From: Myxococcus stipitatus
Lineage (GTDB): Bacteria > Myxococcota > Myxococcia > Myxococcales > Myxococcaceae
Reading direction: 5' to 3'
Assembly (NCBI RefSeq): GCF_038561935.1
Contig: NZ_CP102770.1
Span: 5,332,001 to 5,396,000 of the forward strand
Length of the DNA stretch: 64,000 bases
Under the pieces are notes generated by a model. It saw only the letters and a list, made by a program, of their open reading frames with translations. It had not been told where the DNA came from and made no database searches. The translations under genes were made by a program, and so were the position numbers. Below, in pieces: positions 1-64,000 of this stretch. Within the stretch, counting starts at the first letter, position 1; each line of letters opens with the position of its first letter.

Positions 1-1320
1 TGTTCGGGTTCGAGATTGCTCAACGGCACGCTCGCGCTCCATGAGGAACTGGAGGGTCGGCTCGCCAAATTCCTCAACCGCGAATCCGCCATCGTCATCT
101 CCACCGGCTTCCAGACCAACCTGGCGCTGGCGTCCATCCTGGGCCGACACGACATCGTCTTCAGCGACCGGGCCAACCACGCGTCGCTGGTCGACGGCAT
201 CCGCCTGTCCTTCGCGACCGAGCGCAAGTTCCGCCACAACGACATGGATCACCTGGAGCAGCTGCTCTCCCAGGCGGATCCCGGCGCGGGGAAGATCATC
301 ATCACCGACGGCGTGTTCTCCATGGAGGGGGACATCTGCAACCTGCCGCGCATCGCGGAGCTGGCGAAGCAGTACAACGCCCGGGTGATGACGGACGACG
401 CCCACGCCATGGGCGTGCTGGGCGACAAGGGCCGCGGGACCTCGGAGTACTTCGGCCTGGAGAAGGAGACGGACCTCGTCATGGGGACGTTCTCCAAGAG
501 CTTCGCGTCCTTGGGCGGCGTGCTGGCGGGCCCGTTCGACGTCATCAACTACATCCGGCACAAGTCGCGCTCGGTCATCTTCTCCGCGTCCATGACGCCG
601 GCGTCCATCGCCTCGGCGCTCAAGGCGCTGGAGATCATCGAGGCGGAGCCGCAGCGCCGCGCCCGGCTGCTGGACATCGCCGAGAAGATGCACAACGGCT
701 TCCGGGCCATGGGCTTTGACACGGGCGTGTCCGTGACGCCGGTCGTTCCGGTCCACATCGGCGACCAAGTGAAGTGTTTCCGCTTCTGGCGCGCGCTGCA
801 CGAGGCGGGCGTCTTCGCCAACCCGGTCATCCCCCCGGCGGTGGAGGCGGGCCACGCGCTCATCCGCACCTCGTTCATGGCCACGCACACGGACGCGCAG
901 CTGGACCGCGTGCTGGACACCTTCGAGACCATCGGCCGGAAGCTCGGCGTGATTCCGGAGACGCGCCCCACGGTGTACGAGCCGGTGCAGATCGCCCGCC
1001 CGGGTACGTCCGTGCGCTCCAACAAGGCGAGCGACAAGTGGGCGGCGGGCTCCGCGGGCCTGCTCGCGGACAAGGGTGGACTCACGCTGGATCAGCTCTC
1101 CCGCATGTCGTCACGCGAGATGGCCGGCAAGCTCTTCGACGCGGTGGAGCAGCTCACCTGGCGAGCAGCCAACCTCCAGCCCGAGGACCTGCGCCAGCTG
1201 CGCGCGGCGCCCATGAAGCTGTGGGAGAAGCGCGGCGAGATTCCCGGCCTCCTGCTGGAGAAGGGCGCCAACTTCTTCCTGCGCAACGGCACCGACGGCA
1301 ACTCCGCCGAGAGGACCTGA
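1..1320 (+). CDS. spt: Serine palmitoyltransferase-like PLP enzyme, 5' end outside window
   Basis: This is an alpha-oxoamine synthase (fold-type I PLP enzyme) that would condense serine with an acyl thioester to give 3-ketosphinganine, the first step of sphingolipid synthesis. The frame is open from base 1, so the start lies upstream; the first visible residues, CSGSRLLNGT, match the conserved Gly/Ser motif well inside this family. The PLP lysine sits in TFSKSF (codon 496-498) and the DDAHAMG motif supplies the cofactor-binding Asp and His. A C-terminal extension of roughly 90 residues follows the catalytic fold. The sister enzymes KBL (glycine) and BioF (alanine) share the fold; the serine palmitoyltransferase call rests on the two downstream genes, which complete a ceramide pathway. 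Confidence 0.8.
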   Translation, partial: CSGSRLLNGTLALHEELEGRLAKFLNRESAIVISTGFQTNLALASILGRHDIVFSDRANHASLVDGIRLSFATERKFRHNDMDHLEQLLSQADPGAGKIIITDGVFSMEGDICNLPRIAELAKQYNARVMTDDAHAMGVLGDKGRGTSEYFGLEKETDLVMGTFSKSFASLGGVLAGPFDVINYIRHKSRSVIFSASMTPASIASALKALEIIEAEPQRRARLLDIAEKMHNGFRAMGFDTGVSVTPVVPVHIGDQVKCFRFWRALHEAGVFANPVIPPAVEAGHALIRTSFMATHTDAQLDRVLDTFETIGRKLGVIPETRPTVYEPVQIARPGTSVRSNKASDKWAAGSAGLLADKGGLTLDQLSRMSSREMAGKLFDAVEQLTWRAANLQPEDLRQLRAAPMKLWEKRGEIPGLLLEKGANFFLRNGTDGNSAERT

Positions 1321-1327
1321 GCCACTT

Positions 1328-2509
1328 ATGGCCCTACCCGCCGAGCCCCCCGCAGCGCAGCCTTCCCTTCCTCCCCTCGCCCCGGACGTCCTCGTGACGC
1401 CGGTGCGGGACGCCGCGTCGCGGATGGCCTTCATCCGCTTCCCGGCCTCGCTCTACGCGGGAGATCCGAACTGGGTCCCCCCGCTGGAGATGGAGCGCAA
1501 GGACTTCATCGACCCGAAGAAGAACCCCTTCTTCGAGTACGGCGAGGTGGAGCTGTTCCTCGCGCGCCGGGGGCAGGAGGTGGTGGGGCGCATCGCCGCC
1601 ATCCGCAATCCGCGCCACCAGGAGATCCACGGCACGAAGGAGGGCTTCTTCGGCCTCTTCGAGTGCGTGAATGACGCGGGTGTCGCGCGGATGCTGCTCG
1701 AGGCCGCGGGCGCCTGGCTCAAGGAGCGGGGCCTGGACGCCATGCTCGGGCCGGCCAACTTCTCGTCCAACCAGGACTGGGGGTTGCTCGTCGAAGGCTA
1801 CGACACGCCTCCGGCCATCATGATGCCGTACAACCCGCCGTATTACGCGACGATGCTGGAGTCGTGCGGGTTGACGAAGGCGAAGGACCTCTTCGCTTTC
1901 GAGCTGTCCGCCTCCGCGGAGCCGCCCGAGAAGGTGGTTCGCATCGCGGAGAAGATGCGCCAGCGCGAGGGCATCACCGTGCGCGCCGTGAACCTCAAGG
2001 ACTTCGCCAACGAGGTCGAGCGCATCCGCGACATCTACAACTCCGCCTGGGAGAAGAACTGGGGCTTCGTGCCCTTCACGGACCGGGAGTTCGACCACCT
2101 GGCCAAGGACATGAAGTCCATCGTCCGGCCGGAGCTCGTGCTCATCGCCGAGGTGAAGGGCGAGCCCGTGGCCTTCTCCATGACGCTGCCGGACGCCAAC
2201 CAGGCCCTCAAGGCGGCCAACGGGCGGCTGACGACGTTCGGTCTCCCCATCGGTCTGGTGAAGCTGGTGCTGGCCTCGCGCCGCATTGACCGGCTGCGCC
2301 TCATCACCCTCGGCATCAAGGAGGGCTACCGGCGCCGGGGCCTGGACGCCATTCTCTACCTGGACACGCTGCGGACCGCGCACCAGCTCGGCTATTCGGG
2401 CGGTGAGATCTCCTGGACGCTCGAGGACAACCACCTCGTCAACCGCGCCATCGAGTCGATGGGCGGCAAGCGCTCCAAGGCGTACCGCATCTACCAGCGC
2501 CCGCTGTAA
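1328..2509 (+). CDS. bcerS: GNAT-type bacterial ceramide synthase candidate
   Basis: A 393-residue GNAT-fold protein, large for a simple acetyltransferase. The C-terminal half carries the CoA-binding loop YRRRGLDA at about residues 333-340, followed by a typical GNAT ending with SMGGKRSKAYRIYQRPL. The N-terminal half has the aromatic-rich ASLYAGDPNWVPPL and the ANFSSNQDWGLL segments typical of this large GNAT group. In Caulobacter a GNAT protein acylates 3-ketosphinganine (bCerS) and is encoded close to Spt; position, 7 bases after spt, and size fit that role. Without the neighbour it would be called only a GNAT N-acyltransferase. ATG 1328 is preceded by GAGAGGACCTGA. Confidence 0.7.
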   Translation: MALPAEPPAAQPSLPPLAPDVLVTPVRDAASRMAFIRFPASLYAGDPNWVPPLEMERKDFIDPKKNPFFEYGEVELFLARRGQEVVGRIAAIRNPRHQEIHGTKEGFFGLFECVNDAGVARMLLEAAGAWLKERGLDAMLGPANFSSNQDWGLLVEGYDTPPAIMMPYNPPYYATMLESCGLTKAKDLFAFELSASAEPPEKVVRIAEKMRQREGITVRAVNLKDFANEVERIRDIYNSAWEKNWGFVPFTDREFDHLAKDMKSIVRPELVLIAEVKGEPVAFSMTLPDANQALKAANGRLTTFGLPIGLVKLVLASRRIDRLRLITLGIKEGYRRRGLDAILYLDTLRTAHQLGYSGGEISWTLEDNHLVNRAIESMGGKRSKAYRIYQRPL

Positions 2510-2527
2510 CCCTCAGGGAGTCCCGTC

Positions 2528-3535
2528 GTGCGTTTCCTGCTGACCGGAGGCACCGGCTTCATCGGCCAGCGGCTCGCGAGCCGCATCATCGAGCGAGGCG
2601 ACTCGCTCACCGCGCTCGTCCGCCCCAGCTCGCGGCGAGAGGCCCTCGCGGCGCTCGGCGCGAAGTTCGCGGTGGGCGACCTCACGACGGGAGAAGGCCT
2701 CGCCGAGGCCGTGCGCGACGTCGACTGTGTCCTCCATCTGGCCGGAGTCACCAAGGCCCGGGAGCCCGCCGGCTACTTCGAGGGCAATGCGAACGGCACC
2801 CGCCGTGTCGCGGAGGCGATGGCCGCCCTCCCCCGCCCTCCCCGACTCGTCTACTGCTCGTCCCTGGCCGCCGCGGGCCCCTCCACGCCGGAGCGTCCGC
2901 GCCGCGAGGAGGACACCCCCGCGCCTGTCTCCACCTACGGCCGCAGCAAGCTGGGTGGAGAGGAGGCGGTGCGAGAGTTCGCGGACCGCGTGCCCTCCGT
3001 CATCGTCCGTCCGCCCATGGTCTACGGCCCGGGTGACGCGGAGTTCATCCCCTCCGTCATCCCCATGGCCCGAAGCGGCGTGGCGCTCAAGAGCGGCTTC
3101 GGCCCCAAGCGCTACTCCCTCATCCACGTGGATGACCTGAACACCACGCTGCTCGCCGCCGCCGAGCGGGGCCCCACACTGGACAAGTCCGACCCGGGGC
3201 GAGGCGTCTACACCGTGTCTGACGGGTACGAGTACACGTGGGAGGAGATCTGCGCCGCCGTGGCTCGCGCCATGGGCCGCAAGCCGCCCACCGTGCTGCC
3301 CATGCCCGACAGCTTGAGCTACCTCATCGGTCTCGGCTCCGAGGCCATCGCGCGACTCCGTGGCACCATCCCCATCCTCAATCGGGACAAGGTCCGCGAG
3401 ATGATGTGCCCTTCATGGACGTGCACCACCGAGCGCGCGTCTCGCGAGCTGGGCTTCGCGCCTACCATCCCCCTGGACCAGGGACTCCTCGAGACCCTCG
3501 CGTCGTATCAGCGGGCCGCGCTCGCCCTGTCCTGA
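2528..3535 (+). CDS. cerR: NAD(P)-dependent epimerase/dehydratase-family reductase, ceramide reductase candidate
   Basis: An extended short-chain dehydrogenase of 335 residues. The Rossmann motif GGTGFIG lies at residues 7-13, the catalytic YxxxK appears as YGRSK near residue 137, and the upstream serine is in VYCSSLAA. The family normally acts on nucleotide sugars or related ketones. In Caulobacter a member (CerR) reduces the keto group of the acylated 3-ketosphinganine, and this gene follows the same two partners. The start is GTG 2528, with GGGAG 11 bases upstream; it is 18 bases from the previous stop, so the three genes form an operon that ends at the hairpin at 3544-3578. Confidence 0.7.
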   Translation: MRFLLTGGTGFIGQRLASRIIERGDSLTALVRPSSRREALAALGAKFAVGDLTTGEGLAEAVRDVDCVLHLAGVTKAREPAGYFEGNANGTRRVAEAMAALPRPPRLVYCSSLAAAGPSTPERPRREEDTPAPVSTYGRSKLGGEEAVREFADRVPSVIVRPPMVYGPGDAEFIPSVIPMARSGVALKSGFGPKRYSLIHVDDLNTTLLAAAERGPTLDKSDPGRGVYTVSDGYEYTWEEICAAVARAMGRKPPTVLPMPDSLSYLIGLGSEAIARLRGTIPILNRDKVREMMCPSWTCTTERASRELGFAPTIPLDQGLLETLASYQRAALALS

Positions 3536-3543
3536 AATGACGA

Positions 3544-3578
3544 AGGCCGAGGCCCCTCCGGAGAGGGAACCTCGGCCT
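3544..3578. terminator. Convergent hairpin terminator between cerR and mlaC-like gene
   Basis: A 9-bp perfect stem AGGCCGAGG / CCTCGGCCT (3544-3552 with 3570-3578), with inner C/G-rich pairing, lies between two converging genes. There is no U tract on either side, so it is a hairpin-type stop for both transcripts by inference. Confidence 0.6.
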
Positions 3579-3617
3579 GGATGATCCAGCGCTTCATTCA
3601 GCGCGGAAGAAGCCCGC

Positions 3618-4238
3618 TCACTTCCCGGGGCCGGCGGAGCCACCCGTCGCGGAGGAGCCCTTGGCGGACTGCGCCGCGTTCTCCTTCTCGAGCTGCGCCC
3701 GCTTGGTCTTCAGCGTGGAGAGCAGCCCGTCGAAGCCCTTGGTGCTCAGCAGCTTCTGGAACTGGCCCTTGTAGGTGTCCACGAGCGACACCTCGTCCGT
3801 GACGACGTCGTAGATGCGCCAGTCCGCCTTCGCCGTCTGCTTGTACAGGCGGTAGTCGACGGGAATCTGGTCCTTCTTGAGGGTGAGCGTGGTGTTGACG
3901 GTGGCCTCGGTGCCCTCGATGGACTCCTTGCCGTACTTCACGTCCGCCTGCGCCTGGCCAATGGCCTTCTGGGCGTAGGACGCACGCAGGAGCCCCGTCA
4001 TCGTCTCGGAGAAGTCCTTGCGCTGGGCGGGCGTGAGGGAGGTCCACGTCTTGTCACCCAGGGCGCGCTTCGCCAGCTCCTGGAAGTCGACGAACTTCTC
4101 GACGACGGTGGCGAGGGACTCGACGGTGGCGCCGGGGGCGTTGGCTGCCCGCTGGACATCCGCGTTCCCGGACTTGACGACACTGAGGGGAGTGGGCGCC
4201 GCGGCAAGCAAGGTGGCGGCAAGCAGGGAAGCAATCAT
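3618..4238 (-). CDS. mlaC: MlaC/Ttg2D-family periplasmic phospholipid-binding protein
   Basis: A 206-residue exported protein matching the MlaC (Tol_Tol_Ttg2) family: signal peptide over residues 1-17, the VEKFVDFQELAKRALG segment, an NTTLTLKKDQIPVDYRLYK beta-sheet region and the DWRIYDVV...VSLVDTYKGQF motif. MlaC ferries phospholipids between the outer-membrane complex and the inner-membrane MlaFEDB transporter. A Ser/Gly/Ala-rich tail ends the protein. The start is ATG 4238. It lies 53 bases downstream of a TolC-like gene, not with the mlaE-mlaF-mlaD genes found about 21 kb away in this window, so it may serve that transporter in trans or work with the TolC-like protein. Confidence 0.85.
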   Translation of the reverse strand: MIASLLAATLLAAAPTPLSVVKSGNADVQRAANAPGATVESLATVVEKFVDFQELAKRALGDKTWTSLTPAQRKDFSETMTGLLRASYAQKAIGQAQADVKYGKESIEGTEATVNTTLTLKKDQIPVDYRLYKQTAKADWRIYDVVTDEVSLVDTYKGQFQKLLSTKGFDGLLSTLKTKRAQLEKENAAQSAKGSSATGGSAGPGK

Positions 4239-4291
4239 GAGATTCGACTCCGTGAAGGAGGACGGTACAGCGGACAGACGCGAGGGCCCGA

Positions 4292-6046
4292 TTATTCACC
4301 CGGGGCCGGAGGCGTTCCCGTCACACGCGCGAGAGCCGCCATTCCCAACCGGACGTCGAACCAGCTCTTCGCCCGGTCGCCTGTAACCTGCGCATAGGCG
4401 GTGAAAGCGTCCACCAAATCGCGCGTCTCCCCCGTCCCCAGGTCGAACGCGGCGAAGGCGGCCGTCACCCAGCGACGAGCGCTCTTCTCGGCATCGGTGA
4501 AGGCTCGGGCCTTGGCCCACGCGGCCACCAGCTCGCCGTGCACCTTCGTCACTTCCAGACGGATGCCGGCGCGGATCTGCTTCTCCTGGGCACGGAGCTT
4601 GTCGAGCTCCGCCCGCGCCTGGTCGAGCTGCGCGTCCTTGATGGGGATATCGAAGGTCCCCCGCATCACCAGGCCCAGGCCGGCGGTGCGGTCGTTGTAG
4701 GGATCAAACGCGAACGGATTCTTCTGCCGCGTCGCGCTGGTGGTGTAGCGGACGTCGTAGAAGCCCGCGAGTCCCAGGTCCGGGAAGTAGCTGCGCTCAC
4801 GGATGAACACTTCCGCCTCGCGCGCGATGATTCCGGCCGCGATGGCGGTGAGCTCTGGCCGGTAGTTCTCGGCCAGCGTCAGCGCACGCTCCAAGGAAGG
4901 TGGCTCGACCTCGGCCGTCGGCTCGAGATCCTCCTCGACGACCTCCACCTCGGCACCCGGCGAGGCGTTGGCCAGCACACCGATGGCCGTCAGCGCGAGC
5001 ATCCTCCCCTGCTGGGCCTCCGCCTTGCGCGCCTCCACCATCTGCCGGAAGAAGCGGACCTTGTACGTGTCCACCTGGGACACCTGCGGCGACTCTTCCT
5101 TCAGGAGCGCGGCGATCTTCTCGGCGGCGTCCTCCAGTCGCTTGGACACCTCGTCGATCTGCTGAAGACCCGAGCGCGCCAGCTGATAGCTGAAGTAGGC
5201 CTGCGCGGCCTGGAAGCCCGCCTCGTCCCGGGCCCGCTCTCGCAGCGCCGCGCCCAGGACGGGGCCCTGCGCTCCCGCCTTCTTCAGGGCCGTCAGCTTT
5301 CCAAAGGTGTAGAGCGGCAACACGGCGTTGCCGTTCGAGAACATCGTCACGCCGACCTTGCCGAAGTTGAAGTCCCCCTCGTAGGAGGCCTTCGTGGTGG
5401 GCGGCCCGCCCAGGGAGTTGTTCCGGGCTTCGGGCACAGGACCGCCCATGCCCACCGAGATCTCGAACTTGGGAAACCAGGCCCAGCGCGCCTGCTCATA
5501 GAGCGCCTCGAACTTGCGCAGCTCCGCGCTCGCCTCCTCCACTCGGGAGTCCGACGTGCGCGCCCGCTCCACGAGCTGCGCCAACGTCAAGGGAGACGCC
5601 TTCGCCGGAGCAGCCTCCGCGTCAGGCGTCTGGCGGACCTTGTCCCCGGCCTGCTGCGCCTCGCGCGCGGTCTCCCGCATCGGAGCGGGCGACACCGTCC
5701 GCCCCTCGATCTGAGGCGTCGGATTCTCCACCGTCTCGGGAGCAATCACCGGAGGCGATGGAGGAATGACCGTGCCAGCGCTGGGATTCGTGTTGGGCGA
5801 GGGCGTTTTCGGCGCCGTGGGGGTCGAGACCGTGGGGCTCGCGCCCGCACCCGTCGACGGGCCGCTGCTGGTTCCGCTGCCCGTTGTCCCCGTGGTGGAG
5901 GGAGCGCTCGGAGCCGGCGTGCTTCCCGTGGTTCCCGGCGTCGCGCCGCCACCCTGCCCCGTGGAGCCGGGTGTGAACTGCGCGGCGGACAGTCCGGCCG
6001 CGAGCACCAGCGCCACTGTCACGCCTCGATCCAGGTGTCTGCGCAT
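4292..6046 (-). CDS. TolC-family outer membrane efflux protein with long N-terminal linker
   Basis: A 584-residue protein with two outer-membrane-efflux repeats forming a TolC-like alpha/beta barrel, for example GFQAAQAYFSYQLARSGLQQ in the first and AELDKLRAQEKQIRAGI in the second. I chose ATG 6046 because it opens a clean signal peptide (MRRHLDRGVTVALVLAAGL...A-Q) and has GAGAGG upstream; the open frame extends further, but upstream codons look non-coding. Residues about 25-115 form a Gly/Ser/Thr/Pro-rich spacer uncommon in TolC proteins. It sits first in a probable two-gene operon with the MlaC-like gene. No RND pump or membrane-fusion gene is adjacent, so its partner pump is unknown. Confidence 0.8.
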   Translation of the reverse strand: MRRHLDRGVTVALVLAAGLSAAQFTPGSTGQGGGATPGTTGSTPAPSAPSTTGTTGSGTSSGPSTGAGASPTVSTPTAPKTPSPNTNPSAGTVIPPSPPVIAPETVENPTPQIEGRTVSPAPMRETAREAQQAGDKVRQTPDAEAAPAKASPLTLAQLVERARTSDSRVEEASAELRKFEALYEQARWAWFPKFEISVGMGGPVPEARNNSLGGPPTTKASYEGDFNFGKVGVTMFSNGNAVLPLYTFGKLTALKKAGAQGPVLGAALRERARDEAGFQAAQAYFSYQLARSGLQQIDEVSKRLEDAAEKIAALLKEESPQVSQVDTYKVRFFRQMVEARKAEAQQGRMLALTAIGVLANASPGAEVEVVEEDLEPTAEVEPPSLERALTLAENYRPELTAIAAGIIAREAEVFIRERSYFPDLGLAGFYDVRYTTSATRQKNPFAFDPYNDRTAGLGLVMRGTFDIPIKDAQLDQARAELDKLRAQEKQIRAGIRLEVTKVHGELVAAWAKARAFTDAEKSARRWVTAAFAAFDLGTGETRDLVDAFTAYAQVTGDRAKSWFDVRLGMAALARVTGTPPAPGE

Positions 6047-6283
6047 CACTCGGCCTCTCGCGAGCCCCCATACCCGAGAATCTCGCGCTGGCGCAGCATC
6101 TTCGTTCGACGACACACAGTCACCGCCCAACTTCATTGGCAACCCAGAGTCCGCCTTCGCCACGCCTGGCTCAGTCCCCGCACCGGCTCGGTGGGTTTCC
6201 TGTACGGAACACCGCAAACACCGCGACGTGTCCTCGAGCCCCACCGCCAGAATCATTCGGAGTCGAGCGAAGACACTGGAAAA

Positions 6284-6320
6284 CAAAAGGCCCGCCTGGT
6301 TTCCCAGGCGGGCCTTTCTA
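6284..6320 (-). terminator. Rho-independent terminator after tRNA-Ala
   Basis: A perfect 12-bp stem AGGCCCGCCTGG / CCAGGCGGGCCT (6288-6299 with 6304-6315) with a 4-base loop. Read on the minus strand it is followed by TTTGTTTTCC, a T-rich tract. It lies immediately downstream of the tRNA. Confidence 0.85.
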
Positions 6321-6328
6321 TTTCAGAG

Positions 6329-6401
<73 letters not shown>

Positions 6402-6455
6402 GATTTTTGCTGCTGGCCGCCTTGGGAAGCGGCCGCCGTCGGAAGTGGGTGCCTT

Positions 6456-6857
6456 CTACCGTTTCTTGTTCCCAGGTGCCAGAACTGTTTGAGGCTTCGG
6501 TGCATTTTTTCCAACCTTCAACCGCTCGGCGATCTCCTCCCCCTCCCGAAGGATGTCCGTGAGCTCACGGGCATGCGCTTCGGCCGCCTGCTCGGCCGCC
6601 TCGATGGACTTGAGCGCCGAAGCGAATCCAGCGGGGAGCTCCAGCTTCCCCTTCTGGACCTGCCGGTAGACCAGCTCGCCCAGCTCCTTCAGCGCGCGGT
6701 CCTTCTGGTCCTTGAGGACGGTGGCCTTGGCGTTCGCGCGAGCGAGGTCCGTGTTGCGCTCCACCGCCTCGCGGAGCTGCGTCAGTCGCGCCTGCGCGGA
6801 CTGGAAGGCCTCGTTGATCTGCTTCATCACTTCGGACTGCTTCGCGTCGGCCGCCAC
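6456..6857 (-). CDS. Small coiled-coil protein of unknown function
   Basis: A 133-residue soluble protein, mostly charged helix: QINEAFQSAQARLTQLREA and AIEAAEQAAEAHARELTD-like heptads indicate coiled coil, and the tail is Lys/Pro-rich and basic. No signal peptide or catalytic motif is visible. The chosen start is GTG 6857, because AAGGGG lies 9 bases before it; an upstream ATG in the same frame at 6917 would overlap the neighbouring rRNA methyltransferase gap without a ribosome site, and an internal ATG at 6827 is also possible. It lies between the tRNA-Ala gene and the RsmB-like gene on the same strand. I do not recognise a family. Confidence 0.7.
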   Translation of the reverse strand: MAADAKQSEVMKQINEAFQSAQARLTQLREAVERNTDLARANAKATVLKDQKDRALKELGELVYRQVQKGKLELPAGFASALKSIEAAEQAAEAHARELTDILREGEEIAERLKVGKNAPKPQTVLAPGNKKR

Positions 6858-6919
6858 GTGGGTATCACCCCTTGAAGAACCTACGCTGGCGTAGCGTGTG
6901 GCCTCGTGGACTGTCAACC

Positions 6920-8299
6920 CTACCGAGTCCGGCGAAGCCTCGCGGCGAAGAACCCGCCCCCCGGCACGCGCGGCGGCAGCGCCTTGAGGTACGGGCCTTG
7001 GACGGCCCGAGCGGACTGCTCCGCCCCCAGCACGTCCGAGACCGGCTCCAGCGTGAACTCCGGGTGCTTCGCCAGGAAGGCCTCGACGACCGCCTCATCC
7101 TCCTCGGGCAACACCGAGCAGGTGGCATAGACGACGAGTGCACCGTGCTTCACCTGGCGAGAGACCTCCTCCAGCAGCTCCGACTGGGTCGTCTGGAACT
7201 TGGAGATCTCCTGCGCGGTCAGCTTCCACTTCTGATCCGGCTCGCGAGCCAGTGAGCCCGTGCCGCTGCAAGGCGCATCAATCAGGAGGACATCCGCCTC
7301 TGACAGAGGCATCGGCTGGGGGAAGGCCACCTGCCGCAGGGAGAAGTGGCGCACCCGCTCACGGGCCTCGGCCAGCCGGCGCCGGGAGCGATCTCCCGCG
7401 AGCACCTTGCCGGACGGACCGACGAAGTCCGCCAGCGCCAGCGTCTTGCCGCCCGCGCCCGCGCAGACATCCGCCACGGTAAGCCCCGTCATCGCGCCCC
7501 CCACGGGACGGCACACCTCGGAGATGAGCTGACTGCCCACGTCCTGCACCTGGAGTCGCCCCGTCTTCATGACGCGCGTCTCGAAGACGCGGTGGCTGGC
7601 ATCCACCACCCGCACCGCGTCGGGCGCGGCGAGCACCGCCTCCGCGGCGACCCCTTCTTCGATCAGGGCGGCGAGCACCGCATCCCGCGTCCCAGGCGGA
7701 CGGACCCGGAAATGCAGTCCTGGATCCTCGTCCAAGGAGGACAGCAGTCCTTCGAGGACCTCTTCCGGATAGGCCTGCGCCAGCTTCTGCACGAGCCAGT
7801 TGGGGAACGAGTACCGGACCGCGAGCCGCTCCGCGTGCGAATCCGGAAGCGGCGGCTCCGACAGCGGCGACTCCACCACCGTCTGGAGGATATCGTCCTT
7901 GATGGTGCGCGGCCGGACAGGCCCCGGGAGCCGAACCTCCGGACCGATGCGCGCCCAGTTCTCTCCACAGAAGAGCCGGCGCCACAGCGCATAGCGCACC
8001 AGGGCCTGGTCCTCCGTCAGCCCCAGCTTCCCCGGGGGATGCCCCAAGGTCCGCGAGGCCAGGTCCAACAAGCGTTGGTGCCGCGACAGCTCACGCACCA
8101 CCAGGGCCGCGAACCGGCGCTCCTGTCCACCGAGCCCGTCCGCGTCACGAAGCGCATTGGCCAGCGCGGCCTTGAGCGGCTCGCCGCGCAGCACCGCGAT
8201 GTGTGCTTCCAGCGCCGCCGTCGCCGCGCGTCTCGAAGGACGCCCCAGGCGTGCCGCATCCAGCGGAGTTGTGGGCCAGACAGTGTCCACGGGTCCCAA
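6920..8299 (-). CDS. RsmB/NOP2-family rRNA cytosine-C5 methyltransferase
   Basis: A 459-residue SAM-dependent RNA m5C methyltransferase. The N-terminal third (about residues 1-140) resembles the NusB-like RNA-binding domain of RsmB, which acts on C967 of 16S rRNA. The Rossmann catalytic domain shows VADVCAGAGGKT for SAM binding, DAPCSGTG (motif IV) and YATCSVLPEEDE (motif VI); these supply the two catalytic cysteines. The start may be TTG 8299 or GTG 8290, both after AAGGGCAGG. It follows the receiver-cupin gene by nine bases, probably co-transcribed. It could target a different rRNA base from the E. coli enzyme. Confidence 0.85.
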   Translation of the reverse strand: MGPVDTVWPTTPLDAARLGRPSRRAATAALEAHIAVLRGEPLKAALANALRDADGLGGQERRFAALVVRELSRHQRLLDLASRTLGHPPGKLGLTEDQALVRYALWRRLFCGENWARIGPEVRLPGPVRPRTIKDDILQTVVESPLSEPPLPDSHAERLAVRYSFPNWLVQKLAQAYPEEVLEGLLSSLDEDPGLHFRVRPPGTRDAVLAALIEEGVAAEAVLAAPDAVRVVDASHRVFETRVMKTGRLQVQDVGSQLISEVCRPVGGAMTGLTVADVCAGAGGKTLALADFVGPSGKVLAGDRSRRRLAEARERVRHFSLRQVAFPQPMPLSEADVLLIDAPCSGTGSLAREPDQKWKLTAQEISKFQTTQSELLEEVSRQVKHGALVVYATCSVLPEEDEAVVEAFLAKHPEFTLEPVSDVLGAEQSARAVQGPYLKALPPRVPGGGFFAARLRRTR

Positions 8300-8308
8300 C
8301 CTGCCCTT

Positions 8309-8977
8309 TCAACCGTCCAGGCCTAGCGTGATGACGAGGCACCCGTTGGGTGAGCGCACCTCCGGGGCATCCTCCGCGCCCACGAAGAACGTCGCCGGGG
8401 CGACGAAATGCGCCCCCTCAATGATCAACTCGCCCTCCAACAACAGGGCCGCCTCCCGTCCACGAGGCCGCGCCAACCAGGCCCACGTCCCCTCCGCCAC
8501 CATCCGCACCCAGATGGCACCACCGACGCCGCCACCCGGCGAGGCCAGGTGCACCCCAGGCGCGCACTCCACCCAGTCACCTTCAGAGGGAATCGTCCCG
8601 CGAGAGGCCGCCGCCACGCCCCGGTGCGCGGCCAGGAAGCGCTCCACCAGTCCGAGGATGTCCTCGATCTGGAAGGGCTTCACCAGGACGCCGTCGGGAA
8701 TGGAGGGCCGCAGGGCCCGCGCGACTTCCTCGGGAGACGCCGCGCTGACGATGGCCACCGCCTGACGCCCCTTCCGGGCCGCCTCCAGCACGGCGCGACC
8801 ACCCGCCTCGCCTCCCCCTATCCGAAGATCCGTCACGACGAGCTCGAAGCGCTCCTGCCGCAGGGCCGCCAGCGCCTCTCCGACCTCGCCCACCGAGCGC
8901 ACCTCCGCCAGGTCGGAGATCAGCTCACCCATGCCTTCCCGGAGGCTCGCGTCGTCCTCGACCAGCAGAACCTTCAT
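8309..8977 (-). CDS. Response regulator receiver fused to a cupin-like domain
   Basis: A 222-residue protein. Residues 1-115 are a CheY-like receiver with the acidic pair EDD at 7-9, phosphoacceptor Asp50 in VVTDLRI, Ser78 and Lys100 in VLVKPF. Residues about 130-222 look like a single beta-barrel cupin of the ChrR type: GVHLASPGGGVGGAIWVRM, LLLEGELIIEG and APATFFVGAEDAP. No DNA-binding domain is present. Typical cupin metal ligands (HxH) are not evident, so ligand binding is uncertain. Phosphorylation might control a sensing or enzymatic cupin, but no histidine kinase is next to it. It starts the minus-strand pair with the RsmB-like gene. Confidence 0.75.
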   Translation of the reverse strand: MKVLLVEDDASLREGMGELISDLAEVRSVGEVGEALAALRQERFELVVTDLRIGGGEAGGRAVLEAARKGRQAVAIVSAASPEEVARALRPSIPDGVLVKPFQIEDILGLVERFLAAHRGVAAASRGTIPSEGDWVECAPGVHLASPGGGVGGAIWVRMVAEGTWAWLARPRGREAALLLEGELIIEGAHFVAPATFFVGAEDAPEVRSPNGCLVITLGLDG

Positions 8978-9076
8978 TTCGGGGTCTCTCCGACGCCCCA
9001 GACAGGAGCACGTCCTCCACCCTCCCTGACAGGGGGGCCGGCGCTACCATGCCGGTCGTCCACCCTTCTTGGGAAG

Positions 9077-9162
9077 TGGCCCTCCCCGGACTCGAACCGG
9101 GACGCGGGGTCAGCCGCAGCGGATTTTGAGTCCGCCTCGTCTACCAATTTCGACAGAGGGCC
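9077..9162 (-). tRNA. tRNA-Leu (CAA)
   Basis: 86 bases on the minus strand, starting GGCCCTCTGTCGAAATTGG and ending TTCGAGTCCGGGGAGGGCCA. The acceptor stem GGCCCTC/GAGGGCC is perfect. The anticodon stem GCGGA/TCCGC holds the loop CTCAAAA, anticodon CAA. The long variable arm is typical of class II tRNA-Leu. CCA is not encoded. Confidence 0.95.
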
Positions 9163-9259
9163 GTTTGTTGGCGAAGCGGCCAGACGTATACCGCGACCGC
9201 CGCCCAGATGCATCCGAAGATTGCGGTGCCGAACGCACATCGCTATGAGGGGCCCCCGC

Positions 9260-10006
9260 ATGTACAACCTTCTCATCTCGCTGGCAGTGGGATTCCTGGT
9301 CGCGCTGCTGGTGAAGCTCGCGAACTTCTCCATCTGGGCCGGGCTCGTCCCGGGCCTGATTGCCGCCGTCATCACCTTCATCCTCCTGGCAAGGCGGGTC
9401 GCCAGCCGCATCCAGGGGCTCATGTCGACGGTGCAGGCGGACCTCCAGTCCCAGCCCACCAGCCAGAAGGACGCCCAGGGCCGGGTGGAGCGTGCCGTCA
9501 AGACGCTGGAGAAGGGCCTCGCCTACGAGAAGTGGCAGTTCATGGTGGGCCCGGAGATTCACGCCCAGATCGGCATGTTGAAGTACATGGTGAAGGACCT
9601 GGACGGCGCCCTGGCCCACTTCAACAAGGGCAGCTCCCGCAACTACATGGCCAAGGCCATGGAGGGCGCCCTCTACTACCAGCGCGACAATGTCCCGGCG
9701 ATGAAGACCGCCTTCGAAGCGGCCTGCAAGAGCGGCAAGAAGGAGCCCATCGTCTGGGCCGCCTACGCCTGGTGCCTCCTCCAGAAGAAGGAGAAGGACG
9801 AGGCCCTCAAGGTGCTCGGCCGCGCCGTCGAGGAGAACCCCAAGGACGAGAAGCTCAAGGGCAGCCTCTCCCAGCTCCAGAACGACAAGCGTCTGAAGAT
9901 GAAGCCCTACGAGCCCACCTGGTGGCAGTTCGGTCTGGAGACGCCGCCGATGATGCCCCCCTCGGGTGGCGGCGGGCGCCGGATGCAGTTCATTACGCGA
10001 CGCTGA
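9260..10006 (+). CDS. Membrane-anchored TPR-like protein
   Basis: A 248-residue protein with two N-terminal membrane helices (about residues 3-22 and 26-43) and a soluble helical region carrying tetratricopeptide-like repeats, such as EIHAQIGMLKYMVKDLDGAL and VWAAYAWCLLQKKEKDEAL followed by VLGRAVEENPKDEKL. TPR arrays mediate protein binding, here on the cytoplasmic face by inference. ATG 9260 is chosen because GAGGGG lies 7 bases upstream; another in-frame ATG is at 9245. It is a single gene; the hairpin at 10150-10172 follows. Confidence 0.75.
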   Translation: MYNLLISLAVGFLVALLVKLANFSIWAGLVPGLIAAVITFILLARRVASRIQGLMSTVQADLQSQPTSQKDAQGRVERAVKTLEKGLAYEKWQFMVGPEIHAQIGMLKYMVKDLDGALAHFNKGSSRNYMAKAMEGALYYQRDNVPAMKTAFEAACKSGKKEPIVWAAYAWCLLQKKEKDEALKVLGRAVEENPKDEKLKGSLSQLQNDKRLKMKPYEPTWWQFGLETPPMMPPSGGGGRRMQFITRR

Positions 10007-10149
10007 TCCCCGACGCGTGGAGGGCATTCGCGCCCTCCTTCGCCCGGGAATTCCTACCGGACGACTCCTCTTCCACGCTGGAACGACTTCCGCTCCGGTT
10101 CCTTCAGGGTGTGGGTTGTCACTGCAACCCCCTGAAATGACTCCTGCCC

Positions 10150-10172
10150 GCATGCCCTGGGAGAGGGCATGC
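10150..10172 (+). terminator. Hairpin downstream of the TPR-like gene
   Basis: Perfect 9-bp stem GCATGCCCT/AGGGCATGC with a 5-base loop GGGAG. It is followed by AGCTTGCTCTTCCTCC, pyrimidine-rich but without a clean T run, so terminator function is likely but not certain. Confidence 0.5.
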
Positions 10173-10255
10173 AGCTTGCTCTTCCTCCTCACGCGCCGAC
10201 GGGGATGTCGCCGTCACGTGGAGTGGACGGGCAAAGGCGGCTGGCGGAGAGGGTC

Positions 10256-11212
10256 ATGCAAAGGCGAGGGCGCACCTCGGAGCGGTCCCTCCTCCTCATC
10301 ATCGAGGATGACGCGGGTGTACTGGAGAGCCTGTCCGACCTGCTCGCGGCGCGTTTCGACGTGCTGGCGGCGGCGGACGCGGGCATGGGGTTGGAGCTGG
10401 CCCGTGAGCACGGTCCGGACCTGATCCTCCTGGACAGGTTCCTGCCCAGCGGGGATGGGCTGACAGTCCTCGAGGCCCTCCAGCTCGACTCCCATACCGA
10501 GTCCACGCCCGTCATCTTCCTCACCGGGGACGCGGACGAGGCCACCCTGGAGCGCTGCTTGGAGAAGGGCGCGGTGGACTTCATCCACAAGCCGGCGAGC
10601 GCGAGGGAGCTCATGGCACGGATCGACCGGGCGCTGCGGCAGAGCGAACAGCAGCGGCGGTTGCAGATCCTCGCCCAGACGGACGCCCTCACGGGCCTGG
10701 CGAACTTCCGGGCCCTCTCCGTGCGGCTGGAGGAAGAGCTGCGCCGCGCCCACCGGTATGGCTACCCGCTGAGCGTGGTGGTCATCGACCTGGACCACCT
10801 CAAGGCCATCAACGACGGCATGGGCCACGACGTGGGGAACCAGGCCATCCTCGCGCTGGCCAATCAGCTCAAGGGAAACCTGCGCGAGTCCGACTTCGCG
10901 GCGCGCTTCGGCGGGGATGAGTTCATCGCGCTCCTGCCACATCAGACGGCGCTGGAGGCGGCGGTGTTCGCCGAGCGGATCCGCACCGGGCTGCGTTCCG
11001 TCGGCGTGCAGAAGGGCGACGGCCGCCCCGCCTCCTTCGGGTTGAGCGTGAGTGTTGGCATCGCCGACCACACATTGGAATCACCCCGGGACGATGCAGA
11101 GACGCTGATGAAGGCGGCGGACGCGGCCCTCTATGAGGCCAAGCGCGAAGGACGTGACCGGGTGGTGGTGTTCGGCCGTCCGGCGCTGTCGCCGCCCGCG
11201 CATCAGCACTGA
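10256..11212 (+). CDS. Receiver-GGDEF diguanylate cyclase response regulator
   Basis: A 318-residue two-domain regulator. The receiver has IIEDDAG, phosphoacceptor Asp60 in LILLDRF and Lys112 in IHKP. The GGDEF domain has the intact catalytic motif RFGGDEF (GGDEF at 219-223), so it should convert two GTP to c-di-GMP. The inhibitory I-site RESD sits exactly five residues before GGDEF, so product inhibition is expected. ATG 10256 follows GAGAGGG closely; an in-frame start at 10169 would place the coding region over the upstream hairpin and is less likely. No cognate kinase is adjacent. It belongs to the PleD/WspR architecture class. Confidence 0.88.
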   Translation: MQRRGRTSERSLLLIIEDDAGVLESLSDLLAARFDVLAAADAGMGLELAREHGPDLILLDRFLPSGDGLTVLEALQLDSHTESTPVIFLTGDADEATLERCLEKGAVDFIHKPASARELMARIDRALRQSEQQRRLQILAQTDALTGLANFRALSVRLEEELRRAHRYGYPLSVVVIDLDHLKAINDGMGHDVGNQAILALANQLKGNLRESDFAARFGGDEFIALLPHQTALEAAVFAERIRTGLRSVGVQKGDGRPASFGLSVSVGIADHTLESPRDDAETLMKAADAALYEAKREGRDRVVVFGRPALSPPAHQH

Positions 11213-11217
11213 GCGCG

Positions 11218-12999
11218 GTGCCCGGCAAGCAGGCGACGGTGGGAAGCAAGAGGGCGCGGATGACTCTAGGCAACAGGCTGGCGAGCGGTTCGAGGGTGGC
11301 AATCGTCGGAGGCGGCATCGCGGGGGCGGGACTGGCGGCCTCCCTTCTCTTCAATGGTCGAGCGCGTGGGCTGACGCTGGACGTCCGCGTCTATGCTGGA
11401 GGGCTGTCGGAGCGGACCTCTCCTCCCGTCGTGCTCACCCCCGAGTGCCGCTCCCGGCTGGCGGCGCTGGGCTGCCGCATTCCCCCCGAGTGGCGCACGC
11501 ACGAGCTGCGCGGCGTCGAGGTCATCGCCGAGGGGCGGCGCGAGCTCCTCCCCTCCTCTCCTGGCGGAATGTGGCTCGTCGATGGCTGGCCCTCCGGTGA
11601 AGGAGGGCTGGCGCAGGTGCGCGGCATCCTCGCCAACGCCGCCAGCGCGCAGGGGGCTCGGTTCGTCGAACGACATGTCGACCGGGTGGAGCGCCAGCCG
11701 CCCGCGCCGGATGCCCCCATCGCCGTGCGAGGCACCGGGCCCATGGTGGTCCGCGCCCAGGGGAGCGGCGAGCGCTACCACGCGGTCGCCCTCGCGTGCG
11801 GCGCGGGCCCCCTCCTGGGGGACGCCTTCTTCCCCGGCTTTCGCCCCGCCCCCACGATGCCCGCCGTCCAGGCCCGACTGAGGCATGCTTCCTCTCGGCT
11901 GGAGATCGCGCCCGTCGCGAGGCTCTGGGTGGCGCCGCTGCCGACGGTCGACGGCTTGTTCCTCCTGCCGGGTGTGGACTCCGTCTACGCGCTGGCCTTC
12001 GGTCCCGCGGTGACGCCGGCGGACCTGTGTCAGGCCCTGATGATGGCGGCCCGCGATGGCCTGCTGAGCGAGGGCTTCGAGCTGGCCGCGCTCGAGACCA
12101 CACGTCTTCCCCATGGCCCGGGCCGCACGCTCGTGGCTCCGGGGCAGCTCGCGGTGGGGCCCGCGGCCTTCGGGCATCCGCTCCAGTTGGGACTGTCGGA
12201 GACACTCGCCTCGTGCAGCCGCGCGGCGGTGGCGCTCCTGGATGGAGGACTGGACGCTTCCGCCCTGGAGCGCCGCTATGTCCGCGAGGGACTGTGCGAG
12301 CTGATGGAGGACGCCGCCGCGGGAGCCCGCTCGGTGGCGTGGATGCGCCGCGCCGGCAAGCGCGCGCCCGCGGCCTTCCTCGCGGCCAAGGGCCGGCGCA
12401 CGTCGCTGGGCATCTATGGCGGCGGAGTCCTGGGACTCAGCGCGCCCACGCCCCTGGCATTGCTCGGAGCGGTGCGCTGGGCGGGGCTGCGCGAGGTCGT
12501 GAGCACCTGGCTGCGGACGACCGTGGACCCGGTGCCCATGGCGGTGCCGGACCTGGAGCCCGACCTGTACTACGTCGTGGATGACGACCCCGATGCTCGC
12601 GAGGCGCTGACGGCGCTCCTGGAGAGCACGGGCGCCAAGGTGGTGTCGTTCGCGGACGAGCTGGCGCTGTTCTGCGCGGTGGCTCGCAGGCCGCCCACGG
12701 CCATCCTCCTCGACGTCGTGCTGCATTGGGTGGATGGGCTCCGGCTGTGCGAGGGCTTGAAGCAACACCCCCTCACGCGTGGAACCCGGGTGGTGGTGAT
12801 GAGCGGACTGAATCGGCCCCATGTCCGGCAGCGGGCGCTGGACGCGGGGGCGGAGGCCTTCCTGCCCAAGCCCGTGGACCCGGAGCGGCTGCTGCGCATC
12901 CTCACCGGACGCATGCCCGCGTCGAGCACGCCCGCGGATCCCTCCTCCCCGCGACTGTCGGGTGATGCGAGCACGTCGGACCGCTACGCGGCGTCCTGA
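11218..12999 (+). CDS. FAD-binding oxidoreductase fused to a C-terminal receiver domain
   Basis: About 593 residues. The N-terminus has a dinucleotide-binding motif VAIVGGGIAGAG (about 27-38) and the region to about 430 looks like a flavoprotein monooxygenase/geranylgeranyl-reductase-like fold, including GPAAFGHPLQLGLSETLASC in the usual FAD-contacting position. Residues about 448-565 form a complete CheY-like receiver: VVDDDP, Asp499 in ILLDVV and Lys in LPKPVDP. A redox enzyme with its own receiver domain is unusual. GTG 11218 begins 5 bases after the diguanylate cyclase stop; ATG 11260 is the alternative start. Substrate and kinase are unknown. Confidence 0.7.
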   Translation: MPGKQATVGSKRARMTLGNRLASGSRVAIVGGGIAGAGLAASLLFNGRARGLTLDVRVYAGGLSERTSPPVVLTPECRSRLAALGCRIPPEWRTHELRGVEVIAEGRRELLPSSPGGMWLVDGWPSGEGGLAQVRGILANAASAQGARFVERHVDRVERQPPAPDAPIAVRGTGPMVVRAQGSGERYHAVALACGAGPLLGDAFFPGFRPAPTMPAVQARLRHASSRLEIAPVARLWVAPLPTVDGLFLLPGVDSVYALAFGPAVTPADLCQALMMAARDGLLSEGFELAALETTRLPHGPGRTLVAPGQLAVGPAAFGHPLQLGLSETLASCSRAAVALLDGGLDASALERRYVREGLCELMEDAAAGARSVAWMRRAGKRAPAAFLAAKGRRTSLGIYGGGVLGLSAPTPLALLGAVRWAGLREVVSTWLRTTVDPVPMAVPDLEPDLYYVVDDDPDAREALTALLESTGAKVVSFADELALFCAVARRPPTAILLDVVLHWVDGLRLCEGLKQHPLTRGTRVVVMSGLNRPHVRQRALDAGAEAFLPKPVDPERLLRILTGRMPASSTPADPSSPRLSGDASTSDRYAAS

Positions 13000-13022
13000 T
13001 TCACCTTCGAGACAAAAGCACC

Positions 13023-13051
13023 GGGCGCGGAGCCATTCAGCCTCCGCGCCC
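13023..13051 (-). terminator. Terminator between convergent genes
   Basis: Perfect 10-bp stem GGGCGCGGAG/CTCCGCGCCC (13023-13032 with 13042-13051). On the minus strand it is followed by GGTGCTTTTGTCTC, a short T run suited to ending the HdeD-like gene; it may also stop the plus-strand transcript. Confidence 0.65.
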
Positions 13052-13077
13052 TCGGTCCCCGTCGAGAGGTCATCCCT

Positions 13078-13662
13078 CTACGACGAGAAGCTCCGCACGG
13101 CGCGACGCAGCTCCAACGAGCCCGCCATGAGGGCGATGCCGCGCATGAGGATGGAGATTCCCACCAGCGTGCCCACCAGCCACACCGCGGAGATGGGCCA
13201 CTGGGACATGATGGTGATGCCCAGCAGGATGGAGATGGCGCCGTAGGCGAAGTCCCAGCCCCACTGCGCATACCGGTCCATCAGCGACGTGACGACGTGG
13301 AACAGGCCGCTCGCGAAGAAGTAGCCCGCGAGCAACAGCGTCAGCGCCCCGAGCCCCGCCGCCGGGTACGCGAGAACGAAGACACCCACCACGGTGGAGA
13401 GCACGCCGCCCAGTAGATAGAGCCAGAAGGGCCCACCGGACTTCCGGACCCGGAACGCGGAGATGATCTCCGCGATACCCGCCCCCGCGAGCAACGCGCC
13501 GAAGAGGATGATGGAGACCATGCTCGTGAGGAACGAGGCCCCCAACGCGACGAGGCCGAGGATGGCCGTCAGCAGCCCCAGGATGAAGGGCGGCCCCCAT
13601 GCGGCGGAGGCCATCCGGCCCCCGTCGCCCGTCGCAGGTTCACGTCTGAAACTGGTTTCCAT
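13078..13662 (-). CDS. HdeD-family six-helix membrane protein
   Basis: A 194-residue integral membrane protein with six hydrophobic helices arranged as pairs, e.g. FILGLLTAILGLVALGASF, WLYLLGGVLSTVVGVFVLAY and AVWLVGTLVGISILMRG, matching the HdeD (DUF308) family. In enterobacteria HdeD is linked to acid resistance; the role here is unknown. The ATG at 13662 has GGGAG 9 bases upstream. The first 17 residues are polar and cytoplasmic. It is a single gene ending at the hairpin at 13023-13051. Confidence 0.8.
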   Translation of the reverse strand: METSFRREPATGDGGRMASAAWGPPFILGLLTAILGLVALGASFLTSMVSIILFGALLAGAGIAEIISAFRVRKSGGPFWLYLLGGVLSTVVGVFVLAYPAAGLGALTLLLAGYFFASGLFHVVTSLMDRYAQWGWDFAYGAISILLGITIMSQWPISAVWLVGTLVGISILMRGIALMAGSLELRRAVRSFSS

Positions 13663-13768
13663 GTCGGTCTGCTCCCGCGTGGAGGAAAAGTTTCAGCGGC
13701 GAACATGGGTGCCTCGGAGGCCAGGAGCAATGGCGGCCCCTCTCCCCTGCTCCTCCTCGCGGTAGGGC

Positions 13769-14686
13769 TCAGGCGTGGGGGCGCTCGAGCACCGCGTCAT
13801 AGGGCGGCGCCACGAACACCGCTCCCGCTTCCTTGCGAAACCAGGTGAGCTGGCGCTTGGCGTACCGCCGCGTCTCCTGGGCCGTGTCTCGAATGGCCTC
13901 GTCCACGGACATGCGCTCCTCGACCACCGCGCGCGCCTGCACGTAGCCCACGCTTCGCATCGGCGCCGCGTCCGCGTATCCCCGCGCGAGCAAGGCCCGC
14001 GTCTCCTCGACCAACCCCGATGCGAACATGGCCTCGGTGCGCGCGTTGATGCGGGCGTAGAGCACGTCGCGAGGGGGCTCCAGGACGAAGAGGCGGAAGG
14101 GATATCGGTCCACGGAGAAGGCATGGGCCTTGTGGAACTCCGAGGCGGGCACACCTGTCCGCGCATGAATCTCGAGCGCTCGGATCACCCGGACCAGGTC
14201 CTGGACGTGCAGCCGCGCGGCGGTCTCCGGGTCCACCTGCGCCAGTCTGCGATGCACGGCCTCTCGCCCTTGCTCCGCCGCGAGGGTCTCCAGCTCGGCG
14301 CGCAGCTCCGGCAAGGCGCCGGGTGCATCCACCACACCGTGCAGGAGGATGCGCAGGTACAGGCCCGTGCCCCCCACGACGATGACGGGCTGTCCCCGTC
14401 GGGTGATATCCGCGATGACCGAGTCCGCGCGGCGCTGGTACTCCGCCGCCGAGAAGGTCTCCAGCGGGTCCACCTCCGACACGAGGTGGTGCGGCACCGC
14501 CGCGAGCTCTTCCGAGGACGGCTTCGCGGTGGCGATGTCGAAGTGGCGGTACACCTGCTGCGAGTCCGCGCTGACGATTTCACCGCCCACGCGGCGCGCC
14601 AGCTCGATGGCCAGGGCCGTCTTCCCCGACGCCGTCGGCCCGGCCACCACCGTCAACGTCGGCCGTCCCTCCTGTCCTTCACCCAT
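13769..14686 (-). CDS. miaA: tRNA dimethylallyltransferase
   Basis: A 305-residue enzyme, usual length for MiaA, which transfers a dimethylallyl group to N6 of A37 in tRNAs reading UNN codons. Visible motifs are the P-loop GPTASGKT at residues 16-23, VSADSQQVYR with the catalytic Asp, the VVGGTGLYL segment and RSVGYVQA near the C-terminus. ATG 14686 lies inside the end of the HPr-kinase-like gene (8-base overlap) with GGGAG upstream, so miaA is likely the last gene of that operon. The open frame continues upstream of 14686, but those codons belong to the overlapping gene. Confidence 0.95.
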   Translation of the reverse strand: MGEGQEGRPTLTVVAGPTASGKTALAIELARRVGGEIVSADSQQVYRHFDIATAKPSSEELAAVPHHLVSEVDPLETFSAAEYQRRADSVIADITRRGQPVIVVGGTGLYLRILLHGVVDAPGALPELRAELETLAAEQGREAVHRRLAQVDPETAARLHVQDLVRVIRALEIHARTGVPASEFHKAHAFSVDRYPFRLFVLEPPRDVLYARINARTEAMFASGLVEETRALLARGYADAAPMRSVGYVQARAVVEERMSVDEAIRDTAQETRRYAKRQLTWFRKEAGAVFVAPPYDAVLERPHA

Positions 14687-15593
14687 GCGCCGCTGCTCCC
14701 AGGGCTGTTCGCACCACGGCCACTGCCGAGGCATCCCGAGCAAACACCAACCGCGCCGGCTCCACCTCCGACAACAACCGGCCCGCGGAGACGAGCATCG
14801 CCGAACGCCCCGCCCCCGAGGACTCGCACAGCAGGACGTTCTGCACCAGCACCCGTCCCACCTCCCCCGCCCCTTGTCGCTCCCATCGGGAGCTCGAGTC
14901 CCAGCCCAGGACACCCACCGCGCGCAGCCGCGCCTCGCGAGGGAACCCCACGTTCCACGGAGTGCCGGCCACTCGCCAAGGACGTGGTGAGGCCCCCCGC
15001 GGGTCCTCGGGCCACACCGCCACCAGCTCATCCGAGAGCAGGGGCTCGCCCGCGTCCGTCCACAGTCCGCCCAGGGTGCTCTTCCCCGCGCCTGAGTGCC
15101 CCGTGAACAGCGCCGCCTCTTCGCCGTGCATCAACGCCACGCCATGCACCAGCAAACCGCCCCGGCGACGAAGCTCCACGGCAAGCATCACCCGCAACAC
15201 CACTTCCACCGGGAACCGGCCGGAGCCCACCACCACACCCCGCAGGCCCTCCGCATCGAGTCGCGCGGAGTAGTCCTCGCCCTCCAGCACGAGCGCGCCA
15301 TCCTCCGCGCGCCAGGGACGAGGAATCTCTCGAGTCGCGGGCTCGGGGCGAACCTCCGAGGGAGCCACGACCTCCAGCACCGAGGCTCGCACACCCAGCG
15401 GAGGCCGCGGCGTGATGAAGCCCGCGAGCGACTGGCGAAGCAGTGCCTGGACGCGGACATCCGGCACCTGAATCCCCACGGTCCATCCCGCCATCGTGAG
15501 CCAGGGGCCCGTCGGCTCGGATGAATCCTCGTCGGGGCCACCCACACGCCGGGGACCGGACGCACCGGCACCCGACGGACTCAGGGCGTGCAC
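14679..15593 (-). CDS. HPr kinase/phosphorylase-like protein of a peptide operon
   Basis: A protein of about 304 residues with an HprK-type P-loop. The segment LLVHGVALMHGEEAAL leads into GHSGAGKST (about residues 165-173) and LLSDELVAVWPE, the core of the HPr kinase C-terminal fold. It lacks the N-terminal domain of true HprK and no PTS genes are present. HprK-like kinases occur as tailoring enzymes in some lasso-peptide clusters and in PqqD-containing operons of unknown role. GTG 15593 would overlap the stop of the 59-residue peptide gene by 13 bases; GTG 15545 and ATG 15494 are alternatives, none with a strong ribosome site. A peptide-directed kinase role is inference. Confidence 0.75.
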   Translation of the reverse strand: MHALSPSGAGASGPRRVGGPDEDSSEPTGPWLTMAGWTVGIQVPDVRVQALLRQSLAGFITPRPPLGVRASVLEVVAPSEVRPEPATREIPRPWRAEDGALVLEGEDYSARLDAEGLRGVVVGSGRFPVEVVLRVMLAVELRRRGGLLVHGVALMHGEEAALFTGHSGAGKSTLGGLWTDAGEPLLSDELVAVWPEDPRGASPRPWRVAGTPWNVGFPREARLRAVGVLGWDSSSRWERQGAGEVGRVLVQNVLLCESSGAGRSAMLVSAGRLLSEVEPARLVFARDASAVAVVRTALGAAAHG

Positions 15594-15760
15594 TCCGACT
15601 CGCCCGGGATGTTGCACTGCGACATCATCGCGAGCGCGACGAAGGGCTGCTCCCAGAGGATGGCCGGAGCCTCATAGCGAGGCGTCCCTTCCGGGTGTGC
15701 CTCTCGCGAGCCCTCCGTGGGTGACCGGGATGATGTCGGAGTCGAAGAAGTTCTGGTCAT
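15581..15760 (-). CDS. 59-residue peptide, candidate modified-peptide precursor
   Basis: A short gene visible only by reading the junction between two larger genes. Its ATG (15760-15758) overlaps the TGA of the surface-protein gene as ATGA, which argues for translational coupling. The product has a Ser/Thr/Pro/Glu-rich start (residues 1-27), then RYEAPAILWEQPFVALA (28-44) and a short end MMSQCNIPGESECTP with Cys49 and Cys57. Tyr29-Pro32-Ile34 fit the YxxPx(L/I) leader motif that PqqD-like recognition proteins bind in lasso-peptide systems, and a PqqD-like gene is in this operon. No signal peptide is seen. The sequence shows the gene and motif; precursor function is inference. Confidence 0.65.
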   Translation of the reverse strand: MTRTSSTPTSSRSPTEGSREAHPEGTPRYEAPAILWEQPFVALAMMSQCNIPGESECTP

Positions 15761-18700
15761 GGGAACGGTACCGGGAAGGAGCAGATGAAGCCGTCCTCGG
15801 AGCCCACGTGCAGCCGGGAGGAAGTGGTGTCGATGGTCGGGGTGCCGATGCGCGGGCCGCTGCTCAGCGACACCTGCGCCGAGTCCGCGCCGCCGACCAT
15901 CTCGAGTTGGTGCACCTTGCCGTCACCGCCACCGACGTAGATGCGGACCACGCCGTTGCGGTTGAGAGTGAAGGTGCCGGAGGGATTCGGGACGGGCGTC
16001 GACCACTGGCGCGTGGGCATCGCGGCTCCAGGCGCCGCGTAGTCCCAGAACTCCACATGGCCACTCGCGAGGCTTGCCACGAAGCCGCCGCCCAGCGGGC
16101 GGACGAAGCTGGTGAAGGCGGGCGTGCTCGGCGCGGGCCGGGTCGCCACGTTCAGGCTCCACACCACCTGGCGAGTGATCGCGTCGACGGCATGGACCAC
16201 GCCATCGCTGTTGGTCGCGAGGACATGTCCCGTCACACCGTTGCGAACCAGGCTGTGCTCCAGGTCCCCGAGCGCCAGTCGCGCCACCTCGGCGCCGGTG
16301 AGCGTATTCAGGACGCGGAGCGAGTCCGCTGACACGCCATTCACCTTCCCGCCGATGAACAGGAGGTTGTTCGCGTAGTCCACCACCATGCCGCCGTTGA
16401 CCATGCCCAGGTCCCCGGGCTGGTAGGTGAAGACCGGGGTCCCCGTCCTCGCGTTGAGCGCCACCACGCGGTTGGCCGCCGGGTTCGCCAGACGCGTCGC
16501 GAAGAAGACGAGGTCCAGGTTCGGACGCGCGGCCTGATACGCGGCATTCGCGTAGTCATGCAGCTGCGTAACGGGGAAGGACTGGATGGTGCCGACAGGC
16601 GTCCCGTTGTTGTTCCACCGCCACAGCACCGCCCCCGTGGTGGCGCTGATGGCATAGGCCACGCCGTCCTGGTCCGCGGTGAGGATGTACTGCCCGGACA
16701 AGCCCCGCAGCGGCACCACCGGGAAGCGGCTGCCAATGGGAGCCCCCAGCTGCAGAGGGCGCCACCGCTCCGCGCCATCGGTCGCGGGATTCGACACCTG
16801 GGTGAGGTTGGCGACGACGGTGTTGTTGAAGGAGCTGAAGATGCCCACGCCCAGCTCCGTGATGGGCTGGATGCGCGCATCCAGGCCCACGGAGTAGCAC
16901 CACAGCGGCGCGGACCCCACGCGTGCACGCGGTGTCGCCTTGAGCGCCGCGGACGTGGGCTGATTGCCCGCTGAGTAGAAGCCCGCGTCGTCCGAGTTGA
17001 ACACCCGGTAGTAGTACGTCGTGCCGTTGGTGACGGCGCTGTCGACGAAGGTGGACGTGCTGGTGAACGTCTCGGAGAGGACGACCGTCGCATTGCCCAG
17101 TGTCTCGCCCTGGGCATACGTCCGTCCGGCGACAGGCGCTGTGTTGGGTGCGCTGCCCGTGGCACGCAGGACCAGCACGCCGTTGTGTGAGGCGGGATTA
17201 TCCCACGCCAGCGTCACGCTCCCGTCCCGAGCCACCGCCGTGAGCCGCGCGACCTCCGGCGCCATGCCGCCCGCCGCGAGCGTCACGGGCGCCTCGATGC
17301 GCGCCGCGGATTGGGACTCGTACGCGTCCGGGATGTGCATCCGATGGCGGAACGTGGTCGGCGCCGTGACGGCCGAGACACTCGCGTAGGTCACCTCGAA
17401 GCTGCGCTCCTGGTTCACGCCGATGGGGTCCCCGTCTGCGACCGTCCAGGTGAAGCTCGCGGTGTTGCTGGTGACCGCCCATCCTCCCGCCGATGCGGGG
17501 CTCCCCGCGGCGAACCGGAAGTAGTTTGTCGCGGGCCGCAGCAGCGTGACCTGGTAGATGGGCTGACTCCCACGATTCTGGACCGTGTAGAGGACCGTCT
17601 GGTTCGCGACGCCCGGCACGAGCACGGACGGGCTCACCTTGAGGCGATGGGCCACGACGCGGCCCTGCCCCGTGCGCACGAGTGGCGTGGAGACGGCCGC
17701 GCCATTCAGCGTCGCGTCCGCCCTCACATCGAAGGCGTAGTTGGAGAACTCAGCGCCCGTCACCGTGTAGTGCCAGACGAAATGAGCGGATGCGCCCGGC
17801 GCCAGTCGCGGGGTGCTCGCGGGGGTGGGCCCTTGCGTCAACGTGGCCTGGGCCGAGCCCACCAGGACAGGCGCTCGCGGCACCACGTCGAGATACGACG
17901 CCGTGGCCGACGTGTTGGTGACGCTCAGCCGCACCCTCACGGACTCTCCCGTGAACGCCTGCGTCACATCCACATCCGCCGCGGCGGCCAGGGGGGCCAC
18001 GTTCACCATCGCCGTGTCGACCACGCTCGAGGTCACCGTGCCACCGGTGTTGGTGGCGCGAACGCTGGCGACCATGGTCCCTTCGGACTGCACCGTTGCT
18101 CTCGCCGCGAGGATGCCCGCGCCTCTCAACGGAATGCTGGCCCGGAAGTTCGTGGGCTCGAGCTCGACGACCTCGAACGTGACATCACCAGCGCCGGTGC
18201 TGGGCCCCTCCGCGGTGATGTTGGCCTGGGCAGACGACGGCCCCGTGCGGTTCTCGATGACCAGGCGCGCGGTGAAGTCCTCGCCTACCGGAAGGGCTCG
18301 CGGCTGGATGGAGACCTGCGTGGACAGCCCCACGCGCAGCCACTGCGCCACGGTGCTCGTCCGATTCGTTTGGAAGGTGCCATTCCAACTGCACTGCTCG
18401 TTCGCTTCGAGCCTCGAGAACACCTGCCCCGTGCCGTTCTGGTTCGACACCGAGGGAATCATCCGGAGCGTGAACGTCGCGGTCTCGTTCGTCCCCAGCC
18501 CCACGGCGGGCCCCGCGCAGTCGAGACTCGGGATGTAGTAGTACCGGACCTGCCACAGCGTCGTGTACTGCTCGACCGCCCAACCCGGGGGTGGCGGGCT
18601 CTCGAGCAGCGCGTAGCCAGTCGGGAGCTGGAACAGCACGTCGTTGATGGGTCTGTAGTTCGGCGAGGATCTCGTCGTGTTGTTGCGGACCTGGACCCGC

Positions 18701-18861
18701 AGCTCCGACGCCTCATCCATCGTCACCGTGGCCTGGGTCTCCCCTGGCCTCGTGAGGGTCGTGAAGACGGCGGTGCGGTTCATCGTCGTCTGGGCCATCA
18801 CCGCCGACGGCAGGGCCAGGGCGGCGAGGAGCACCGCGAGGCGGGCATTCACGGGTGTCAT
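15757..18861 (-). CDS. Large exported protein with Ig-like, fibronectin-like and beta-propeller regions
   Basis: About 1034 residues. ATG 18861 opens a signal peptide ending near SAVMA-Q; GTG 18876 in frame is an alternative start. Residues about 25-540 are Ser/Thr/Val-rich beta repeats resembling CARDB/DUF11-type Ig modules. A fibronectin type III-like module spans roughly 540-645 (SVTLAWDNPASHNGVLVLRA to GTTYYYRVFNSDD). The last 350 residues carry PQQ/WD-like propeller repeats such as GVAYAISATTGAVLWRW, RVVALNARTGTPVF and GVVHAVDAITRQVVWSL. There is no membrane anchor or sorting tail, so it is probably secreted or surface-bound. It is the largest product of the operon; its role is unknown. 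Confidence 0.75.
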   Translation of the reverse strand: MTPVNARLAVLLAALALPSAVMAQTTMNRTAVFTTLTRPGETQATVTMDEASELRVQVRNNTTRSSPNYRPINDVLFQLPTGYALLESPPPPGWAVEQYTTLWQVRYYYIPSLDCAGPAVGLGTNETATFTLRMIPSVSNQNGTGQVFSRLEANEQCSWNGTFQTNRTSTVAQWLRVGLSTQVSIQPRALPVGEDFTARLVIENRTGPSSAQANITAEGPSTGAGDVTFEVVELEPTNFRASIPLRGAGILAARATVQSEGTMVASVRATNTGGTVTSSVVDTAMVNVAPLAAAADVDVTQAFTGESVRVRLSVTNTSATASYLDVVPRAPVLVGSAQATLTQGPTPASTPRLAPGASAHFVWHYTVTGAEFSNYAFDVRADATLNGAAVSTPLVRTGQGRVVAHRLKVSPSVLVPGVANQTVLYTVQNRGSQPIYQVTLLRPATNYFRFAAGSPASAGGWAVTSNTASFTWTVADGDPIGVNQERSFEVTYASVSAVTAPTTFRHRMHIPDAYESQSAARIEAPVTLAAGGMAPEVARLTAVARDGSVTLAWDNPASHNGVLVLRATGSAPNTAPVAGRTYAQGETLGNATVVLSETFTSTSTFVDSAVTNGTTYYYRVFNSDDAGFYSAGNQPTSAALKATPRARVGSAPLWCYSVGLDARIQPITELGVGIFSSFNNTVVANLTQVSNPATDGAERWRPLQLGAPIGSRFPVVPLRGLSGQYILTADQDGVAYAISATTGAVLWRWNNNGTPVGTIQSFPVTQLHDYANAAYQAARPNLDLVFFATRLANPAANRVVALNARTGTPVFTYQPGDLGMVNGGMVVDYANNLLFIGGKVNGVSADSLRVLNTLTGAEVARLALGDLEHSLVRNGVTGHVLATNSDGVVHAVDAITRQVVWSLNVATRPAPSTPAFTSFVRPLGGGFVASLASGHVEFWDYAAPGAAMPTRQWSTPVPNPSGTFTLNRNGVVRIYVGGGDGKVHQLEMVGGADSAQVSLSSGPRIGTPTIDTTSSRLHVGSEDGFICSFPVPFP

Positions 18862-18877
18862 CGAAGCGGGCCTCACG

Positions 18878-19387
18878 TCACGGCTCCAGGGTGAAGGAGG
18901 CCGTGGTCAGCGGCGCCCCGTCGAGGAAGAAGCGCACGCTCCACGTCCCGCTCATGATGGACGTGGCGACCGTCGTCCCCGCCACGGGCATGGAGAAGCG
19001 CAGCGTCTTCGCCGCATCCAGCTTCGCCACCACGACCGAGGAACGCCGCTGGTAGGGGTGTCCCTCCGGGGACACGAACTCCGCCTCCACGGTGCGCTTG
19101 CCGGAGACGCCGCTGACCGTCAGGTCCACGTCCACCTGGGACACGTCCGACAGCCCCCGCGAGGCCAGGCCCACCACTTCGGCATGCCCCATGGGCCGCG
19201 GCACTTCGACCTCGACGTCCTCTTCCCAGGACGGCGGGCGGGCCACTTCGGTCCCCTCGCCCAGCACATCCGTCGGAGCCACGGGGACGACCTCGCCGGG
19301 GTCTTCGCTCCCCTTGGGCGGATGAGTGCCCTCCGTACACGCCGACAGCAGCAGCGCCGCCACGAAGCCCGCTCTGCGCGCTCGCAT
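18878..19387 (-). CDS. Predicted lipoprotein of the peptide operon
   Basis: A 169-residue lipoprotein: signal peptide MRARRAGFVAALLLSAC with lipobox LLSAC, then an acidic spacer and a C-terminal beta-sandwich-like domain (VDVDLTVSGVSGKRTVEAEF, GTWSVRFFLDG). ATG 19387 overlaps the PqqD-like stop as TGATG and is preceded by a perfect AGGAGG, seven bases away; GTG 19390 is also possible. Residue +2 after the lipid Cys is Thr, so no inner-membrane retention signal of the Asp type is apparent. It may anchor or assist the large exported protein encoded next. No known family recognised. Confidence 0.8.
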   Translation of the reverse strand: MRARRAGFVAALLLSACTEGTHPPKGSEDPGEVVPVAPTDVLGEGTEVARPPSWEEDVEVEVPRPMGHAEVVGLASRGLSDVSQVDVDLTVSGVSGKRTVEAEFVSPEGHPYQRRSSVVVAKLDAAKTLRFSMPVAGTTVATSIMSGTWSVRFFLDGAPLTTASFTLEP

Positions 19388-19683
19388 CACCGTACCTCCT
19401 GAAGCTCGTCGATGAGGCCCAGCCGGGCCAACTCCGAAAGAAATCGCAGCGTGTCCGTGAGCGCCTGAGCCACGTCGATGGAGAACTCGCTGGCGACGAC
19501 CTCCGCCACCGAGCGCGCCGAGCGCGTCCCGTCACTGAGCTCCCAGACCCGCATCGCCGTCGCGTTGAGGCCCCGCAGCGTGCGGCCCTCCGCGTCCAGC
19601 AAGAGGAAGTCCGCGCCGAAGCGCTGCCCCTCCGCGCCCGAGCGACGACGGGGAACACGCTCCGCGCCGAAGCCGCCGCTCAT
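19387..19683 (-). CDS. PqqD-like peptide-recognition protein
   Basis: A 98-residue winged-helix protein of the PqqD family. The core from RFGADFLLLDAEG through LNATAMRVWELSDGTRS to LRFLSELARLGLIDEL matches PqqD domains. These domains (RRE) bind leader peptides of ribosomally made peptides and present them to modifying enzymes. The first 20 residues are basic and variable. ATG 19683 overlaps the upstream stop as ATGA. The only small peptide gene in the operon is at 15581-15760, whose Tyr-Pro-Ile motif would suit such binding. No PQQ biosynthesis genes are present. Confidence 0.85.
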   Translation of the reverse strand: MSGGFGAERVPRRRSGAEGQRFGADFLLLDAEGRTLRGLNATAMRVWELSDGTRSARSVAEVVASEFSIDVAQALTDTLRFLSELARLGLIDELQEVR

Positions 19684-20087
19684 GGGCGCCCTCCCCGTCC
19701 CAACCACCGAGCCACCCGCCCCCGCACCCGTGCGCGGACACGGCCCAGCATGGAGGGCCCTCGGTCCCATTCCGCGCCCAGCTCCACGCTGCCCCGCCGG
19801 ACCCGCAGCACCGTCCCGAGGATGCGCGAAGCGGCAATCGGAGGATCCCCAGCGGGAGCATTGTCGCCCCGCAGGGACAGCACTCCCGAGCGCAGGCCCT
19901 GGACCCGGTGAAGCACCAGCGCGTCGTCGAACCGCGCCAGCACCACCTCTCCTGGCCGAGGCTCCCGCGTCAGCGGCGCCACTCCCGCCAGGTCCCCAGC
20001 CCGCAGCGACGGCCACATGCTGTCTCCCCGTACGGGAATCCAGCGCAAGGCCGAAGGCGACGCGGTGGGGAGGGACTCACTGGACAT
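19680..20087 (-). CDS. S24/S26-like serine peptidase without membrane anchor
   Basis: About 135 residues. The catalytic Ser lies in VRGDSMWPSLRAGD, and the second catalytic position in LVLHRVQG holds His where LexA-type peptidases have Lys, so the dyad resembles Ser-His signal peptidases. SLRGDNAP continues the fold. No transmembrane helix is visible, unlike normal signal peptidases, and there is no DNA-binding domain, unlike LexA. It could cleave the operon's peptide or an exported partner. ATG 20087 is preceded by GGGTGG; GTG 20111 is another in-frame start. It is first in the operon, overlapping the PqqD-like gene. Confidence 0.7.
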   Translation of the reverse strand: MSSESLPTASPSALRWIPVRGDSMWPSLRAGDLAGVAPLTREPRPGEVVLARFDDALVLHRVQGLRSGVLSLRGDNAPAGDPPIAASRILGTVLRVRRGSVELGAEWDRGPSMLGRVRARVRGRVARWLGRGGRP

Positions 20088-20185
20088 TTCCACCCAAGTG
20101 TACCGCAGCACCTGGGGCGGAGCGAATGCGTCCCGTTGACTTCCCCTAGAATTTCCCAGGGGTTACGAGGAGCCTCTGACTTCCA

Positions 20186-20214
20186 GCGAATCCCCGGGAA
20201 GCCCGAGGATTCGC
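20186..20214 (-). terminator. Hairpin after hisS
   Basis: Stem GCGAATCC/GGATTCGC (20186-20193 with 20207-20214), 8 bp, 13-base loop, 12 bases after the hisS stop on the minus strand. No T tract follows, so termination is possible but unproven. Confidence 0.4.
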
Positions 20215-20225
20215 CTTCAGACGTC

Positions 20226-21521
20226 TCAGGTGGCCGCGGGGGGGGCCTGCGGAGCCCCCGACTGAGCCCGCACCGTGCGTGCGATATCGTCGAGCGCCAC
20301 GGGGATGGGCTCTCCCCCCGCCATCCGCTTGAGCTTCGCCTGGCCGCTGGTGAACTCCTGTCCCCCGAGCACCAGCGTGAAGGTCGCGCCGCTCTTGTCG
20401 GAGCGCTTCATCTGGCTCTTGAGGCTGCCGCCCCGGGTGTCGAAGTCCACGCGCAGCCCCTCGCGACGCAGACGGCTCGCCAGGGTGAAGGCCGCGTCAT
20501 GCGAGCCCGCGTCCGCCACCGCGATGAACAGGTCCGGGGTGGCGGCGAACTTCTGCTGGCTCTCCTTCAGCAGCAGCACCAGCCGGTCCACGCCGCACGC
20601 GAAGCCCACAGCGGGCACGTCGGGGCCGCCCAGGCTCTTTACCAGCTTGTCATAGCGGCCTCCGCCGCCCACCGTGCTGGCCGTCCCTAGCGCGGGGTGC
20701 GACGCGACGAACTCGAAGACGGTGCGCGTGTAGTAGTCCAGGCCGCGAACCATGCGCGGATTGACGACGAACCGGACGCCCAGCGCCGTCAGCTTGCGCT
20801 GCACGTCGTCGAAGTGGGTGCGGCACGGCTCGCACAAGAACTCGAGCACGCTGGGGCCCTTGGCGGCCACCGCCTGGCACGTCTCGTTCTTGCAATCGAG
20901 CACGCGCAGCGGGTTCGTCTCGAGGCGCCGGTGACAGTCGCCGCACAGCTCCTCGCGGTGCGCCTTGAGGTACTCCACCAGCTTCTCGTAGTAGGCGGGC
21001 CGGCAGGCCTCGTCCCCCAGCGAGTTGAGGTTGAGCGTGATGTCCTGGAGCCCCAGCGCCTGGAGGAACTGGGTCACCATGTCCATCACCTCGACGTCCT
21101 GGGCGGCCTCCTTCGCGCCGTAGGCCTCCGCGCCGATTTGATAGAACTGCCGGTAGCGGCCCGTCTTCATCCGCTCGTACCGGAACATCGGCCCCATGTA
21201 GTACCAGCGCGTGAGCGGCTCCTGGTTCAGCACGGAGTGCTCGATGTACGCGCGCGCCGCGGGGGCGGTGCCCTCGGGACGCAGGGACAGGCTGCGGCCG
21301 GCCTTGTCGTCGAAGGTGTACATCTCCTTGCCGACGATGTCCGTCTCCTCGCCCACGCTGCGCACGAAGAGCGACGTGTCCTCCACGATGGGCGTGCGGA
21401 TCTCGCTGTAGCCGAAGCGGCCGAACAGCTCTCGCGTCAGGCGCTCGACGTGCTGCCAGATTTCAATCTCCCCTGGCAGGAGGTCGTTCATGCCCTTGAC
21501 GGCGACAATCTTCTGGCTCAC
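20226..21521 (-). CDS. hisS: Histidyl-tRNA synthetase
   Basis: A 431-residue class II synthetase that charges tRNA-His. Motif 2 appears as FRYERMKTGRYRQFYQ, the histidine-binding motif as RGLDYYTRTVFE, and motif 3 as GFACGVDRLVLLL. The C-terminal anticodon-binding domain covers the last 90 residues. A Cys cluster (CGDCHRR...CKNETC...CEPC) in the insertion domain suggests a zinc site. The start is GTG 21521, overlapping the psd stop as GTGA, so translation is coupled to psd. The frame stays open further upstream, but those codons are within psd. Confidence 0.95.
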   Translation of the reverse strand: MSQKIVAVKGMNDLLPGEIEIWQHVERLTRELFGRFGYSEIRTPIVEDTSLFVRSVGEETDIVGKEMYTFDDKAGRSLSLRPEGTAPAARAYIEHSVLNQEPLTRWYYMGPMFRYERMKTGRYRQFYQIGAEAYGAKEAAQDVEVMDMVTQFLQALGLQDITLNLNSLGDEACRPAYYEKLVEYLKAHREELCGDCHRRLETNPLRVLDCKNETCQAVAAKGPSVLEFLCEPCRTHFDDVQRKLTALGVRFVVNPRMVRGLDYYTRTVFEFVASHPALGTASTVGGGGRYDKLVKSLGGPDVPAVGFACGVDRLVLLLKESQQKFAATPDLFIAVADAGSHDAAFTLASRLRREGLRVDFDTRGGSLKSQMKRSDKSGATFTLVLGGQEFTSGQAKLKRMAGGEPIPVALDDIARTVRAQSGAPQAPPAAT

Positions 21522-22360
21522 GGCAACACTCCGATGCGCTGCCCCAGTCGGAGCGGCGCCTCCGGCTGCAGGCTCGACTCCCACTTCACGCGGCCGGCCT
21601 CGAACAGGAGGATGACGGTGGAGCCCATCTCGAAGCGGCCCAGCTCGCCCCCCTTCTCCACCTTGTAGCCCTCTTGATACCGGTGGACCTTGCCCGGCTG
21701 GCCCGTGTGCGTGGTGATGTCGTCGTAGGACGCCTTGATGCGCGACACACACGTGGCGCCCACCTTCACCACCGCGCACTGTCCCGCCGCCGTCTGGAGG
21801 TACGTCACCAGCCGCTCATTCACGCAGAACAGCGACTGCTTGTTCATCACCGACGCGGGGTTCACCGGCCAGAACTCGCCAGGGATGTACGCGTAGCCGG
21901 TGATGGTGCCCGCCAGCGGCGCGTGGATGCGGTGATAGTCGCGCGGAGACAGGTAGATGGTCGTCCAGGCGCCACCGTGGAACGGCTTCGCCGCCTGCGA
22001 GTCGCCCAGCAGCTCATCCACCGTGTACTCGATGCCCTTCGCCTGGAGGCACCGGCCGTGCTCCGAGTAGCCCACCTGGGACACGCGGCCATCCACCGGC
22101 GACACGACGGCCTTCTCGTCCGGGTCGATGGGACGCAGGCCCGGCTTCAGGCTCCGGGTGAAGAACTGCGCGAAGGTCGGGTAGTGCTCGATGGGGTGCT
22201 CGGCCTCCGCCATGTCCACGTTGTAGGACCGGGCGAACGCGCGCATGGCCGCCTGATGAACAGGCGCGGGCACGGGCACTCGCGTGGCCATCCCCACGAC
22301 GGAGGACAGGGCGGACTTGGGCAACAACCGCATCAACTTCATGAAGGTCTGGTCGTTCAT
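21518..22360 (-). CDS. psd: Phosphatidylserine decarboxylase
   Basis: A 280-residue type I enzyme that makes phosphatidylethanolamine from phosphatidylserine at the inner membrane. The self-cleavage site that generates the pyruvoyl group is MGST (usually LGST) in GRFEMGSTVILLF. Other family signatures are VSPVDGRV with the catalytic Asp, YHRIHAP with the catalytic His, and FTRSLKPGLRP. ATG 22360 (MNDQTFMKLM) is preferred over further upstream starts that fall in the preceding lipoprotein gene. It lies 13 bases after that gene and overlaps hisS downstream. Confidence 0.93.
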   Translation of the reverse strand: MNDQTFMKLMRLLPKSALSSVVGMATRVPVPAPVHQAAMRAFARSYNVDMAEAEHPIEHYPTFAQFFTRSLKPGLRPIDPDEKAVVSPVDGRVSQVGYSEHGRCLQAKGIEYTVDELLGDSQAAKPFHGGAWTTIYLSPRDYHRIHAPLAGTITGYAYIPGEFWPVNPASVMNKQSLFCVNERLVTYLQTAAGQCAVVKVGATCVSRIKASYDDITTHTGQPGKVHRYQEGYKVEKGGELGRFEMGSTVILLFEAGRVKWESSLQPEAPLRLGQRIGVLP

Positions 22361-22373
22361 GGGGCGTCTTTGA

Positions 22374-23090
22374 CTAACGGCCGGCGTCATTCCCCGCGGA
22401 GGGCTGCGTCCCGGCATCCTGCGTCTGGGTCACCGTTCTCACGGAGCTCTTGGGCAACAAAGTCAGCACCTTGCCCTCTTCGGTGAGGAGCACCATGCCC
22501 GTATGGCTGGGGTACTCCAGGCGGCAGGCCGTGCTGTCGTTCAGCTCCCACGCCTCCCGGATGCCCCGCCCCTCCACGTTGATGGGCAGGCCGCGCCGGA
22601 AGCAGCCGCGGAAGCCCGCGACCAGCTCGCTCGCCGGGGTGCCCGTCTGCGGGCCATTCACCACGCCCGCGTCGGGGGAGCCCGCGTCCTCGGCCTCCGC
22701 CTTGGGCGCCGGAGGCAGCGGCGGCAGGGCCGTGGAGGGCGTGCCTGGGGGCAGCTCGCGGGCGCTGGCCACCGCCTTCTGCCGGGCCGTGGCCGCGTCC
22801 TGCATGCGGGCGCGGTTCTGCTGGATGCGCTGGATCAGCTCACGCGAGGCCGGCGCGTCCACGCTGTCCTGGGGCACGCGCTGGAGCTGCGCCTCGATGG
22901 CCCCCATCTGCGGGTCCAGGTAGGCCTCGTCGAGCTTCTGCGCGTACAGCGCGGTGAACTGGCGACTGGCCTGCTCGAACTCGGCGGACGGCGGCCCCGC
23001 CTCACGGCGACAGGCCGACAGCATCAGCACGAGGGAGGACAGGAGGGCCACGAAGGGCCGGAGGGTTGCTCGGAGGACCTGGGGGCGCAC
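22374..23090 (-). CDS. Predicted lipoprotein of unknown function
   Basis: A 238-residue protein with a lipoprotein signal ending in LMLSAC, then a helical region (residues about 35-105, EFEQASRQFTALYAQKLDEA) and a Pro/Ala/Asp-rich spacer. The C-terminal part has FRGCFRRGLPINVEG and GMVLLTEEGKVLTLLP, a beta-rich module. The Cys pair (GCFRR, STACRLEY) may form a disulfide. GTG 23090 is the first codon that includes the full signal peptide. It precedes psd by 13 bases. I do not recognise a family. Confidence 0.7.
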   Translation of the reverse strand: MRPQVLRATLRPFVALLSSLVLMLSACRREAGPPSAEFEQASRQFTALYAQKLDEAYLDPQMGAIEAQLQRVPQDSVDAPASRELIQRIQQNRARMQDAATARQKAVASARELPPGTPSTALPPLPPAPKAEAEDAGSPDAGVVNGPQTGTPASELVAGFRGCFRRGLPINVEGRGIREAWELNDSTACRLEYPSHTGMVLLTEEGKVLTLLPKSSVRTVTQTQDAGTQPSAGNDAGR

Positions 23091-23146
23091 AGACCCGGTT
23101 TATTTCATTTCCTCCCGGCTGTGCCCAGTTTTCCGAAAGCAGTGCG

Positions 23147-23878
23147 TCAAACCCCGAGGAACAGGCGCTTGCCGAAGTTGAGCGCCAGGTCCGCGTCGAA
23201 GATCTTCTGCGCGGCCGTCTCGATGTCGTACTCCACCCGGACGTACTCCACCGTGCGCGCGTCCGTGTCGCAGATGACGAAGCAGGCCCGGTTGTCGTAG
23301 TCGCGCGGCTGCCCGACGCTGCCCACGGAGATGATGTACTTGTAGCCCCGGCGGATGCCGAACTTCTGGGCCACCACGTCATTCACCTCGCCGTTGCCGA
23401 TGGCGAACGCGCGGCACAGGTGGCTGTGGCCGATGAACGTCACCTCCGGCAGCTCCTCCACGTAGGGCGTGAGCTCTCGCGCCTGCTCCAACGCGAAGAT
23501 GTACTCGTACGCCTTCGGGTCGATGGGCGAGCCGTGGCAGAAGCCCACGTCGCCAATCCGGTACGTGTACGGGAGGCTGCGCAGCCAGGCCATGTTCTCG
23601 TCCGTGAGGACGTTGGCGGACCAGTCCAGCGCGTGCCGGGCGGCGTCGTAGTAGTACGAGTAGTCCATCCGCCCCGCCACCGCGGCGTCGTGGTTGCCCA
23701 GCAGCGTCACCTCCGCCACCGAGCGCACCAGCTCACAGCACGGGTTGGGCGACGCGCCATAACCGACGATGTCCCCCAGGGACACGATGCGGTCGACCTT
23801 CTGGTGCTCGGTGACTCGGAGCACCTCGGTGAGCGCCTCGATGTTGGAGTGGATGTCGGAGATGACGGCGATACGCAT
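23147..23878 (-). CDS. Calcineurin-like metallophosphoesterase (YfcE type)
   Basis: A 243-residue cytoplasmic phosphoesterase with a complete two-metal site: DIH at residues 8-10, GDIVGYG, GNHD and the C-terminal FIGHSH. The arrangement fits the small YfcE/MJ0936 phosphodiesterase group, which cleaves phosphodiesters with Mn or similar ions; the natural substrate cannot be told from sequence. ATG 23878 has GAGGCATCC just upstream. It follows the PilZ gene by 28 bases on the same strand, so the two may be co-transcribed, and a cyclic-nucleotide link is possible but not shown. Confidence 0.85.
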   Translation of the reverse strand: MRIAVISDIHSNIEALTEVLRVTEHQKVDRIVSLGDIVGYGASPNPCCELVRSVAEVTLLGNHDAAVAGRMDYSYYYDAARHALDWSANVLTDENMAWLRSLPYTYRIGDVGFCHGSPIDPKAYEYIFALEQARELTPYVEELPEVTFIGHSHLCRAFAIGNGEVNDVVAQKFGIRRGYKYIISVGSVGQPRDYDNRACFVICDTDARTVEYVRVEYDIETAAQKIFDADLALNFGKRLFLGV

Positions 23879-23906
23879 GGATGCCTCGGTCGGTGCCGCC
23901 CGGCGT

Positions 23907-24260
23907 TCAGCCGGCCCAGACCGCCTTCACGGGGTTCTTCTGCTGGTGGGAGATAATCCGCCGGAGCCGCCCCAAGGTTTCCGCATCCAGTTCTTCGAAC
24001 TGGAGCCCCATCCCTGGCGGGTAGCTCTTGTCCTCCGCATCCCGCAGCCATACCACCGTGGCTTCGGCCTGCACCTCGGGATGATCTCCCGGCGTCAACC
24101 GGAGCACCGCTCGCGCCCCACGGGCCAGCGGCGTGCTCGTGCGAAGGAAGAGGCCCCCTTCGCTCAGATTCGCGATGCGCGCGTACAACGTGACATTGTC
24201 CGCCTCGCACCAGCAGCGAAGCAGCGTGGGAACCCGCGCGGACTTTCGGTTATCGCTCAA
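23907..24260 (-). CDS. PilZ-domain c-di-GMP receptor candidate
   Basis: A 117-residue single PilZ domain. The RxxxR motif is RKSAR close to the N-terminus and the second motif is NLSEGG, both used to bind c-di-GMP; the beta-barrel continues through AVLRLTPGDHPEVQAEATVVW and PPGMGLQFEEL. The start is TTG 24260, with GGAAGGAAG upstream; in-frame ATG 24350 would cover the likely promoter at 24296-24325. In this window two diguanylate cyclases with intact active sites could supply its ligand. Confidence 0.85.
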   Translation of the reverse strand: MSDNRKSARVPTLLRCWCEADNVTLYARIANLSEGGLFLRTSTPLARGARAVLRLTPGDHPEVQAEATVVWLRDAEDKSYPPGMGLQFEELDAETLGRLRRIISHQQKNPVKAVWAG

Positions 24261-24295
24261 CCTGCTTCCTTCCCCGAGCACCAACAAAGCATGGG

Positions 24296-24325
24296 AGCCT
24301 AGGGACTGCCTGAATCCAACGTCAA
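24296..24325 (-). promoter_or_regulatory. Possible sigma-70-type promoter for the PilZ gene
   Basis: On the minus strand TTGACG (24325-24320) is followed after 18 bases by TAGGCT (24301-24296). The -35 matches 5 of 6 positions, the -10 is weak. It sits between the converging-direction kinase gene end and the TTG start of the PilZ gene. Confidence 0.3.
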
Positions 24326-24367
24326 GTTCGTGGGTAGAGCGGGACCCCACCCTCCCCCTGCGCGCGC

Positions 24368-25294
24368 TCAGCGCTCCAGCGGGCCCAGGTCGTCGAAGTG
24401 GGTCAGCGACCGGAACTCCGCGAACCGCGCCTGGATCTCCGGGCGCGTCACCTCGCGCAGTCGCTCCAGGCTGAACTTCTCCACCGTGAAGGACGCCATC
24501 ACGCTGCCCATCACCATGGCGCGGCGGAGCATCGAGGAATCCACGCCGACCGCGGAGGTGGCGAGCATGCCCATGAAGCCACCCGCGAAGGTGTCACCCG
24601 CGCCGGTGGGGTCGAAGACCTCGGCCAGGGGGAACGCGGGGCACGCGAAGATGTGCTCCCTGTCGAAGAGTAGCGCGCCGTACTCGCCGCGCTTGATGAC
24701 GACGCGCTCGGGGCCCATGCGCAGGATGGCGCGGGCGGCCTTCACGACGTTGTGCTCGCCGGCGAGCTGGCGGGCCTCGGCGTCGTTGACGAAGAGCAGG
24801 TTGACGCGCTCGAGCGTCTTGAGCAGGGCGTCGCGGCTGCCCTTGATCCAGAAGTTCATCGTGTCGGCGGCCACCAGCTTGGGCGAGCGCACCTGGTCCA
24901 ACACGCGAGACTGGAGCTCCGGGTGGATGTTGCCCAGGAAGACGTAGGGCGTGTCGCGGTAGGACGCGGGCAGCTCCGGCGAGAACGTCTGGAAGACGTT
25001 GAGCTGGGTGTCCAGCGTCGTCGCCTCGTTCAGCTCGTAGCCGTAGCGGCCCTTCCAGCGGAACGTGCGCCCCGGCTGCCGGGTGAGGCCCTCCAGGTCG
25101 ATTCCCCGCCCCTTGAGGAAGCTCAGGTGAGCCTCGGGAAAGTCCTCGCCCACGACGGCCACCACACGCGCGGGGACGAAGAACGACGCGGACGTGGAGA
25201 AGTACGTGGCGGAACCGCCGAGGACGTCCTCCTTCTGTCCGAAGGGGGTCTCCAGCGAGTCCAAGGCAACTGAGCCAACGACGAGCAGGGTCAT
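24368..25294 (-). CDS. PfkB-family sugar or nucleoside kinase
   Basis: A 308-residue ribokinase-fold kinase. The N-terminal substrate region has GGSATYFSTSASFF, and the C-terminal signature DPTGAGDTFAGGF carries the catalytic Asp and anion hole. The middle includes LLFVNDAEARQLAG and VVIKRGEYGALLF, typical of the family. Substrates range over ribose, adenosine, fructose and others; the sequence does not decide. ATG 25294 is preceded by GGAAG (CAGGAAGCTCGC) and is preferred to an upstream in-frame start at 25333. It is a stand-alone gene with gaps of about 100 bases on both sides. Confidence 0.85.
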   Translation of the reverse strand: MTLLVVGSVALDSLETPFGQKEDVLGGSATYFSTSASFFVPARVVAVVGEDFPEAHLSFLKGRGIDLEGLTRQPGRTFRWKGRYGYELNEATTLDTQLNVFQTFSPELPASYRDTPYVFLGNIHPELQSRVLDQVRSPKLVAADTMNFWIKGSRDALLKTLERVNLLFVNDAEARQLAGEHNVVKAARAILRMGPERVVIKRGEYGALLFDREHIFACPAFPLAEVFDPTGAGDTFAGGFMGMLATSAVGVDSSMLRRAMVMGSVMASFTVEKFSLERLREVTRPEIQARFAEFRSLTHFDDLGPLER

Positions 25295-25399
25295 GCGAGC
25301 TTCCTGGGTAGGCCGAGGGAGCACGGCGATCAACCAGGAACCCCGTGCCCGTGCCGGGTACGCGGTTTTGCGCCCGGCGTCAAGCCGCGCCGTCCCGGA

Positions 25400-26929
25400 T
25401 CAGAAGTTGGGGAGGCCCGTGGCTGTGATGATGGCCTTCAGGTCGTCGTCGGTGAAGTACAGGCCGCCGCCCACGAAGAAGTCACGGCCGGCGATGAGGC
25501 GCTGCGTCGCCGTGTCGCGCTGTTGGGCATTGAGCATATCGTCCATGCCGGCGACCACGAACAGGTGGTCGAAGGCCTGGGCCCGGAGCGTGGCGCGCAG
25601 GCGGGGGTAGCGCAGCTCGTCCGCCGCGAAGTTGAAGGCGTCCAGCTTGAGCGTGAGGGCGTCCTCGAACAGGTGAAGGTCGGCGCCCACGCCGCCCGTC
25701 GACTCGATGAGGCCCACGCGCAGGGTGGTGAAGTACCAGCGCTTGGCGAACTGCGCGCTGACCTTGAGGCTCTCCTTCGTCACCTTGCGGGTCTGGATGA
25801 CGGGCTCCCCCTCGGACGGAGGGTTGGACTGCACCACCTCCGTCGTGACGGTGCCGCGCGGGTCGTCCACCAGCTCCAGCAGGTAGTACTTGTCCGGCTT
25901 GGGGATGAGCCGAACGGAGAACACGTTCTTCGAGCGACCCTGCGCCGCCAGGTAGCTGCTCTGGATGCCCACTTCCGCCTGGAGGTCGGTGAGCTTGGAG
26001 GCGAAGCGGGCCACATCCTGCACCGTCTCGCGGACCTCGCGGCCCACGCTCTCGTCCGCCAGCAGCACGCCCGCGGCGCCCTCTCCGTCCTTCACCTTGC
26101 GGGTGATCTCCTCGAGGTTGCCCAGCGTGTTGTCCAGCTTGGTGAGCGTCTGCTTCAGGCTGGCGACGCTCTCCTTGAAGTCCCCCTCTCCGCTCCCGAC
26201 GATGCTCTTGACGCTGGCGAGCACCTCGCGGACGTCGCGGGTGATGAACTCGATGTTGTCGACGATGCGGCCGACGTCGGCCTGGTTGCTCTGGGTGATG
26301 GTCCGCACGTCGGACGACACACCCTCGAAGTTGGAGAGGATGACGTCCAGCCGGTCCGCGTTGCGGCGCACCGTGGCGTCAACGGAGTCCGACAGCCGCA
26401 CCAGGTTCTCGACGATGCGCTGGAGCGAGCCGGCGCCGCGCTCTCCGCCCAGCACCTCGCGCAGCGCGCCCGTCACCTGCTGGATGTCGGAGGTGATCTG
26501 CGACAGCGACTCGAAGATGGCCTCCATCCCCTGCGTGTCGATGACGCGGCGAATCTGTCCGCCATCCTCCAGCTTCGGCGCGCTCTCCGTGCCGGGGTTC
26601 AAATCCAACAGGTAGTCGCCCAGCAGCGACTCGGAGCGCTTGGTGAGGATGGCGTCCTCGCGCAGGTCCACGTCCTTGCGGATCTTCAGGAAGACGCGGG
26701 CGCGGGTGCCCTCCAGGGAGATCTCGTCGATTTCGCCCACCCGGATGCCGGCGATCTGCACGCGGCCGCGCACGGCGAGGCCGGACGCATCCCGGAAGTA
26801 GGCCCAGACACGCGTGGAGTCACTGGCGCTCAGGCCGCCCTCGCGCGCGAACAACACGAAGGCGACGAAAAAAGCCCCCGCGGCGATGACCAACAGGCCA
26901 ACACGGAAGGGCGTAACGAGCTTCTTCAC
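25400..26929 (-). CDS. mlaD: MlaD/MCE-family lipid transport protein
   Basis: A 509-residue inner-membrane protein of the MCE family. A single N-terminal helix (about residues 8-27) is followed by the MCE domain (about 38-117) with VQIAGIRVGEIDEI and LLGDYLLDLNPG. Then a long helical region of roughly 180 residues with repeated coiled-coil heptads (SDIQQVTGALREVLGG, ASLKQTLTKLDNTLGNLEEI), and a C-terminal beta-barrel-like region (YFTTLRVGLIESTGGVGADL) ending VGGGLYFTDDDLKAI. It is longer than E. coli MlaD (about 180 residues), nearer to needle-type MCE proteins. It would form the periplasmic lipid conduit of the MlaEF transporter encoded directly upstream. Confidence 0.85.
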   Translation of the reverse strand: MKKLVTPFRVGLLVIAAGAFFVAFVLFAREGGLSASDSTRVWAYFRDASGLAVRGRVQIAGIRVGEIDEISLEGTRARVFLKIRKDVDLREDAILTKRSESLLGDYLLDLNPGTESAPKLEDGGQIRRVIDTQGMEAIFESLSQITSDIQQVTGALREVLGGERGAGSLQRIVENLVRLSDSVDATVRRNADRLDVILSNFEGVSSDVRTITQSNQADVGRIVDNIEFITRDVREVLASVKSIVGSGEGDFKESVASLKQTLTKLDNTLGNLEEITRKVKDGEGAAGVLLADESVGREVRETVQDVARFASKLTDLQAEVGIQSSYLAAQGRSKNVFSVRLIPKPDKYYLLELVDDPRGTVTTEVVQSNPPSEGEPVIQTRKVTKESLKVSAQFAKRWYFTTLRVGLIESTGGVGADLHLFEDALTLKLDAFNFAADELRYPRLRATLRAQAFDHLFVVAGMDDMLNAQQRDTATQRLIAGRDFFVGGGLYFTDDDLKAIITATGLPNF

Positions 26930-26975
26930 CTGGTGTGACTCCGAGGGCTACCGGCCGGGCGCGACTCTAGCGTTT

Positions 26976-26991
26976 TGCATCCGGAGTGCCA
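26976..26991 (-). promoter_or_regulatory. Candidate sigma-54 promoter before mlaD
   Basis: On the minus strand TGGCACTCCGGATGCA has a perfect -24 hexamer TGGCAC and the -12 GC at the exact spacing required for sigma-54 (consensus TGGCAC-N5-TTGCA; one mismatch). The start would fall about 35 bases before the mlaD ATG, inside the 99-base mlaF-mlaD gap. Confidence 0.5.
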
Positions 26992-27028
26992 CATTTTCCT
27001 GAAAGCGGACCCCTTTGGGGCACGCCCC

Positions 27029-27817
27029 TCAATTCTTGCCGAACCACGTCTCCAGGAACACCTTCACCGCGGGGTGCTCCGACTCCCGCAGCTGCTCCGG
27101 CGGGCCGTTCGCCACGATGACGCCCTTCGACAGGAAGGCAATCTGATCCGCCACGTTGAAGGCGGAGGAGATGTCGTGGCTGATGACGACGCTGGTGACC
27201 CCCAGCCCCTTCTGGGCGGCGAGGATCATCTCGTCGACATAGTCCGTGGTGATGGGGTCCAGTCCCGTCGTGGGCTCGTCATAGAGGACGATCTTCGGGT
27301 CCAACACCACCGCGCGCGCCAGCCCCACCCTCTTGCGCATGCCGCCCGACAAGTCGGAGGGGAACTTCGACTCCACCTCCCGCTTGAGCCCCATCAGGTC
27401 CAGCTTGGCGCGAACCTTCTCGTGCAGCTCGTCCTCGGAGAGCTGGGTGTGCTCCCGCAACGGGAAGGCCACGTTCTCGAACACCGTCATCGAGTCGAAG
27501 AGCGCCGCGGCCTGGAACACCATGCCGAACTTGTTGCGCACGCGCTGGAGGCCCTCGACGCCGAGGGGGACGATGTCCTCTCCGTCGATGATGACCTTGC
27601 CGCTGTCGGGGCGGAGCAGGCCAATCATGTGTTTCATCAACACCGTCTTCCCGGAGCCGGAGCCGCCCAGGATGACGCACGTGCTGCCCGCGGGCACGGT
27701 GAGGTTGATGCCCGTGAGGACCTTGTTCTCACCGAAGGTCTTGTGCAGGTCCACGATTTCAATCATCGGCTTCGTGGAGCCGCCGGCCGCGGAATCGGAA
27801 GGACCCTGGGCAGCCAT
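27029..27817 (-). CDS. mlaF: MlaF-type ABC transporter ATPase
   Basis: A 262-residue ATP-binding subunit with Walker A GGSGSGKT, signature LSGGMRKR, Walker B IVLYDEPTTGLD and the switch His in VISHD. The LSGGMRKRVGLARA form and MKHMIGLLRPDSG are typical of the Mla/Ttg2A group that powers phospholipid transfer between the membranes. ATG 27817 overlaps the mlaE stop as TGATG. The frame is open upstream, but within mlaE. The first 17 residues are polar and non-conserved. mlaD follows 99 bases later. Confidence 0.92.
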   Translation of the reverse strand: MAAQGPSDSAAGGSTKPMIEIVDLHKTFGENKVLTGINLTVPAGSTCVILGGSGSGKTVLMKHMIGLLRPDSGKVIIDGEDIVPLGVEGLQRVRNKFGMVFQAAALFDSMTVFENVAFPLREHTQLSEDELHEKVRAKLDLMGLKREVESKFPSDLSGGMRKRVGLARAVVLDPKIVLYDEPTTGLDPITTDYVDEMILAAQKGLGVTSVVISHDISSAFNVADQIAFLSKGVIVANGPPEQLRESEHPAVKVFLETWFGKN

Positions 27818-28632
27818 CAGTGCATCACGATGCCGACGAGGAAATCGAGGATGAAGATGGACAGCGCGCTGGCCACCATCGCCTCGGTCGTCGCCTGGCC
27901 CACGCCCTTGGCGCCGCCCGAGGCATTGAAGCCCTTGTAGCAACAGATGAGCGCGACGGAGACGCCGAAGATGGCGCCCTTGATGACACCCTCGTAAATG
28001 TCCGCGGGCTCCAGCCACTGCTGGGTGCGCGTCAGGAAGGTGCCGGGGGAGATGCCCAGCCCTCCGACCGCGACGAAGTACGCGCCCGACATGCCCGCCG
28101 TGCTGAACAGGATGGTGAGCATGGGGACCATGAACAGGCCCGCGAGCACCCGAGGCACCAGCAGGTACTGCACCGGGTTGACGGCCATGGTCTCCAGCGC
28201 GTCGACCTGCTCGGTGACCCGCATGGTGCCCAGCTCCGTGCACATGGCGGAACCCGCGCGCATGGTGACCATCAGCGCGGAGAATACCGACGCCAGCTCG
28301 CGGGTGAGCGTCAGCGCCACCGTGGGGCCCACCAGGCTCTCGGCGTCGAAGAGCTGGAAGGCCTCGGAGGTCTGCAGGGCGAACACCATGCCGGTGAACA
28401 GGCCCGTCAGCCCGACGATGAAGATGGAGCCCACCCCCACGAAGTCCAGCTGGGCGAACAGGTTGTGGAGCCGGTAGGGACGGCGGACGCTCCAGCGGGC
28501 CACGTCCACGGCGAGCGTCACGACACCGCCGATGCTGGAGACGATGTCGATGAGGCCCTTGCCGAAGCCGGCCACCGTCTGGACGAAAAGCCCCGGCTCC
28601 TGGGCCGGCTTGCTGGGGGTCTGCGTGGTCAT
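27817..28632 (-). CDS. mlaE: MlaE-type permease
   Basis: A 271-residue membrane permease of the MlaE/YrbE family with five to six hydrophobic helices. Conserved segments include TGMVFALQTSEAFQLFDAES, the ELASVFSALMVTMRAGSAM loop and ELGTMRVTEQVDALETMAVN, which contacts the ATPase. It pairs with MlaF to move phospholipids, with MlaD as the periplasmic conduit. ATG 28632 is the first gene of a minus-strand mlaE-mlaF-mlaD cluster; the intergenic region to the divergent gene at 28831 holds its promoter by inference. No mlaB is seen. Confidence 0.92.
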   Translation of the reverse strand: MTTQTPSKPAQEPGLFVQTVAGFGKGLIDIVSSIGGVVTLAVDVARWSVRRPYRLHNLFAQLDFVGVGSIFIVGLTGLFTGMVFALQTSEAFQLFDAESLVGPTVALTLTRELASVFSALMVTMRAGSAMCTELGTMRVTEQVDALETMAVNPVQYLLVPRVLAGLFMVPMLTILFSTAGMSGAYFVAVGGLGISPGTFLTRTQQWLEPADIYEGVIKGAIFGVSVALICCYKGFNASGGAKGVGQATTEAMVASALSIFILDFLVGIVMH

Positions 28633-28830
28633 GCGTTCAGGCGCCTACTCTTACGTGCCAGGACGGGGGGCACAAGCGAAGTGTTCCCTCCCCGGCCTGA
28701 GCCGAGCTCCAGCAGGGGGGCGTGCGTCGAAGGGACTACCTCACTTCGAAGCGATGCGTTTATGTTCCGCGCCCCTTTCCTTCCATGCCCCGCGCCCGAG
28801 AGGCGCGCGGGGCCGAGAACACAGACGAAC

Positions 28831-29412
28831 ATGGCAACTCAAAAGGTCGGCGGCGAGGTGGACGCGTACTGCACCCGCTGCAAGCTCACCCTCGCGCACA
28901 CCATCCTGGCGATGGTGGGGACGAAGATCGCGCGGGTGCGCTGCAATACCTGCAACGGGGACCACGCCTACCGCGGGGCTCCCGGCACGACGGACCGCCC
29001 CACGTCCAGCAGCACCCCGCGCGCGAGCCGGGCCTCCAGCTCCAGCAGCGGCTCGTCCTCCTCGAGCAAGGCCGAGAAGATCATCATCTCCTTCGAGGAG
29101 CAGCTGGCGGGCAAGGACATCGCCAATGCCCCGCGATACAGCCCGAAGGACACGTATCAGGTGGATCAAGTCATCCAGCACCCGACGTTTGGCGTGGGCC
29201 TGGTGACGGCGGTGCGGGGTGACAAGGTGGACCTCACCTTCCGCACCGACACCAAGACGCTGGTGCACGGACGCGGTGGCCCCCCGGCGGAGAAGCCCGC
29301 ATTCAGCCCGCCCGTTCGCAACGCCAGCGGCCCGGCGGACAAGCCGCAGGCCGTCGCGCTCGACACGCCGTCGGACGCGACGGGCAGCGAGTCCCCGGCA
29401 ACCGGGGATTGA
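28831..29412 (+). CDS. Zinc-ribbon protein with a C-terminal KOW/Tudor-like module
   Basis: A 193-residue protein. The N-terminus has two CxxC pairs, YCTRCKL and RCNTCNG, about 30 residues apart, forming a zinc ribbon. A Ser-rich spacer (around residues 60-83) follows. Residues about 110-145 read YQVDQVIQHPTFGVGLVTAV then KVDLTF, resembling small SH3-like beta barrels found in CarD-type and helicase C-terminal interaction modules. The tail is Pro/Ala-rich. ATG 28831 has no clear ribosome site. This pattern suggests an RNA-polymerase or nucleic-acid accessory factor; that is inference. Confidence 0.7.
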   Translation: MATQKVGGEVDAYCTRCKLTLAHTILAMVGTKIARVRCNTCNGDHAYRGAPGTTDRPTSSSTPRASRASSSSSGSSSSSKAEKIIISFEEQLAGKDIANAPRYSPKDTYQVDQVIQHPTFGVGLVTAVRGDKVDLTFRTDTKTLVHGRGGPPAEKPAFSPPVRNASGPADKPQAVALDTPSDATGSESPATGD

Positions 29413-29452
29413 CCGGAACAAGGCGGGAGGGCGAAGTTGGGCGGGACCGCTC

Positions 29453-30823
29453 GTGCGAAACCGCCTGCCGCCCTTGCTGCCGTTCCTAGTGCTGGCCGTG
29501 GCCGCGTCGACGGCCATGGCGGCGGCCCCCTCCAGCCCTCCTGTGCTGAAGGTGGTGGCCACCCCGGCCCGAGTCATCCTCGGCCGGGACCCCGCTGTCT
29601 CGCTTCAGGTTCGAGTCCCCAAGGGGACTGGTCCGGTGCGGGCGGCGGCCTCGTCCGGGCGCTTCGCGCAGGAGCGGCTGGACGAAGGCACGGTCCGCGA
29701 GTTCCGGTGGACCCCGCCCTCGGTTCGCCATCCGCTGATGGCCGTGTTCGTCTTCTGGGTGGAGGCTCGCGAGGGCCCGCCCGAGGCCACCGTCTTCCGC
29801 CTCCCCCTGTTCGGCCACACGACGCTCGACGTGGCCACCGCGCCAGGTGCGTCGGTCGAGGTGTGGCTGGGTGAAGCACGCTTCGGCCCCGTTCAAGCCA
29901 ACGCGCGAGGCAAGGCGCGGGTGCGTCTGGAGGTTCCTCCGGGCATCAGCGCCGCGCGAGTGCTCGCGACCCGGGGAGCGCTGCGCACCGACGCGGCCAC
30001 GCCCTTGGATGTCCCCCGCACGAGCCCTCGTGTCGTGGCCATCACCCCCTCTCCCCTTCCCGTCTCGGGAGGATGGTTGTTCGTGGCGGGGGATGTGCCC
30101 CTCGACGCGGAGCGGGTGAAGCCCTCCGTCGACGGGGCCTCGCTGGAGGACGCCACGGGGCGAGAGCTCGCGCGCTTCCGCGTCGTCCCGGACGCCGAGG
30201 CCACCCTCGTCACCGCGCGGGTGCGGGGCGATGACGCGCGGGAGGCACGCACGGAGGCGACGGTGCTCCGCGACTCGCCTCCGCGCCATTCCGAGCGGCG
30301 AGAGGAGGACTCGCGAGGCACCTGGCGCCCCGCGCTCCACCTCCTGGTGGGAGGCACCTTCGCCCGAGGCGAGAACTCGGGTCCGTCGGGGGGAATGGGC
30401 GCGTCGGTGGCCACGCCGTGGTGGGAGGGCCGACTGGCGGCGGAGCTCGAGCTGGGCGTGCGCGGTGCCAGCTTCCGAGGGCCCGTGGGCACGCTGGGCG
30501 AAGTGCGCTCGCAGCTGCTCGCGGTTCCCGTCCTCGCGTCCGTGCGCGCGAAGGTCTTCGACGCCGCCGCCTTCACGCTGCACATTCGAGCAGGAGGCGG
30601 AGTGGCGCCTTTCCGTCATCGCCTCCGCAGCGACTTCCAGGCGGAAGTGAAAGAGAGCAAGCTCTCCGGCATGGCATTCATGGCCATCCAGGGCGCATAC
30701 CGGTTCGGACGCTGGAGCGCGCTGGGAGAGGTTCGCGGCGCCTGGGCTCCCGCGAGGACGCCCCTGGTGGATGCGCAGCTGGGGGGCGTCGCCACGCTCG
30801 TCGGGATGAGGTTCGAGCCATGA
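29453..30823 (+). CDS. Exported protein with predicted outer-membrane barrel end
   Basis: A 456-residue protein with signal peptide VRNRLPPLLPFLVLAVAAST ending near AMA-A; the start is GTG 29453. Residues about 30-180 form beta-rich modules (ATPARVILGRDPAVSLQVRV, SVEVWLGEARFGPVQANARG). The last about 150 residues alternate hydrophobic and polar residues with Gly/aromatic turns (LHLLVGGTFARGENSG, RLAAELELGVRGASF, GAYRFGRWSALGEV) as in beta-barrel proteins, ending VGMRFEP. No catalytic motif. It overlaps the next gene (ATGA), so the pair is probably translated together. Confidence 0.7.
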   Translation: MRNRLPPLLPFLVLAVAASTAMAAAPSSPPVLKVVATPARVILGRDPAVSLQVRVPKGTGPVRAAASSGRFAQERLDEGTVREFRWTPPSVRHPLMAVFVFWVEAREGPPEATVFRLPLFGHTTLDVATAPGASVEVWLGEARFGPVQANARGKARVRLEVPPGISAARVLATRGALRTDAATPLDVPRTSPRVVAITPSPLPVSGGWLFVAGDVPLDAERVKPSVDGASLEDATGRELARFRVVPDAEATLVTARVRGDDAREARTEATVLRDSPPRHSERREEDSRGTWRPALHLLVGGTFARGENSGPSGGMGASVATPWWEGRLAAELELGVRGASFRGPVGTLGEVRSQLLAVPVLASVRAKVFDAAAFTLHIRAGGGVAPFRHRLRSDFQAEVKESKLSGMAFMAIQGAYRFGRWSALGEVRGAWAPARTPLVDAQLGGVATLVGMRFEP

Positions 30824-31554
30824 GCCGCGTCGCCTCCGTGTTGCTCGTGTTGCTGTTGTCAGCGTGTCACTCGAACACGACGCTTCCCGCGCCGAGCATC
30901 CGCTCCATCAGTCCTCGGGAAGTGCAGCCAGGCTACCCCGGCGTCATTCGCATCACGCTCGATGCGATGGTGCCCATCCGCGTGGACTACAGCCGCCAGG
31001 AAGCACAAGCGGCGCTGGGCGTGAGCCTGTGGTTCGGCACGGTGGAGGCCCCTCTGCTCGAACTGGATGAGGACAACACGCTCGAGGTGTTCCTGCCGCC
31101 AACCCTCCCGCCGGGCGTCCACGACGTGCGGGTCGTCCTGTCCGATGGTCGCGAGGCAACCCGGGCCCAGGGGTTCAGCGTGCTCTCGAGCATCCATCCC
31201 GCGGTCGACGCGGGGAACCCGTCCCTCCCCGACAGCGGCACCCGCTCGGGAGGCCCGATGGCCGAGGGCGACATCACCGGCTTCGAGTTCACCCCAGTGG
31301 AGGAGCAGCGCCAGGGGCAGCCCTTCACCATCACCGTCCGAGCCCTCGGGCCGCGGGCGGCGGAGTTCGAGGAGAAGGTGGACCTGTCGCTCGGCGCGGG
31401 CGATGGACGCGTCACCCCGTCCACCCTGGACCAGTTCGTCGGGGGCGTCTGCACACAGAGCATCACCGTGGACAGCCAGAGCACCGGCGTGAAGCTCCAG
31501 GTGACGGACCGGTTCGGTGTGAGCGGGACCTCGAATGCCTTTGGGGTCCGGTAG
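30820..31554 (+). CDS. Lipoprotein with IPT/TIG-like domain
   Basis: A 244-residue lipoprotein: MSRVASVLLVLLLSAC ends at the lipid Cys. Residues about 27-120 resemble an IPT/TIG (Ig-like) fold: IRSISPREVQPGYPGVIRIT, LEVFLPPTLPPGVHDVRVVL, DGREATRAQGF. A Ser/Pro/Asp spacer leads to a second beta module with FTITVRALGPRAAEF. ATG 30820 overlaps the upstream stop (ATGA). It probably sits on the outer surface or the periplasmic face alongside the barrel-like partner. Function unknown. Confidence 0.75.
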   Translation: MSRVASVLLVLLLSACHSNTTLPAPSIRSISPREVQPGYPGVIRITLDAMVPIRVDYSRQEAQAALGVSLWFGTVEAPLLELDEDNTLEVFLPPTLPPGVHDVRVVLSDGREATRAQGFSVLSSIHPAVDAGNPSLPDSGTRSGGPMAEGDITGFEFTPVEEQRQGQPFTITVRALGPRAAEFEEKVDLSLGAGDGRVTPSTLDQFVGGVCTQSITVDSQSTGVKLQVTDRFGVSGTSNAFGVR

Positions 31555-31571
31555 TCCCGCGTCGTGCCCTG

Positions 31572-32270
31572 TCAGCGCGGCGTGAGCCGCAGCAGCTCGC
31601 GGGTCCGAGCCATGTCCGCGGGCAGCGGCGCATCCACCGCCCTGGCCGCCACCCCTGGAAGCGCCGGCCACTCGACGCGCGCGGCGTGCAGCGGCGTGCG
31701 CGCGAGGACCGGGGCATCCCCTTCCCCACCCAGGTCCTTCTCCGTCACGGGCTGCTCGCGTCCGTACTGGTGGTCCAGCAGCAGCGGGTGCCCCAGCGAC
31801 AGCAGGTGGACGCGAATCTGATGCGTGCGGCCCGTGAGCGGCTCGGCCTCCACCAGCGTCGCGCGGTCGAAGCTCTCCACCGGACGCACGCGCGTGCGCG
31901 AGGGCTTCGCGTCGGGCTCATCCGGTCTCGCCACGCGCATGCGGCCCTTGCGCGCGGCAATCAGCGGCGCATCCACGAGCCGAGGCTCATCGAGACGCCC
32001 CTCCACCCACGCGAGGTAGCGCTTGCGCACCTTGCCGGTCTCGAAGGCCACGGAGAGCGAGCGATGGGTCTGCGCATCGAGCGCGAAGACGAGCGCCCCG
32101 GAGGTGTCGCGGTCCAACCGGTGGACGACGAAGATCTTCTGCCCTCGCCGAGCCTCCAGCATGTCCCGCAGCGACGCGCCGCCGTCACGCCCGGGGATGA
32201 CCGGCACCCCGGGCGGCTTGTCCACCACCAGCAGCCCGCCGTCCTCGAAGAGGATGCGAACCTCGGTCAC
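31572..32270 (-). CDS. RluA-family pseudouridine synthase
   Basis: A 232-residue enzyme that isomerises uridine to pseudouridine in rRNA or tRNA. The catalytic Asp53 lies in HRLDRDTSG, and the family blocks LLVVDKPPGVPV, RKRYLAWVEG and LTGRTHQIRVHL are present. No N-terminal S4 domain is present, as in RluA/TruC-sized members. Start is GTG 32270, overlapping the preceding M16-like stop as GTGA. It is the last gene of that strand's cluster and converges on the lipoprotein gene with a gap of only 17 bases. Exact target base is not determined. Confidence 0.9.
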   Translation of the reverse strand: MTEVRILFEDGGLLVVDKPPGVPVIPGRDGGASLRDMLEARRGQKIFVVHRLDRDTSGALVFALDAQTHRSLSVAFETGKVRKRYLAWVEGRLDEPRLVDAPLIAARKGRMRVARPDEPDAKPSRTRVRPVESFDRATLVEAEPLTGRTHQIRVHLLSLGHPLLLDHQYGREQPVTEKDLGGEGDAPVLARTPLHAARVEWPALPGVAARAVDAPLPADMARTRELLRLTPR

Positions 32271-33694
32271 TCGTACTCCGACGCCGGCACCACGGTGATG
32301 GGGCCCAGACCGCGAAGCTGCTTCTTCACCGCGTCGGCCTTGCCCAGCACCACCACGGCGGGCGCCTCCGCGAAGCAGTACTTCCGAGCCACCGCCAACA
32401 CCTGCTTCGGCGTCACCGCCCGCAGCCTGTCGCGGAACTTCACCACCCAGTCATCCCCGAGTCCGTTCAGGCGCATGTCGGCGATGCTGTGCGCGATGGA
32501 CTCGTTCGTCTCCGTGCGCAGCGGGTAGAGGCCGCTCATGTACGTCTGGGCGTCGCGCAGCTCGCCCGGCTTGACGCCCGACTCGCGCACCTTGGCGATC
32601 TCTCCCAGCGACACGTCGATGATCTCTCGCGTCGACTCCGTCTTCGTGAAGGTGGAGAGCGCGAAGATGCCCGCCGCGTGCATCGCGTCGAACCAGCAGC
32701 CGATGCTGTAGGTGAGGCCCCGGTTGACGCGGACCTCGTTCATCAACCGAGACGTGAAGCCACCACCCAGCGCGATGTTCATCGCGGTGGACGGGAAGTA
32801 GTCCTCGTGGCCCATGCGATAGCCCGGACCGCCCAGGCGCACCTGGGACTGCGTCTGGTCCGGCTTGTCCACCACCACCACGCGGCCCGCGCCGACGACG
32901 CGGTTCAGCGCGGGGATGACCATGGGCGCCTCGGGTCCACCAGCCCATCCGGCGAAGGCCTTCTCCGCCGCCTGGGCCACCTTCATCGGATCCACCGAGC
33001 CCACCACCACCAGCATGGCCACCTTCGGGCCCAGCCGCTCCTGGTGGAAGCGCACCACGTCGTCGCGGGTGAAGGTGCTCACCGTCTTCGTCGAGCCGCT
33101 GACGTCGTGCCCGTAGGGATGGTCTCCCCACAGGGCACGCACCATCGCGCGGTCGGCGATGACGGACGGCTCGTCCAGGTCGTTGGCGAACTGGGCCAGG
33201 GCCCGCTCGCGTGCGTCGGCGACCTCGGACTCCGGAAAGGTGGGCTCCATCACCAGCTGGCCCATGACCTCCAACATCTGCGCGAAGTGCTCGGCGGGCG
33301 TGGTGATGGCGACGGACAGCGTGTCCTCGCCCACGCCCACGCCCAGGCTCGCGCCGACGAACTCGACGGCCTCGTCGATGTCCTCCGCCGACATCCGGCG
33401 GGTGCCTCGGCGCAGCAGCCGCGCGGCGAAGTCCGCGATGCCATGCTTGCCCGCGGGGTCGGTGGAGCTGCCCGCGCGAATCACCAGCCGCATGGACACC
33501 ATGGGCAGGGGGCCGCGCTCCGCGGCGACGACCTTCAGTCCGCTGGAGGTGGTGCTCTCATGCAGCTCGGGAAACACCAGCGGGCGGCTGGTGGGGGCGG
33601 CCTTCGTGGCGGCCGGCTTCTTCGCGCGGGACGGCGCCTTCTTGGCGGCGCGGCGCGGGGAGGACTTCAGGGTGAGGCTCTTGCGGGAGGCCAT
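32267..33694 (-). CDS. M16-family protein lacking the zinc site (non-catalytic partner)
   Basis: A 475-residue pitrilysin-fold protein. At the place of the HxxEH zinc motif it reads HGIADFAARLLRRGT, so metal ligands are missing. The second half has the substrate-binding features of M16 B/C subunits, e.g. GGGFTSRLMNEVRVNRGLTY with its Arg and Tyr residues. The N-terminal 40 residues are Lys/Ala/Arg-rich and unlike a signal peptide. It follows the active M16 gene by 30 bases; such pairs form heterodimers in which one chain carries zinc. ATG 33694 is used. Confidence 0.85.
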   Translation of the reverse strand: MASRKSLTLKSSPRRAAKKAPSRAKKPAATKAAPTSRPLVFPELHESTTSSGLKVVAAERGPLPMVSMRLVIRAGSSTDPAGKHGIADFAARLLRRGTRRMSAEDIDEAVEFVGASLGVGVGEDTLSVAITTPAEHFAQMLEVMGQLVMEPTFPESEVADARERALAQFANDLDEPSVIADRAMVRALWGDHPYGHDVSGSTKTVSTFTRDDVVRFHQERLGPKVAMLVVVGSVDPMKVAQAAEKAFAGWAGGPEAPMVIPALNRVVGAGRVVVVDKPDQTQSQVRLGGPGYRMGHEDYFPSTAMNIALGGGFTSRLMNEVRVNRGLTYSIGCWFDAMHAAGIFALSTFTKTESTREIIDVSLGEIAKVRESGVKPGELRDAQTYMSGLYPLRTETNESIAHSIADMRLNGLGDDWVVKFRDRLRAVTPKQVLAVARKYCFAEAPAVVVLGKADAVKKQLRGLGPITVVPASEYE

Positions 33695-33724
33695 GGGGGC
33701 TTCAGCTTTCTTGTCAGTCCGGCC

Positions 33725-35038
33725 TCACGCCTCGGAGGGCGCGGGCAGCAGCGTCACGACGGAGCGGCGCTCGGGGATGAGGTATTTCGCGGCGGCGGCC
33801 TTCACCTTCTCGCCCGTGATGGCGGCGTAGGCGGAAGGCAGGGTGAGCACGTGCCGCCAGTCACCCAGCAGGGCCTCGTAGTTGCCCATCGCGTGGGCGC
33901 GGCCATTGTTGGTGCCCAGCTCGCGCAGGTGGTCCGAGCGAAGGTTGTTGAGCGCCTTCTGGAGCTCGCGCTCGGTGATGCCGTCGCGCGCCAGCTTCTC
34001 CAGCTCCGCGTACAGCGCGGCCTCCGACTTCTGCGGGTCGGAGTCCGGCTTGAGCTCCAGGAAGAAGAGGATGGTGCCGGGGTCGATGCGCCAGGACCAG
34101 TCGAGTCCCACGCCCACCGCCAGCTTCTGCTCATACACCAGCGAGCGCGTCAGCCGGCTCCCTTCCCCCTTGGTGAGCACGTACTGCGCCACGTCCAGGG
34201 CCAGGGTGTCCTCGTCCTTCGCGGAGGGGCCCCGGTAGCCGATCATCACGGCGGGAGACTGCGCGGGGTGGCGCACGGTGGAGCGGCGCTCACCGCGCTG
34301 CTCGGGCTCCGCGTTGATGACGGGAAGGGGCGCGGGGCCTCGGGGGATGTCGCCGTAGTAGCGGCGCACCAGGGCCAGCGTCTTCTTCGGGTCGATGTCG
34401 CCCGCGATGTAGAGCATCGCGTTGTTGGGGGCGTAGTACGTGCGGAAGTACGTCTGGCAGTCCTCGCGGGAGATGGCCTCGATGTCCGCCATCCAGCCGA
34501 TGACGGGCCAGCGGTACGCGTGGGCCTTGTAGACGAGCGTGCCCAGCTCCTCGTCCATCATCCCGCCGATGTCGTTGTCCATGCGGACGCGGCGCTCTTC
34601 CTTCACGACCTCGCGCTCGCTGGTGAGCATGTCCTGGGAGATGCGCAGCGAGCGCATCCGGTCCGACTCCAGGTCCAGCACCGTCTCCAGCGCGTCCGAC
34701 GCGAAGTCGTCGTAGTACACCGTCATGTCGTGGGATGTGTACGCGTTGGAGCTGCCGCCGTTGGCCTCCAGCGTCTTGTCGAACATCTTGGGGCCGTACT
34801 TCTTCGCCCCGTTGAACATCATGTGCTCGAACAGGTGGCTGATGCCGGTGATGCCGGGGCGCTCATTGCGGCTGCCCACGTTGAAGAAGGTGTAGAGGCT
34901 GACGACCGGGGCCTGGTGGTTGGGCAGCAGGCGCACCTGGAGGCCGTTGGGCAGCGTGGCCTCGTGCACGTCGAACAGGGACTCGAGGGAGGGGTCCGCC
35001 GCGCGAGCGGGAGCGGACTTCGGGGAAGCCTTGCGCAT
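33725..35038 (-). CDS. M16-family zinc peptidase, catalytic subunit
   Basis: A 437-residue M16 peptidase with the inverted zinc motif HLFEH (His68, Glu71, His72) and the downstream acidic ligand region SEREVVKEERR. The C-terminal domain includes LTKGEGSRLTRSLVYEQKLA. No signal peptide is visible, so it probably acts in the cytoplasm. Such enzymes degrade peptides or process mitochondrial-type presequences in relatives. It begins 26 bases after the NarL-type regulator gene and is followed by its inactive partner. ATG 35038 is preceded by GGGGACCT. Confidence 0.9.
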   Translation of the reverse strand: MRKASPKSAPARAADPSLESLFDVHEATLPNGLQVRLLPNHQAPVVSLYTFFNVGSRNERPGITGISHLFEHMMFNGAKKYGPKMFDKTLEANGGSSNAYTSHDMTVYYDDFASDALETVLDLESDRMRSLRISQDMLTSEREVVKEERRVRMDNDIGGMMDEELGTLVYKAHAYRWPVIGWMADIEAISREDCQTYFRTYYAPNNAMLYIAGDIDPKKTLALVRRYYGDIPRGPAPLPVINAEPEQRGERRSTVRHPAQSPAVMIGYRGPSAKDEDTLALDVAQYVLTKGEGSRLTRSLVYEQKLAVGVGLDWSWRIDPGTILFFLELKPDSDPQKSEAALYAELEKLARDGITERELQKALNNLRSDHLRELGTNNGRAHAMGNYEALLGDWRHVLTLPSAYAAITGEKVKAAAAKYLIPERRSVVTLLPAPSEA

Positions 35039-35064
35039 AGGTCCCCAACGTATACAGCGCGGGG

Positions 35065-35736
35065 CTACAGGTCCACGACACCTTCACGCAGGGCCATCAC
35101 CACCGCCTCCACATGGGAGTTGACGCCCATCTTCCGGTAGATATGCGACAGGTGCGTCCGGACGGTCCGCCGCTCGAGCGTCATCACCTGCCCTACCTCC
35201 GCGTTGGACAGCCCCTTGGCCACGAAGCGCAGCACCTCGAACTCGGTGGGCGTCAGCTTCCAGGGGTTCTCCGCCTTCTTCTCGGGCGTGGCGGGCCTGG
35301 CCTGGACGGACTGGAAGTAGTTCCAGAAGCGGCGGGCGATGATGGGCTCCAGGACGGTGCCCCCCGCCATGACTTCTTGGATTCCAGCGCGAATCTTCTC
35401 CGGCCCCACGCGCTTCACCAGGTAGCCGGAGGCCCCCGCCTGGATGGCCTCGTAGACCTTCTGCTCGTCGTCGAACGAGGTGAGGATCAGGATCTCCACC
35501 TCGGGCGCCTGGCGCTTCACCTTCTGCGTCACCTGGATGCCGTTGATGCCGGGCAGCTCCAGGTCCAGGAGCACGAGCTGCGGGCGGACGCGGACGATGT
35601 CCTCCACCGCCCCCTCCCCCTCTTGGCTGCTGCCCACGACGTCCAGCTCCTCGAACGTGCTCAGCACCTTGAGCAGGTTCTTGAGCAGCTGGGGCTGGTC
35701 CTCGACGACGAAGATTCGAGTGCGGTCCATGTTCAC
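35065..35736 (-). CDS. NarL/FixJ-type response regulator
   Basis: A 221-223-residue regulator with an N-terminal receiver (VVEDQP, phosphoacceptor Asp in LVLLDLELPG, Lys in YLVKRVG) and a C-terminal LuxR-type helix-turn-helix (LTPTEFEVLRFVAKGLSNAE then RRTVRTHLSHIYRKMGV). It should bind DNA as a dimer when phosphorylated. GTG 35736 overlaps the pseudokinase stop as GTGA; ATG 35730 is the alternative start. There is no histidine kinase nearby; instead it is coupled to a Ser/Thr pseudokinase and a small zinc-ribbon protein. Confidence 0.9.
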   Translation of the reverse strand: MNMDRTRIFVVEDQPQLLKNLLKVLSTFEELDVVGSSQEGEGAVEDIVRVRPQLVLLDLELPGINGIQVTQKVKRQAPEVEILILTSFDDEQKVYEAIQAGASGYLVKRVGPEKIRAGIQEVMAGGTVLEPIIARRFWNYFQSVQARPATPEKKAENPWKLTPTEFEVLRFVAKGLSNAEVGQVMTLERRTVRTHLSHIYRKMGVNSHVEAVVMALREGVVDL

Positions 35737-37811
35737 CGTCGAGACAGGGGGCGGAAGTCCAACACCGACAACTGGTAGTCCTTGCCGCGCTGGATGCGGA
35801 TGGCGGCTTCCTGCGGCTCGCTCGTCGCCAGCGCGACCACCCGGACTTGATGCTGTCCGATGCGCAGGGGGTAGCGCCGGAGGGGCGTCGAGCGGCTGAT
35901 GAGCACCCCGTCGAGGTACACCTTCGCGGGCATGTTCGTGGTGACGGAGAGGTAGCCCCGCTGGGCCTTGGGCGGCGCCTTCACGTGCGAGACAGGCTCA
36001 TCCGCCGCGTCCTCGATGGCGCGCTCGGGCTCGGCTGGCGCGGCGGCCTCGGCGACGGCCCTGGGCCTTGGCGCCGGAGGATGAATCGGCGTGGGCGGTG
36101 GAGGTCCCACCGGGCCGTCATCGGGCACCGCGACCACTTCGGGCTCCGGCGCCCCGCCCTCGCCCTCCGTCCGGGAGGTGGTGATGAGGAGCGTGGACAG
36201 ACCGACCAGCGCCAGCGCGCCGGCGACCGCGAGCATCCGCCCTCGGCGGTCTTGCGTCCGGAGGATCTTCCGCTCGTTGGTGTTCGGCGGCGCGCTCTTG
36301 GACGCAGGCAGCGCGGGCGATGACGGCGCGGGGATCGCCATGTCATCGCGGGCCTTCCCCTTCGACATCACGGCGGGGAACGCATCGGGAACCGTCGGAG
36401 GCCCCTTCTCCACCGGCGGAGGGGGACGCTTCGCGCGAGCCGCCGCGCGACGTCCCGCGACGGAGAACTCCTCGTCGTCGTCCGGTGGCATGGGCGTGGA
36501 GAAGTCCTCCACCACGCGCATTCTCGCGTTTCGCGCGGCGACCCGGGTGCCGCCCTGCCCCACGCTCCCGCCCTGGGGCACCAGCTGCCGGCGAGGCTTC
36601 GGCGGCGCCGCACCCGGAGGAGCCTCCCAGCCCTGCTCGAGCACGGCCGCCCCCCCGGACTGCGTCGTCTCCGCCCACTCCTCCTGGGGCGCTTGCGGAG
36701 CACGGGGCTCGGGCTCGCGGGCGATGGCGGGTTCGTAGTCCTCCGGGCGGTACTCCTCGAACCCCGGCGCGGCCTCCTGCGTGTCGGCGCCGGCCTCCGC
36801 CTCCGTGAGGGCACGGCTGTAGGGGGCTCGCTGGACGATGGAGGCCTCGGACTCCTCGGCGCCCAGGTCGTCCATCTCCGCGCCGGAGATGGGCTCCAGC
36901 GTGAAGGGCTCCTTGAACGCCGGGGCCGCCAGGCTGGCGATGCTCACCTCGTTGGGGAACAGCTCGTTGACGAAGCGGCGCACGTCCTCGACGCCCGGCA
37001 TGCCGCCGCTGGCGGAGAGGAAGTTGCGCAGCGCGTTCGCGAACTCCGCGCACGAACGGAAGCGCCGCGCGGCGTTGGGCTCCAGCGCCCGCAGGATGAT
37101 GGGGTCCAACCGCGCGTTGATGCGGCGATCCAACCGGCTGGGCGGAGGAAGACCCTCGCTGCGGCGCGTGGAGACCCCGCTGCCGGGAGCCACGGGCTCG
37201 CGCTGGGTGAGCAGCTCGTACGCGATGGCCCCCAGCGAATACACGTCGGAGACCTCGCTGGCCGCCTCGCCGCGCGTCACCTCGGGAGCGCGGTACGTTC
37301 CGCGTCCCCGACCCGCGAAGGACTTGCGCAGCTGCGGCACCGCGAGCAGCGCGCTCATCGCCCCGAAGTCGCAGACCGCGGGCGTGCCATTGCGGCCCAG
37401 CACCACGTTGCCGGGCGTGAGGGCCCCGTGCAGGACTCCCGCTTCGTGCGCCTGGTGCACGGCCTCCAACAACTGGATGACGATGTAGAGCGCGACGGTG
37501 TACGGGAGCACGACCTCCTTCGTGTGGAGGCGCTGGAGCGCGGTCCCCAGGAGGTAGCCGTCCACGTCCTCTCGCACCACGGCGAGCCGCTGGCGCACCA
37601 CGCCCATGTCCACGACATGGAGGACACCGGGATGGCGCACGGGCTGGAGCCGGCGCGTCGTCTCGGCCAGGTCCAGCGCGTAGGCGGGATCGGAGGTCTT
37701 GGGGTGGAAGAGCTTCACCACCACTTCCGCGGAGGGCGCCTGGATGGCCTCGTACAGCTCCGCCAGCTCGCCCGTCTCGATGCGGCCCGTCAGTCGGTAG
37801 GTGGCGCTCAT
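35733..37811 (-). CDS. Ser/Thr pseudokinase with single membrane helix and PEGA-like domain
   Basis: A 692-residue protein with a Hanks-kinase fold at residues about 6-290. Lys33 in VVVKLF and DFG (148-150) are kept, but the catalytic loop is HGALTPGN (128-135) in place of HRDLKPxN, so the proton-accepting Asp and the loop Lys are missing: a pseudokinase. A long disordered Pro/Ala/Glu-rich linker follows, then one membrane helix (MLAVAGALALVGLSTLLIT) and a C-terminal PEGA-like beta module with LSVTTNMPAKVYLDGVLIS. ATG 37811 overlaps the zinc-ribbon gene stop as ATGA, and the response regulator gene overlaps its end. Confidence 0.85.
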   Translation of the reverse strand: MSATYRLTGRIETGELAELYEAIQAPSAEVVVKLFHPKTSDPAYALDLAETTRRLQPVRHPGVLHVVDMGVVRQRLAVVREDVDGYLLGTALQRLHTKEVVLPYTVALYIVIQLLEAVHQAHEAGVLHGALTPGNVVLGRNGTPAVCDFGAMSALLAVPQLRKSFAGRGRGTYRAPEVTRGEAASEVSDVYSLGAIAYELLTQREPVAPGSGVSTRRSEGLPPPSRLDRRINARLDPIILRALEPNAARRFRSCAEFANALRNFLSASGGMPGVEDVRRFVNELFPNEVSIASLAAPAFKEPFTLEPISGAEMDDLGAEESEASIVQRAPYSRALTEAEAGADTQEAAPGFEEYRPEDYEPAIAREPEPRAPQAPQEEWAETTQSGGAAVLEQGWEAPPGAAPPKPRRQLVPQGGSVGQGGTRVAARNARMRVVEDFSTPMPPDDDEEFSVAGRRAAARAKRPPPPVEKGPPTVPDAFPAVMSKGKARDDMAIPAPSSPALPASKSAPPNTNERKILRTQDRRGRMLAVAGALALVGLSTLLITTSRTEGEGGAPEPEVVAVPDDGPVGPPPPTPIHPPAPRPRAVAEAAAPAEPERAIEDAADEPVSHVKAPPKAQRGYLSVTTNMPAKVYLDGVLISRSTPLRRYPLRIGQHQVRVVALATSEPQEAAIRIQRGKDYQLSVLDFRPLSRR

Positions 37812-38137
37812 CGCTTCTTTCTTCCCGCCGGCCGGCGCCGCTTCACGGCGGAGAAGACAAAGCCGCACCAGACACACGACTCACCGCGTCGGCCTGGAGG
37901 CAGCTCCAGCGTGCACCCAGGACAGCGCGGGCGCGCCCGGCGGGAGACCGGGGCCACGGGCACGGCCGCTCGTCCGGAAGCGCCTCGGGCGACGGGCGCC
38001 ACGGGACGAGGGGACGCGGCGCGCAGCCGGGCCTCCAGGCGTCGCACCCGGTCCTCGAGCGCGGCGACCCGGGAGGACAGGCGCGCATGGACTTCCTCGG
38101 GTGACTCCGAGGGCTGACGTCGAACAGGCGAACGCAT
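37808..38137 (-). CDS. Small coiled-coil zinc-ribbon protein
   Basis: A 109-residue protein. The N-terminal half has a short coiled coil (ARLSSRVAALEDRVRRLEAR); the C-terminal half has CPGC and CVWC, a four-Cys zinc ribbon, then a basic tail ending RRRPAGRKKR. No signal peptide. ATG 38137 is preferred over an in-frame upstream start at 38158. It is first in the three-gene operon with the pseudokinase and NarL-type regulator; the ATGA overlap suggests stoichiometric synthesis with the pseudokinase. Function is unknown. Confidence 0.7.
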   Translation of the reverse strand: MRSPVRRQPSESPEEVHARLSSRVAALEDRVRRLEARLRAASPRPVAPVARGASGRAAVPVAPVSRRARPRCPGCTLELPPGRRGESCVWCGFVFSAVKRRRPAGRKKR

Positions 38138-38221
38138 CGCGGTCCTCCAGCGTGCCACGCCCTTCCTGTGCCCTCAAGGACCGAGCCGGGGACAGGGGCG
38201 CGTGTTATGAGTTGACGTCCC

Positions 38222-39919
<1,698 letters not shown>

Positions 39920-39926
39920 GGCGGAG

Positions 39927-40712
39927 TCACGACCTGGAGGCGGCGGCGATGCGCCCCCAGGCGACATCCGAGAAGCGCGAGAGGGGCTCCGCGGTGAGCC
40001 CCAGCTTGCGCAGGTCATCGGTGTAGCGCGCGCCCTTCACCACCACCCACCGGCGCGCCACGCGTCTCCCCTCCTCCAGGGCCTCGGGAGTGAGGGGCGC
40101 ATGCTCCGCGAAGCGGCGAAGGACCTCGAAGGCTGGCTGCGCCTTCTTCGGCTTGGCGAACATCGGGTCGAAGAACACCACGTCAAAGGACTGCGACGGC
40201 AGCGTCTTCAGGTACGCGTGCGCGTCCGCGTGCCGCACGTCGACGGCACAGGAGTCCTCTCCTCGCTCGTACCGGCGCAGCCCTTCGGCCACGACGACAC
40301 AGAGCGCGAGGCTCTTCTCCAGGCCGACCACCCGCCCGGAAGGCCCCACGGCCAGCGACGCCACCAGCGCGTCCTGTCCGAGCCCCAGCGTGCAGTCGAG
40401 GACCGAGTCACCGGGACTCAGCTCCGCCACCTTCACGAAGGTGTCCGGCTCGCCCGCGCGCAGCCGCAACCGCCTCAGGTGCGCCATGCCCGCGGCGAAG
40501 CCGAAGGAGCCCTCGGGCTCCCACAGCGTCACGCCGTCACCGCCCACGACAATCAGGGCCTCCGTCTTCGTCCCCAGCCAGGAGGTGATGCCCTCCTTGG
40601 CGCGGCGGCGGAGGAAAGGCAGGCCCCAGCGCTCCGCGACCGTGCGCGCCTCTTGAATCTGGACATCATCCACCTTGGCGCTGGTGGTCACGGCGAGCGG
40701 CACGGGAGACAT
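39927..40712 (-). CDS. RsmJ-like SAM-dependent methyltransferase
   Basis: A 261-residue methyltransferase. The Rossmann core has VLDCTLGLGQDALVAS as SAM motif I, and the catalytic DPMF sequence (VVFFDPMFAKP) is typical of RsmJ, which makes m2G1516 in 16S rRNA. An N-terminal region of about 90 residues (SAKVDDVQIQEARTVAERWG) matches that family's RNA-binding part. ATG 40712. It is preceded on the same strand by the hairpin at 40728-40774 that separates it from the diguanylate cyclase gene. Other DPxY/F N-methyltransferases are possible. Confidence 0.8.
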   Translation of the reverse strand: MSPVPLAVTTSAKVDDVQIQEARTVAERWGLPFLRRRAKEGITSWLGTKTEALIVVGGDGVTLWEPEGSFGFAAGMAHLRRLRLRAGEPDTFVKVAELSPGDSVLDCTLGLGQDALVASLAVGPSGRVVGLEKSLALCVVVAEGLRRYERGEDSCAVDVRHADAHAYLKTLPSQSFDVVFFDPMFAKPKKAQPAFEVLRRFAEHAPLTPEALEEGRRVARRWVVVKGARYTDDLRKLGLTAEPLSRFSDVAWGRIAAASRS

Positions 40713-40727
40713 GAGGCGCGCATCCTG

Positions 40728-40774
40728 CCCGAGCCGAGCGTCGATGCAATGCGTCCGGACACGCAGGGCTCGGG
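40728..40774 (-). terminator. Hairpin between diguanylate cyclase and RsmJ-like genes
   Basis: Outer stem CCCGAGCC/GGCTCGGG (40728-40735 with 40767-40774) encloses an inner stem TGCGT/ACGCA (40750-40754 with 40761-40765). It lies 20 bases after the diguanylate cyclase stop. There is no T tract. Confidence 0.45.
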
Positions 40775-40793
40775 TCCCTCCGTACGAATGGCG

Positions 40794-42956
40794 CTACGCC
40801 TCGACCGCCTGGAGCTTCCGGCCGCCCTGCATGATGGCCACGGTGACGGACTGGTTCCGGCCGTTGCGCTTCGAGTGGTAGAGGCACTGGTCCGCCAGGT
40901 CGATGAGCTGCTGCTTCTCCATCCCGTTGTCCGGGAAGGTGGCGATGCCCAGCGACATCGTGATCTTCAGCGGCCCCATCTCGGTCTGGAAGACCTCCGC
41001 CTTCACCGCTTCGCGAATCCGCTCGGAGATGGTGTAGGCGCCCTTGGCGTCCGTCTCCGGCATGATGATGACGAACTCCTCGCCGCCGTAGCGGGCGACG
41101 ATGTCCGTGTCGCGGGCCATCGACTTGATGATGCGCGCCACGCCCTTGAGCACCTGGTCGCCCGTCGGGTGGCCGTAGGTGTCGTTGACGCTCTTGAAGT
41201 GGTCCACGTCCGTGAGGATGACGGAGCACTTGCGCTGGTAGCGACGCGCCTGGGCCAGGATTTCGTCGGCCTTCGTCTGGAAGGTGCGGTGGTTGAACAG
41301 GCCGGTGAGGCCGTCCGTCGTCGCCATCCGCTCCATCTGCTCGTAGAGCTGCGCGCGGAGCACCGCCTGCGCGGCCTGGATGGCGATGACCTCGATCATC
41401 CGCAGGACGTCCTGCTCGAAGTTCGCCTTCTTGCGCGAGCCCGCCACCAGCGTGCCCAGGATGCGGTCACCCGCCACCAGGGGGAAGATCTTCAGTGCGC
41501 CGAGCCCGCGAATCTGCGTCTCGTCGTCGAAGATGATCTGCTGGTTCATCGCCTTGAGGTCCCGCCCCGGCAGCGGCGCGCCGTAGCGCACCACGTTGGA
41601 GACCAGGCCGTTGTTGTCCGGGAACGAGCGCCCCTCCAGCGCCTTGCCCTGCGCCGTGACGCCCGTCATCCGCGCCACGCGGTGCATCCGCTTGCCGTCC
41701 ACTTCCGACACCAGCGTCACCGCGCAGAAGTCCAGCCCCGCGAGCTGGCGGGTGCTCTCCAGCACCGCCGCGAAGACCTGCTCGGGGCTGCCCGCGCGGT
41801 TGAGCTCCTCGATGGCGCGGAAGAACCGGTCCTTCTCGTCGCGCGTCTTGCGGATGTACGTCATCACCCGCTCGACCTCGATGGAGCGCAGCACCTCGCC
41901 GGCGATGGTCGTCAGCAGCTTCTCGTCCTGGTCGCTGAACGGCTCGTTGCCCAGGCGGTCCGCCACGAGCACCCCGCGCACCAGGCCACTGCCCTCGATG
42001 ATGGGGACCGCGAGCAGCGCCTGCACCGCGGGGCCGCCCCCCTCGTAGTACGTCACGCCCTTGAGCCCCTGCGCGGAGTTCATCCGCACCGGCGCGCGGC
42101 GCTTCAGCACGCCGCCGATGATGCCCTCGCCCGCGCCGAAGCGGTCGCGATTCACGCGCTCGGAGCCGGAGCGACAGTCGTAGAGCTTGAGGCTCCGGTC
42201 GTCGGAGGCCAGCAGGAACGCCGCGCAGGTGTACGTGCGCAGCCCCGTCTCGGCGATCTCCAGCGCGGCCTGCACCGCGCCCTCAATCTCCTTCACCGAC
42301 GCGACCAGCCACTTCTCGTCGGAGCTCATTCCGCTAAAGCTGTCGTGCGTGCCGGAGCTGACCAGGCGGAAGGTGCGCGCGCGCTCCTCCACCTCGCGGA
42401 TGCGCTTCTGGACCGCGTCGTTCTCCGCGCGGCGCGCCACCGCGATGCGGGACGCCAGCACCAGGTGGTAGAGGCACGCGAAGAGGATGAGGAACGCGGA
42501 GTGCATCGCGAAGCTCGCGGCGTTCGGCACCGGGCCGCCCAGCGTCACCAGCGCGTCGAACACCAGGGCCACGCCCAGGAGCGTGAGCCCCGCGTTGCGA
42601 GGCAGGAAGGCCACCAGGAACGCCATCAACAGGTAGACGATGGGGAAGAGCTCCCCTCCCCCGATGGCCACGACGATGAAGCCGGCGGCCACCAGCCCGC
42701 CGCCCAGCTCCAGGTCATCCCGCAGGTCGATGACCGCGCCCACCGAGCCCCGCATGGCGCGGCGCCACGCCGCCACGCCGATGCCCACCAACAGGCACAG
42801 CACCAGCGCGGCCTCGGTCCACCCCAGCGTGTGCAGACCGCGGAAGCCCCCGCGCGCCAGGTGGATGAACGTGGCGATGCCCGCCACGGCGGGAATCGAC
42901 CGCACGACATGACGCAGCAACTTCCCGGGCGACGGAAACGCGCTCAGCGACGTCAT
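40794..42956 (-). CDS. Membrane GAF-GAF-GGDEF diguanylate cyclase
   Basis: A 720-residue protein. Residues about 15-175 carry five or six membrane helices (e.g. AALVLCLLVGIGVAAW, GGGLVAAGFIVVAIGGG). Two GAF-like sensing domains follow (about 230-375 and 395-545), then a GGDEF domain with RYGGEEF (GGEEF begins at 624), a fully active signature. The I-site RDTD precedes it by five residues, so feedback inhibition by c-di-GMP is expected. ATG 42956 overlaps the ftsB-like stop as ATGA, linking its translation to a divisome component. Confidence 0.88.
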   Translation of the reverse strand: MTSLSAFPSPGKLLRHVVRSIPAVAGIATFIHLARGGFRGLHTLGWTEAALVLCLLVGIGVAAWRRAMRGSVGAVIDLRDDLELGGGLVAAGFIVVAIGGGELFPIVYLLMAFLVAFLPRNAGLTLLGVALVFDALVTLGGPVPNAASFAMHSAFLILFACLYHLVLASRIAVARRAENDAVQKRIREVEERARTFRLVSSGTHDSFSGMSSDEKWLVASVKEIEGAVQAALEIAETGLRTYTCAAFLLASDDRSLKLYDCRSGSERVNRDRFGAGEGIIGGVLKRRAPVRMNSAQGLKGVTYYEGGGPAVQALLAVPIIEGSGLVRGVLVADRLGNEPFSDQDEKLLTTIAGEVLRSIEVERVMTYIRKTRDEKDRFFRAIEELNRAGSPEQVFAAVLESTRQLAGLDFCAVTLVSEVDGKRMHRVARMTGVTAQGKALEGRSFPDNNGLVSNVVRYGAPLPGRDLKAMNQQIIFDDETQIRGLGALKIFPLVAGDRILGTLVAGSRKKANFEQDVLRMIEVIAIQAAQAVLRAQLYEQMERMATTDGLTGLFNHRTFQTKADEILAQARRYQRKCSVILTDVDHFKSVNDTYGHPTGDQVLKGVARIIKSMARDTDIVARYGGEEFVIIMPETDAKGAYTISERIREAVKAEVFQTEMGPLKITMSLGIATFPDNGMEKQQLIDLADQCLYHSKRNGRNQSVTVAIMQGGRKLQAVEA

Positions 42957-43234
42957 GGCGACTCCAGATGAAAGACGAGCTCGCCCGGCTTCACGTAGCC
43001 GAGCTCTTCACGGACGGCCCGCTCCAGCGCCGCGGGGTCCTTGCGCAAGGCGGCGATCTCCTGTCGCAGCGCCTCGTTCTGCTCGGCCAGGGAGGCGTTC
43101 CGCTGCTGGAGCGAATCCACGTCCTGCCGCAAGGAGAGGTAGCGCCGGAAGCCCTTGGCGTCCGCCACTGACAGCAGGCTCAAGGCCCCCGCCACACCTA
43201 CCGCCACCACCAGGAGCTTTCCGCGCGCCGTCAT
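42953..43234 (-). CDS. ftsB: FtsB/DivIC-like septum formation protein
   Basis: A 93-residue bitopic protein with one N-terminal membrane helix (LLVVAVGVAGALSLLSVA) and a coiled coil (LRQDVDSLQQRNASLAEQNE...LRQEIAALRK), ending in ALERAVREELGYVKPGELVF, the FtsB/DivIC hallmark. It should join FtsL and FtsQ in the divisome. ATG 43234 is chosen; an upstream TTG at 43273 is weaker. It overlaps the diguanylate cyclase gene. Small size and low sequence conservation of the family limit certainty, but the C-terminal motif is diagnostic. Confidence 0.85.
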   Translation of the reverse strand: MTARGKLLVVAVGVAGALSLLSVADAKGFRRYLSLRQDVDSLQQRNASLAEQNEALRQEIAALRKDPAALERAVREELGYVKPGELVFHLESP

Positions 43235-43328
43235 GAACGCCGTCGACGGTACCAGCGAGCCTCGCCCCCGCAAGAATTCCGCTCCAGCCCTGTAGCACTC
43301 GACTCACGCGCGCCCCGAAGGGCTCGAA

Positions 43329-43841
43329 TCAGTCCTGCTTCAGCAGCTTCTCGACGGCCTCGGTCAGCTTGGAGTGACTCTCGACCCCCTGCCATGCCGC
43401 CACCGCGCGACCGTGGCGGTCCAGCAGGACGGTGGTCGGCAACCCCTTGATGGGACCAAAGGCGCTGCGTCCGGCAATCATCCACTCCGACGCGACCAGC
43501 ACGGGGTAGCGCGGCGCATAGTGGTCGGCGAACGGCTGGAGGACCTTGGCGCCCTCCAGGTCCATGCCCACCGCGACGACCTGGAACCCCTGGGCGCCGT
43601 AGTCCCGCTGGAGCGCCTCCAGGTTGGGCATCTCCGCCAGGCACGGGAAGCACCAGGTCGCGAAGAACGAGACCAGGACGACCTTGCCCACGAGCTTGCG
43701 GACCTCGTGCGGCGTGGGCCCCACCGACGGCAGGGCCAGGGACTGGAGGAAGGCCGGCCCGGCATCCACGGGCCGCGTCCCGCGACACCCCGCGAGCGCG
43801 AGCAGGAGGACACACGCCAGGGCCCGCGCGGCGGAGCTCAT
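43329..43841 (-). CDS. TlpA/ResA-like thioredoxin-fold lipoprotein
   Basis: A 170-residue lipoprotein with lipobox LALAGC (Cys19) and a thioredoxin fold. The active site WCFPC (Cys64, Cys67) lies in VLVSFFATWCFPC, and the cis-Pro is in KGLPTTVLLDRHG. Such proteins reduce disulfides in the periplasm, for example in cytochrome c maturation; no cytochrome genes are adjacent. ATG 43841 begins one base after the Fur-family stop, so the two are co-transcribed. Confidence 0.88.
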   Translation of the reverse strand: MSSAARALACVLLLALAGCRGTRPVDAGPAFLQSLALPSVGPTPHEVRKLVGKVVLVSFFATWCFPCLAEMPNLEALQRDYGAQGFQVVAVGMDLEGAKVLQPFADHYAPRYPVLVASEWMIAGRSAFGPIKGLPTTVLLDRHGRAVAAWQGVESHSKLTEAVEKLLKQD

Positions 43842-43842
43842 C

Positions 43843-44325
43843 TCACGCTTCCGTGGCCCGGGCGCCCGAGCGCTGACAGTCCCGGCACAGTCCGTACAGC
43901 TCCATCTTGTGGGACGTCACCGTGAAGCCGTGCTTGCGCGCCACCGCGTCCTGGAGCGTCTCGATGCGATCATTCTCGAACTCGACGATGGTGCCGCACC
44001 GGGTGCAGATGAGGTGGTCGTGGTGGTCCCGACCGGCCGCGGCCTCGTAGCGCGTCTGCCCGTCGCCGAAGTTCCGGGCGTGGGCGAGGCCACACTCGTT
44101 GAGCAGCTTCATGGTCCGGTACACGGTCGCCACGGACACCTTCGCGTCCTGCTCACGGACCTTGTTCCACAGCTCCTCCACCGACAGGTGGCCCCCGACG
44201 GCGAAGAAGGTGTCGATGATGAGGCTGCGCTGCCGGGTGCTCTTCAGGCCGTGCTGGGCCATGTAGCGGGCGAGCACCTCGTCCTTGTCCTTGATTTCGT
44301 CGTGGTCGTGGTTGTGGCCCTGCAT
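43843..44325 (-). CDS. Fur-family metal-dependent repressor
   Basis: A 160-residue regulator. The winged helix spans LARYMAQHGLKSTRQRSLII to VATVYRTMKLLNECGL, with the family motif VSVATVYRTM. The metal/zinc sites include HHDHLICTRCG and the C-terminal CRDC pair. The N-terminus is His/Asp-rich (MQGHNHDHDE) and might bind metal. It could be Fur, Zur or PerR; the sequence does not settle which. It heads a pair with the TlpA-like gene. Confidence 0.88.
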   Translation of the reverse strand: MQGHNHDHDEIKDKDEVLARYMAQHGLKSTRQRSLIIDTFFAVGGHLSVEELWNKVREQDAKVSVATVYRTMKLLNECGLAHARNFGDGQTRYEAAAGRDHHDHLICTRCGTIVEFENDRIETLQDAVARKHGFTVTSHKMELYGLCRDCQRSGARATEA

Positions 44326-44679
44326 GGAAATCCCTCGGTAGGAGACCGACCCAGCGACGGGCTCCTCAGCCTAACGTGTAACCGCGCCCCGGACCCGCGC
44401 GCTCCGCCCCGCCCCAGGCCCCGGCCATCTTCTACGAAGTAAAGTGCCAGCAGCGACTGTTGGTCTCCGGACGGGGGGCGTCTGATACCCCCTGCCCGCC
44501 CGGGTAGCAACGTCCGGCAGCCAGCGACAAGGAGGGCTTCCTCCCCCCACTGGCCTCCACCGCGACTTGCAACCGCCGCAGGCTGTTTAGAATGGAGTCG
44601 GACTGGCTCATTGACACCTGTCTGGCCGCGAAGATAGAGGCATCCGCCCTCGTAAACGAGCATTTTTCCGCTACTTTCC
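44326..44679. other. 354-base intergenic region between divergent genes
   Basis: This separates the Fur-family gene (minus) from the gene at 44680 (plus). It is less GC-rich near 44585-44680. It holds a plus-strand promoter candidate (see 44564-44593) and, nearer the gene, TTGACA at 44611-44616 without a good -10. A minus-strand TGGCAC at about 44446 lacks the sigma-54 -12 GC. No open frame with convincing start or RNA structure was found. Confidence 0.5.
44564..44593 (+). promoter_or_regulatory. Possible sigma-70-type promoter
   Basis: GACTTG (44564-44569) and TAGAAT (44588-44593) are separated by 18 bases. The -10 matches five of six consensus positions, the -35 is weak. It would drive the gene at 44680 with a leader of about 80 bases. 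Confidence 0.3.
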
Positions 44680-45897
44680 ATGACCAGCCCCTGGCAGAGA
44701 AGACGACAGCCCGACGACGTTCCCACCCCCGTGGCGGTTGCCGTCTCGGATTTCTGCCGGCGCGCGAAGTCGCCGGCCCCCGCTCCGGAGGTCCGGGAGG
44801 CGCTTGCCCTCCTGGCCGAAGACGAGGACTTCCGAGTCCGCGCCCTCACCGACGGCGAACCGGAGACCTCCCCGCTCGGCCCCTTCGCCGTGGTGGACAT
44901 CCTCCGAGGCACCGCGCCCTCCGTCGCCGCCCAGCGGCAGTCCTGCGGCTACTACGACGTGGCCCGGGAGCTTGCCTACGTGCGCGAGGAGAAGACCCCG
45001 CCCCGCGCCCCCGCCGCCGACGCGTCCATCCCCTCCTTCGCCTCTCCCGCCGCCCCGAAGCCGGCGGACAAGGCGGCCAAGAAGGGCGCCAAGGCCGAAG
45101 AGGCCAGCGTCATGGAGCGCATCGCGCCCAAGAAGCGCTCCGCCGCGGTGGATGAGGAGACGACCTCCGCGCCCCCCGAGTTCGATGACGCGCACAGCTT
45201 CCTGCGCAGGGACCTGCCCCGCCCCCGCGGCCGCTTCACCCGCGTGGAGGCGCCCCGCACGCCCTTCGTGGAGCTGACGCGCGCCACCGGCAAGGAGATC
45301 CTCGAGGCCACGCTGGAAGGCTCCGAGCACCGCTTCGCGCTGCTGCGCAACCTCTCCCACCGCTTCAACGGCTCGCGCGGGGACCTGTCCCTGGTGGACC
45401 TGGAGACGGTGCTGAGGGATCACGGCCTGCTCGAGTCCCTGCAGGAGAAGGAGCGACTCCAGCTCCTGGACGCCTACACCAGCCAGCGCGGCGCCACCGG
45501 CCGCGTGGGGTGGGCGCTGGGCGTGAGCCCTCCGGAGCTGCAGCGGCTCGTCTCCGCCGCGGGGCTGACCGAAGAGGTGGAGGCCCTGCGCGAGCGCTTC
45601 CGCCGCGAGGCCCTGGCCACGTCGCACCTGACGCACCGGTTGGATCTGCTCGGCCGCGAGAAGTACCTGGCGGACCTGGGCATCCAACGCAAGTTCAACG
45701 ACTCGCTGCGCAAGGAGCTGGAGCGGCTGCTGCGGGACGACCTCCCGGGCGCCACGGACCTGCACGGACTCTGCGAGGCCGTGGGCCGCAAGTACGGCTC
45801 CCCCAGCGAGCTCATCTTCCGCGCCATCGAGCGCCTGGGACTCGCGGAGGGTCTGCGCAAGCAGATCCACTCCGGCGTCCCGCCCACCACTCCCTGA
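44680..45897 (+). CDS. Uncharacterised protein with Fis-like helix-turn-helix segment
   Basis: A 405-residue soluble protein without a known family match. Residues about 15-105 are helical (PEVREALALLAEDEDFRVRA) with AVVDILRGTAPSVAAQRQ; the middle (110-170) is an Ala/Lys/Pro-rich linker. The C-terminal half is helical and includes TGRVGWALGVSPPELQRLVS, similar to the last helices of Fis-type DNA-binding domains. That suggests a nucleic-acid-related role, by inference. ATG 44680 has no clear ribosome site. It precedes the FmdB-type gene by 15 bases. Confidence 0.75.
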   Translation: MTSPWQRRRQPDDVPTPVAVAVSDFCRRAKSPAPAPEVREALALLAEDEDFRVRALTDGEPETSPLGPFAVVDILRGTAPSVAAQRQSCGYYDVARELAYVREEKTPPRAPAADASIPSFASPAAPKPADKAAKKGAKAEEASVMERIAPKKRSAAVDEETTSAPPEFDDAHSFLRRDLPRPRGRFTRVEAPRTPFVELTRATGKEILEATLEGSEHRFALLRNLSHRFNGSRGDLSLVDLETVLRDHGLLESLQEKERLQLLDAYTSQRGATGRVGWALGVSPPELQRLVSAAGLTEEVEALRERFRREALATSHLTHRLDLLGREKYLADLGIQRKFNDSLRKELERLLRDDLPGATDLHGLCEAVGRKYGSPSELIFRAIERLGLAEGLRKQIHSGVPPTTP

Positions 45898-45912
45898 AGA
45901 GGCACCGCAACC

Positions 45913-46239
45913 ATGCCCATCTACGAGTACGCCTGCCAGAACTGCCAGAAGATCATCGACGTGCTTCAGAAGATCTCCGACCCGACGCCGGCCGCCTGCA
46001 CCGCCTGCGGCGCGGAGGGCTCGCTGACCAAGGTCGTCAGCCGCTCCAGCTTCGTCCTCAAGGGCGGCGGCTGGTACTCCGACCTGTACAGCTCCACCAA
46101 GAAGGACGGGAGCTCGTCCTCCAGCTCGAGCGGCGGCTCGTCGTCCTCGTCGAGCTCGAGCAGCACGTCCTCCTCCACGCCGGCGAGCGCCCCCAGCAGC
46201 ACCCCGGCGCCCGCCGCGGCGTCGGGCGACAAGAGCTAG
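45913..46239 (+). CDS. FmdB-family zinc ribbon protein with poly-Ser tail
   Basis: A 108-residue protein beginning MPIYEYACQNCQK, the FmdB signature, with the second Cys pair in CTACG; together they bind zinc. The region to residue about 62 ends in FVLKGGGWYSDLY, as in the family. The remaining 45 residues are almost only Ser, Gly, Thr, Pro and Ala, with runs of eight or nine serines, an extension much longer than usual. ATG 45913 follows GAAGAGG. The family's role is unclear (regulatory in the formamidase operon). Confidence 0.9.
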   Translation: MPIYEYACQNCQKIIDVLQKISDPTPAACTACGAEGSLTKVVSRSSFVLKGGGWYSDLYSSTKKDGSSSSSSSGGSSSSSSSSSTSSSTPASAPSSTPAPAAASGDKS

Positions 46240-46300
46240 GGCCCGGGCGGAGGGGCCGAAAATTCGCGCGGGGTCCGGGAGCGACGCACACTCGCGCCCC

Positions 46301-46510
46301 GTGCCCTTCCCTCCTTCCAAGCGCCCTCCCCGCTGCTGTGCCCTTTGTGGCCACCCGGAGCTCACGGATACGCGCGGGTTCGGTCGCTTCCTGCTCGTGC
46401 CGGACCCCCACGGGCGAGGCCCCGTCTGCCCTCCGCAGCGAGGCTGTCGCGGTGGCAAGCGGGAGGCGACGGGCGCCTCGGCGTCCACGCTGACGCAGGC
46501 CTCGCGCTGA
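46301..46510 (+). CDS. Possible small Cys-rich protein
   Basis: A 69-residue frame starting at GTG 46301 with CCALCGHPELT and PVCPPQRGC, two Cys groups spaced like a zinc-binding knuckle around GRFLLVPDPHGRG. No good ribosome site is seen (CGCGCCCC precedes the start), and the last 20 residues look non-conserved. It fills an otherwise empty 300-base interval between the FmdB-type and lipoprotein genes, in the same direction. The motif arrangement supports a real gene; the weak start argues against it. Confidence 0.45.
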   Translation: MPFPPSKRPPRCCALCGHPELTDTRGFGRFLLVPDPHGRGPVCPPQRGCRGGKREATGASASTLTQASR

Positions 46511-46555
46511 GCTAAGCAGGGACCTCCCGCGCGATTGCGCCGCGGAGGTGCCCTG

Positions 46556-47302
46556 ATGCTCGCTCGACGTCTGCTTCCCTCTCTGACCCTCCTTGGCCTG
46601 GCCGTGCTCGCGGCCGGCTGTGGCAACTACACCCGCATGGCGCCGGACACCCGGGCGTCCCTCCAGCGCACGTTCACCGGCCCGGAGGCGGTGCAGTACC
46701 TGCGCCTCTCCGGCAACGTCACGCCCTTCTTCGGCGACGGCTCCAAGCGCCTGCTGACGCCCTACGCGCCCGAGGACGTGCGCATGCTGGACGACAGCAG
46801 CGGCAAGCCCATCAACCCCGGGGCCGTGGAACGCACCCTGCCGGTGGGCACGAAGCTGCGCATCACGAAGGTGGAGTTCCCCACCGCGTGGGTGGTGGCC
46901 GAGCGCGTCCTCTACACGCCCCGCACCTGGCCCTGGGTCTACCTGTCCGAGGAAGGCGCCGCCAACGCGCCCCCGCTCATCCTGGTGCTGCCCCCCAACC
47001 TGGAGCAGCCCAACGACTTCCGGGCGGAGCTGGAGAAGTACCTCTCGCCGCAGAACCCGAAGGCCCAGGTCGACGCGCTGGCGCCGCCCGTGCGCGACGC
47101 GGTGGGCGCCAAGCGCCTGCTGGCCAACATGACGGCGGAGGCCGTGCGCATGGCGTGGGGCCCGCCGGAGCTGGTGCGGCGCTCGCTGGAGGGCACGGCG
47201 AAGAACGAGGAGTGGACGTACCCGGGCGGACGCCGCAAGGCCTTCTTCACCGATGGCCGGCTGGCTCGCGCCGAAGAGGCGGGCGCCTCCATCCTGCCCT
47301 GA
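46556..47302 (+). CDS. Predicted lipoprotein
   Basis: A 248-residue lipoprotein with signal MLARRLLPSLTLLGLAVLAAGC (written with lipobox LAAGC). ATG 46556 has GGAGGTG six bases upstream. Residues about 45-95 (YLRLSGNVTPFFGDGSKRLL) and LPVGTKLRITKVEFPTAW suggest beta structure; the C-terminal part contains MAWGPPELVRRSLEG and WTYPGGRRKAFFTDGRL, reminiscent of the SmpA/BamE-type module that ends with a Trp-Tyr strand. Function unknown. Confidence 0.8.
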   Translation: MLARRLLPSLTLLGLAVLAAGCGNYTRMAPDTRASLQRTFTGPEAVQYLRLSGNVTPFFGDGSKRLLTPYAPEDVRMLDDSSGKPINPGAVERTLPVGTKLRITKVEFPTAWVVAERVLYTPRTWPWVYLSEEGAANAPPLILVLPPNLEQPNDFRAELEKYLSPQNPKAQVDALAPPVRDAVGAKRLLANMTAEAVRMAWGPPELVRRSLEGTAKNEEWTYPGGRRKAFFTDGRLARAEEAGASILP

Positions 47303-47309
47303 GACAGGA

Positions 47310-48032
47310 CTACCGGCGGCCGCGACGACGCTTGTTGCCGCCGCCGCCCTGCTTCCGGGCCGCCTGGGCCTCACCCGGGCGCGTCAGCCGGGGCAACTCG
47401 CCGGCCATCACCGGCCAGAAGTCGCCCTTGAGCAGCTCCGCCACCAGCTGGGCCTGCGTCGCCACCGGGTTCTTGAAGAACGTGGCGCCCCGGCCCACTT
47501 CGTCCAGGGAGCTCCGGGCATCGCTGCCGCCCGTACAGGGGAGCTTCAGCGCCTCCGCGGCCTCCACGGCCAGGTCATTGGCGGTCTGCTTCACGCGGGC
47601 GTTGTAGCCCTCCACCGCGCTCAGCACGTTGAGCGAGCGGACGTAGTCCATGGCCGGGTGGGCGGAGTCCCTGTCGAAGGGCCGGGCCGCGACGATGGCG
47701 GCGCCCAGGGCCTTCACCTTGGGCAGGCACTCCGCGGCGCTCCAGGGCTTCTCGCGGTTGCTGCCCCACATCTGGACGGGCTCCGGGGCCAGCTCCGGCT
47801 TGGGGAAGAAGCAGAGGTACTGCCCCCGGTCCGTCAGCAGCTCTAACCCGACGAAGACCTTCACCTTCGACTTCGCGCCAATCTCGAACAGCTCATCACA
47901 GCCGTCCTGGGTGTTGGTCTCGGTGAAGGCCACCCCGTCCAGGCCGAACAGCGCGGCCCGTTCCAACACGGCGCGAGGGTCCAACTCGCACCCCTTGGAC
48001 AGGTGGGAATGGGCGTGCAGGTCGATGAGCAT
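47310..48032 (-). CDS. PHP-domain metal-dependent hydrolase
   Basis: A 240-residue PHP-fold protein with the first metal motif DLHAHSHLSKG at residues 4-14, FTETN, the central ligands (VGLELLTDRG) and GGSDARSS near the end. PHP proteins hydrolyse phosphoesters (histidinol phosphate, pAp, RNA ends). The C-terminal 20 residues are Gly/Arg/Lys-rich. ATG 48032 is used. It converges on the lipoprotein gene with a seven-base gap and no visible terminator. Confidence 0.85.
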   Translation of the reverse strand: MLIDLHAHSHLSKGCELDPRAVLERAALFGLDGVAFTETNTQDGCDELFEIGAKSKVKVFVGLELLTDRGQYLCFFPKPELAPEPVQMWGSNREKPWSAAECLPKVKALGAAIVAARPFDRDSAHPAMDYVRSLNVLSAVEGYNARVKQTANDLAVEAAEALKLPCTGGSDARSSLDEVGRGATFFKNPVATQAQLVAELLKGDFWPVMAGELPRLTRPGEAQAARKQGGGGNKRRRGRR

Positions 48033-48092
48033 GGGCGCCGCTCCCTAACAGGCTCCCCCGGGCCTGTCGAGCCCGCGCTGCCCGCGTGGCCC

Positions 48093-48368
48093 TCAGGCGA
48101 ACGCGTACGACTGGAAGGCGCCCTGCTTGGACTGGGTGTTCTTCTCCTCGTAGGTGCGGATGAGGTAGCCCATCAACATCAGCGAGGACGTGTTCTCCAG
48201 CACCCGGGAGGGGTCCTTGGAGATGAGGTTGGCGCTGTAGTTGAGGAAGAACTGCGCCAGCTCCTCCCCCGCCTCCTTGACGATGAGCGCGTTCAGCGCG
48301 GTGGGCTCCATCGTCCGGATGGTGTTGATGAAATCAACAGCCAAGTCCTTCTTGGTCTTCACGTCCAC
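48093..48368 (-). CDS. Small helical protein of unknown function
   Basis: A 91-residue protein, mostly helix: FINTIRTMEPTALNALIVKE and GEELAQFFLNYSANLI, with no signal, Cys or catalytic motif. GTG 48368 has GGAAGG a few bases upstream. It is followed 60 bases later by the PHP hydrolase gene on the same strand. I do not recognise the family; codon use matches its neighbours and supports a real gene. Confidence 0.7.
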   Translation of the reverse strand: MDVKTKKDLAVDFINTIRTMEPTALNALIVKEAGEELAQFFLNYSANLISKDPSRVLENTSSLMLMGYLIRTYEEKNTQSKQGAFQSYAFA

Positions 48369-48522
48369 GGGCCTTCCCCCTTCCCCAACTCACGCCGCCA
48401 CTCGCGGCCCCCTGCCCCGAGCGCCCCTACCGGGTGCGACCTGAGCAATCTAGGCATGCGCACACCCCTGCAAACCCCCGCCTGGAGGCCAGCCACGACC
48501 CACCCTCCAGGAAGCCGGGTTT

Positions 48523-48552
48523 TTGACACCTCTGAACACCCCGTGCGATAAC
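48523..48552 (+). promoter_or_regulatory. Sigma-70-type promoter for the small gene at 48596
   Basis: Perfect TTGACA (48523-48528) and GATAAC (48547-48552; four of six) separated by 18 bases. The predicted start is about 36 bases before the gene. Confidence 0.5.
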
Positions 48553-48595
48553 GCCCCCTTGTCCTGTGTCGGGACCGCACAAGGAGTGGCAGGCG

Positions 48596-48799
48596 ATGTT
48601 CACGGGCGTGAAGGTCTTCTCCGCCACCAAGGCGAAGGAGCGCGAGGAGCTGGGTGAGAACGTCACCCGTTGGATGAAGAGCAACGCGGATCTGGAGATC
48701 GTCGACCGCGTGGTGTGCCAGTCGTCCGATAACGAATTCCACTGCTACACCCTCGTGCTGTTCTACCGGCACGGGAAGCAGCAAGCGCCGCAGCCGTAG
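48596..48799 (+). CDS. Small protein of unknown function
   Basis: A 67-residue protein (MFTGVKVFSATKAKEREELG...). It has alternating strand-helix character, with LEIVDRVVCQSSDNEFHCYT and LVLFYRH near the end, resembling small alpha-beta proteins. ATG 48596 lies about 10 bases after AAGGAG; an in-frame GTG at 48566 is the alternative. The gene has its own near-consensus promoter and stands alone. No family recognised. Confidence 0.65.
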   Translation: MFTGVKVFSATKAKEREELGENVTRWMKSNADLEIVDRVVCQSSDNEFHCYTLVLFYRHGKQQAPQP

Positions 48800-48811
48800 T
48801 CTTCCCACCGA

Positions 48812-48850
48812 AGGGGACGGCCCCTCCCCTTCCCCCAGCCTCCTGGCTGG
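48812..48850. terminator. Tandem hairpins between convergent genes
   Basis: AGGGG/CCCCT (48812-48816 with 48821-48825) and CCAGCC/GGCTGG (48835-48840 with 48845-48850) lie in the 50-base gap between two converging genes, one hairpin nearer each. No T tract. Confidence 0.4.
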
Positions 48851-48851
48851 C

Positions 48852-51008
48852 CTACCTGGCGCGAGGCACGAACACAGCCACGCTGCGCGGGGAGATCCTC
48901 ACCACGGTCTCCATCCCAGCGAGCTGAAGCGTCCCGCCACTGAAGACGTCATCGTACGTCGCTCGGCTCGCCGCCAGGCTGCCCAGCGGCTCCACCACCA
49001 CCGCGCGCTCCAGGTCGCCGCGGTTGATGGCGATGATCGCCCCCTGCCCCTCTGGCAGCGAGCGCTGGAACACGTACAGGTCCTTCTCCACCCGCAGCGT
49101 GTGACGGGCGCCCGACTGGAGCACGGGATGCGCCCGCCGCGTCTGCCCCAGCGTCTGGACGGTGGCCAACAGCCTCGCCTCCAGCGGCGTCAGCGTGGAG
49201 CCGAAGCGCATGAGGCGGCGGTTGTCGGGATCACCCGCCCCGGGCAGGCCCACCTCGTCGCCGTAGTAGATGAGCGGCACGCCCGGCTGGGTCAGCACGA
49301 ACGCGAAGGCATACCGGGCCTTGTCGAAGGCCGCCTCGTCCGTCACCGTCGCGGGAGGCCGGGCGTTGCTCCACGGGTCTCCCCCGGCGCCGGCCAGCTG
49401 CTTCGCCGCCTGCGAGATGAAGCGCGCCACGTCATGGTTGCCCAGGAAGGGCGAGTTGAGGGTGCCCGGCGCATAGAAGACCTCGTTCTCGCGCACGGCC
49501 TGGTCCACGCGCTCCAGTCCCTGGCCATCCGCGAAGGACTCGCGCAGGGGCCAGTAGAGGGGGAAGTCGAACTGACCATCCAGCTCCCGGGGCCCGATGT
49601 ACCGCGCGATCTGCGAACGGCCATCCGCGCCGACGAAGGTCTCCCCCACCAGGTAGAACTCGGTGCCCGTCATCGCGGTGATGTCCCGCAGGCGCCCGCG
49701 CAGCGTGCGCCCCGCGACCTGCTCCATGTGCTTCACCGCGTCCAGGCGGAAGCCGTCGAAGTCCGCCGCCTCCAGCCACCACAAGGCGTCCGCGGTGAAC
49801 TGGTCCACCATGTCCGCCGAGCGCCAGTTGAAGTCCGGGAGGTAGTCGGTGAACTTGCACGTCAGCCGCTTCTCCTCCCAATCACAGTCCTGGGTGCCAC
49901 ACACGCAGCTGGCGGCGGTGTTGAACCAGTCCTCCGCGCGATGGGCCGTCCAGTAGGGATGCTCCTGGTGGACGTGGTTGAGCACCAGGTCGGCGATGAC
50001 GCGGATGCCTCGGCGGTGGGCCGCGGCCGTCAGCGCGCGCAGCTCCTCCAGCGAGCCGAAGCGGCGCTGCGTCGTGCGCGGCTGGGAGGGCCAGTAGCCG
50101 TGATAGCCCGAGTAGTACTTGCCCCCGGTGCCGATGAAGCGACCCTCCGGGTTCTGGTCCACGGGGGAGATCCACAGCGTGCGGACGCCCAGCGCGTCGA
50201 AGTAGCCCTCCTCGAGCTTCTCGGTGATGCCAGCGAAGTCGCCGCCCGCGTAGTTGGCGATGGGGTCCACATCCGCCACGGGGCCGTCGTTCTCCGGGCG
50301 CGCGTTGCGGAACCGGTCGGTGAAGGCGAAGTACATCGCCCCCGACTCCCAACGGAAGCGCTCGGGCTCCACCCAGAACGGCAGGTAGAGCGGCTCGGCG
50401 ACGCGGCCGGCAGCGTCCATGGCCACCACCTTCACGTGGTGCTTGCCCCGCGCCAGCCCTTCCCTGCGCAGCCGCAGCCGCCCCGTGCCTCGCTCGAGGG
50501 CCTCTGGCACCGGGCTGCCATCCAGCGACAGGAGCACCTTGTCCGCGTCGAGTCCCACGGCGTCGGTGCCGTCGAGGTAGGCGACCTCCACGTCCAGCGT
50601 CCCCTCGGGCGTCACCGCGAAGCGGCGCAGCTCCAACACGGGCCGCCGGCAGTCCGGCACCGTCAGCTTCGAGTACTCCTCCGCGCGCACCCAGCGGGAG
50701 TACGGATTCTGCGGGTCCATCACCTCCTGCTTCGCCACGACGAAGCGATAGGCATAGTCGCGCGGCTCCAGCCCCTCCAGGCGCGCGGTGAAGACCCCAT
50801 CGCCGCGCTCCTCCATGCGCAAGCCCGTCGTGGCAAAGCCATTCCATTCACCCGCGACGTACACGGGCCCCGACAAGGATTGCTGGGGTGCGTACGTCAG
50901 CACCACCTCGCACTCGCGGATGGGAATGGCGTCTTGGGAATCACCACACGCCGCCGACAGCAGCAGCACCGGAGCGGCGAGCGAACGGACGAGTCGGGAG
51001 CGCGTCAT
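48852..51008 (-). CDS. GH13 alpha-amylase-family lipoprotein
   Basis: A 718-residue surface lipoprotein (lipobox LSAAC). Residues about 30-115 look like a starch-binding, CBM48-type beta module (GPVYVAGEWNGFATTGLRME). The GH13 barrel has all catalytic residues: DGFRLDAVKHM (nucleophile Asp), LVGETFVG (acid/base Glu) and FLGNHDVARF (third Asp), with LVLNHVHQEHP for conserved region I. A C-terminal beta domain ends FVPRAR. It should cleave alpha-glucans outside the cell. Cys residues in SCVCGTQDCDW may form a disulfide loop. ATG 51008. It is a single gene. Confidence 0.92.
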   Translation of the reverse strand: MTRSRLVRSLAAPVLLLSAACGDSQDAIPIRECEVVLTYAPQQSLSGPVYVAGEWNGFATTGLRMEERGDGVFTARLEGLEPRDYAYRFVVAKQEVMDPQNPYSRWVRAEEYSKLTVPDCRRPVLELRRFAVTPEGTLDVEVAYLDGTDAVGLDADKVLLSLDGSPVPEALERGTGRLRLRREGLARGKHHVKVVAMDAAGRVAEPLYLPFWVEPERFRWESGAMYFAFTDRFRNARPENDGPVADVDPIANYAGGDFAGITEKLEEGYFDALGVRTLWISPVDQNPEGRFIGTGGKYYSGYHGYWPSQPRTTQRRFGSLEELRALTAAAHRRGIRVIADLVLNHVHQEHPYWTAHRAEDWFNTAASCVCGTQDCDWEEKRLTCKFTDYLPDFNWRSADMVDQFTADALWWLEAADFDGFRLDAVKHMEQVAGRTLRGRLRDITAMTGTEFYLVGETFVGADGRSQIARYIGPRELDGQFDFPLYWPLRESFADGQGLERVDQAVRENEVFYAPGTLNSPFLGNHDVARFISQAAKQLAGAGGDPWSNARPPATVTDEAAFDKARYAFAFVLTQPGVPLIYYGDEVGLPGAGDPDNRRLMRFGSTLTPLEARLLATVQTLGQTRRAHPVLQSGARHTLRVEKDLYVFQRSLPEGQGAIIAINRGDLERAVVVEPLGSLAASRATYDDVFSGGTLQLAGMETVVRISPRSVAVFVPRAR

Positions 51009-51122
51009 GCGGATGACTTTCTATGAGAGCGCTCCTGGCTTTTCAAAGCGCCCGGCGGTGGCTTCTGGAATCAGCGCATTGCGTCGAGGAGCTGACCGAC
51101 ACTGGACAATCACCGCCCCGCG

Positions 51123-53708
51123 CTAGGGTTCGGCCGGCGTGGCCTGGACGGACTCGTACTCGTGAAGGACTCGCAACACCTTGCTCGCCTGGGGATGGTC
51201 TGACGGGGCCAGGTCCAGGAAGCGGCGATAATGCCTGGCACCCTCCTCCAGGCGGTTCAGCTGCGCCGCCACCGATCCCAGCAACAGGTGGCACTCGAAG
51301 TTCTCCGGCTCCATGGCGATGCACTCGCGCGCCCGGGTCCTCGCGGCGTCGAACCGCTTCGCCTTGTACAGCTCGCGCGCCTGGACCAGTGCCCGCCCAC
51401 CTCGGGTCGCCTCTTGCGGCGCCTCGACCTCCAGCACCTGGGGCTGGGCCTGCCTCGCGGGCGGCGGAGTCTTGCTTCCGCCAGCAGGCCTCACGACCAC
51501 GCCCTGCGCGGCTGGCGCCAAGGCCGTCACCGCATTGGCCGCTTCGGCCTCCCGCTCCGCGGCGGCGCGCTCCGCCGCGACCTGGGCGGCGGTGCGGATG
51601 CGAATCTCCACGGCGCCCTGGTTGTCGGAGGGGTCTTCATCCACGAAGCCGCAGTTCAAGCCATGGACGCTGGTGACCCTGGTGTCCGTGCCCTGCGAGA
51701 CGAGGAAGCGCTGCGCCCGGGCCGGAGGTACCCCGGGGCCGTCCCGCTCCAGGCTCACCTGTTGGACACACGCCACCGTCACCACCGGGCCCTGCTCGCG
51801 CCCTCGGGTGAAGGCGCCCCCCTCCACGGAGGTGAGGGACAGCGTGTAGGTCTCGGCCGGATCCATCCCGTCGACAAAGAGGCTCTTCTTCAGGTCCGTG
51901 GTCATCCACTCCAGATGGATGGTGTGGCGCCGCTCTTCTCCGGTCCGCGTGTTCGTCACGGAGACGATGCGCTCGGGCAGGTCATCCTGCGGCGTGGGGG
52001 CGCCCACGGTGAAGAAGCTCACCGCAGAGGCACCTCGGATGGACTCCTCCTTCCGAGTCACGATGCCCACCGCCGCGTCGGCCGCGACCTTCTGTCCCGC
52101 CAGCAGGAAGAAGATGGTCGGCATGGGCTTGCCACGGTCGGGCGAGGCCAGCGTGCCCGTCTCCGCGATGCGATACGTCACCTGAGGCTCCAGCGTCGCC
52201 AACGCCGCGCGCCCGGAGGACACGCTCAACAGGTGGCGACGCGCCTCCAGCCGGAAGGACTCCACCGGCATGCGGACCAGGTCCGGGCCCACGGGCTGCT
52301 TGCCCGCGGTGGCCGGGGCGGACCTCGGAGCCACCGCCTGCTCCGGTGCGCGCCGCGCGTCCGCGTCCTTGAGCGCAGGCATGGGCAGCGGCGGGCGGGC
52401 CGGATGGGCGCTGTTGCTCTCTCGCGGCGTCCACTCCGGCGTGAGCTTGTCGAAGGCCGACCAGACCAACCCGAAGAGCACCAACACCACTCCCGCCACC
52501 ACCAGGTGATGCGTGGAGAGGCGGAAGTGCGTCTCGAAGAAGCCCCCTCGGTCCGGGGAGTTGCCGCCCTCTTCGTCGTCCAGCTCCAAGCCTCCGCCGC
52601 CCCCTTCGTCGGGCAGCTCTCCCGGATGGCTCTCGATGGTCTGAGGCTCCGTGGTGAGCTCGGGGGCGGCGATCTCAGTGGGCTTCGGGAGGATGTTGGT
52701 CGTCGCGCGCCAGACGGACAGCTCCTCCACGAACCGGGCGGGCACCTTCGTGTCCTTGCCCATCTCCGTCATGTCCGGGCGGAACAGCTCCCGCAGCAGG
52801 TATGCGACGGACATCGACGAGAAGCGGGGCGCGGCCTTGAAGAGGAACCCGGCCAGCGCATCTCCGAACTCGTGCGCGGACTCGAAGCGGTCCTCCTTCC
52901 GCACCGCGAGCGCCTTCTGGAGGATGGCGTCCAGCCGCACCGGCAGGTCCGGCCGGAGGTCTCTCGGACGCGGCAGCGGCTGACGGGAATGCAGCTTGTG
53001 CATCACCACGTACTCGGGCCCCTCCAATGGAAGACGCCCGCAGACCATCTCGAAGAGCACCACCGCCGAAGCCCAGACATCCGTCCGGGCATCCACGTCT
53101 TCCCCTCGTGCCTGCTCCGGGGAGAAGAACAGATACTTGCCCTTCACCACGCCCGGCGCCGTGTCGAAGCTGCGCAAGGAGCGCGCCTTGGCGATGCCGA
53201 AGTCGACGATCTTGACCTGGCCCTCGTAGCTGATGAGCACGTTGTCGGGAGAGATATCCCGGTGGACGATGCCCAGCGGCATCCCCTTGTCGTCCGCGCG
53301 CGTGTGCGCGTAGTGCAGCCCTCGGCACATCTCCAGCGCGATGTACGTGGCGATGGGGACCGGCAGGCTGTTGAAGTTGGAGCGCAGCGCCCGCTTGATG
53401 ATGCGATGGAGCGGCTGCCCGTCCACGTACTCCATCGCCAGGAAGTACTCGCCCCCCACCTGCCCGAAGTCGAAGACCTGCGCGATGGACCCATGGGACA
53501 GCGAGGCGGAGATGCGCGCCTCGCTGATGAACATGGAGATGAACGCCTCGTCGTTGGCGTACTCCGGCAACACCTTCTTGATCAGAACGGGCTTCGTGAC
53601 CCCAGCGGCCCCCAACAGCTGGGCCCTCCACGTCTCCGCCATCCCACCCCGGCCAATCCTGGAGTGGAGCTCGTACCGACCGAACTGTTCGTGCTGCTCA
53701 TTCGCCAT
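51123..53708 (-). CDS. Membrane Ser/Thr kinase 1 of tandem array, with periplasmic and TPR regions
   Basis: An 861-residue Hanks-type kinase. The kinase domain (residues about 11-290) has GRGGMAETW, Lys44 in VLIKKV, HRDISPDN (149-156), DFG (169-171) and SPEQARG; all catalytic residues are present. One membrane helix at about 401-418 is followed by an extracytoplasmic region with a beta-sandwich (VESFRLEARRHLLSV) and a Cys-containing end (LNCGFVDEDPSDNQGAVEIR). The last 90 residues carry TPR-like repeats (FECHLLLGSVAAQLNRLEEG). ATG 53708. It is the last of four tandem paralogues. Confidence 0.92.
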   Translation of the reverse strand: MANEQHEQFGRYELHSRIGRGGMAETWRAQLLGAAGVTKPVLIKKVLPEYANDEAFISMFISEARISASLSHGSIAQVFDFGQVGGEYFLAMEYVDGQPLHRIIKRALRSNFNSLPVPIATYIALEMCRGLHYAHTRADDKGMPLGIVHRDISPDNVLISYEGQVKIVDFGIAKARSLRSFDTAPGVVKGKYLFFSPEQARGEDVDARTDVWASAVVLFEMVCGRLPLEGPEYVVMHKLHSRQPLPRPRDLRPDLPVRLDAILQKALAVRKEDRFESAHEFGDALAGFLFKAAPRFSSMSVAYLLRELFRPDMTEMGKDTKVPARFVEELSVWRATTNILPKPTEIAAPELTTEPQTIESHPGELPDEGGGGGLELDDEEGGNSPDRGGFFETHFRLSTHHLVVAGVVLVLFGLVWSAFDKLTPEWTPRESNSAHPARPPLPMPALKDADARRAPEQAVAPRSAPATAGKQPVGPDLVRMPVESFRLEARRHLLSVSSGRAALATLEPQVTYRIAETGTLASPDRGKPMPTIFFLLAGQKVAADAAVGIVTRKEESIRGASAVSFFTVGAPTPQDDLPERIVSVTNTRTGEERRHTIHLEWMTTDLKKSLFVDGMDPAETYTLSLTSVEGGAFTRGREQGPVVTVACVQQVSLERDGPGVPPARAQRFLVSQGTDTRVTSVHGLNCGFVDEDPSDNQGAVEIRIRTAAQVAAERAAAEREAEAANAVTALAPAAQGVVVRPAGGSKTPPPARQAQPQVLEVEAPQEATRGGRALVQARELYKAKRFDAARTRARECIAMEPENFECHLLLGSVAAQLNRLEEGARHYRRFLDLAPSDHPQASKVLRVLHEYESVQATPAEP

Positions 53709-53756
53709 TGAGGCGTAACGTATCGCGCGGCATCCCGTTCAAAAAGGGTCGTCAGT

Positions 53757-56171
53757 CTATTCTGGATTTCGACTGGAAGCAGACGCGGGCGACGAAAGGA
53801 TGCCGGTCTTCGAGTGCTCCGAGATGAGCTGCCTCACCGCCGGGCTCATCGGGTGGGTCGGATAGACCTGGATGAAGGTCCGGTAGCGCTCGAGCGCCCC
53901 GTTCACCTTGCCGAGCCGGGCCTGCATGTCCCCTGACAGCAGGAGGCAGTTGGCCTTGTGTGGGTCATGAGACAGACAGTCCTCCGCGAGCAGGTATGCG
54001 TCCTGGTTCTGCCCCGCGCGAGCCAGCCGCAGCGCCTTCGCGGCCAGCCGCTCCGCCTCCTCGGCGGGAGTGCCCTTCGGCCGCTCCGGCTCCTTGGGGC
54101 GCTTGGGGTCCCACGGGGAGACGCGCAGCTCGGCCTCCCCTTCGTTGTCGAAGGGAGAGTCATCGAGGAAACCACAGCGCAGACCTCGGACACCGCGAAC
54201 CTTCACCTCGCGCCACTCCGAGAGAAGGAATTGAAGAGGCTGCACGGCGTAAGGCTGCGTGGGGTCGCGGGCCTCCATGCCCGCGCCATCCGGACGCCAC
54301 TCGACGCAGGCCACCTGGGCCGCGGGGTCCTGCGTGCGCCCACGAAGGAAGACACCCTCTCCCATGCCCGACAACGACAGGACATAGGTCTGCCGAGGCT
54401 CCAGGCCCCGGAACAAGTACCCCTTCGCGGGTGAGATGCGCATGGGCTCGGGGTGGAAGGTGAAGCGCCGCTCGGAGTCCACCTGGATGTCCTTGAGGTA
54501 CACCTGCTCGGCGTTGAGGTCCTCCTCGGTGGGGTCTCCCAACGTGAACAGCGAGATGGCCCGCGCGCCCTGGATCTTGAGGGGCTGCCGCCCGACGATT
54601 CCCTCACGAGCCTCCGGCCGCACCGCTTCGCCTGAAATCAAATAGAAGACAGGCGGCGCCCACCGAGGCATCGGCTCCAGGACGGCCGTCGAGCCCGCAC
54701 CCTCCGAGAGAGACGTGCTCCAGAACTGGTAGGTGACGGCCGAGTCCAGCCGGGCGAAAGCCACCAGGTCCAACGGGACTCGAAAGACATGGCGCCGCGA
54801 GTCCAGCCGGATGGACGTCACGTCTGGATAGTCCGCGACGGATTCGGCGGCGACGGCCTCGGAAGGTGGCGGCGCGGGAGGGGCCGTCTCGGTTGAACGG
54901 GCGACGTGTGGTGCCCCCGCGTCACGCGTCACGACCGCGACTCCCGCGTCCTCCACGGCGCGGACCGGAGTCAGGGGCGACGGAGAAGCCACGCGCGACT
55001 CGTGCACCTTCGACGACGGCAGCCATGGGATGGCCGCGGCCACGAGGGCGACCACTCCCACTCCCGCGAGCAGGGCCCATCTCCCCTTCCCGGCTGACGC
55101 CTTGGGAGGCGCGCTCGGCGAGACGGAGGGGACGCGAATCGTGGGCGCATTCGGCGCCGTCCCATCCCCCGCGCGCCAGGACTTCAGCTCCTCGACGAAG
55201 GTGGTGGGGACGGGCATCTCCCGTCCGTCCTGGAGCAGATCCTCCCGGTACAAGGAGCGCAGCAGGTACGCCAGGCTCATCGTCGAGAAGCGCGGGGCGT
55301 ACGAATAGAGGAACGAGCTCAGCGCTTCGGCGAAGGCATTTGCGGACTCGTAGCGGAGCGACGTGTCCACCGACAGCGCCTTCATGACCACTTCATTCAG
55401 CGCGGCCGGCAGGTCCTTGCGGAGCTGCCTGGGCGCGGGGAACTCCCCATGCGCCATCCTCGACAGCACGACAGCTTGATTGCCGCTGACGGGAGGCTGT
55501 CCGCAGAGCATCTCGTACAGCACCAGCCCCGTGGCCCAGACGTCGGTGCGGGCATCCACCTGCTGCCCTCGGGCCTGCTCGGGGGAGAAGTACAGGTACT
55601 TGCCGCGGATGACGCCGGGCTCGGTGTCGAAGTTGCGCAGCATGCGCGCCTTGGCGATGCCGAAGTCGACGATCTTGACCTGCCCCTCATAGCTGATGAG
55701 CACGTTGTCCGGAGAGATGTCCCGGTGGACGATGCCCAGGGGCGCGCCCTTCTCGTCCGTGCGCAGGTGCGCGTAGTGCAGGCCCCGGCACATCTCCAAG
55801 GCGATGTACGTGGCCAGCGGAATGGGCAGCTGCGGCAGGCCCATCCGCGCGGCGCGCTTCAGGATGCGGTGGAGCGGCTGTCCATCCACCAGCTCCATGG
55901 CCAGGAAGTACTGGCCCTCCACCCGGCCGAAGTCGAAGACCTGCGCGATGTTCCCGTGGGACAGCGAAGCGGAGATGCGCGCCTCGCTGATGAACATGGA
56001 GATGAAGGCCTCGTCGTTGGCGAACTCCGGGAGCACCTTCTTGATGAGCACGAGCTTGGTGACACCCGCCGCGGCCACCAGCCTCGCGCGCCACGTCTCC
56101 GCCATGCCGCCGCGCCCCATCTGAGCGAGCAGCTCATAGCGTCCGAAGTGCTCATTGGGGTCTTGGGACAT
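53757..56171 (-). CDS. Membrane Ser/Thr kinase 2 of tandem array
   Basis: An 804-residue kinase paralogue with the complete motif set GRGGMAETW, VLIKKV, HRDISPDN, VDFGIAKAR and SPEQARG. A juxtamembrane Pro/Ser-rich linker precedes the helix WALLAGVGVVALVAAAIPWL. The periplasmic part repeats the shared module: SIRLDSRRHVFRVP, and LRCGFLDDSPFDNEGEAELR; TPR-like repeats follow (ANCLLLSGDMQARLGKVNGA). ATG 56171 (MSQDPNEHFGRY) overlaps the upstream kinase gene by 20 bases; the frame is open further, but the codons there belong to that gene. Confidence 0.92.
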   Translation of the reverse strand: MSQDPNEHFGRYELLAQMGRGGMAETWRARLVAAAGVTKLVLIKKVLPEFANDEAFISMFISEARISASLSHGNIAQVFDFGRVEGQYFLAMELVDGQPLHRILKRAARMGLPQLPIPLATYIALEMCRGLHYAHLRTDEKGAPLGIVHRDISPDNVLISYEGQVKIVDFGIAKARMLRNFDTEPGVIRGKYLYFSPEQARGQQVDARTDVWATGLVLYEMLCGQPPVSGNQAVVLSRMAHGEFPAPRQLRKDLPAALNEVVMKALSVDTSLRYESANAFAEALSSFLYSYAPRFSTMSLAYLLRSLYREDLLQDGREMPVPTTFVEELKSWRAGDGTAPNAPTIRVPSVSPSAPPKASAGKGRWALLAGVGVVALVAAAIPWLPSSKVHESRVASPSPLTPVRAVEDAGVAVVTRDAGAPHVARSTETAPPAPPPSEAVAAESVADYPDVTSIRLDSRRHVFRVPLDLVAFARLDSAVTYQFWSTSLSEGAGSTAVLEPMPRWAPPVFYLISGEAVRPEAREGIVGRQPLKIQGARAISLFTLGDPTEEDLNAEQVYLKDIQVDSERRFTFHPEPMRISPAKGYLFRGLEPRQTYVLSLSGMGEGVFLRGRTQDPAAQVACVEWRPDGAGMEARDPTQPYAVQPLQFLLSEWREVKVRGVRGLRCGFLDDSPFDNEGEAELRVSPWDPKRPKEPERPKGTPAEEAERLAAKALRLARAGQNQDAYLLAEDCLSHDPHKANCLLLSGDMQARLGKVNGALERYRTFIQVYPTHPMSPAVRQLISEHSKTGILSSPASASSRNPE

Positions 56172-58401
56172 ACGCGCCACTCGCGGAGGGTTTGGGGCGT
56201 TTGACGGGTGGCACCTCGCCGATGCGGACCTCGAGCGCCCCGGAGTTTCCTTCCAGGCCGTCATCGACGAACGCACACAGGAGGCCGGAGACCCCCTGCA
56301 CGCGGCGCTGTGTTCCCACCTCGAGCAGGAACTGGACACGCGGGAGGACCTTGGCGGTGTCGGCCTTGGCCGGCTCCTCCGGTCGCCACTCCACGCACGC
56401 CACCCGGGTGGCCGGGCCCGCCCCCGCGCCGTGGAGCAGCGCCTCCCGTGTCGTCGTCACCAGGTCCAGCGTGTACGTCATCAGGGGGTCGAGCCCCTTG
56501 AGCACCAACGCCTGGTTGAGCCGAGGCCCCTCCACATCCGGGCGGAAGACGAACGAGCGCGACGGCTCCGGGGCCGGGCCATTCAAGCGGATGTGCCGCT
56601 CGGGCATCGCTCCCGAGGGGGTGGGACCGAAGCGGAAGATGGCGAGCTCCCGGGCCCCCACGATGACCTTGGGCGACGTGGGGACCTCGCCCAGGCGCGC
56701 CTTCTGCGGGAGCTGGCCCGGGTCTCCCGACAACAGGAAGAAGACGTTCAGGGGCGCCTCATCCGTGGGCTGGACGCGCGGGTCTTCTCCCCTGCCCTGC
56801 GCGCTGACATCGGTGAGCGAGTAGGCCTCCGCGGGGTTCAGCGCACCAAAGGCCCTGAACCCCGGCGGGACGAGGATGACGTCGCGATCCGCTTCGAGCA
56901 CGAACCCCTTCACGGGGTACTCGACGACGTGCCGCGGGCGGAGCCCGTCGGGCTGCGGGCGGGGCTCGGTGGAGGGAGTGCCTGTGCTGACGGGTGACTC
57001 GGACGGCTGCGAGCGGAACACGGCCACCCAGGGGATGGCGATGCCGAGCAGGACGAACAGGACCATCACGGTGGTGCCCACCACGCGCTTCCAGCGAGGT
57101 GGCTCGCGAGGCAGCAACACCGTGCGCCGCTCCGACAGCGGAACATTCTCGATGCGGATCCGCGACAGGTGCTCGGGGGCGGAGATGGTGGTGGGCTCGA
57201 GATAGACGGTGGGGACGTCGTCCTCGTCGATCGCGATGCTCGGGGGCGGCTTGTTGGGCGCGGGCCGGGCATCCAACACCATCGTCATCGGGTTGGTGGG
57301 GCGCAGGTGCTCCGACGTCGTCGCGTCCGCCTGGTGGTCGCCGAGCGCCATCGTCTGAGGCGCCACCGCGCGGGACGGCGCGCGTGAGATGGGCGTGGCG
57401 CCGCACCACGCGGAGAACTCCTGGAGGAAGGACTTCGGAACCGGCAGCTCCCGGCCATCCGCGACGAGCTCCTGCTGGAACAACGCACGCACCAGGTACG
57501 TGAGGTCCATGGAGGAGAATGGCGGTGAGAGAGAATACAGGTACGAGGCCAGGGCGTCGGCGAAGGCATTCGCGGACGGATAGCGGAGCGGCACCTCCAC
57601 GGAGAGGGCCTTCATGACCAGGGATTCCAGCTCGACGGGCACGACGCCGCAGACCTGTCGGGGCGTGGGGAACTCGCCGTAGGCCATGCGAGACATCACC
57701 GACTCCGCGGTGCCGGTGACGGGGAGCTGCCCGCAGAGCATCTCGTAGAGCACCAGGCCGATGGTCCAGATGTCGGTGCGGGCATCGACCTCCTGGCCTC
57801 GGGCCTGCTCCGGGGAGAAGTAGAGGTACTTGCCCCGCACGATGCCCGGCTCGGTCTCGAAGTTGCGCGACAGGCGCGCCTTGGCGATGCCGAAGTCGAC
57901 GATCTTGACCTGTCCCTCGTAGCTGATGATGACGTTGTCGGGAGAGACGTCCCGATGGACGATGCCCAAGGGCACGCCCTTCTCGTCCGTGCGCGTGTGC
58001 GCGTAGTGCAGGCCCCGGCACATCTCCAGCGCGATGAACGTGGCCAGGGGAACGGGCAGTCTCGTCATCCCCAGCCGCGCCGCGCGCTTCATGACGCGGT
58101 GGAGCGGCTGGCCCTCCACCAGCTCCATGGCCAGGAAGTACTCCTGGTCCACGCGGCCGAACTCGAAGACCTGCGCGATGTTCCCGTGGGCGAGCGTGGA
58201 CGAGATGCGCGCCTCGCTGATGAAGAGCGAGATGAACTCCGCGTTGTTCGCGTACTCGGGCAGGACCTTCTTGATGAGGATGGGCTTGGTGACCCCCGCC
58301 GCGCCGACCAGCCGCGCACGCCACGTCTCCGCCATCCCGCCCCGCCCCAACAGGGCCAGGAGCTCGTAGCGACCTAGACGTGGATACCTTTCCGGGGCCA
58401 T
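56152..58401 (-). CDS. Membrane Ser/Thr kinase 3 of tandem array, without TPR end
   Basis: A 749-residue kinase paralogue: GRGGMAETW, PILIKKV, HRDVSPDN, VDFGIAKAR and SPEQARG indicate an active enzyme. The helix VVGTTVMVLFVLLGIAIPWV follows a Pro-rich linker. The periplasmic module appears as VKGFVLEADRDVILVPPG and LLCAFVDDGLEGNSGALEVR, but the protein stops soon after, so the TPR tail found in the other three is absent. ATG 58401. Its stop lies within the start region of kinase 2. Confidence 0.92.
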   Translation of the reverse strand: MAPERYPRLGRYELLALLGRGGMAETWRARLVGAAGVTKPILIKKVLPEYANNAEFISLFISEARISSTLAHGNIAQVFEFGRVDQEYFLAMELVEGQPLHRVMKRAARLGMTRLPVPLATFIALEMCRGLHYAHTRTDEKGVPLGIVHRDVSPDNVIISYEGQVKIVDFGIAKARLSRNFETEPGIVRGKYLYFSPEQARGQEVDARTDIWTIGLVLYEMLCGQLPVTGTAESVMSRMAYGEFPTPRQVCGVVPVELESLVMKALSVEVPLRYPSANAFADALASYLYSLSPPFSSMDLTYLVRALFQQELVADGRELPVPKSFLQEFSAWCGATPISRAPSRAVAPQTMALGDHQADATTSEHLRPTNPMTMVLDARPAPNKPPPSIAIDEDDVPTVYLEPTTISAPEHLSRIRIENVPLSERRTVLLPREPPRWKRVVGTTVMVLFVLLGIAIPWVAVFRSQPSESPVSTGTPSTEPRPQPDGLRPRHVVEYPVKGFVLEADRDVILVPPGFRAFGALNPAEAYSLTDVSAQGRGEDPRVQPTDEAPLNVFFLLSGDPGQLPQKARLGEVPTSPKVIVGARELAIFRFGPTPSGAMPERHIRLNGPAPEPSRSFVFRPDVEGPRLNQALVLKGLDPLMTYTLDLVTTTREALLHGAGAGPATRVACVEWRPEEPAKADTAKVLPRVQFLLEVGTQRRVQGVSGLLCAFVDDGLEGNSGALEVRIGEVPPVKRPKPSASGAYVPRPQ

Positions 58402-58445
58402 GAGGAATGCGCGCGAAGGGGGGAGGAAGAGTCAGGTCAGCGGCT

Positions 58446-60386
58446 TCAGCGACGGGACGCGTCGTACGCCTCGAGCTGGGCTGCGACGCCCTTGCGAAAG
58501 GCATGGTCCTTGGGCGCCAGTTCGAGAAAGCGTCGGTAGGACTGGGCTCCCTTGTCGAGCTCCGACAGTCGCGCGTAGGCGATCCCCATCAGCAAATGAC
58601 AGTCTGGGACCTGGGGAGACGCAGCCGTGCATTGCATCGCGAACTGAAGCGCTTCTTTGTAGCGCCCTGCCTTGATGAAGTCCTGGGCAGCCCCCACCAG
58701 CCGCTGTGCGTGCTCCACATCGGGCGACGTGGGCAGAGGGCTCACGCTGGCGGGAGGCGGCGGAGGCGGCGGCACCTTCCGGGCATATTCGTCCCGCATC
58801 GTGCGGACGGTCGACACATGGGGATGGTCGGGATGCTTCTCGATGAAGCGTTGGTATTTCTGGACCGCCTCCTCGAACCGCTCCAGGCGCGCCAGGCTCG
58901 CACCTGAGATCATCAGGCAGTCAGGGTGATCGGGCCTGGCGGCGAGGCACGACTCCGTCGACGCAACGGCCTTCGCGAACAACCCCTTGTCGAAATGGGC
59001 CCGGGCCTGACGCAGGTCCGACTCGTGCCGACTCTCGGGCGTCGCGGAGAGAATCGGCGTCACGGGCGACAACTCCACCTGCTTCTCCTTCTCCGCCACC
59101 GGGTCCTCCCCGCCATGCAACACAACCGCGCCGCCCGTCAGCACCAGTGCGGACGCCAGGACCGCGGCCCATTTCCCGCCACTCCCTCGAAGCGTCAGCG
59201 CCTTCGCCGTGTGTGGCTCCACCTCGGGTTGCTCGACGACAGGCGCGGGGAGCCTCGCCGTGGACGGAGGCAACAGCTTCCGTCCCGCCGGTGTCTGGAG
59301 CTTCCGCACGCCCCTCGGCTCCGTGGAGACCCGGGCAATCTCCTCCTGCGTCGGTGCCCGCTTCGGGGCCTCCGGAGCCCCACCCGCCCGCCACATCGCC
59401 AGCTCATCGATGAAGGCCTGCGGCACCGCCAGCTCGCGGCCCTCCGCCGCCATGTCCGCGCGGAACAGCTCGCGAACCAGATACGCCACGTTCATCGTCG
59501 AGAAGCGCGGCGCGAACGAATACAGGAACCCCGCGAGCGCATCCGCGAACGCATTCGCGGACTCGTAGCGCTTCTTCAAGTCCACCGACAACGCCCGCAT
59601 GACCAGCGCGTCCAGCTCCACGGGCAGCTCACCGCGAACCTGCCGAGGCGACGGAAACTCCCCGTTCGCCAGCCGCATCATCACCGACGCCTGGCCCCCC
59701 GTGACGGGCGGCTGGCCACAGAGCATCTCGTACAACACCAACCCCGTGGCCCAGACATCGGTGCGGGCATCCACCTCCTGGCCCCGCGCCTGCTCGGGGG
59801 AGAAGAACAGATACTTGCCCTTCACGACCCCCGGCTCCGTCTTGAAGTTGCGCGCCATGCGCGCCTTCGCGATGCCGAAATCGACGATCTTGACCTGCCC
59901 CTCGTAGCTGATCAGCACGTTGTCCGGGGAGATGTCCCGGTGGACGATGCTCAGCGGAGCGCCCTTGTCATCCGTGCGCGTGTGCGCGTAGTGCAGCCCC
60001 CGGCACATCTCCAACGCGATGTACGTGGCCAGCGGAATGGGCAGACGCGGCAGGCCCGTCGTCGCCGCGCGCTTCATCACGCGGTGCAGCGGCTGCCCAT
60101 CCACCAGCTCCATGGCCAGGTAGTACTGCCCCTCCACCCGCCCGAAGTCGAAGACCTGGGCGATGTTCCCGTGCGACAGCGAGGCGGAGATCCGCGCCTC
60201 GTTGATGAACATCGACACGAGCGCCTCGTCCGAGTCGAACTCGGGAAGCACCCGCTTGATCAGGACGGACTTGGTGACGCCAGCGTCGCCCCTCCATCGG
60301 GCGCGCCACGTCTCCGCCATTCCCCCCCGACCAAGCCAGGACACCAGCTCGTATCGGCCGAATCTGTCGCCGGGCTGCAAGGCCAT
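58446..60386 (-). CDS. Membrane Ser/Thr kinase 4 of tandem array, TPR-type
   Basis: A 646-residue kinase: GRGGMAETW, VLIKRV, HRDISPDN, VDFGIAKAR and SPEQARG. The helix WAAVLASALVLTGGAVVLHG is followed directly by TPR-like repeats (FDKGLFAKAVASTESCLAAR; LERFEEAVQKYQRFIEKHPD; LSELDKGAQSYRRFLELAPK); the beta module shared by kinases 1-3 is missing. ATG 60386 (MALQPGDRFGRYEL) is chosen; upstream codons run into the divergent gene. It is the first gene of the array, 60 bases from the FHA-sigma-54 activator gene on the other strand. Confidence 0.92.
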   Translation of the reverse strand: MALQPGDRFGRYELVSWLGRGGMAETWRARWRGDAGVTKSVLIKRVLPEFDSDEALVSMFINEARISASLSHGNIAQVFDFGRVEGQYYLAMELVDGQPLHRVMKRAATTGLPRLPIPLATYIALEMCRGLHYAHTRTDDKGAPLSIVHRDISPDNVLISYEGQVKIVDFGIAKARMARNFKTEPGVVKGKYLFFSPEQARGQEVDARTDVWATGLVLYEMLCGQPPVTGGQASVMMRLANGEFPSPRQVRGELPVELDALVMRALSVDLKKRYESANAFADALAGFLYSFAPRFSTMNVAYLVRELFRADMAAEGRELAVPQAFIDELAMWRAGGAPEAPKRAPTQEEIARVSTEPRGVRKLQTPAGRKLLPPSTARLPAPVVEQPEVEPHTAKALTLRGSGGKWAAVLASALVLTGGAVVLHGGEDPVAEKEKQVELSPVTPILSATPESRHESDLRQARAHFDKGLFAKAVASTESCLAARPDHPDCLMISGASLARLERFEEAVQKYQRFIEKHPDHPHVSTVRTMRDEYARKVPPPPPPPASVSPLPTSPDVEHAQRLVGAAQDFIKAGRYKEALQFAMQCTAASPQVPDCHLLMGIAYARLSELDKGAQSYRRFLELAPKDHAFRKGVAAQLEAYDASRR

Positions 60387-60446
60387 AGCAAATCGGAACC
60401 TACCGCATATTCCCGAGAGTCCGAACTTCCCAGGTCCCCCCATGCT

Positions 60447-61826
<1,380 letters not shown>

Positions 61827-61842
61827 AGCCCGTCCGCCCTCG

Positions 61843-61871
61843 CCCACCGTGAGGACTGTTTCCACGGTGGG
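61843..61871 (+). terminator. Hairpin after the FHA-sigma-54 activator gene
   Basis: Perfect 9-bp stem CCCACCGTG/CACGGTGGG (61843-61851 with 61863-61871), 11-base loop, 17 bases after the stop codon. The sequence after it, TAGTCCTTG, has few T residues. Confidence 0.5.
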
Positions 61872-61998
61872 TAGTCCTTGAAGGGCGCTGTCGCACCGGC
61901 GGCGCATTTCCGTGCGTGGCCGATGATTTCCGCGGCGAGTCTTTAGGGACGAACGGCCAGCCCTCTTCGTGGCCCCTCATCGCGGAGTAATGCCCACC

Positions 61999-62931
61999 AT
62001 GTCGTTCATCGGACTTCGTCGCTCGAGCTTTGTCTCGATTGCCGCCATTGCGTTGCTGTTGCCACTGATTGGATGTGGCGATGACAAGGGCAAGGTCTCC
62101 GTCCTCCTGACGGACGCGCCCGGAGATGGCATCGAGAAGGCCGTGGTCACCATCTCCTCCGTCTATCTCCAGGGGGGTGATGACAAGGGGGGCCGGGTCG
62201 TCCTGCGCGACGAGCCCGTCACCGTGAGCCTGCTGGACCTGGCCAACGCCACGTCGGAGATCGTCTCCGAGGCCGAGGTTCCGGACGGGGAGTACCACCA
62301 GCTGCGCTTCGTCATCACGGGCGGATATCTGGAGACGCGCAACGCGGACGGCACCACGTCCATCTTCGCCACGGCGAACAACTACGAGGGGCTCCCCGAG
62401 GGCGCGGTCGTCGCCGGCCAGCTCCACATGCCCAGCTACGACTCGTCCGGCCTGAAGGTGAAGTTCGACGAGAAGCTCACCATCGAGGGCACCCAGAAGA
62501 TCCTCCTGGTCGACTTCGACGTGGCGCAGAGCTTCGGCAAGCAGGCCGGTGGCTCGGGCCGCTGGGTCATGAGCCCCGTCATCAAGGCCGCCGAGGTGAC
62601 CGCCTCCGCGAGCGTCAACGTCGAGGTGAAGCTGGGCACGGGCGTCACCCTGCCCACCATCGAGGGCAAGGCGCTGACCCTGGCGGACTTCCAGGCGGTG
62701 CTCATCAACGCCGAGGGCACCCAGGAGCGGCTGCCCCTGACGGACGCCAACGCGGATGGCACCTACGAGGCCAGCTTCAAGTTCCTCTTCCCCGGCAGCT
62801 TCCAGGTCGAGCTCGCGGCCCCCGCGGGCGTGACGGTCACCACCACGCCCGGGCAGCCGGTGACGTTCAAGCTGGAGTCCGGCCGGGACAGCACCCAGTC
62901 GCTGGTCGTGAGCAGCGCCCTGCTCCAGTAG
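61999..62931 (+). CDS. DUF4382 lipoprotein
   Basis: A 310-residue lipoprotein. The signal peptide ends in LLPLIGC, and the mature protein opens with GKVSVLLTDAPGDGIEKAVV, the start of the DUF4382 beta-sandwich, which occurs in exported bacterial proteins of unknown role. The domain continues to VKFDEKLTIEG and LVDFDVAQSF. A second beta module with GTGVTLPTIEGKALTLADF and AAPAGVTVTTTPGQPV ends the protein. ATG 61999 is preferred (ribosome site GGAG 11 bases away); ATG 61990 is also in frame. The structured RNA region follows 15 bases after the stop. Confidence 0.85.
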   Translation: MSFIGLRRSSFVSIAAIALLLPLIGCGDDKGKVSVLLTDAPGDGIEKAVVTISSVYLQGGDDKGGRVVLRDEPVTVSLLDLANATSEIVSEAEVPDGEYHQLRFVITGGYLETRNADGTTSIFATANNYEGLPEGAVVAGQLHMPSYDSSGLKVKFDEKLTIEGTQKILLVDFDVAQSFGKQAGGSGRWVMSPVIKAAEVTASASVNVEVKLGTGVTLPTIEGKALTLADFQAVLINAEGTQERLPLTDANADGTYEASFKFLFPGSFQVELAAPAGVTVTTTPGQPVTFKLESGRDSTQSLVVSSALLQ

Positions 62932-62945
62932 GGCACCCTGGAGCA

Positions 62946-63138
62946 CACCGGCCTACCTGGCCGGTGAATCGGTCCGGCGAGGAAAAATCACGGACCGATG
63001 TGGCCGGTGGGAGTGATTGGAGGTCTCCCCCGTGAGGCCTCCAGGATTCTTCCCGGAGTGAGCTACTCAGGTGGAGTTGGCGCGGGGCCAGCTCCCCAGA
63101 CGAGGCGTCGGGACGCGGTTCCGGCGCCTCGTTTTTTT
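62946..63138 (+). ncRNA. Candidate structured RNA of about 190 nt with intrinsic terminator
   Basis: Four stem-loops followed by a U7 terminator are packed in this interval: 62946-62953 with 62959-62966 (8 bp), 62968-62976 with 62991-62999 (9 bp perfect), 63018-63027 with 63034-63043 (10 bp, one G-U), 63073-63081 with 63087-63095 (9 bp, one G-U), then 63101-63107 with 63125-63131. The sequence GGCCGGTG occurs twice (62959-62966, 63002-63009), so CACCGGCC at 62946 can pair with either. There is no open frame. It could be an independent small RNA or a structured 3' end of the DUF4382 transcript. Confidence 0.45.
63101..63138 (+). terminator. Strong rho-independent terminator
   Basis: Stem CGAGGCG/CGCCTCG (63101-63107 with 63125-63131) followed directly by seven T residues (63132-63138). 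It is the clearest plus-strand intrinsic terminator in the window. Confidence 0.85.
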
Positions 63139-63168
63139 GTGTCCCGCGTCCACCCCGCAGCGCCGCCC

Positions 63169-63999
63169 TCAGTAAACGACCAGCTCCTGGGGTGTGTGGT
63201 AGCTGACGATGGTGAGGACCGGGATGCGAGGCGCCTCGGAGTCATCGTCCGCCCCGCCCGACGTGAGCCGCACCCCGTCGAACCGCGCCAGGATGACGTA
63301 GTCGCGACGAGCCTCCAGGAACGGGTCCGCGTTGGGCAGCCGGCCCAGGGCCTCGCGGCCCGTCTCGTCCGAGATGTTGTCGTAGTGCTTGCGCGTCGTG
63401 GAGGAGAAGCCCTCCTCGCGCGTGCTCACGCTGCCGCCCAGCTGCCCGGGCCCGGTGAGCTGCGTCTGCCCATCCAGGTCCCCCGACGTGGTGGTCGTGG
63501 TGTCGAAGCGCTCGCCCACCCCCACCGCCATGTTCGTCTCCACCGAGGACAGCGCATGCTCCACCAGCCACACGGTGGGCTTCTCCCCTTCCGAGCGCTG
63601 GTCCGCGACCTGGGCGCGCAGCAGCACGTAGCGCCCCTTGTAGGTGTCGGGCCGGTCCACCGCGGAGGCCAGGGAGAAGATGGGAATCTTCTGCTCCTGC
63701 AGATACTGGAGCTCGCCCCGCACGCTGCCTCCCCGCTGCGCGACGACGCGGGCGATGAGCGAGGCCGCCTCGGGGCGCATGCGCAGGTCCTCGTTCCACG
63801 GCCCCGACAGCAGCGCGCGCATCTGCGTGAAGGGCGTCAGCTCGATACAGGCCTTGATGGCCGCCCAGCCCTCCTCGCGTGACTCCGCCTGGAGCCTGCG
63901 CGCGGCGGCTTCACACACCGCGGGGTTGGGGAAGCGCGCGACGAACCCCTTGGGGTCCTCCTTCGCCCCGGGCGGAGGCGCCTCCGTGGCGCGCGTCAC
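63169..63999 (-). CDS. Hypothetical protein, 5' end may lie outside window
   Basis: A frame of at least 276 residues reaching the right edge of the window; GTG 63999 may be an internal codon. The visible protein is soluble in character: a helical first third (EAAARRLQAESREEGWAAIK, LIARVVAQRGGSVRGELQYL), then a beta-rich part beginning YKGRYVLLRAQVADQ, with a Thr-rich stretch (DTTTTTSGDLDG) and the ending VLTIVSYHTPQELVVY. The RYVLLRAQVAD pattern resembles OB-like modules, but I do not recognise a family. It converges with the RNA region and its terminator at 63101-63138. Confidence 0.7.
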   Translation of the reverse strand: MTRATEAPPPGAKEDPKGFVARFPNPAVCEAAARRLQAESREEGWAAIKACIELTPFTQMRALLSGPWNEDLRMRPEAASLIARVVAQRGGSVRGELQYLQEQKIPIFSLASAVDRPDTYKGRYVLLRAQVADQRSEGEKPTVWLVEHALSSVETNMAVGVGERFDTTTTTSGDLDGQTQLTGPGQLGGSVSTREEGFSSTTRKHYDNISDETGREALGRLPNADPFLEARRDYVILARFDGVRLTSGGADDDSEAPRIPVLTIVSYHTPQELVVY

Positions 64000-64000
64000 G

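Follow-up and report, generated by a model that had tools for sequence, protein, structure and literature searches.

What does a bacterium make from a short peptide encoded beside a PqqD-like recognition protein and an HprK-like kinase, in an operon that also encodes a large secreted protein? We addressed this question in Myxococcus stipitatus, in a window of 64,000 nucleotides, the whole stretch of DNA that was analysed. The initial annotation had described six minus-strand genes at 14679-20087 as a peptide-modification operon, and all six ORFs are present there. Their order is S24/S26 peptidase, PqqD-like protein, lipoprotein, Ig-like/beta-propeller protein, 59-aa peptide and HprK-like kinase, followed by miaA (Table 1). 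The claimed overlaps were borne out at 19680-19683 (ATGA), 19387 (TGATG) and 15757-15760 (ATGA), and the gap between the lipoprotein and propeller genes is 1 nt; we infer that the six genes are co-transcribed. As for miaA (13769-14686), which had been placed at the operon end, the HprK ORF does overlap it by 8 nt, but it is a separable neighbour, being 6.4 kb off in one related locus (L032) and on the opposite strand in another (L086). All seven genes were found in order at 14/14 genus loci inspected, and the peptide was found in 26/26 other genomes of the genus. With these results, we conclude that the arrangement is more than chance. Loss of the peptide from syntenic operons, which had been suggested as a refuting result, was not seen in the genus.

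Table 1. Features of the operon, with positions in the window
Feature	Position	Strand	Evidence
S24/S26-like peptidase, 135 aa	19680..20087	-	Pfam Peptidase_S24, E 8.9e-11
PqqD-like RRE protein, 98 aa	19387..19683	-	PF05402, 48.3 bits (cut-off 23.4), E 1.3e-12
Lipoprotein, 169 aa, lipobox LLSAC (by eye)	18878..19387	-	sequence
Secreted Ig-like/beta-propeller protein, 1039 aa	15757..18876	-	PQQ_2/BamB-type, E 2.5e-8
Precursor-like peptide, 59 aa	15581..15760	-	conservation, pN/pS
YEAPAI, YxxPx[ILV] RRE-type leader motif (Tyr29, Pro32)	15659..15676	-	alignment
Ser47, proposed phospho-acceptor, 18 residues after Tyr29	15620..15622	-	conservation, position statistics in relatives
HprK-like kinase	14679..15617	-	weak HprK_rel_A match, 23.8 bits; AF2/Foldseek fold

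The 59-aa peptide has no match in Pfam or NCBIfam. Tyr29 and Pro32 are invariant among 15 aligned relatives, and the YxxPx[ILV] motif occurs in 23/23 collected superfamily peptides, most of which were collected through the motif itself. Across 27 genus sequences, in rows not chosen by the motif, pN/pS was 0.012 over the 16 codons from Tyr29 to Ala44, indicating extreme purifying selection, and 0.38 over the last 15 codons. The core is almost fixed in the genus (among 27 genomes, the final 15 residues come in 11 variants), and part of this constraint may come from the overlap of the C-terminal peptide codons with the HprK ORF. A short precursor with a conserved leader motif and a more variable core is what RiPP systems that depend on an RRE encode. 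A peptide search of genome contigs, reaching beyond Myxococcota, returned 22 loci, all from Myxococcus, Pyxidicoccus, Corallococcus, Citreicoccus, Archangium or Myxococcaceae records. A match in genome G043 was dropped, as it sits inside a 718-aa frame, and three weak matches (L090, L091 and L092) were set aside too, with no PqqD, HprK or rSAM gene in the surrounding DNA retrieved. Presence across the genus and substitution pattern indicate that the peptide is a real gene.

Three of its neighbours resemble maturation proteins. In the whole genome PF05402 has one match at E 0.001, the operon PqqD-like gene, which exceeds the family cut-off and thus provides the PqqD-fold RRE protein of an RRE-dependent RiPP system. 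By sequence, its best solved relative is the lasso RRE TbiB1 (5v1u/5v1v, E 0.00046), and PqqD structures are also among its best matches. The start of the HprK-like gene is ambiguous, with in-frame GTG codons at 15617 and 15593 that both lie within the peptide gene, and the conserved domain begins at about 15494. Its AF2 model has a pLDDT of 89, and the best Foldseek matches are PEPCK and HPr kinase. The Walker A G, K and T are invariant among 15 diverse HprK-like members, and the HprK/PEPCK fold with a Walker A motif marks the protein as HPr kinase-like. No second HprK was found in the genome at E 0.1, and a plasmid search for relatives of the L122 kinase returned none. By analogy, we propose the HprK-like protein as a candidate peptide kinase. 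The peptidase keeps Ser23 (GDSMWP) and His60 (LHRV) and by eye has no membrane segment. In an alignment of 23 rows the His is present in 23/23 and the Ser in 20/23, with Cys in the remaining three. Its nearest NCBIfam models are those of the NiSOD maturation protease and of an archaeal signal peptidase, and it scores under the cut-off of each. The protein is best read as a leader peptidase.

The propeller protein has a signal-like N-terminus, an Ig-like stack and a C-terminal beta-propeller, and its Cys660 and Cys1032 are invariant in a 20-row alignment. The AF2 model (pLDDT 74, pTM 0.54, weak stretches at 630-778) matched PrgB Ig domains and BamB/YxaL propellers in Foldseek. Relatives of the lipoprotein occur in the same operon at L032, L033, L035, L084, L086, L088, L089 and L093-L097.

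The cassette order is also kept in other genera, and in eight families of Myxococcota we found the order PqqD, giant Ig-like/FG-GAP-propeller lipoprotein, YxxP peptide, HprK. Two samples bear on this association. The first 40 loci were chosen by PqqD and were strong scorers among the matches listed, not a random draw; the hold-out set comprised 40 loci selected through HprK, under criteria fixed before retrieval, and many of its genomes are related. A giant lipoprotein-like Ig-like/FG-GAP protein was present at 13/40 PqqD loci and 20/40 HprK loci. One of the 13 first-set giants (L104) lies at a contig edge and was excluded from downstream counts. At the 12 with downstream DNA covered, a YxxP peptide came next in 11/12 and HprK lay downstream in 12/12. 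Among the 20 hold-out giants, a peptide followed in 19/20 (13 with the strict motif, 6 relaxed) and PqqD preceded the giant in 19/20, the 20th locus running off the retrieved DNA; HprK counts in this set carry no meaning, because the loci were chosen by HprK. A leader-type peptidase gene was found at 10/12 first-set and 18/20 hold-out giant loci. The giant and HprK co-occurred (12/21 vs 1/19, Fisher p 0.0006) in a test that leans to association, because downstream DNA was extended mainly at giant-bearing loci. Genus synteny together with the phylum-wide giant loci indicates that the proposed link between PqqD, HprK and peptide is real and general, and that the large secreted protein belongs to the conserved unit, as had been suggested.

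Individual loci depart from this order. One combines lipoprotein, propeller and peptide with a PqqD on the opposite strand and has no HprK (L034), one lacks an S24 match (L035), and one consists of S24, PqqD and peptide only (L085). At L087, PqqD, peptide and HprK occur with no surface protein within the 10.7 kb examined. L183 has giant, HprK and S24 with no recognisable peptide; at L135 the giant and HprK are about 2 kb apart and no peptide was found; at L192 and L195 HprK lies 3-3.6 kb past the giant. In L089 the YxxP motif peptide lies between PqqD and the propeller.

The observation that no radical SAM gene is seen holds for the six window genes, and none was found in the cassette and giant loci examined from the window's own family; with no such maturase in the operon, it does not class as a radical SAM RiPP cluster. 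The observation fails for relatives of other families, whose operons include a radical SAM/SPASM gene, and such a gene was present at 9/12 PqqD-chosen giant loci vs 1/20 HprK-chosen ones. A radical SAM partner acting in trans was considered and dropped, as the best own-genome relative of the L088 enzyme matches at only 30% over 121 aa, although a partner of another type may still exist. The cyclised product once envisaged is unsupported here.

Ser47 occurs in 27/27 genus sequences and is near-invariant in alignment A1. Among giant-linked peptides, a Ser/Thr lies 18-19 residues after the leader Tyr in 26/30 (9/11 in the first set, 17/19 in the hold-out), an offset window picked after the first peptides were seen. 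After 50% clustering the count was 14/18, with a shuffle P, taken as the best of offsets 8-27, of 0.0002. The giant-linked peptides have another Ser/Thr, at offset 7, that varies still less. Only 3/8 peptides from loci without a giant have Ser/Thr at offset 18-19. According to PMC10368454, the kinase BsfK phosphorylates Ser3 of a lasso precursor whose leader Tyr is at -17, nearly the same distance as in the window and giant-linked peptides, and the PqqD-like BsfB1 speeds the reaction. That source also reports BsfK phosphorylation as unaffected when Tyr(-17) and Leu(-12), or Tyr, Pro and Leu jointly, were replaced by Ala, so the YxxP motif may not steer the kinase (PMC10368454).

From gene content, order, conservation, selection, predicted folds and Ser/Thr position, we infer binding, phosphorylation, cleavage, export and peptide-propeller contact. 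Taken together, we think it somewhat probable that the operon encodes a dedicated RiPP-type module for peptide maturation, which makes an RRE-guided phosphopeptide for a cell-surface protein. The PqqD-like RRE would bind the 59-aa precursor through its YxxPxI leader motif, and the HprK-like kinase would phosphorylate a Ser/Thr near the core start (Ser47), whose spacing from the leader Tyr is roughly constant. Cleavage close to the FVALA junction by the small S24/S26 Ser-His peptidase would then remove the leader and release a peptide of 12-15 residues that contains two cysteines. The freed peptide would exit the cytoplasm and work with the Ig-like/beta-propeller protein as its ligand, cofactor or cargo. 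The cassette encodes no exporter, which counts against this reading. A second modification, by a radical SAM enzyme, may be added in several other families. More tentatively, and with well under even confidence, we suggest that a ribosomal phosphopeptide, in several families radical-SAM-modified too, is installed in or bound by a dedicated surface propeller, and that the propeller type has changed (FG-GAP in the four giants tested vs PQQ_2/BamB in the window) with the peptide machinery kept. If true, a bacterial surface protein would carry a prosthetic or recognition group derived from a peptide, and RiPP-type chemistry would equip such a protein instead of making a free natural product. The results turn an orphan PqqD-HprK pair into a defined and testable system of cultured myxobacteria, to which a substrate, a putative site of modification, a putative leader peptidase and a partner at the surface can be assigned.

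The strongest competitor, which we regard as unlikely yet worth keeping in view, is that the peptide is an ordinary secreted RiPP, either a signal or an antimicrobial, with the propeller serving as receptor, immunity or export factor rather than as working partner. The precursor does have a conserved leader and a more variable core, the RRE, kinase and peptidase are all encoded, and two systems coexist in one genome (G033, with cassette L032 and giant locus L162). However, a core almost fixed in the genus is unexpected for a diversifying bacteriocin, the cassette has no transporter, and the surface protein is kept in position no less than the enzymes are. It is more doubtful still that the peptide is a guide acting in trans, docking kinase and RRE to a different substrate, which might be the surface protein before it is exported. 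Such a guide would suit the surface protein gene as usual neighbour, the missing exporter for a free peptide and the peptides without Ser/Thr at the expected offset, but the Ser/Thr position statistics and the usual presence of a leader-type peptidase gene argue against it.

It is very improbable that the operon is what remains of a lasso-peptide cluster after loss of the cyclase and the B2 peptidase. Among solved structures, the closest relative of the PqqD-like protein is a lasso RRE, and phosphorylated lasso clusters have HprK-like kinases and YxxPxL leaders (PMC10368454). However, no lasso B2 peptidase (PF13471, Transglut_core3) is in the cluster, the best genome match being partial, below cut-off (24.9 vs 26 bits) and 3.5 Mb away; nor is an asparagine-synthetase-like cyclase, the nearest of five genome matches lying at 5729928, about 378 kb away; and the cassette shows conservation across genera, not decay. 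We also give little credence to the short ORF being an element whose translation couples propeller to kinase, with HprK and PqqD serving another substrate: it overlaps both neighbouring ORFs, but its motif codons are under extreme purifying selection, and the motif is found again in the interval from giant to HprK as well as, at L089, in that from PqqD to propeller.

We compared the operon with known systems. An open-access literature search found no paper on a PqqD-HprK-surface-propeller operon, which does not prove absence. The NCBIfam systems HPr-rel-A, SynChlorMet and GeoRSP also combine PqqD-like, HprK-like and/or radical SAM proteins. The window proteins score under the curated cut-offs for all of them, with HprK_rel_A at 23.8/200 and PqqD_rel_X at 19.2/35 bits (TIGR04352/TIGR04353, which places the operon outside the HPr-rel-A system), ScmC at 12/125, ScmD at 15.4/100 and geo_PqqD at 20.2/100. 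S26B signal peptidases, which are of the Sec11/SipW type, and the NiSOD maturation protease have S-M, H-R-V and G-D boxes in common with the window peptidase, whereas the latter is small, by eye without a membrane segment and under the equivalog cut-offs, and three relatives have Cys for Ser. PQQ and mycofactocin biosynthesis resemble the operon in the RRE, in the radical SAM/SPASM enzyme of its relatives and in the PQQ_2-type propeller of the window, but none of the other PQQ genes is among the six, and the propellers of the four tested giants are of FG-GAP type.

There are also parallels with the phosphorylated lasso clusters. The bsf clusters of Bradymonas sediminis and relatives share the PqqD-like RRE and the HprK-like peptide kinase, and have a YxxPxL leader and a phosphorylated Ser at core position 3 (PMC10368454). 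Unlike lasso clusters, the window operon has no B2 transglutaminase-type peptidase, cyclase C or ABC exporter, and instead has an S24/S26 peptidase and a surface propeller protein. In PMC10368454, an FG-GAP repeat protein borders the bsf cluster and is considered presumably uninvolved by the authors; if our reading is true, this neighbour merits a second look.

The ORFs read in the window matched the six genes and the overlaps described in the initial annotation; the genome carrying them is 10.17 Mb. miaA flanks the operon on one side and, on the other, an ORF that, read by eye, we take to be hisS. The end of the peptide gene runs into the HprK-like ORF. A synteny search in relatives had been proposed, and all seven genes, including miaA, were found in order in 14 of the 14 genus loci fetched. 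In a genome of another genus (G033), the six genes remain together with miaA 6.4 kb off, while miaA lies 2-3 kb from the cassette in fetched loci L084 and L093 and on the opposite strand in L086. Partial cassettes were also observed: without HprK (L034), without an S24 match (L035), with only S24-PqqD-peptide (L085), and with only PqqD-peptide-HprK (L087). We conclude that the cassette is a unit.

A protein search detected the peptide in each of the other 26 genus genomes and, outside the genus in the same family, in four genomes (G029, G031, G033 and G036); a match in G043 was rejected as spurious. At E 0.05 the peptide profile matched 59 of 195 phylum genomes, the last few weakly. Selection was estimated from 27 genus sequences chosen without any motif filter. 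The 16-codon stretch Tyr29-Ala44 had pS 0.347 and pN 0.004 (ratio 0.012), and the pN/pS ratio was 0.38 over the last 15 codons. Conservation of a leader-like motif combined with greater variability at the end is typical of RiPP precursors. Aligning 15 relatives identified Y29, P32, W36-E37-Q38, F40, L43, A44, P52 and G53 as invariant; E37 is Ala in one genus sequence (L028). We conclude that the peptide gene is real.

A phylum-wide PF05402 search matched 146 of 195 genomes, and 40 further PqqD loci, strong scorers among the matches listed, were drawn from it as a first set. In 13 of the 40, PqqD lies next to a gene for a large lipoprotein-like protein, hereafter the giant (1,600-2,400 aa where complete). 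FG-GAP repeats were found near the C-terminus of all four giants tested and Ig-like domains over the cut-off in three, and a lipobox-like Cys was present in 5/5 N-termini read. Giant loci came from eight of the phylum's families (f1, f7, f8, f9, f10, f11, f21 and f24). Downstream genes were counted in 12 of these loci, the thirteenth stopping at a contig edge: the peptide directly follows the giant in 11, with HprK in 12, S24/S26 in 10 and radical SAM in nine. At L135, which has the giant and HprK, the peptide was not found and two unrelated-looking ORFs lie between them. The gap from giant to kinase domain, 140-336 nt, contained an ORF of 41-96 codons with YxxPx[ILV] in all nine loci measured, the kinase start of L122 having been assigned by hand.

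Cassettes in two genomes from other families include two further genes, one radical SAM/SPASM and one NTP_transf_5-like. The order in L089 is NTP, S24, PqqD, peptide, propeller relative, lipoprotein, HprK, radical SAM; in L088 it is a large secreted-looking protein (no Pfam match), lipoprotein, NTP (other strand), peptide, HprK, radical SAM, PqqD. At six loci (L109, L111, L119, L120, L121 and L124), where the fetched DNA contains no HprK, PqqD and a radical SAM gene are directly coupled; these probably represent another RiPP type.

An HprK-like search matched 139 of 195 genomes, and 40 further HprK-like loci served as a hold-out, with criteria written down before fetching. The giant lies upstream of HprK in 20 of these, followed by the peptide in 19 (13 by the strict motif, six by a relaxed one); neither motif found it at L183. 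PqqD precedes the giant in 19, the remaining locus (L195) running off the fetched DNA; 18 of the 20 carry S24/S26, and just one (L178) has radical SAM. At L192 and L195, 3-3.6 kb separates the giant from the kinase. Eight other hold-out loci have the peptide without the giant, mostly alongside PqqD, radical SAM and S24, with cores such as ALMSICKGG...GGGS. These form a separate class (L174, L175, L184, L187, L188, L194, also L199 and L201) with cores such as ALM[GS]ICK, Gly/Cys-rich ends and the peptide directly upstream of HprK; radical SAM is in view in 7/8 and S24 follows HprK in 6/8. The remaining 12 loci had neither giant nor strict-motif peptide, and some have radical SAM (L190, L191 and L197). 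Among these 12, HprK is surrounded by PqqD, a 1,885-codon frame and S24 at L196, and has a protein kinase-TPR gene upstream of it at L186. At five loci (L182, L189, L193, L198 and L200), a large ORF occupies a place similar to that of the protein kinase-TPR gene of L186.

Features of the window and of fetched loci (L numbers), with positions in each
Sequence	Position	Feature	Remark
Window	13769-14686	miaA	
Window	15617, 15593	In-frame GTG codons	HprK-like ORF
Window	20226-21779	ORF	Presumably hisS
L118	7589-8369	Two adjoining PqqD genes beside a frame with motif YVPPAL	Second system, same-genus genome G024
L149	7965-8750	Radical SAM match split over two frames	Possible frameshift or gene decay
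L151	7911-8702	Radical SAM match split over two frames	Possible frameshift or gene decay
L196	1790-7444	1,885-codon open frame between PqqD and HprK-S24	No match to giants; perhaps another surface protein type
L186	6097-8274	Further HprK-like protein downstream of protein kinase-TPR gene	No PqqD in view
L129	10444-13395	~1000-aa secreted-looking protein, Peptidase_C25 (gingipain-type) domain, then lipoprotein-like protein	Adjoins PqqD - radical SAM - YxxP peptide - HprK - S24; perhaps another kind of surface partner
L123	10717-13791	~1000-aa secreted-looking protein, Peptidase_C25 domain	As L129

The AF2 model of the HprK-like protein (pLDDT 89) gave PEPCK and HPr kinase as top fold matches, and H117, G137, K138, T140 and P179 are invariant in 15 diverse members. 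The peptidase His (HRV/HLV) is present in 23/23 members, with Ser as nucleophile in 20 and Cys in three; the Ser to Cys change was seen at giant-type loci L122, L150 and L151. The propeller protein (AF2 pLDDT 74, weak stretches between 630 and 778) resembled an Ig-like stack with a BamB/YxaL-like propeller by Foldseek. By sequence, the PqqD-like protein has the lasso RRE TbiB1 as its closest solved relative, and W/Y/LxxP-type recognition sequences are reported for RRE groups including PqqD (PMC12710340).

In the published bsf lasso cluster (PMC10368454), the HprK-like BsfK phosphorylates precursor Ser3, the PqqD-like BsfB1 speeds up this reaction, and the leader motif begins at Tyr(-17), which by our count places Ser3 19 residues after the leader Tyr. 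Ser/Thr occurs at offset 18 or 19 from this Tyr in 17 of the 21 peptides collected first, which 0/3000 shuffles reached in any window, and in 11 of 15 (P 0.017) without six relatives of the window peptide. Among giant-linked peptides the counts were 9/11 in the first set and 17/19 in the hold-out, or 14/18 once the peptides were clustered at 50% identity (P 0.0002, taking the best offset within 8-27); loci without a giant gave 3/8. In the window peptide, offset 18 is occupied by Ser47, which 27/27 genus sequences retain. Replacing Tyr, Pro and Leu of the BsfA leader with Ala did not abolish phosphorylation (PMC10368454), which argues against a strict-ruler distance from the leader Tyr. Giant-linked peptides also carry a nearly constant Ser/Thr at offset 7, which may belong to their leader motif or be a second site; Trp occupies this position in the window peptide.

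The partnership with a propeller protein persists across the phylum despite differences in propeller type, and the peptide may be a ligand, cofactor or cargo of that protein. The peptide would be bound, phosphorylated, cleaved and exported. The lasso peptide class and the HPr-rel-A system were both rejected, as the operon does not show the features tested for each. The operon's enzymes belong to known kinds, and HprK-like kinases that phosphorylate RRE-assisted precursors are already known from lasso peptides; the apparent novelty is a version that has no cyclase, includes an S24/S26 peptidase and is usually partnered by a large secreted propeller protein. On these grounds we place the operon in RRE-dependent peptide maturation. 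In Bradymonas sediminis, an FG-GAP repeat protein, set aside by the authors, borders the published bsf phospho-lasso cluster (PMC10368454); by analogy with the giant/propeller-peptide-HprK pattern in Myxococcota, that protein may belong with the cluster.
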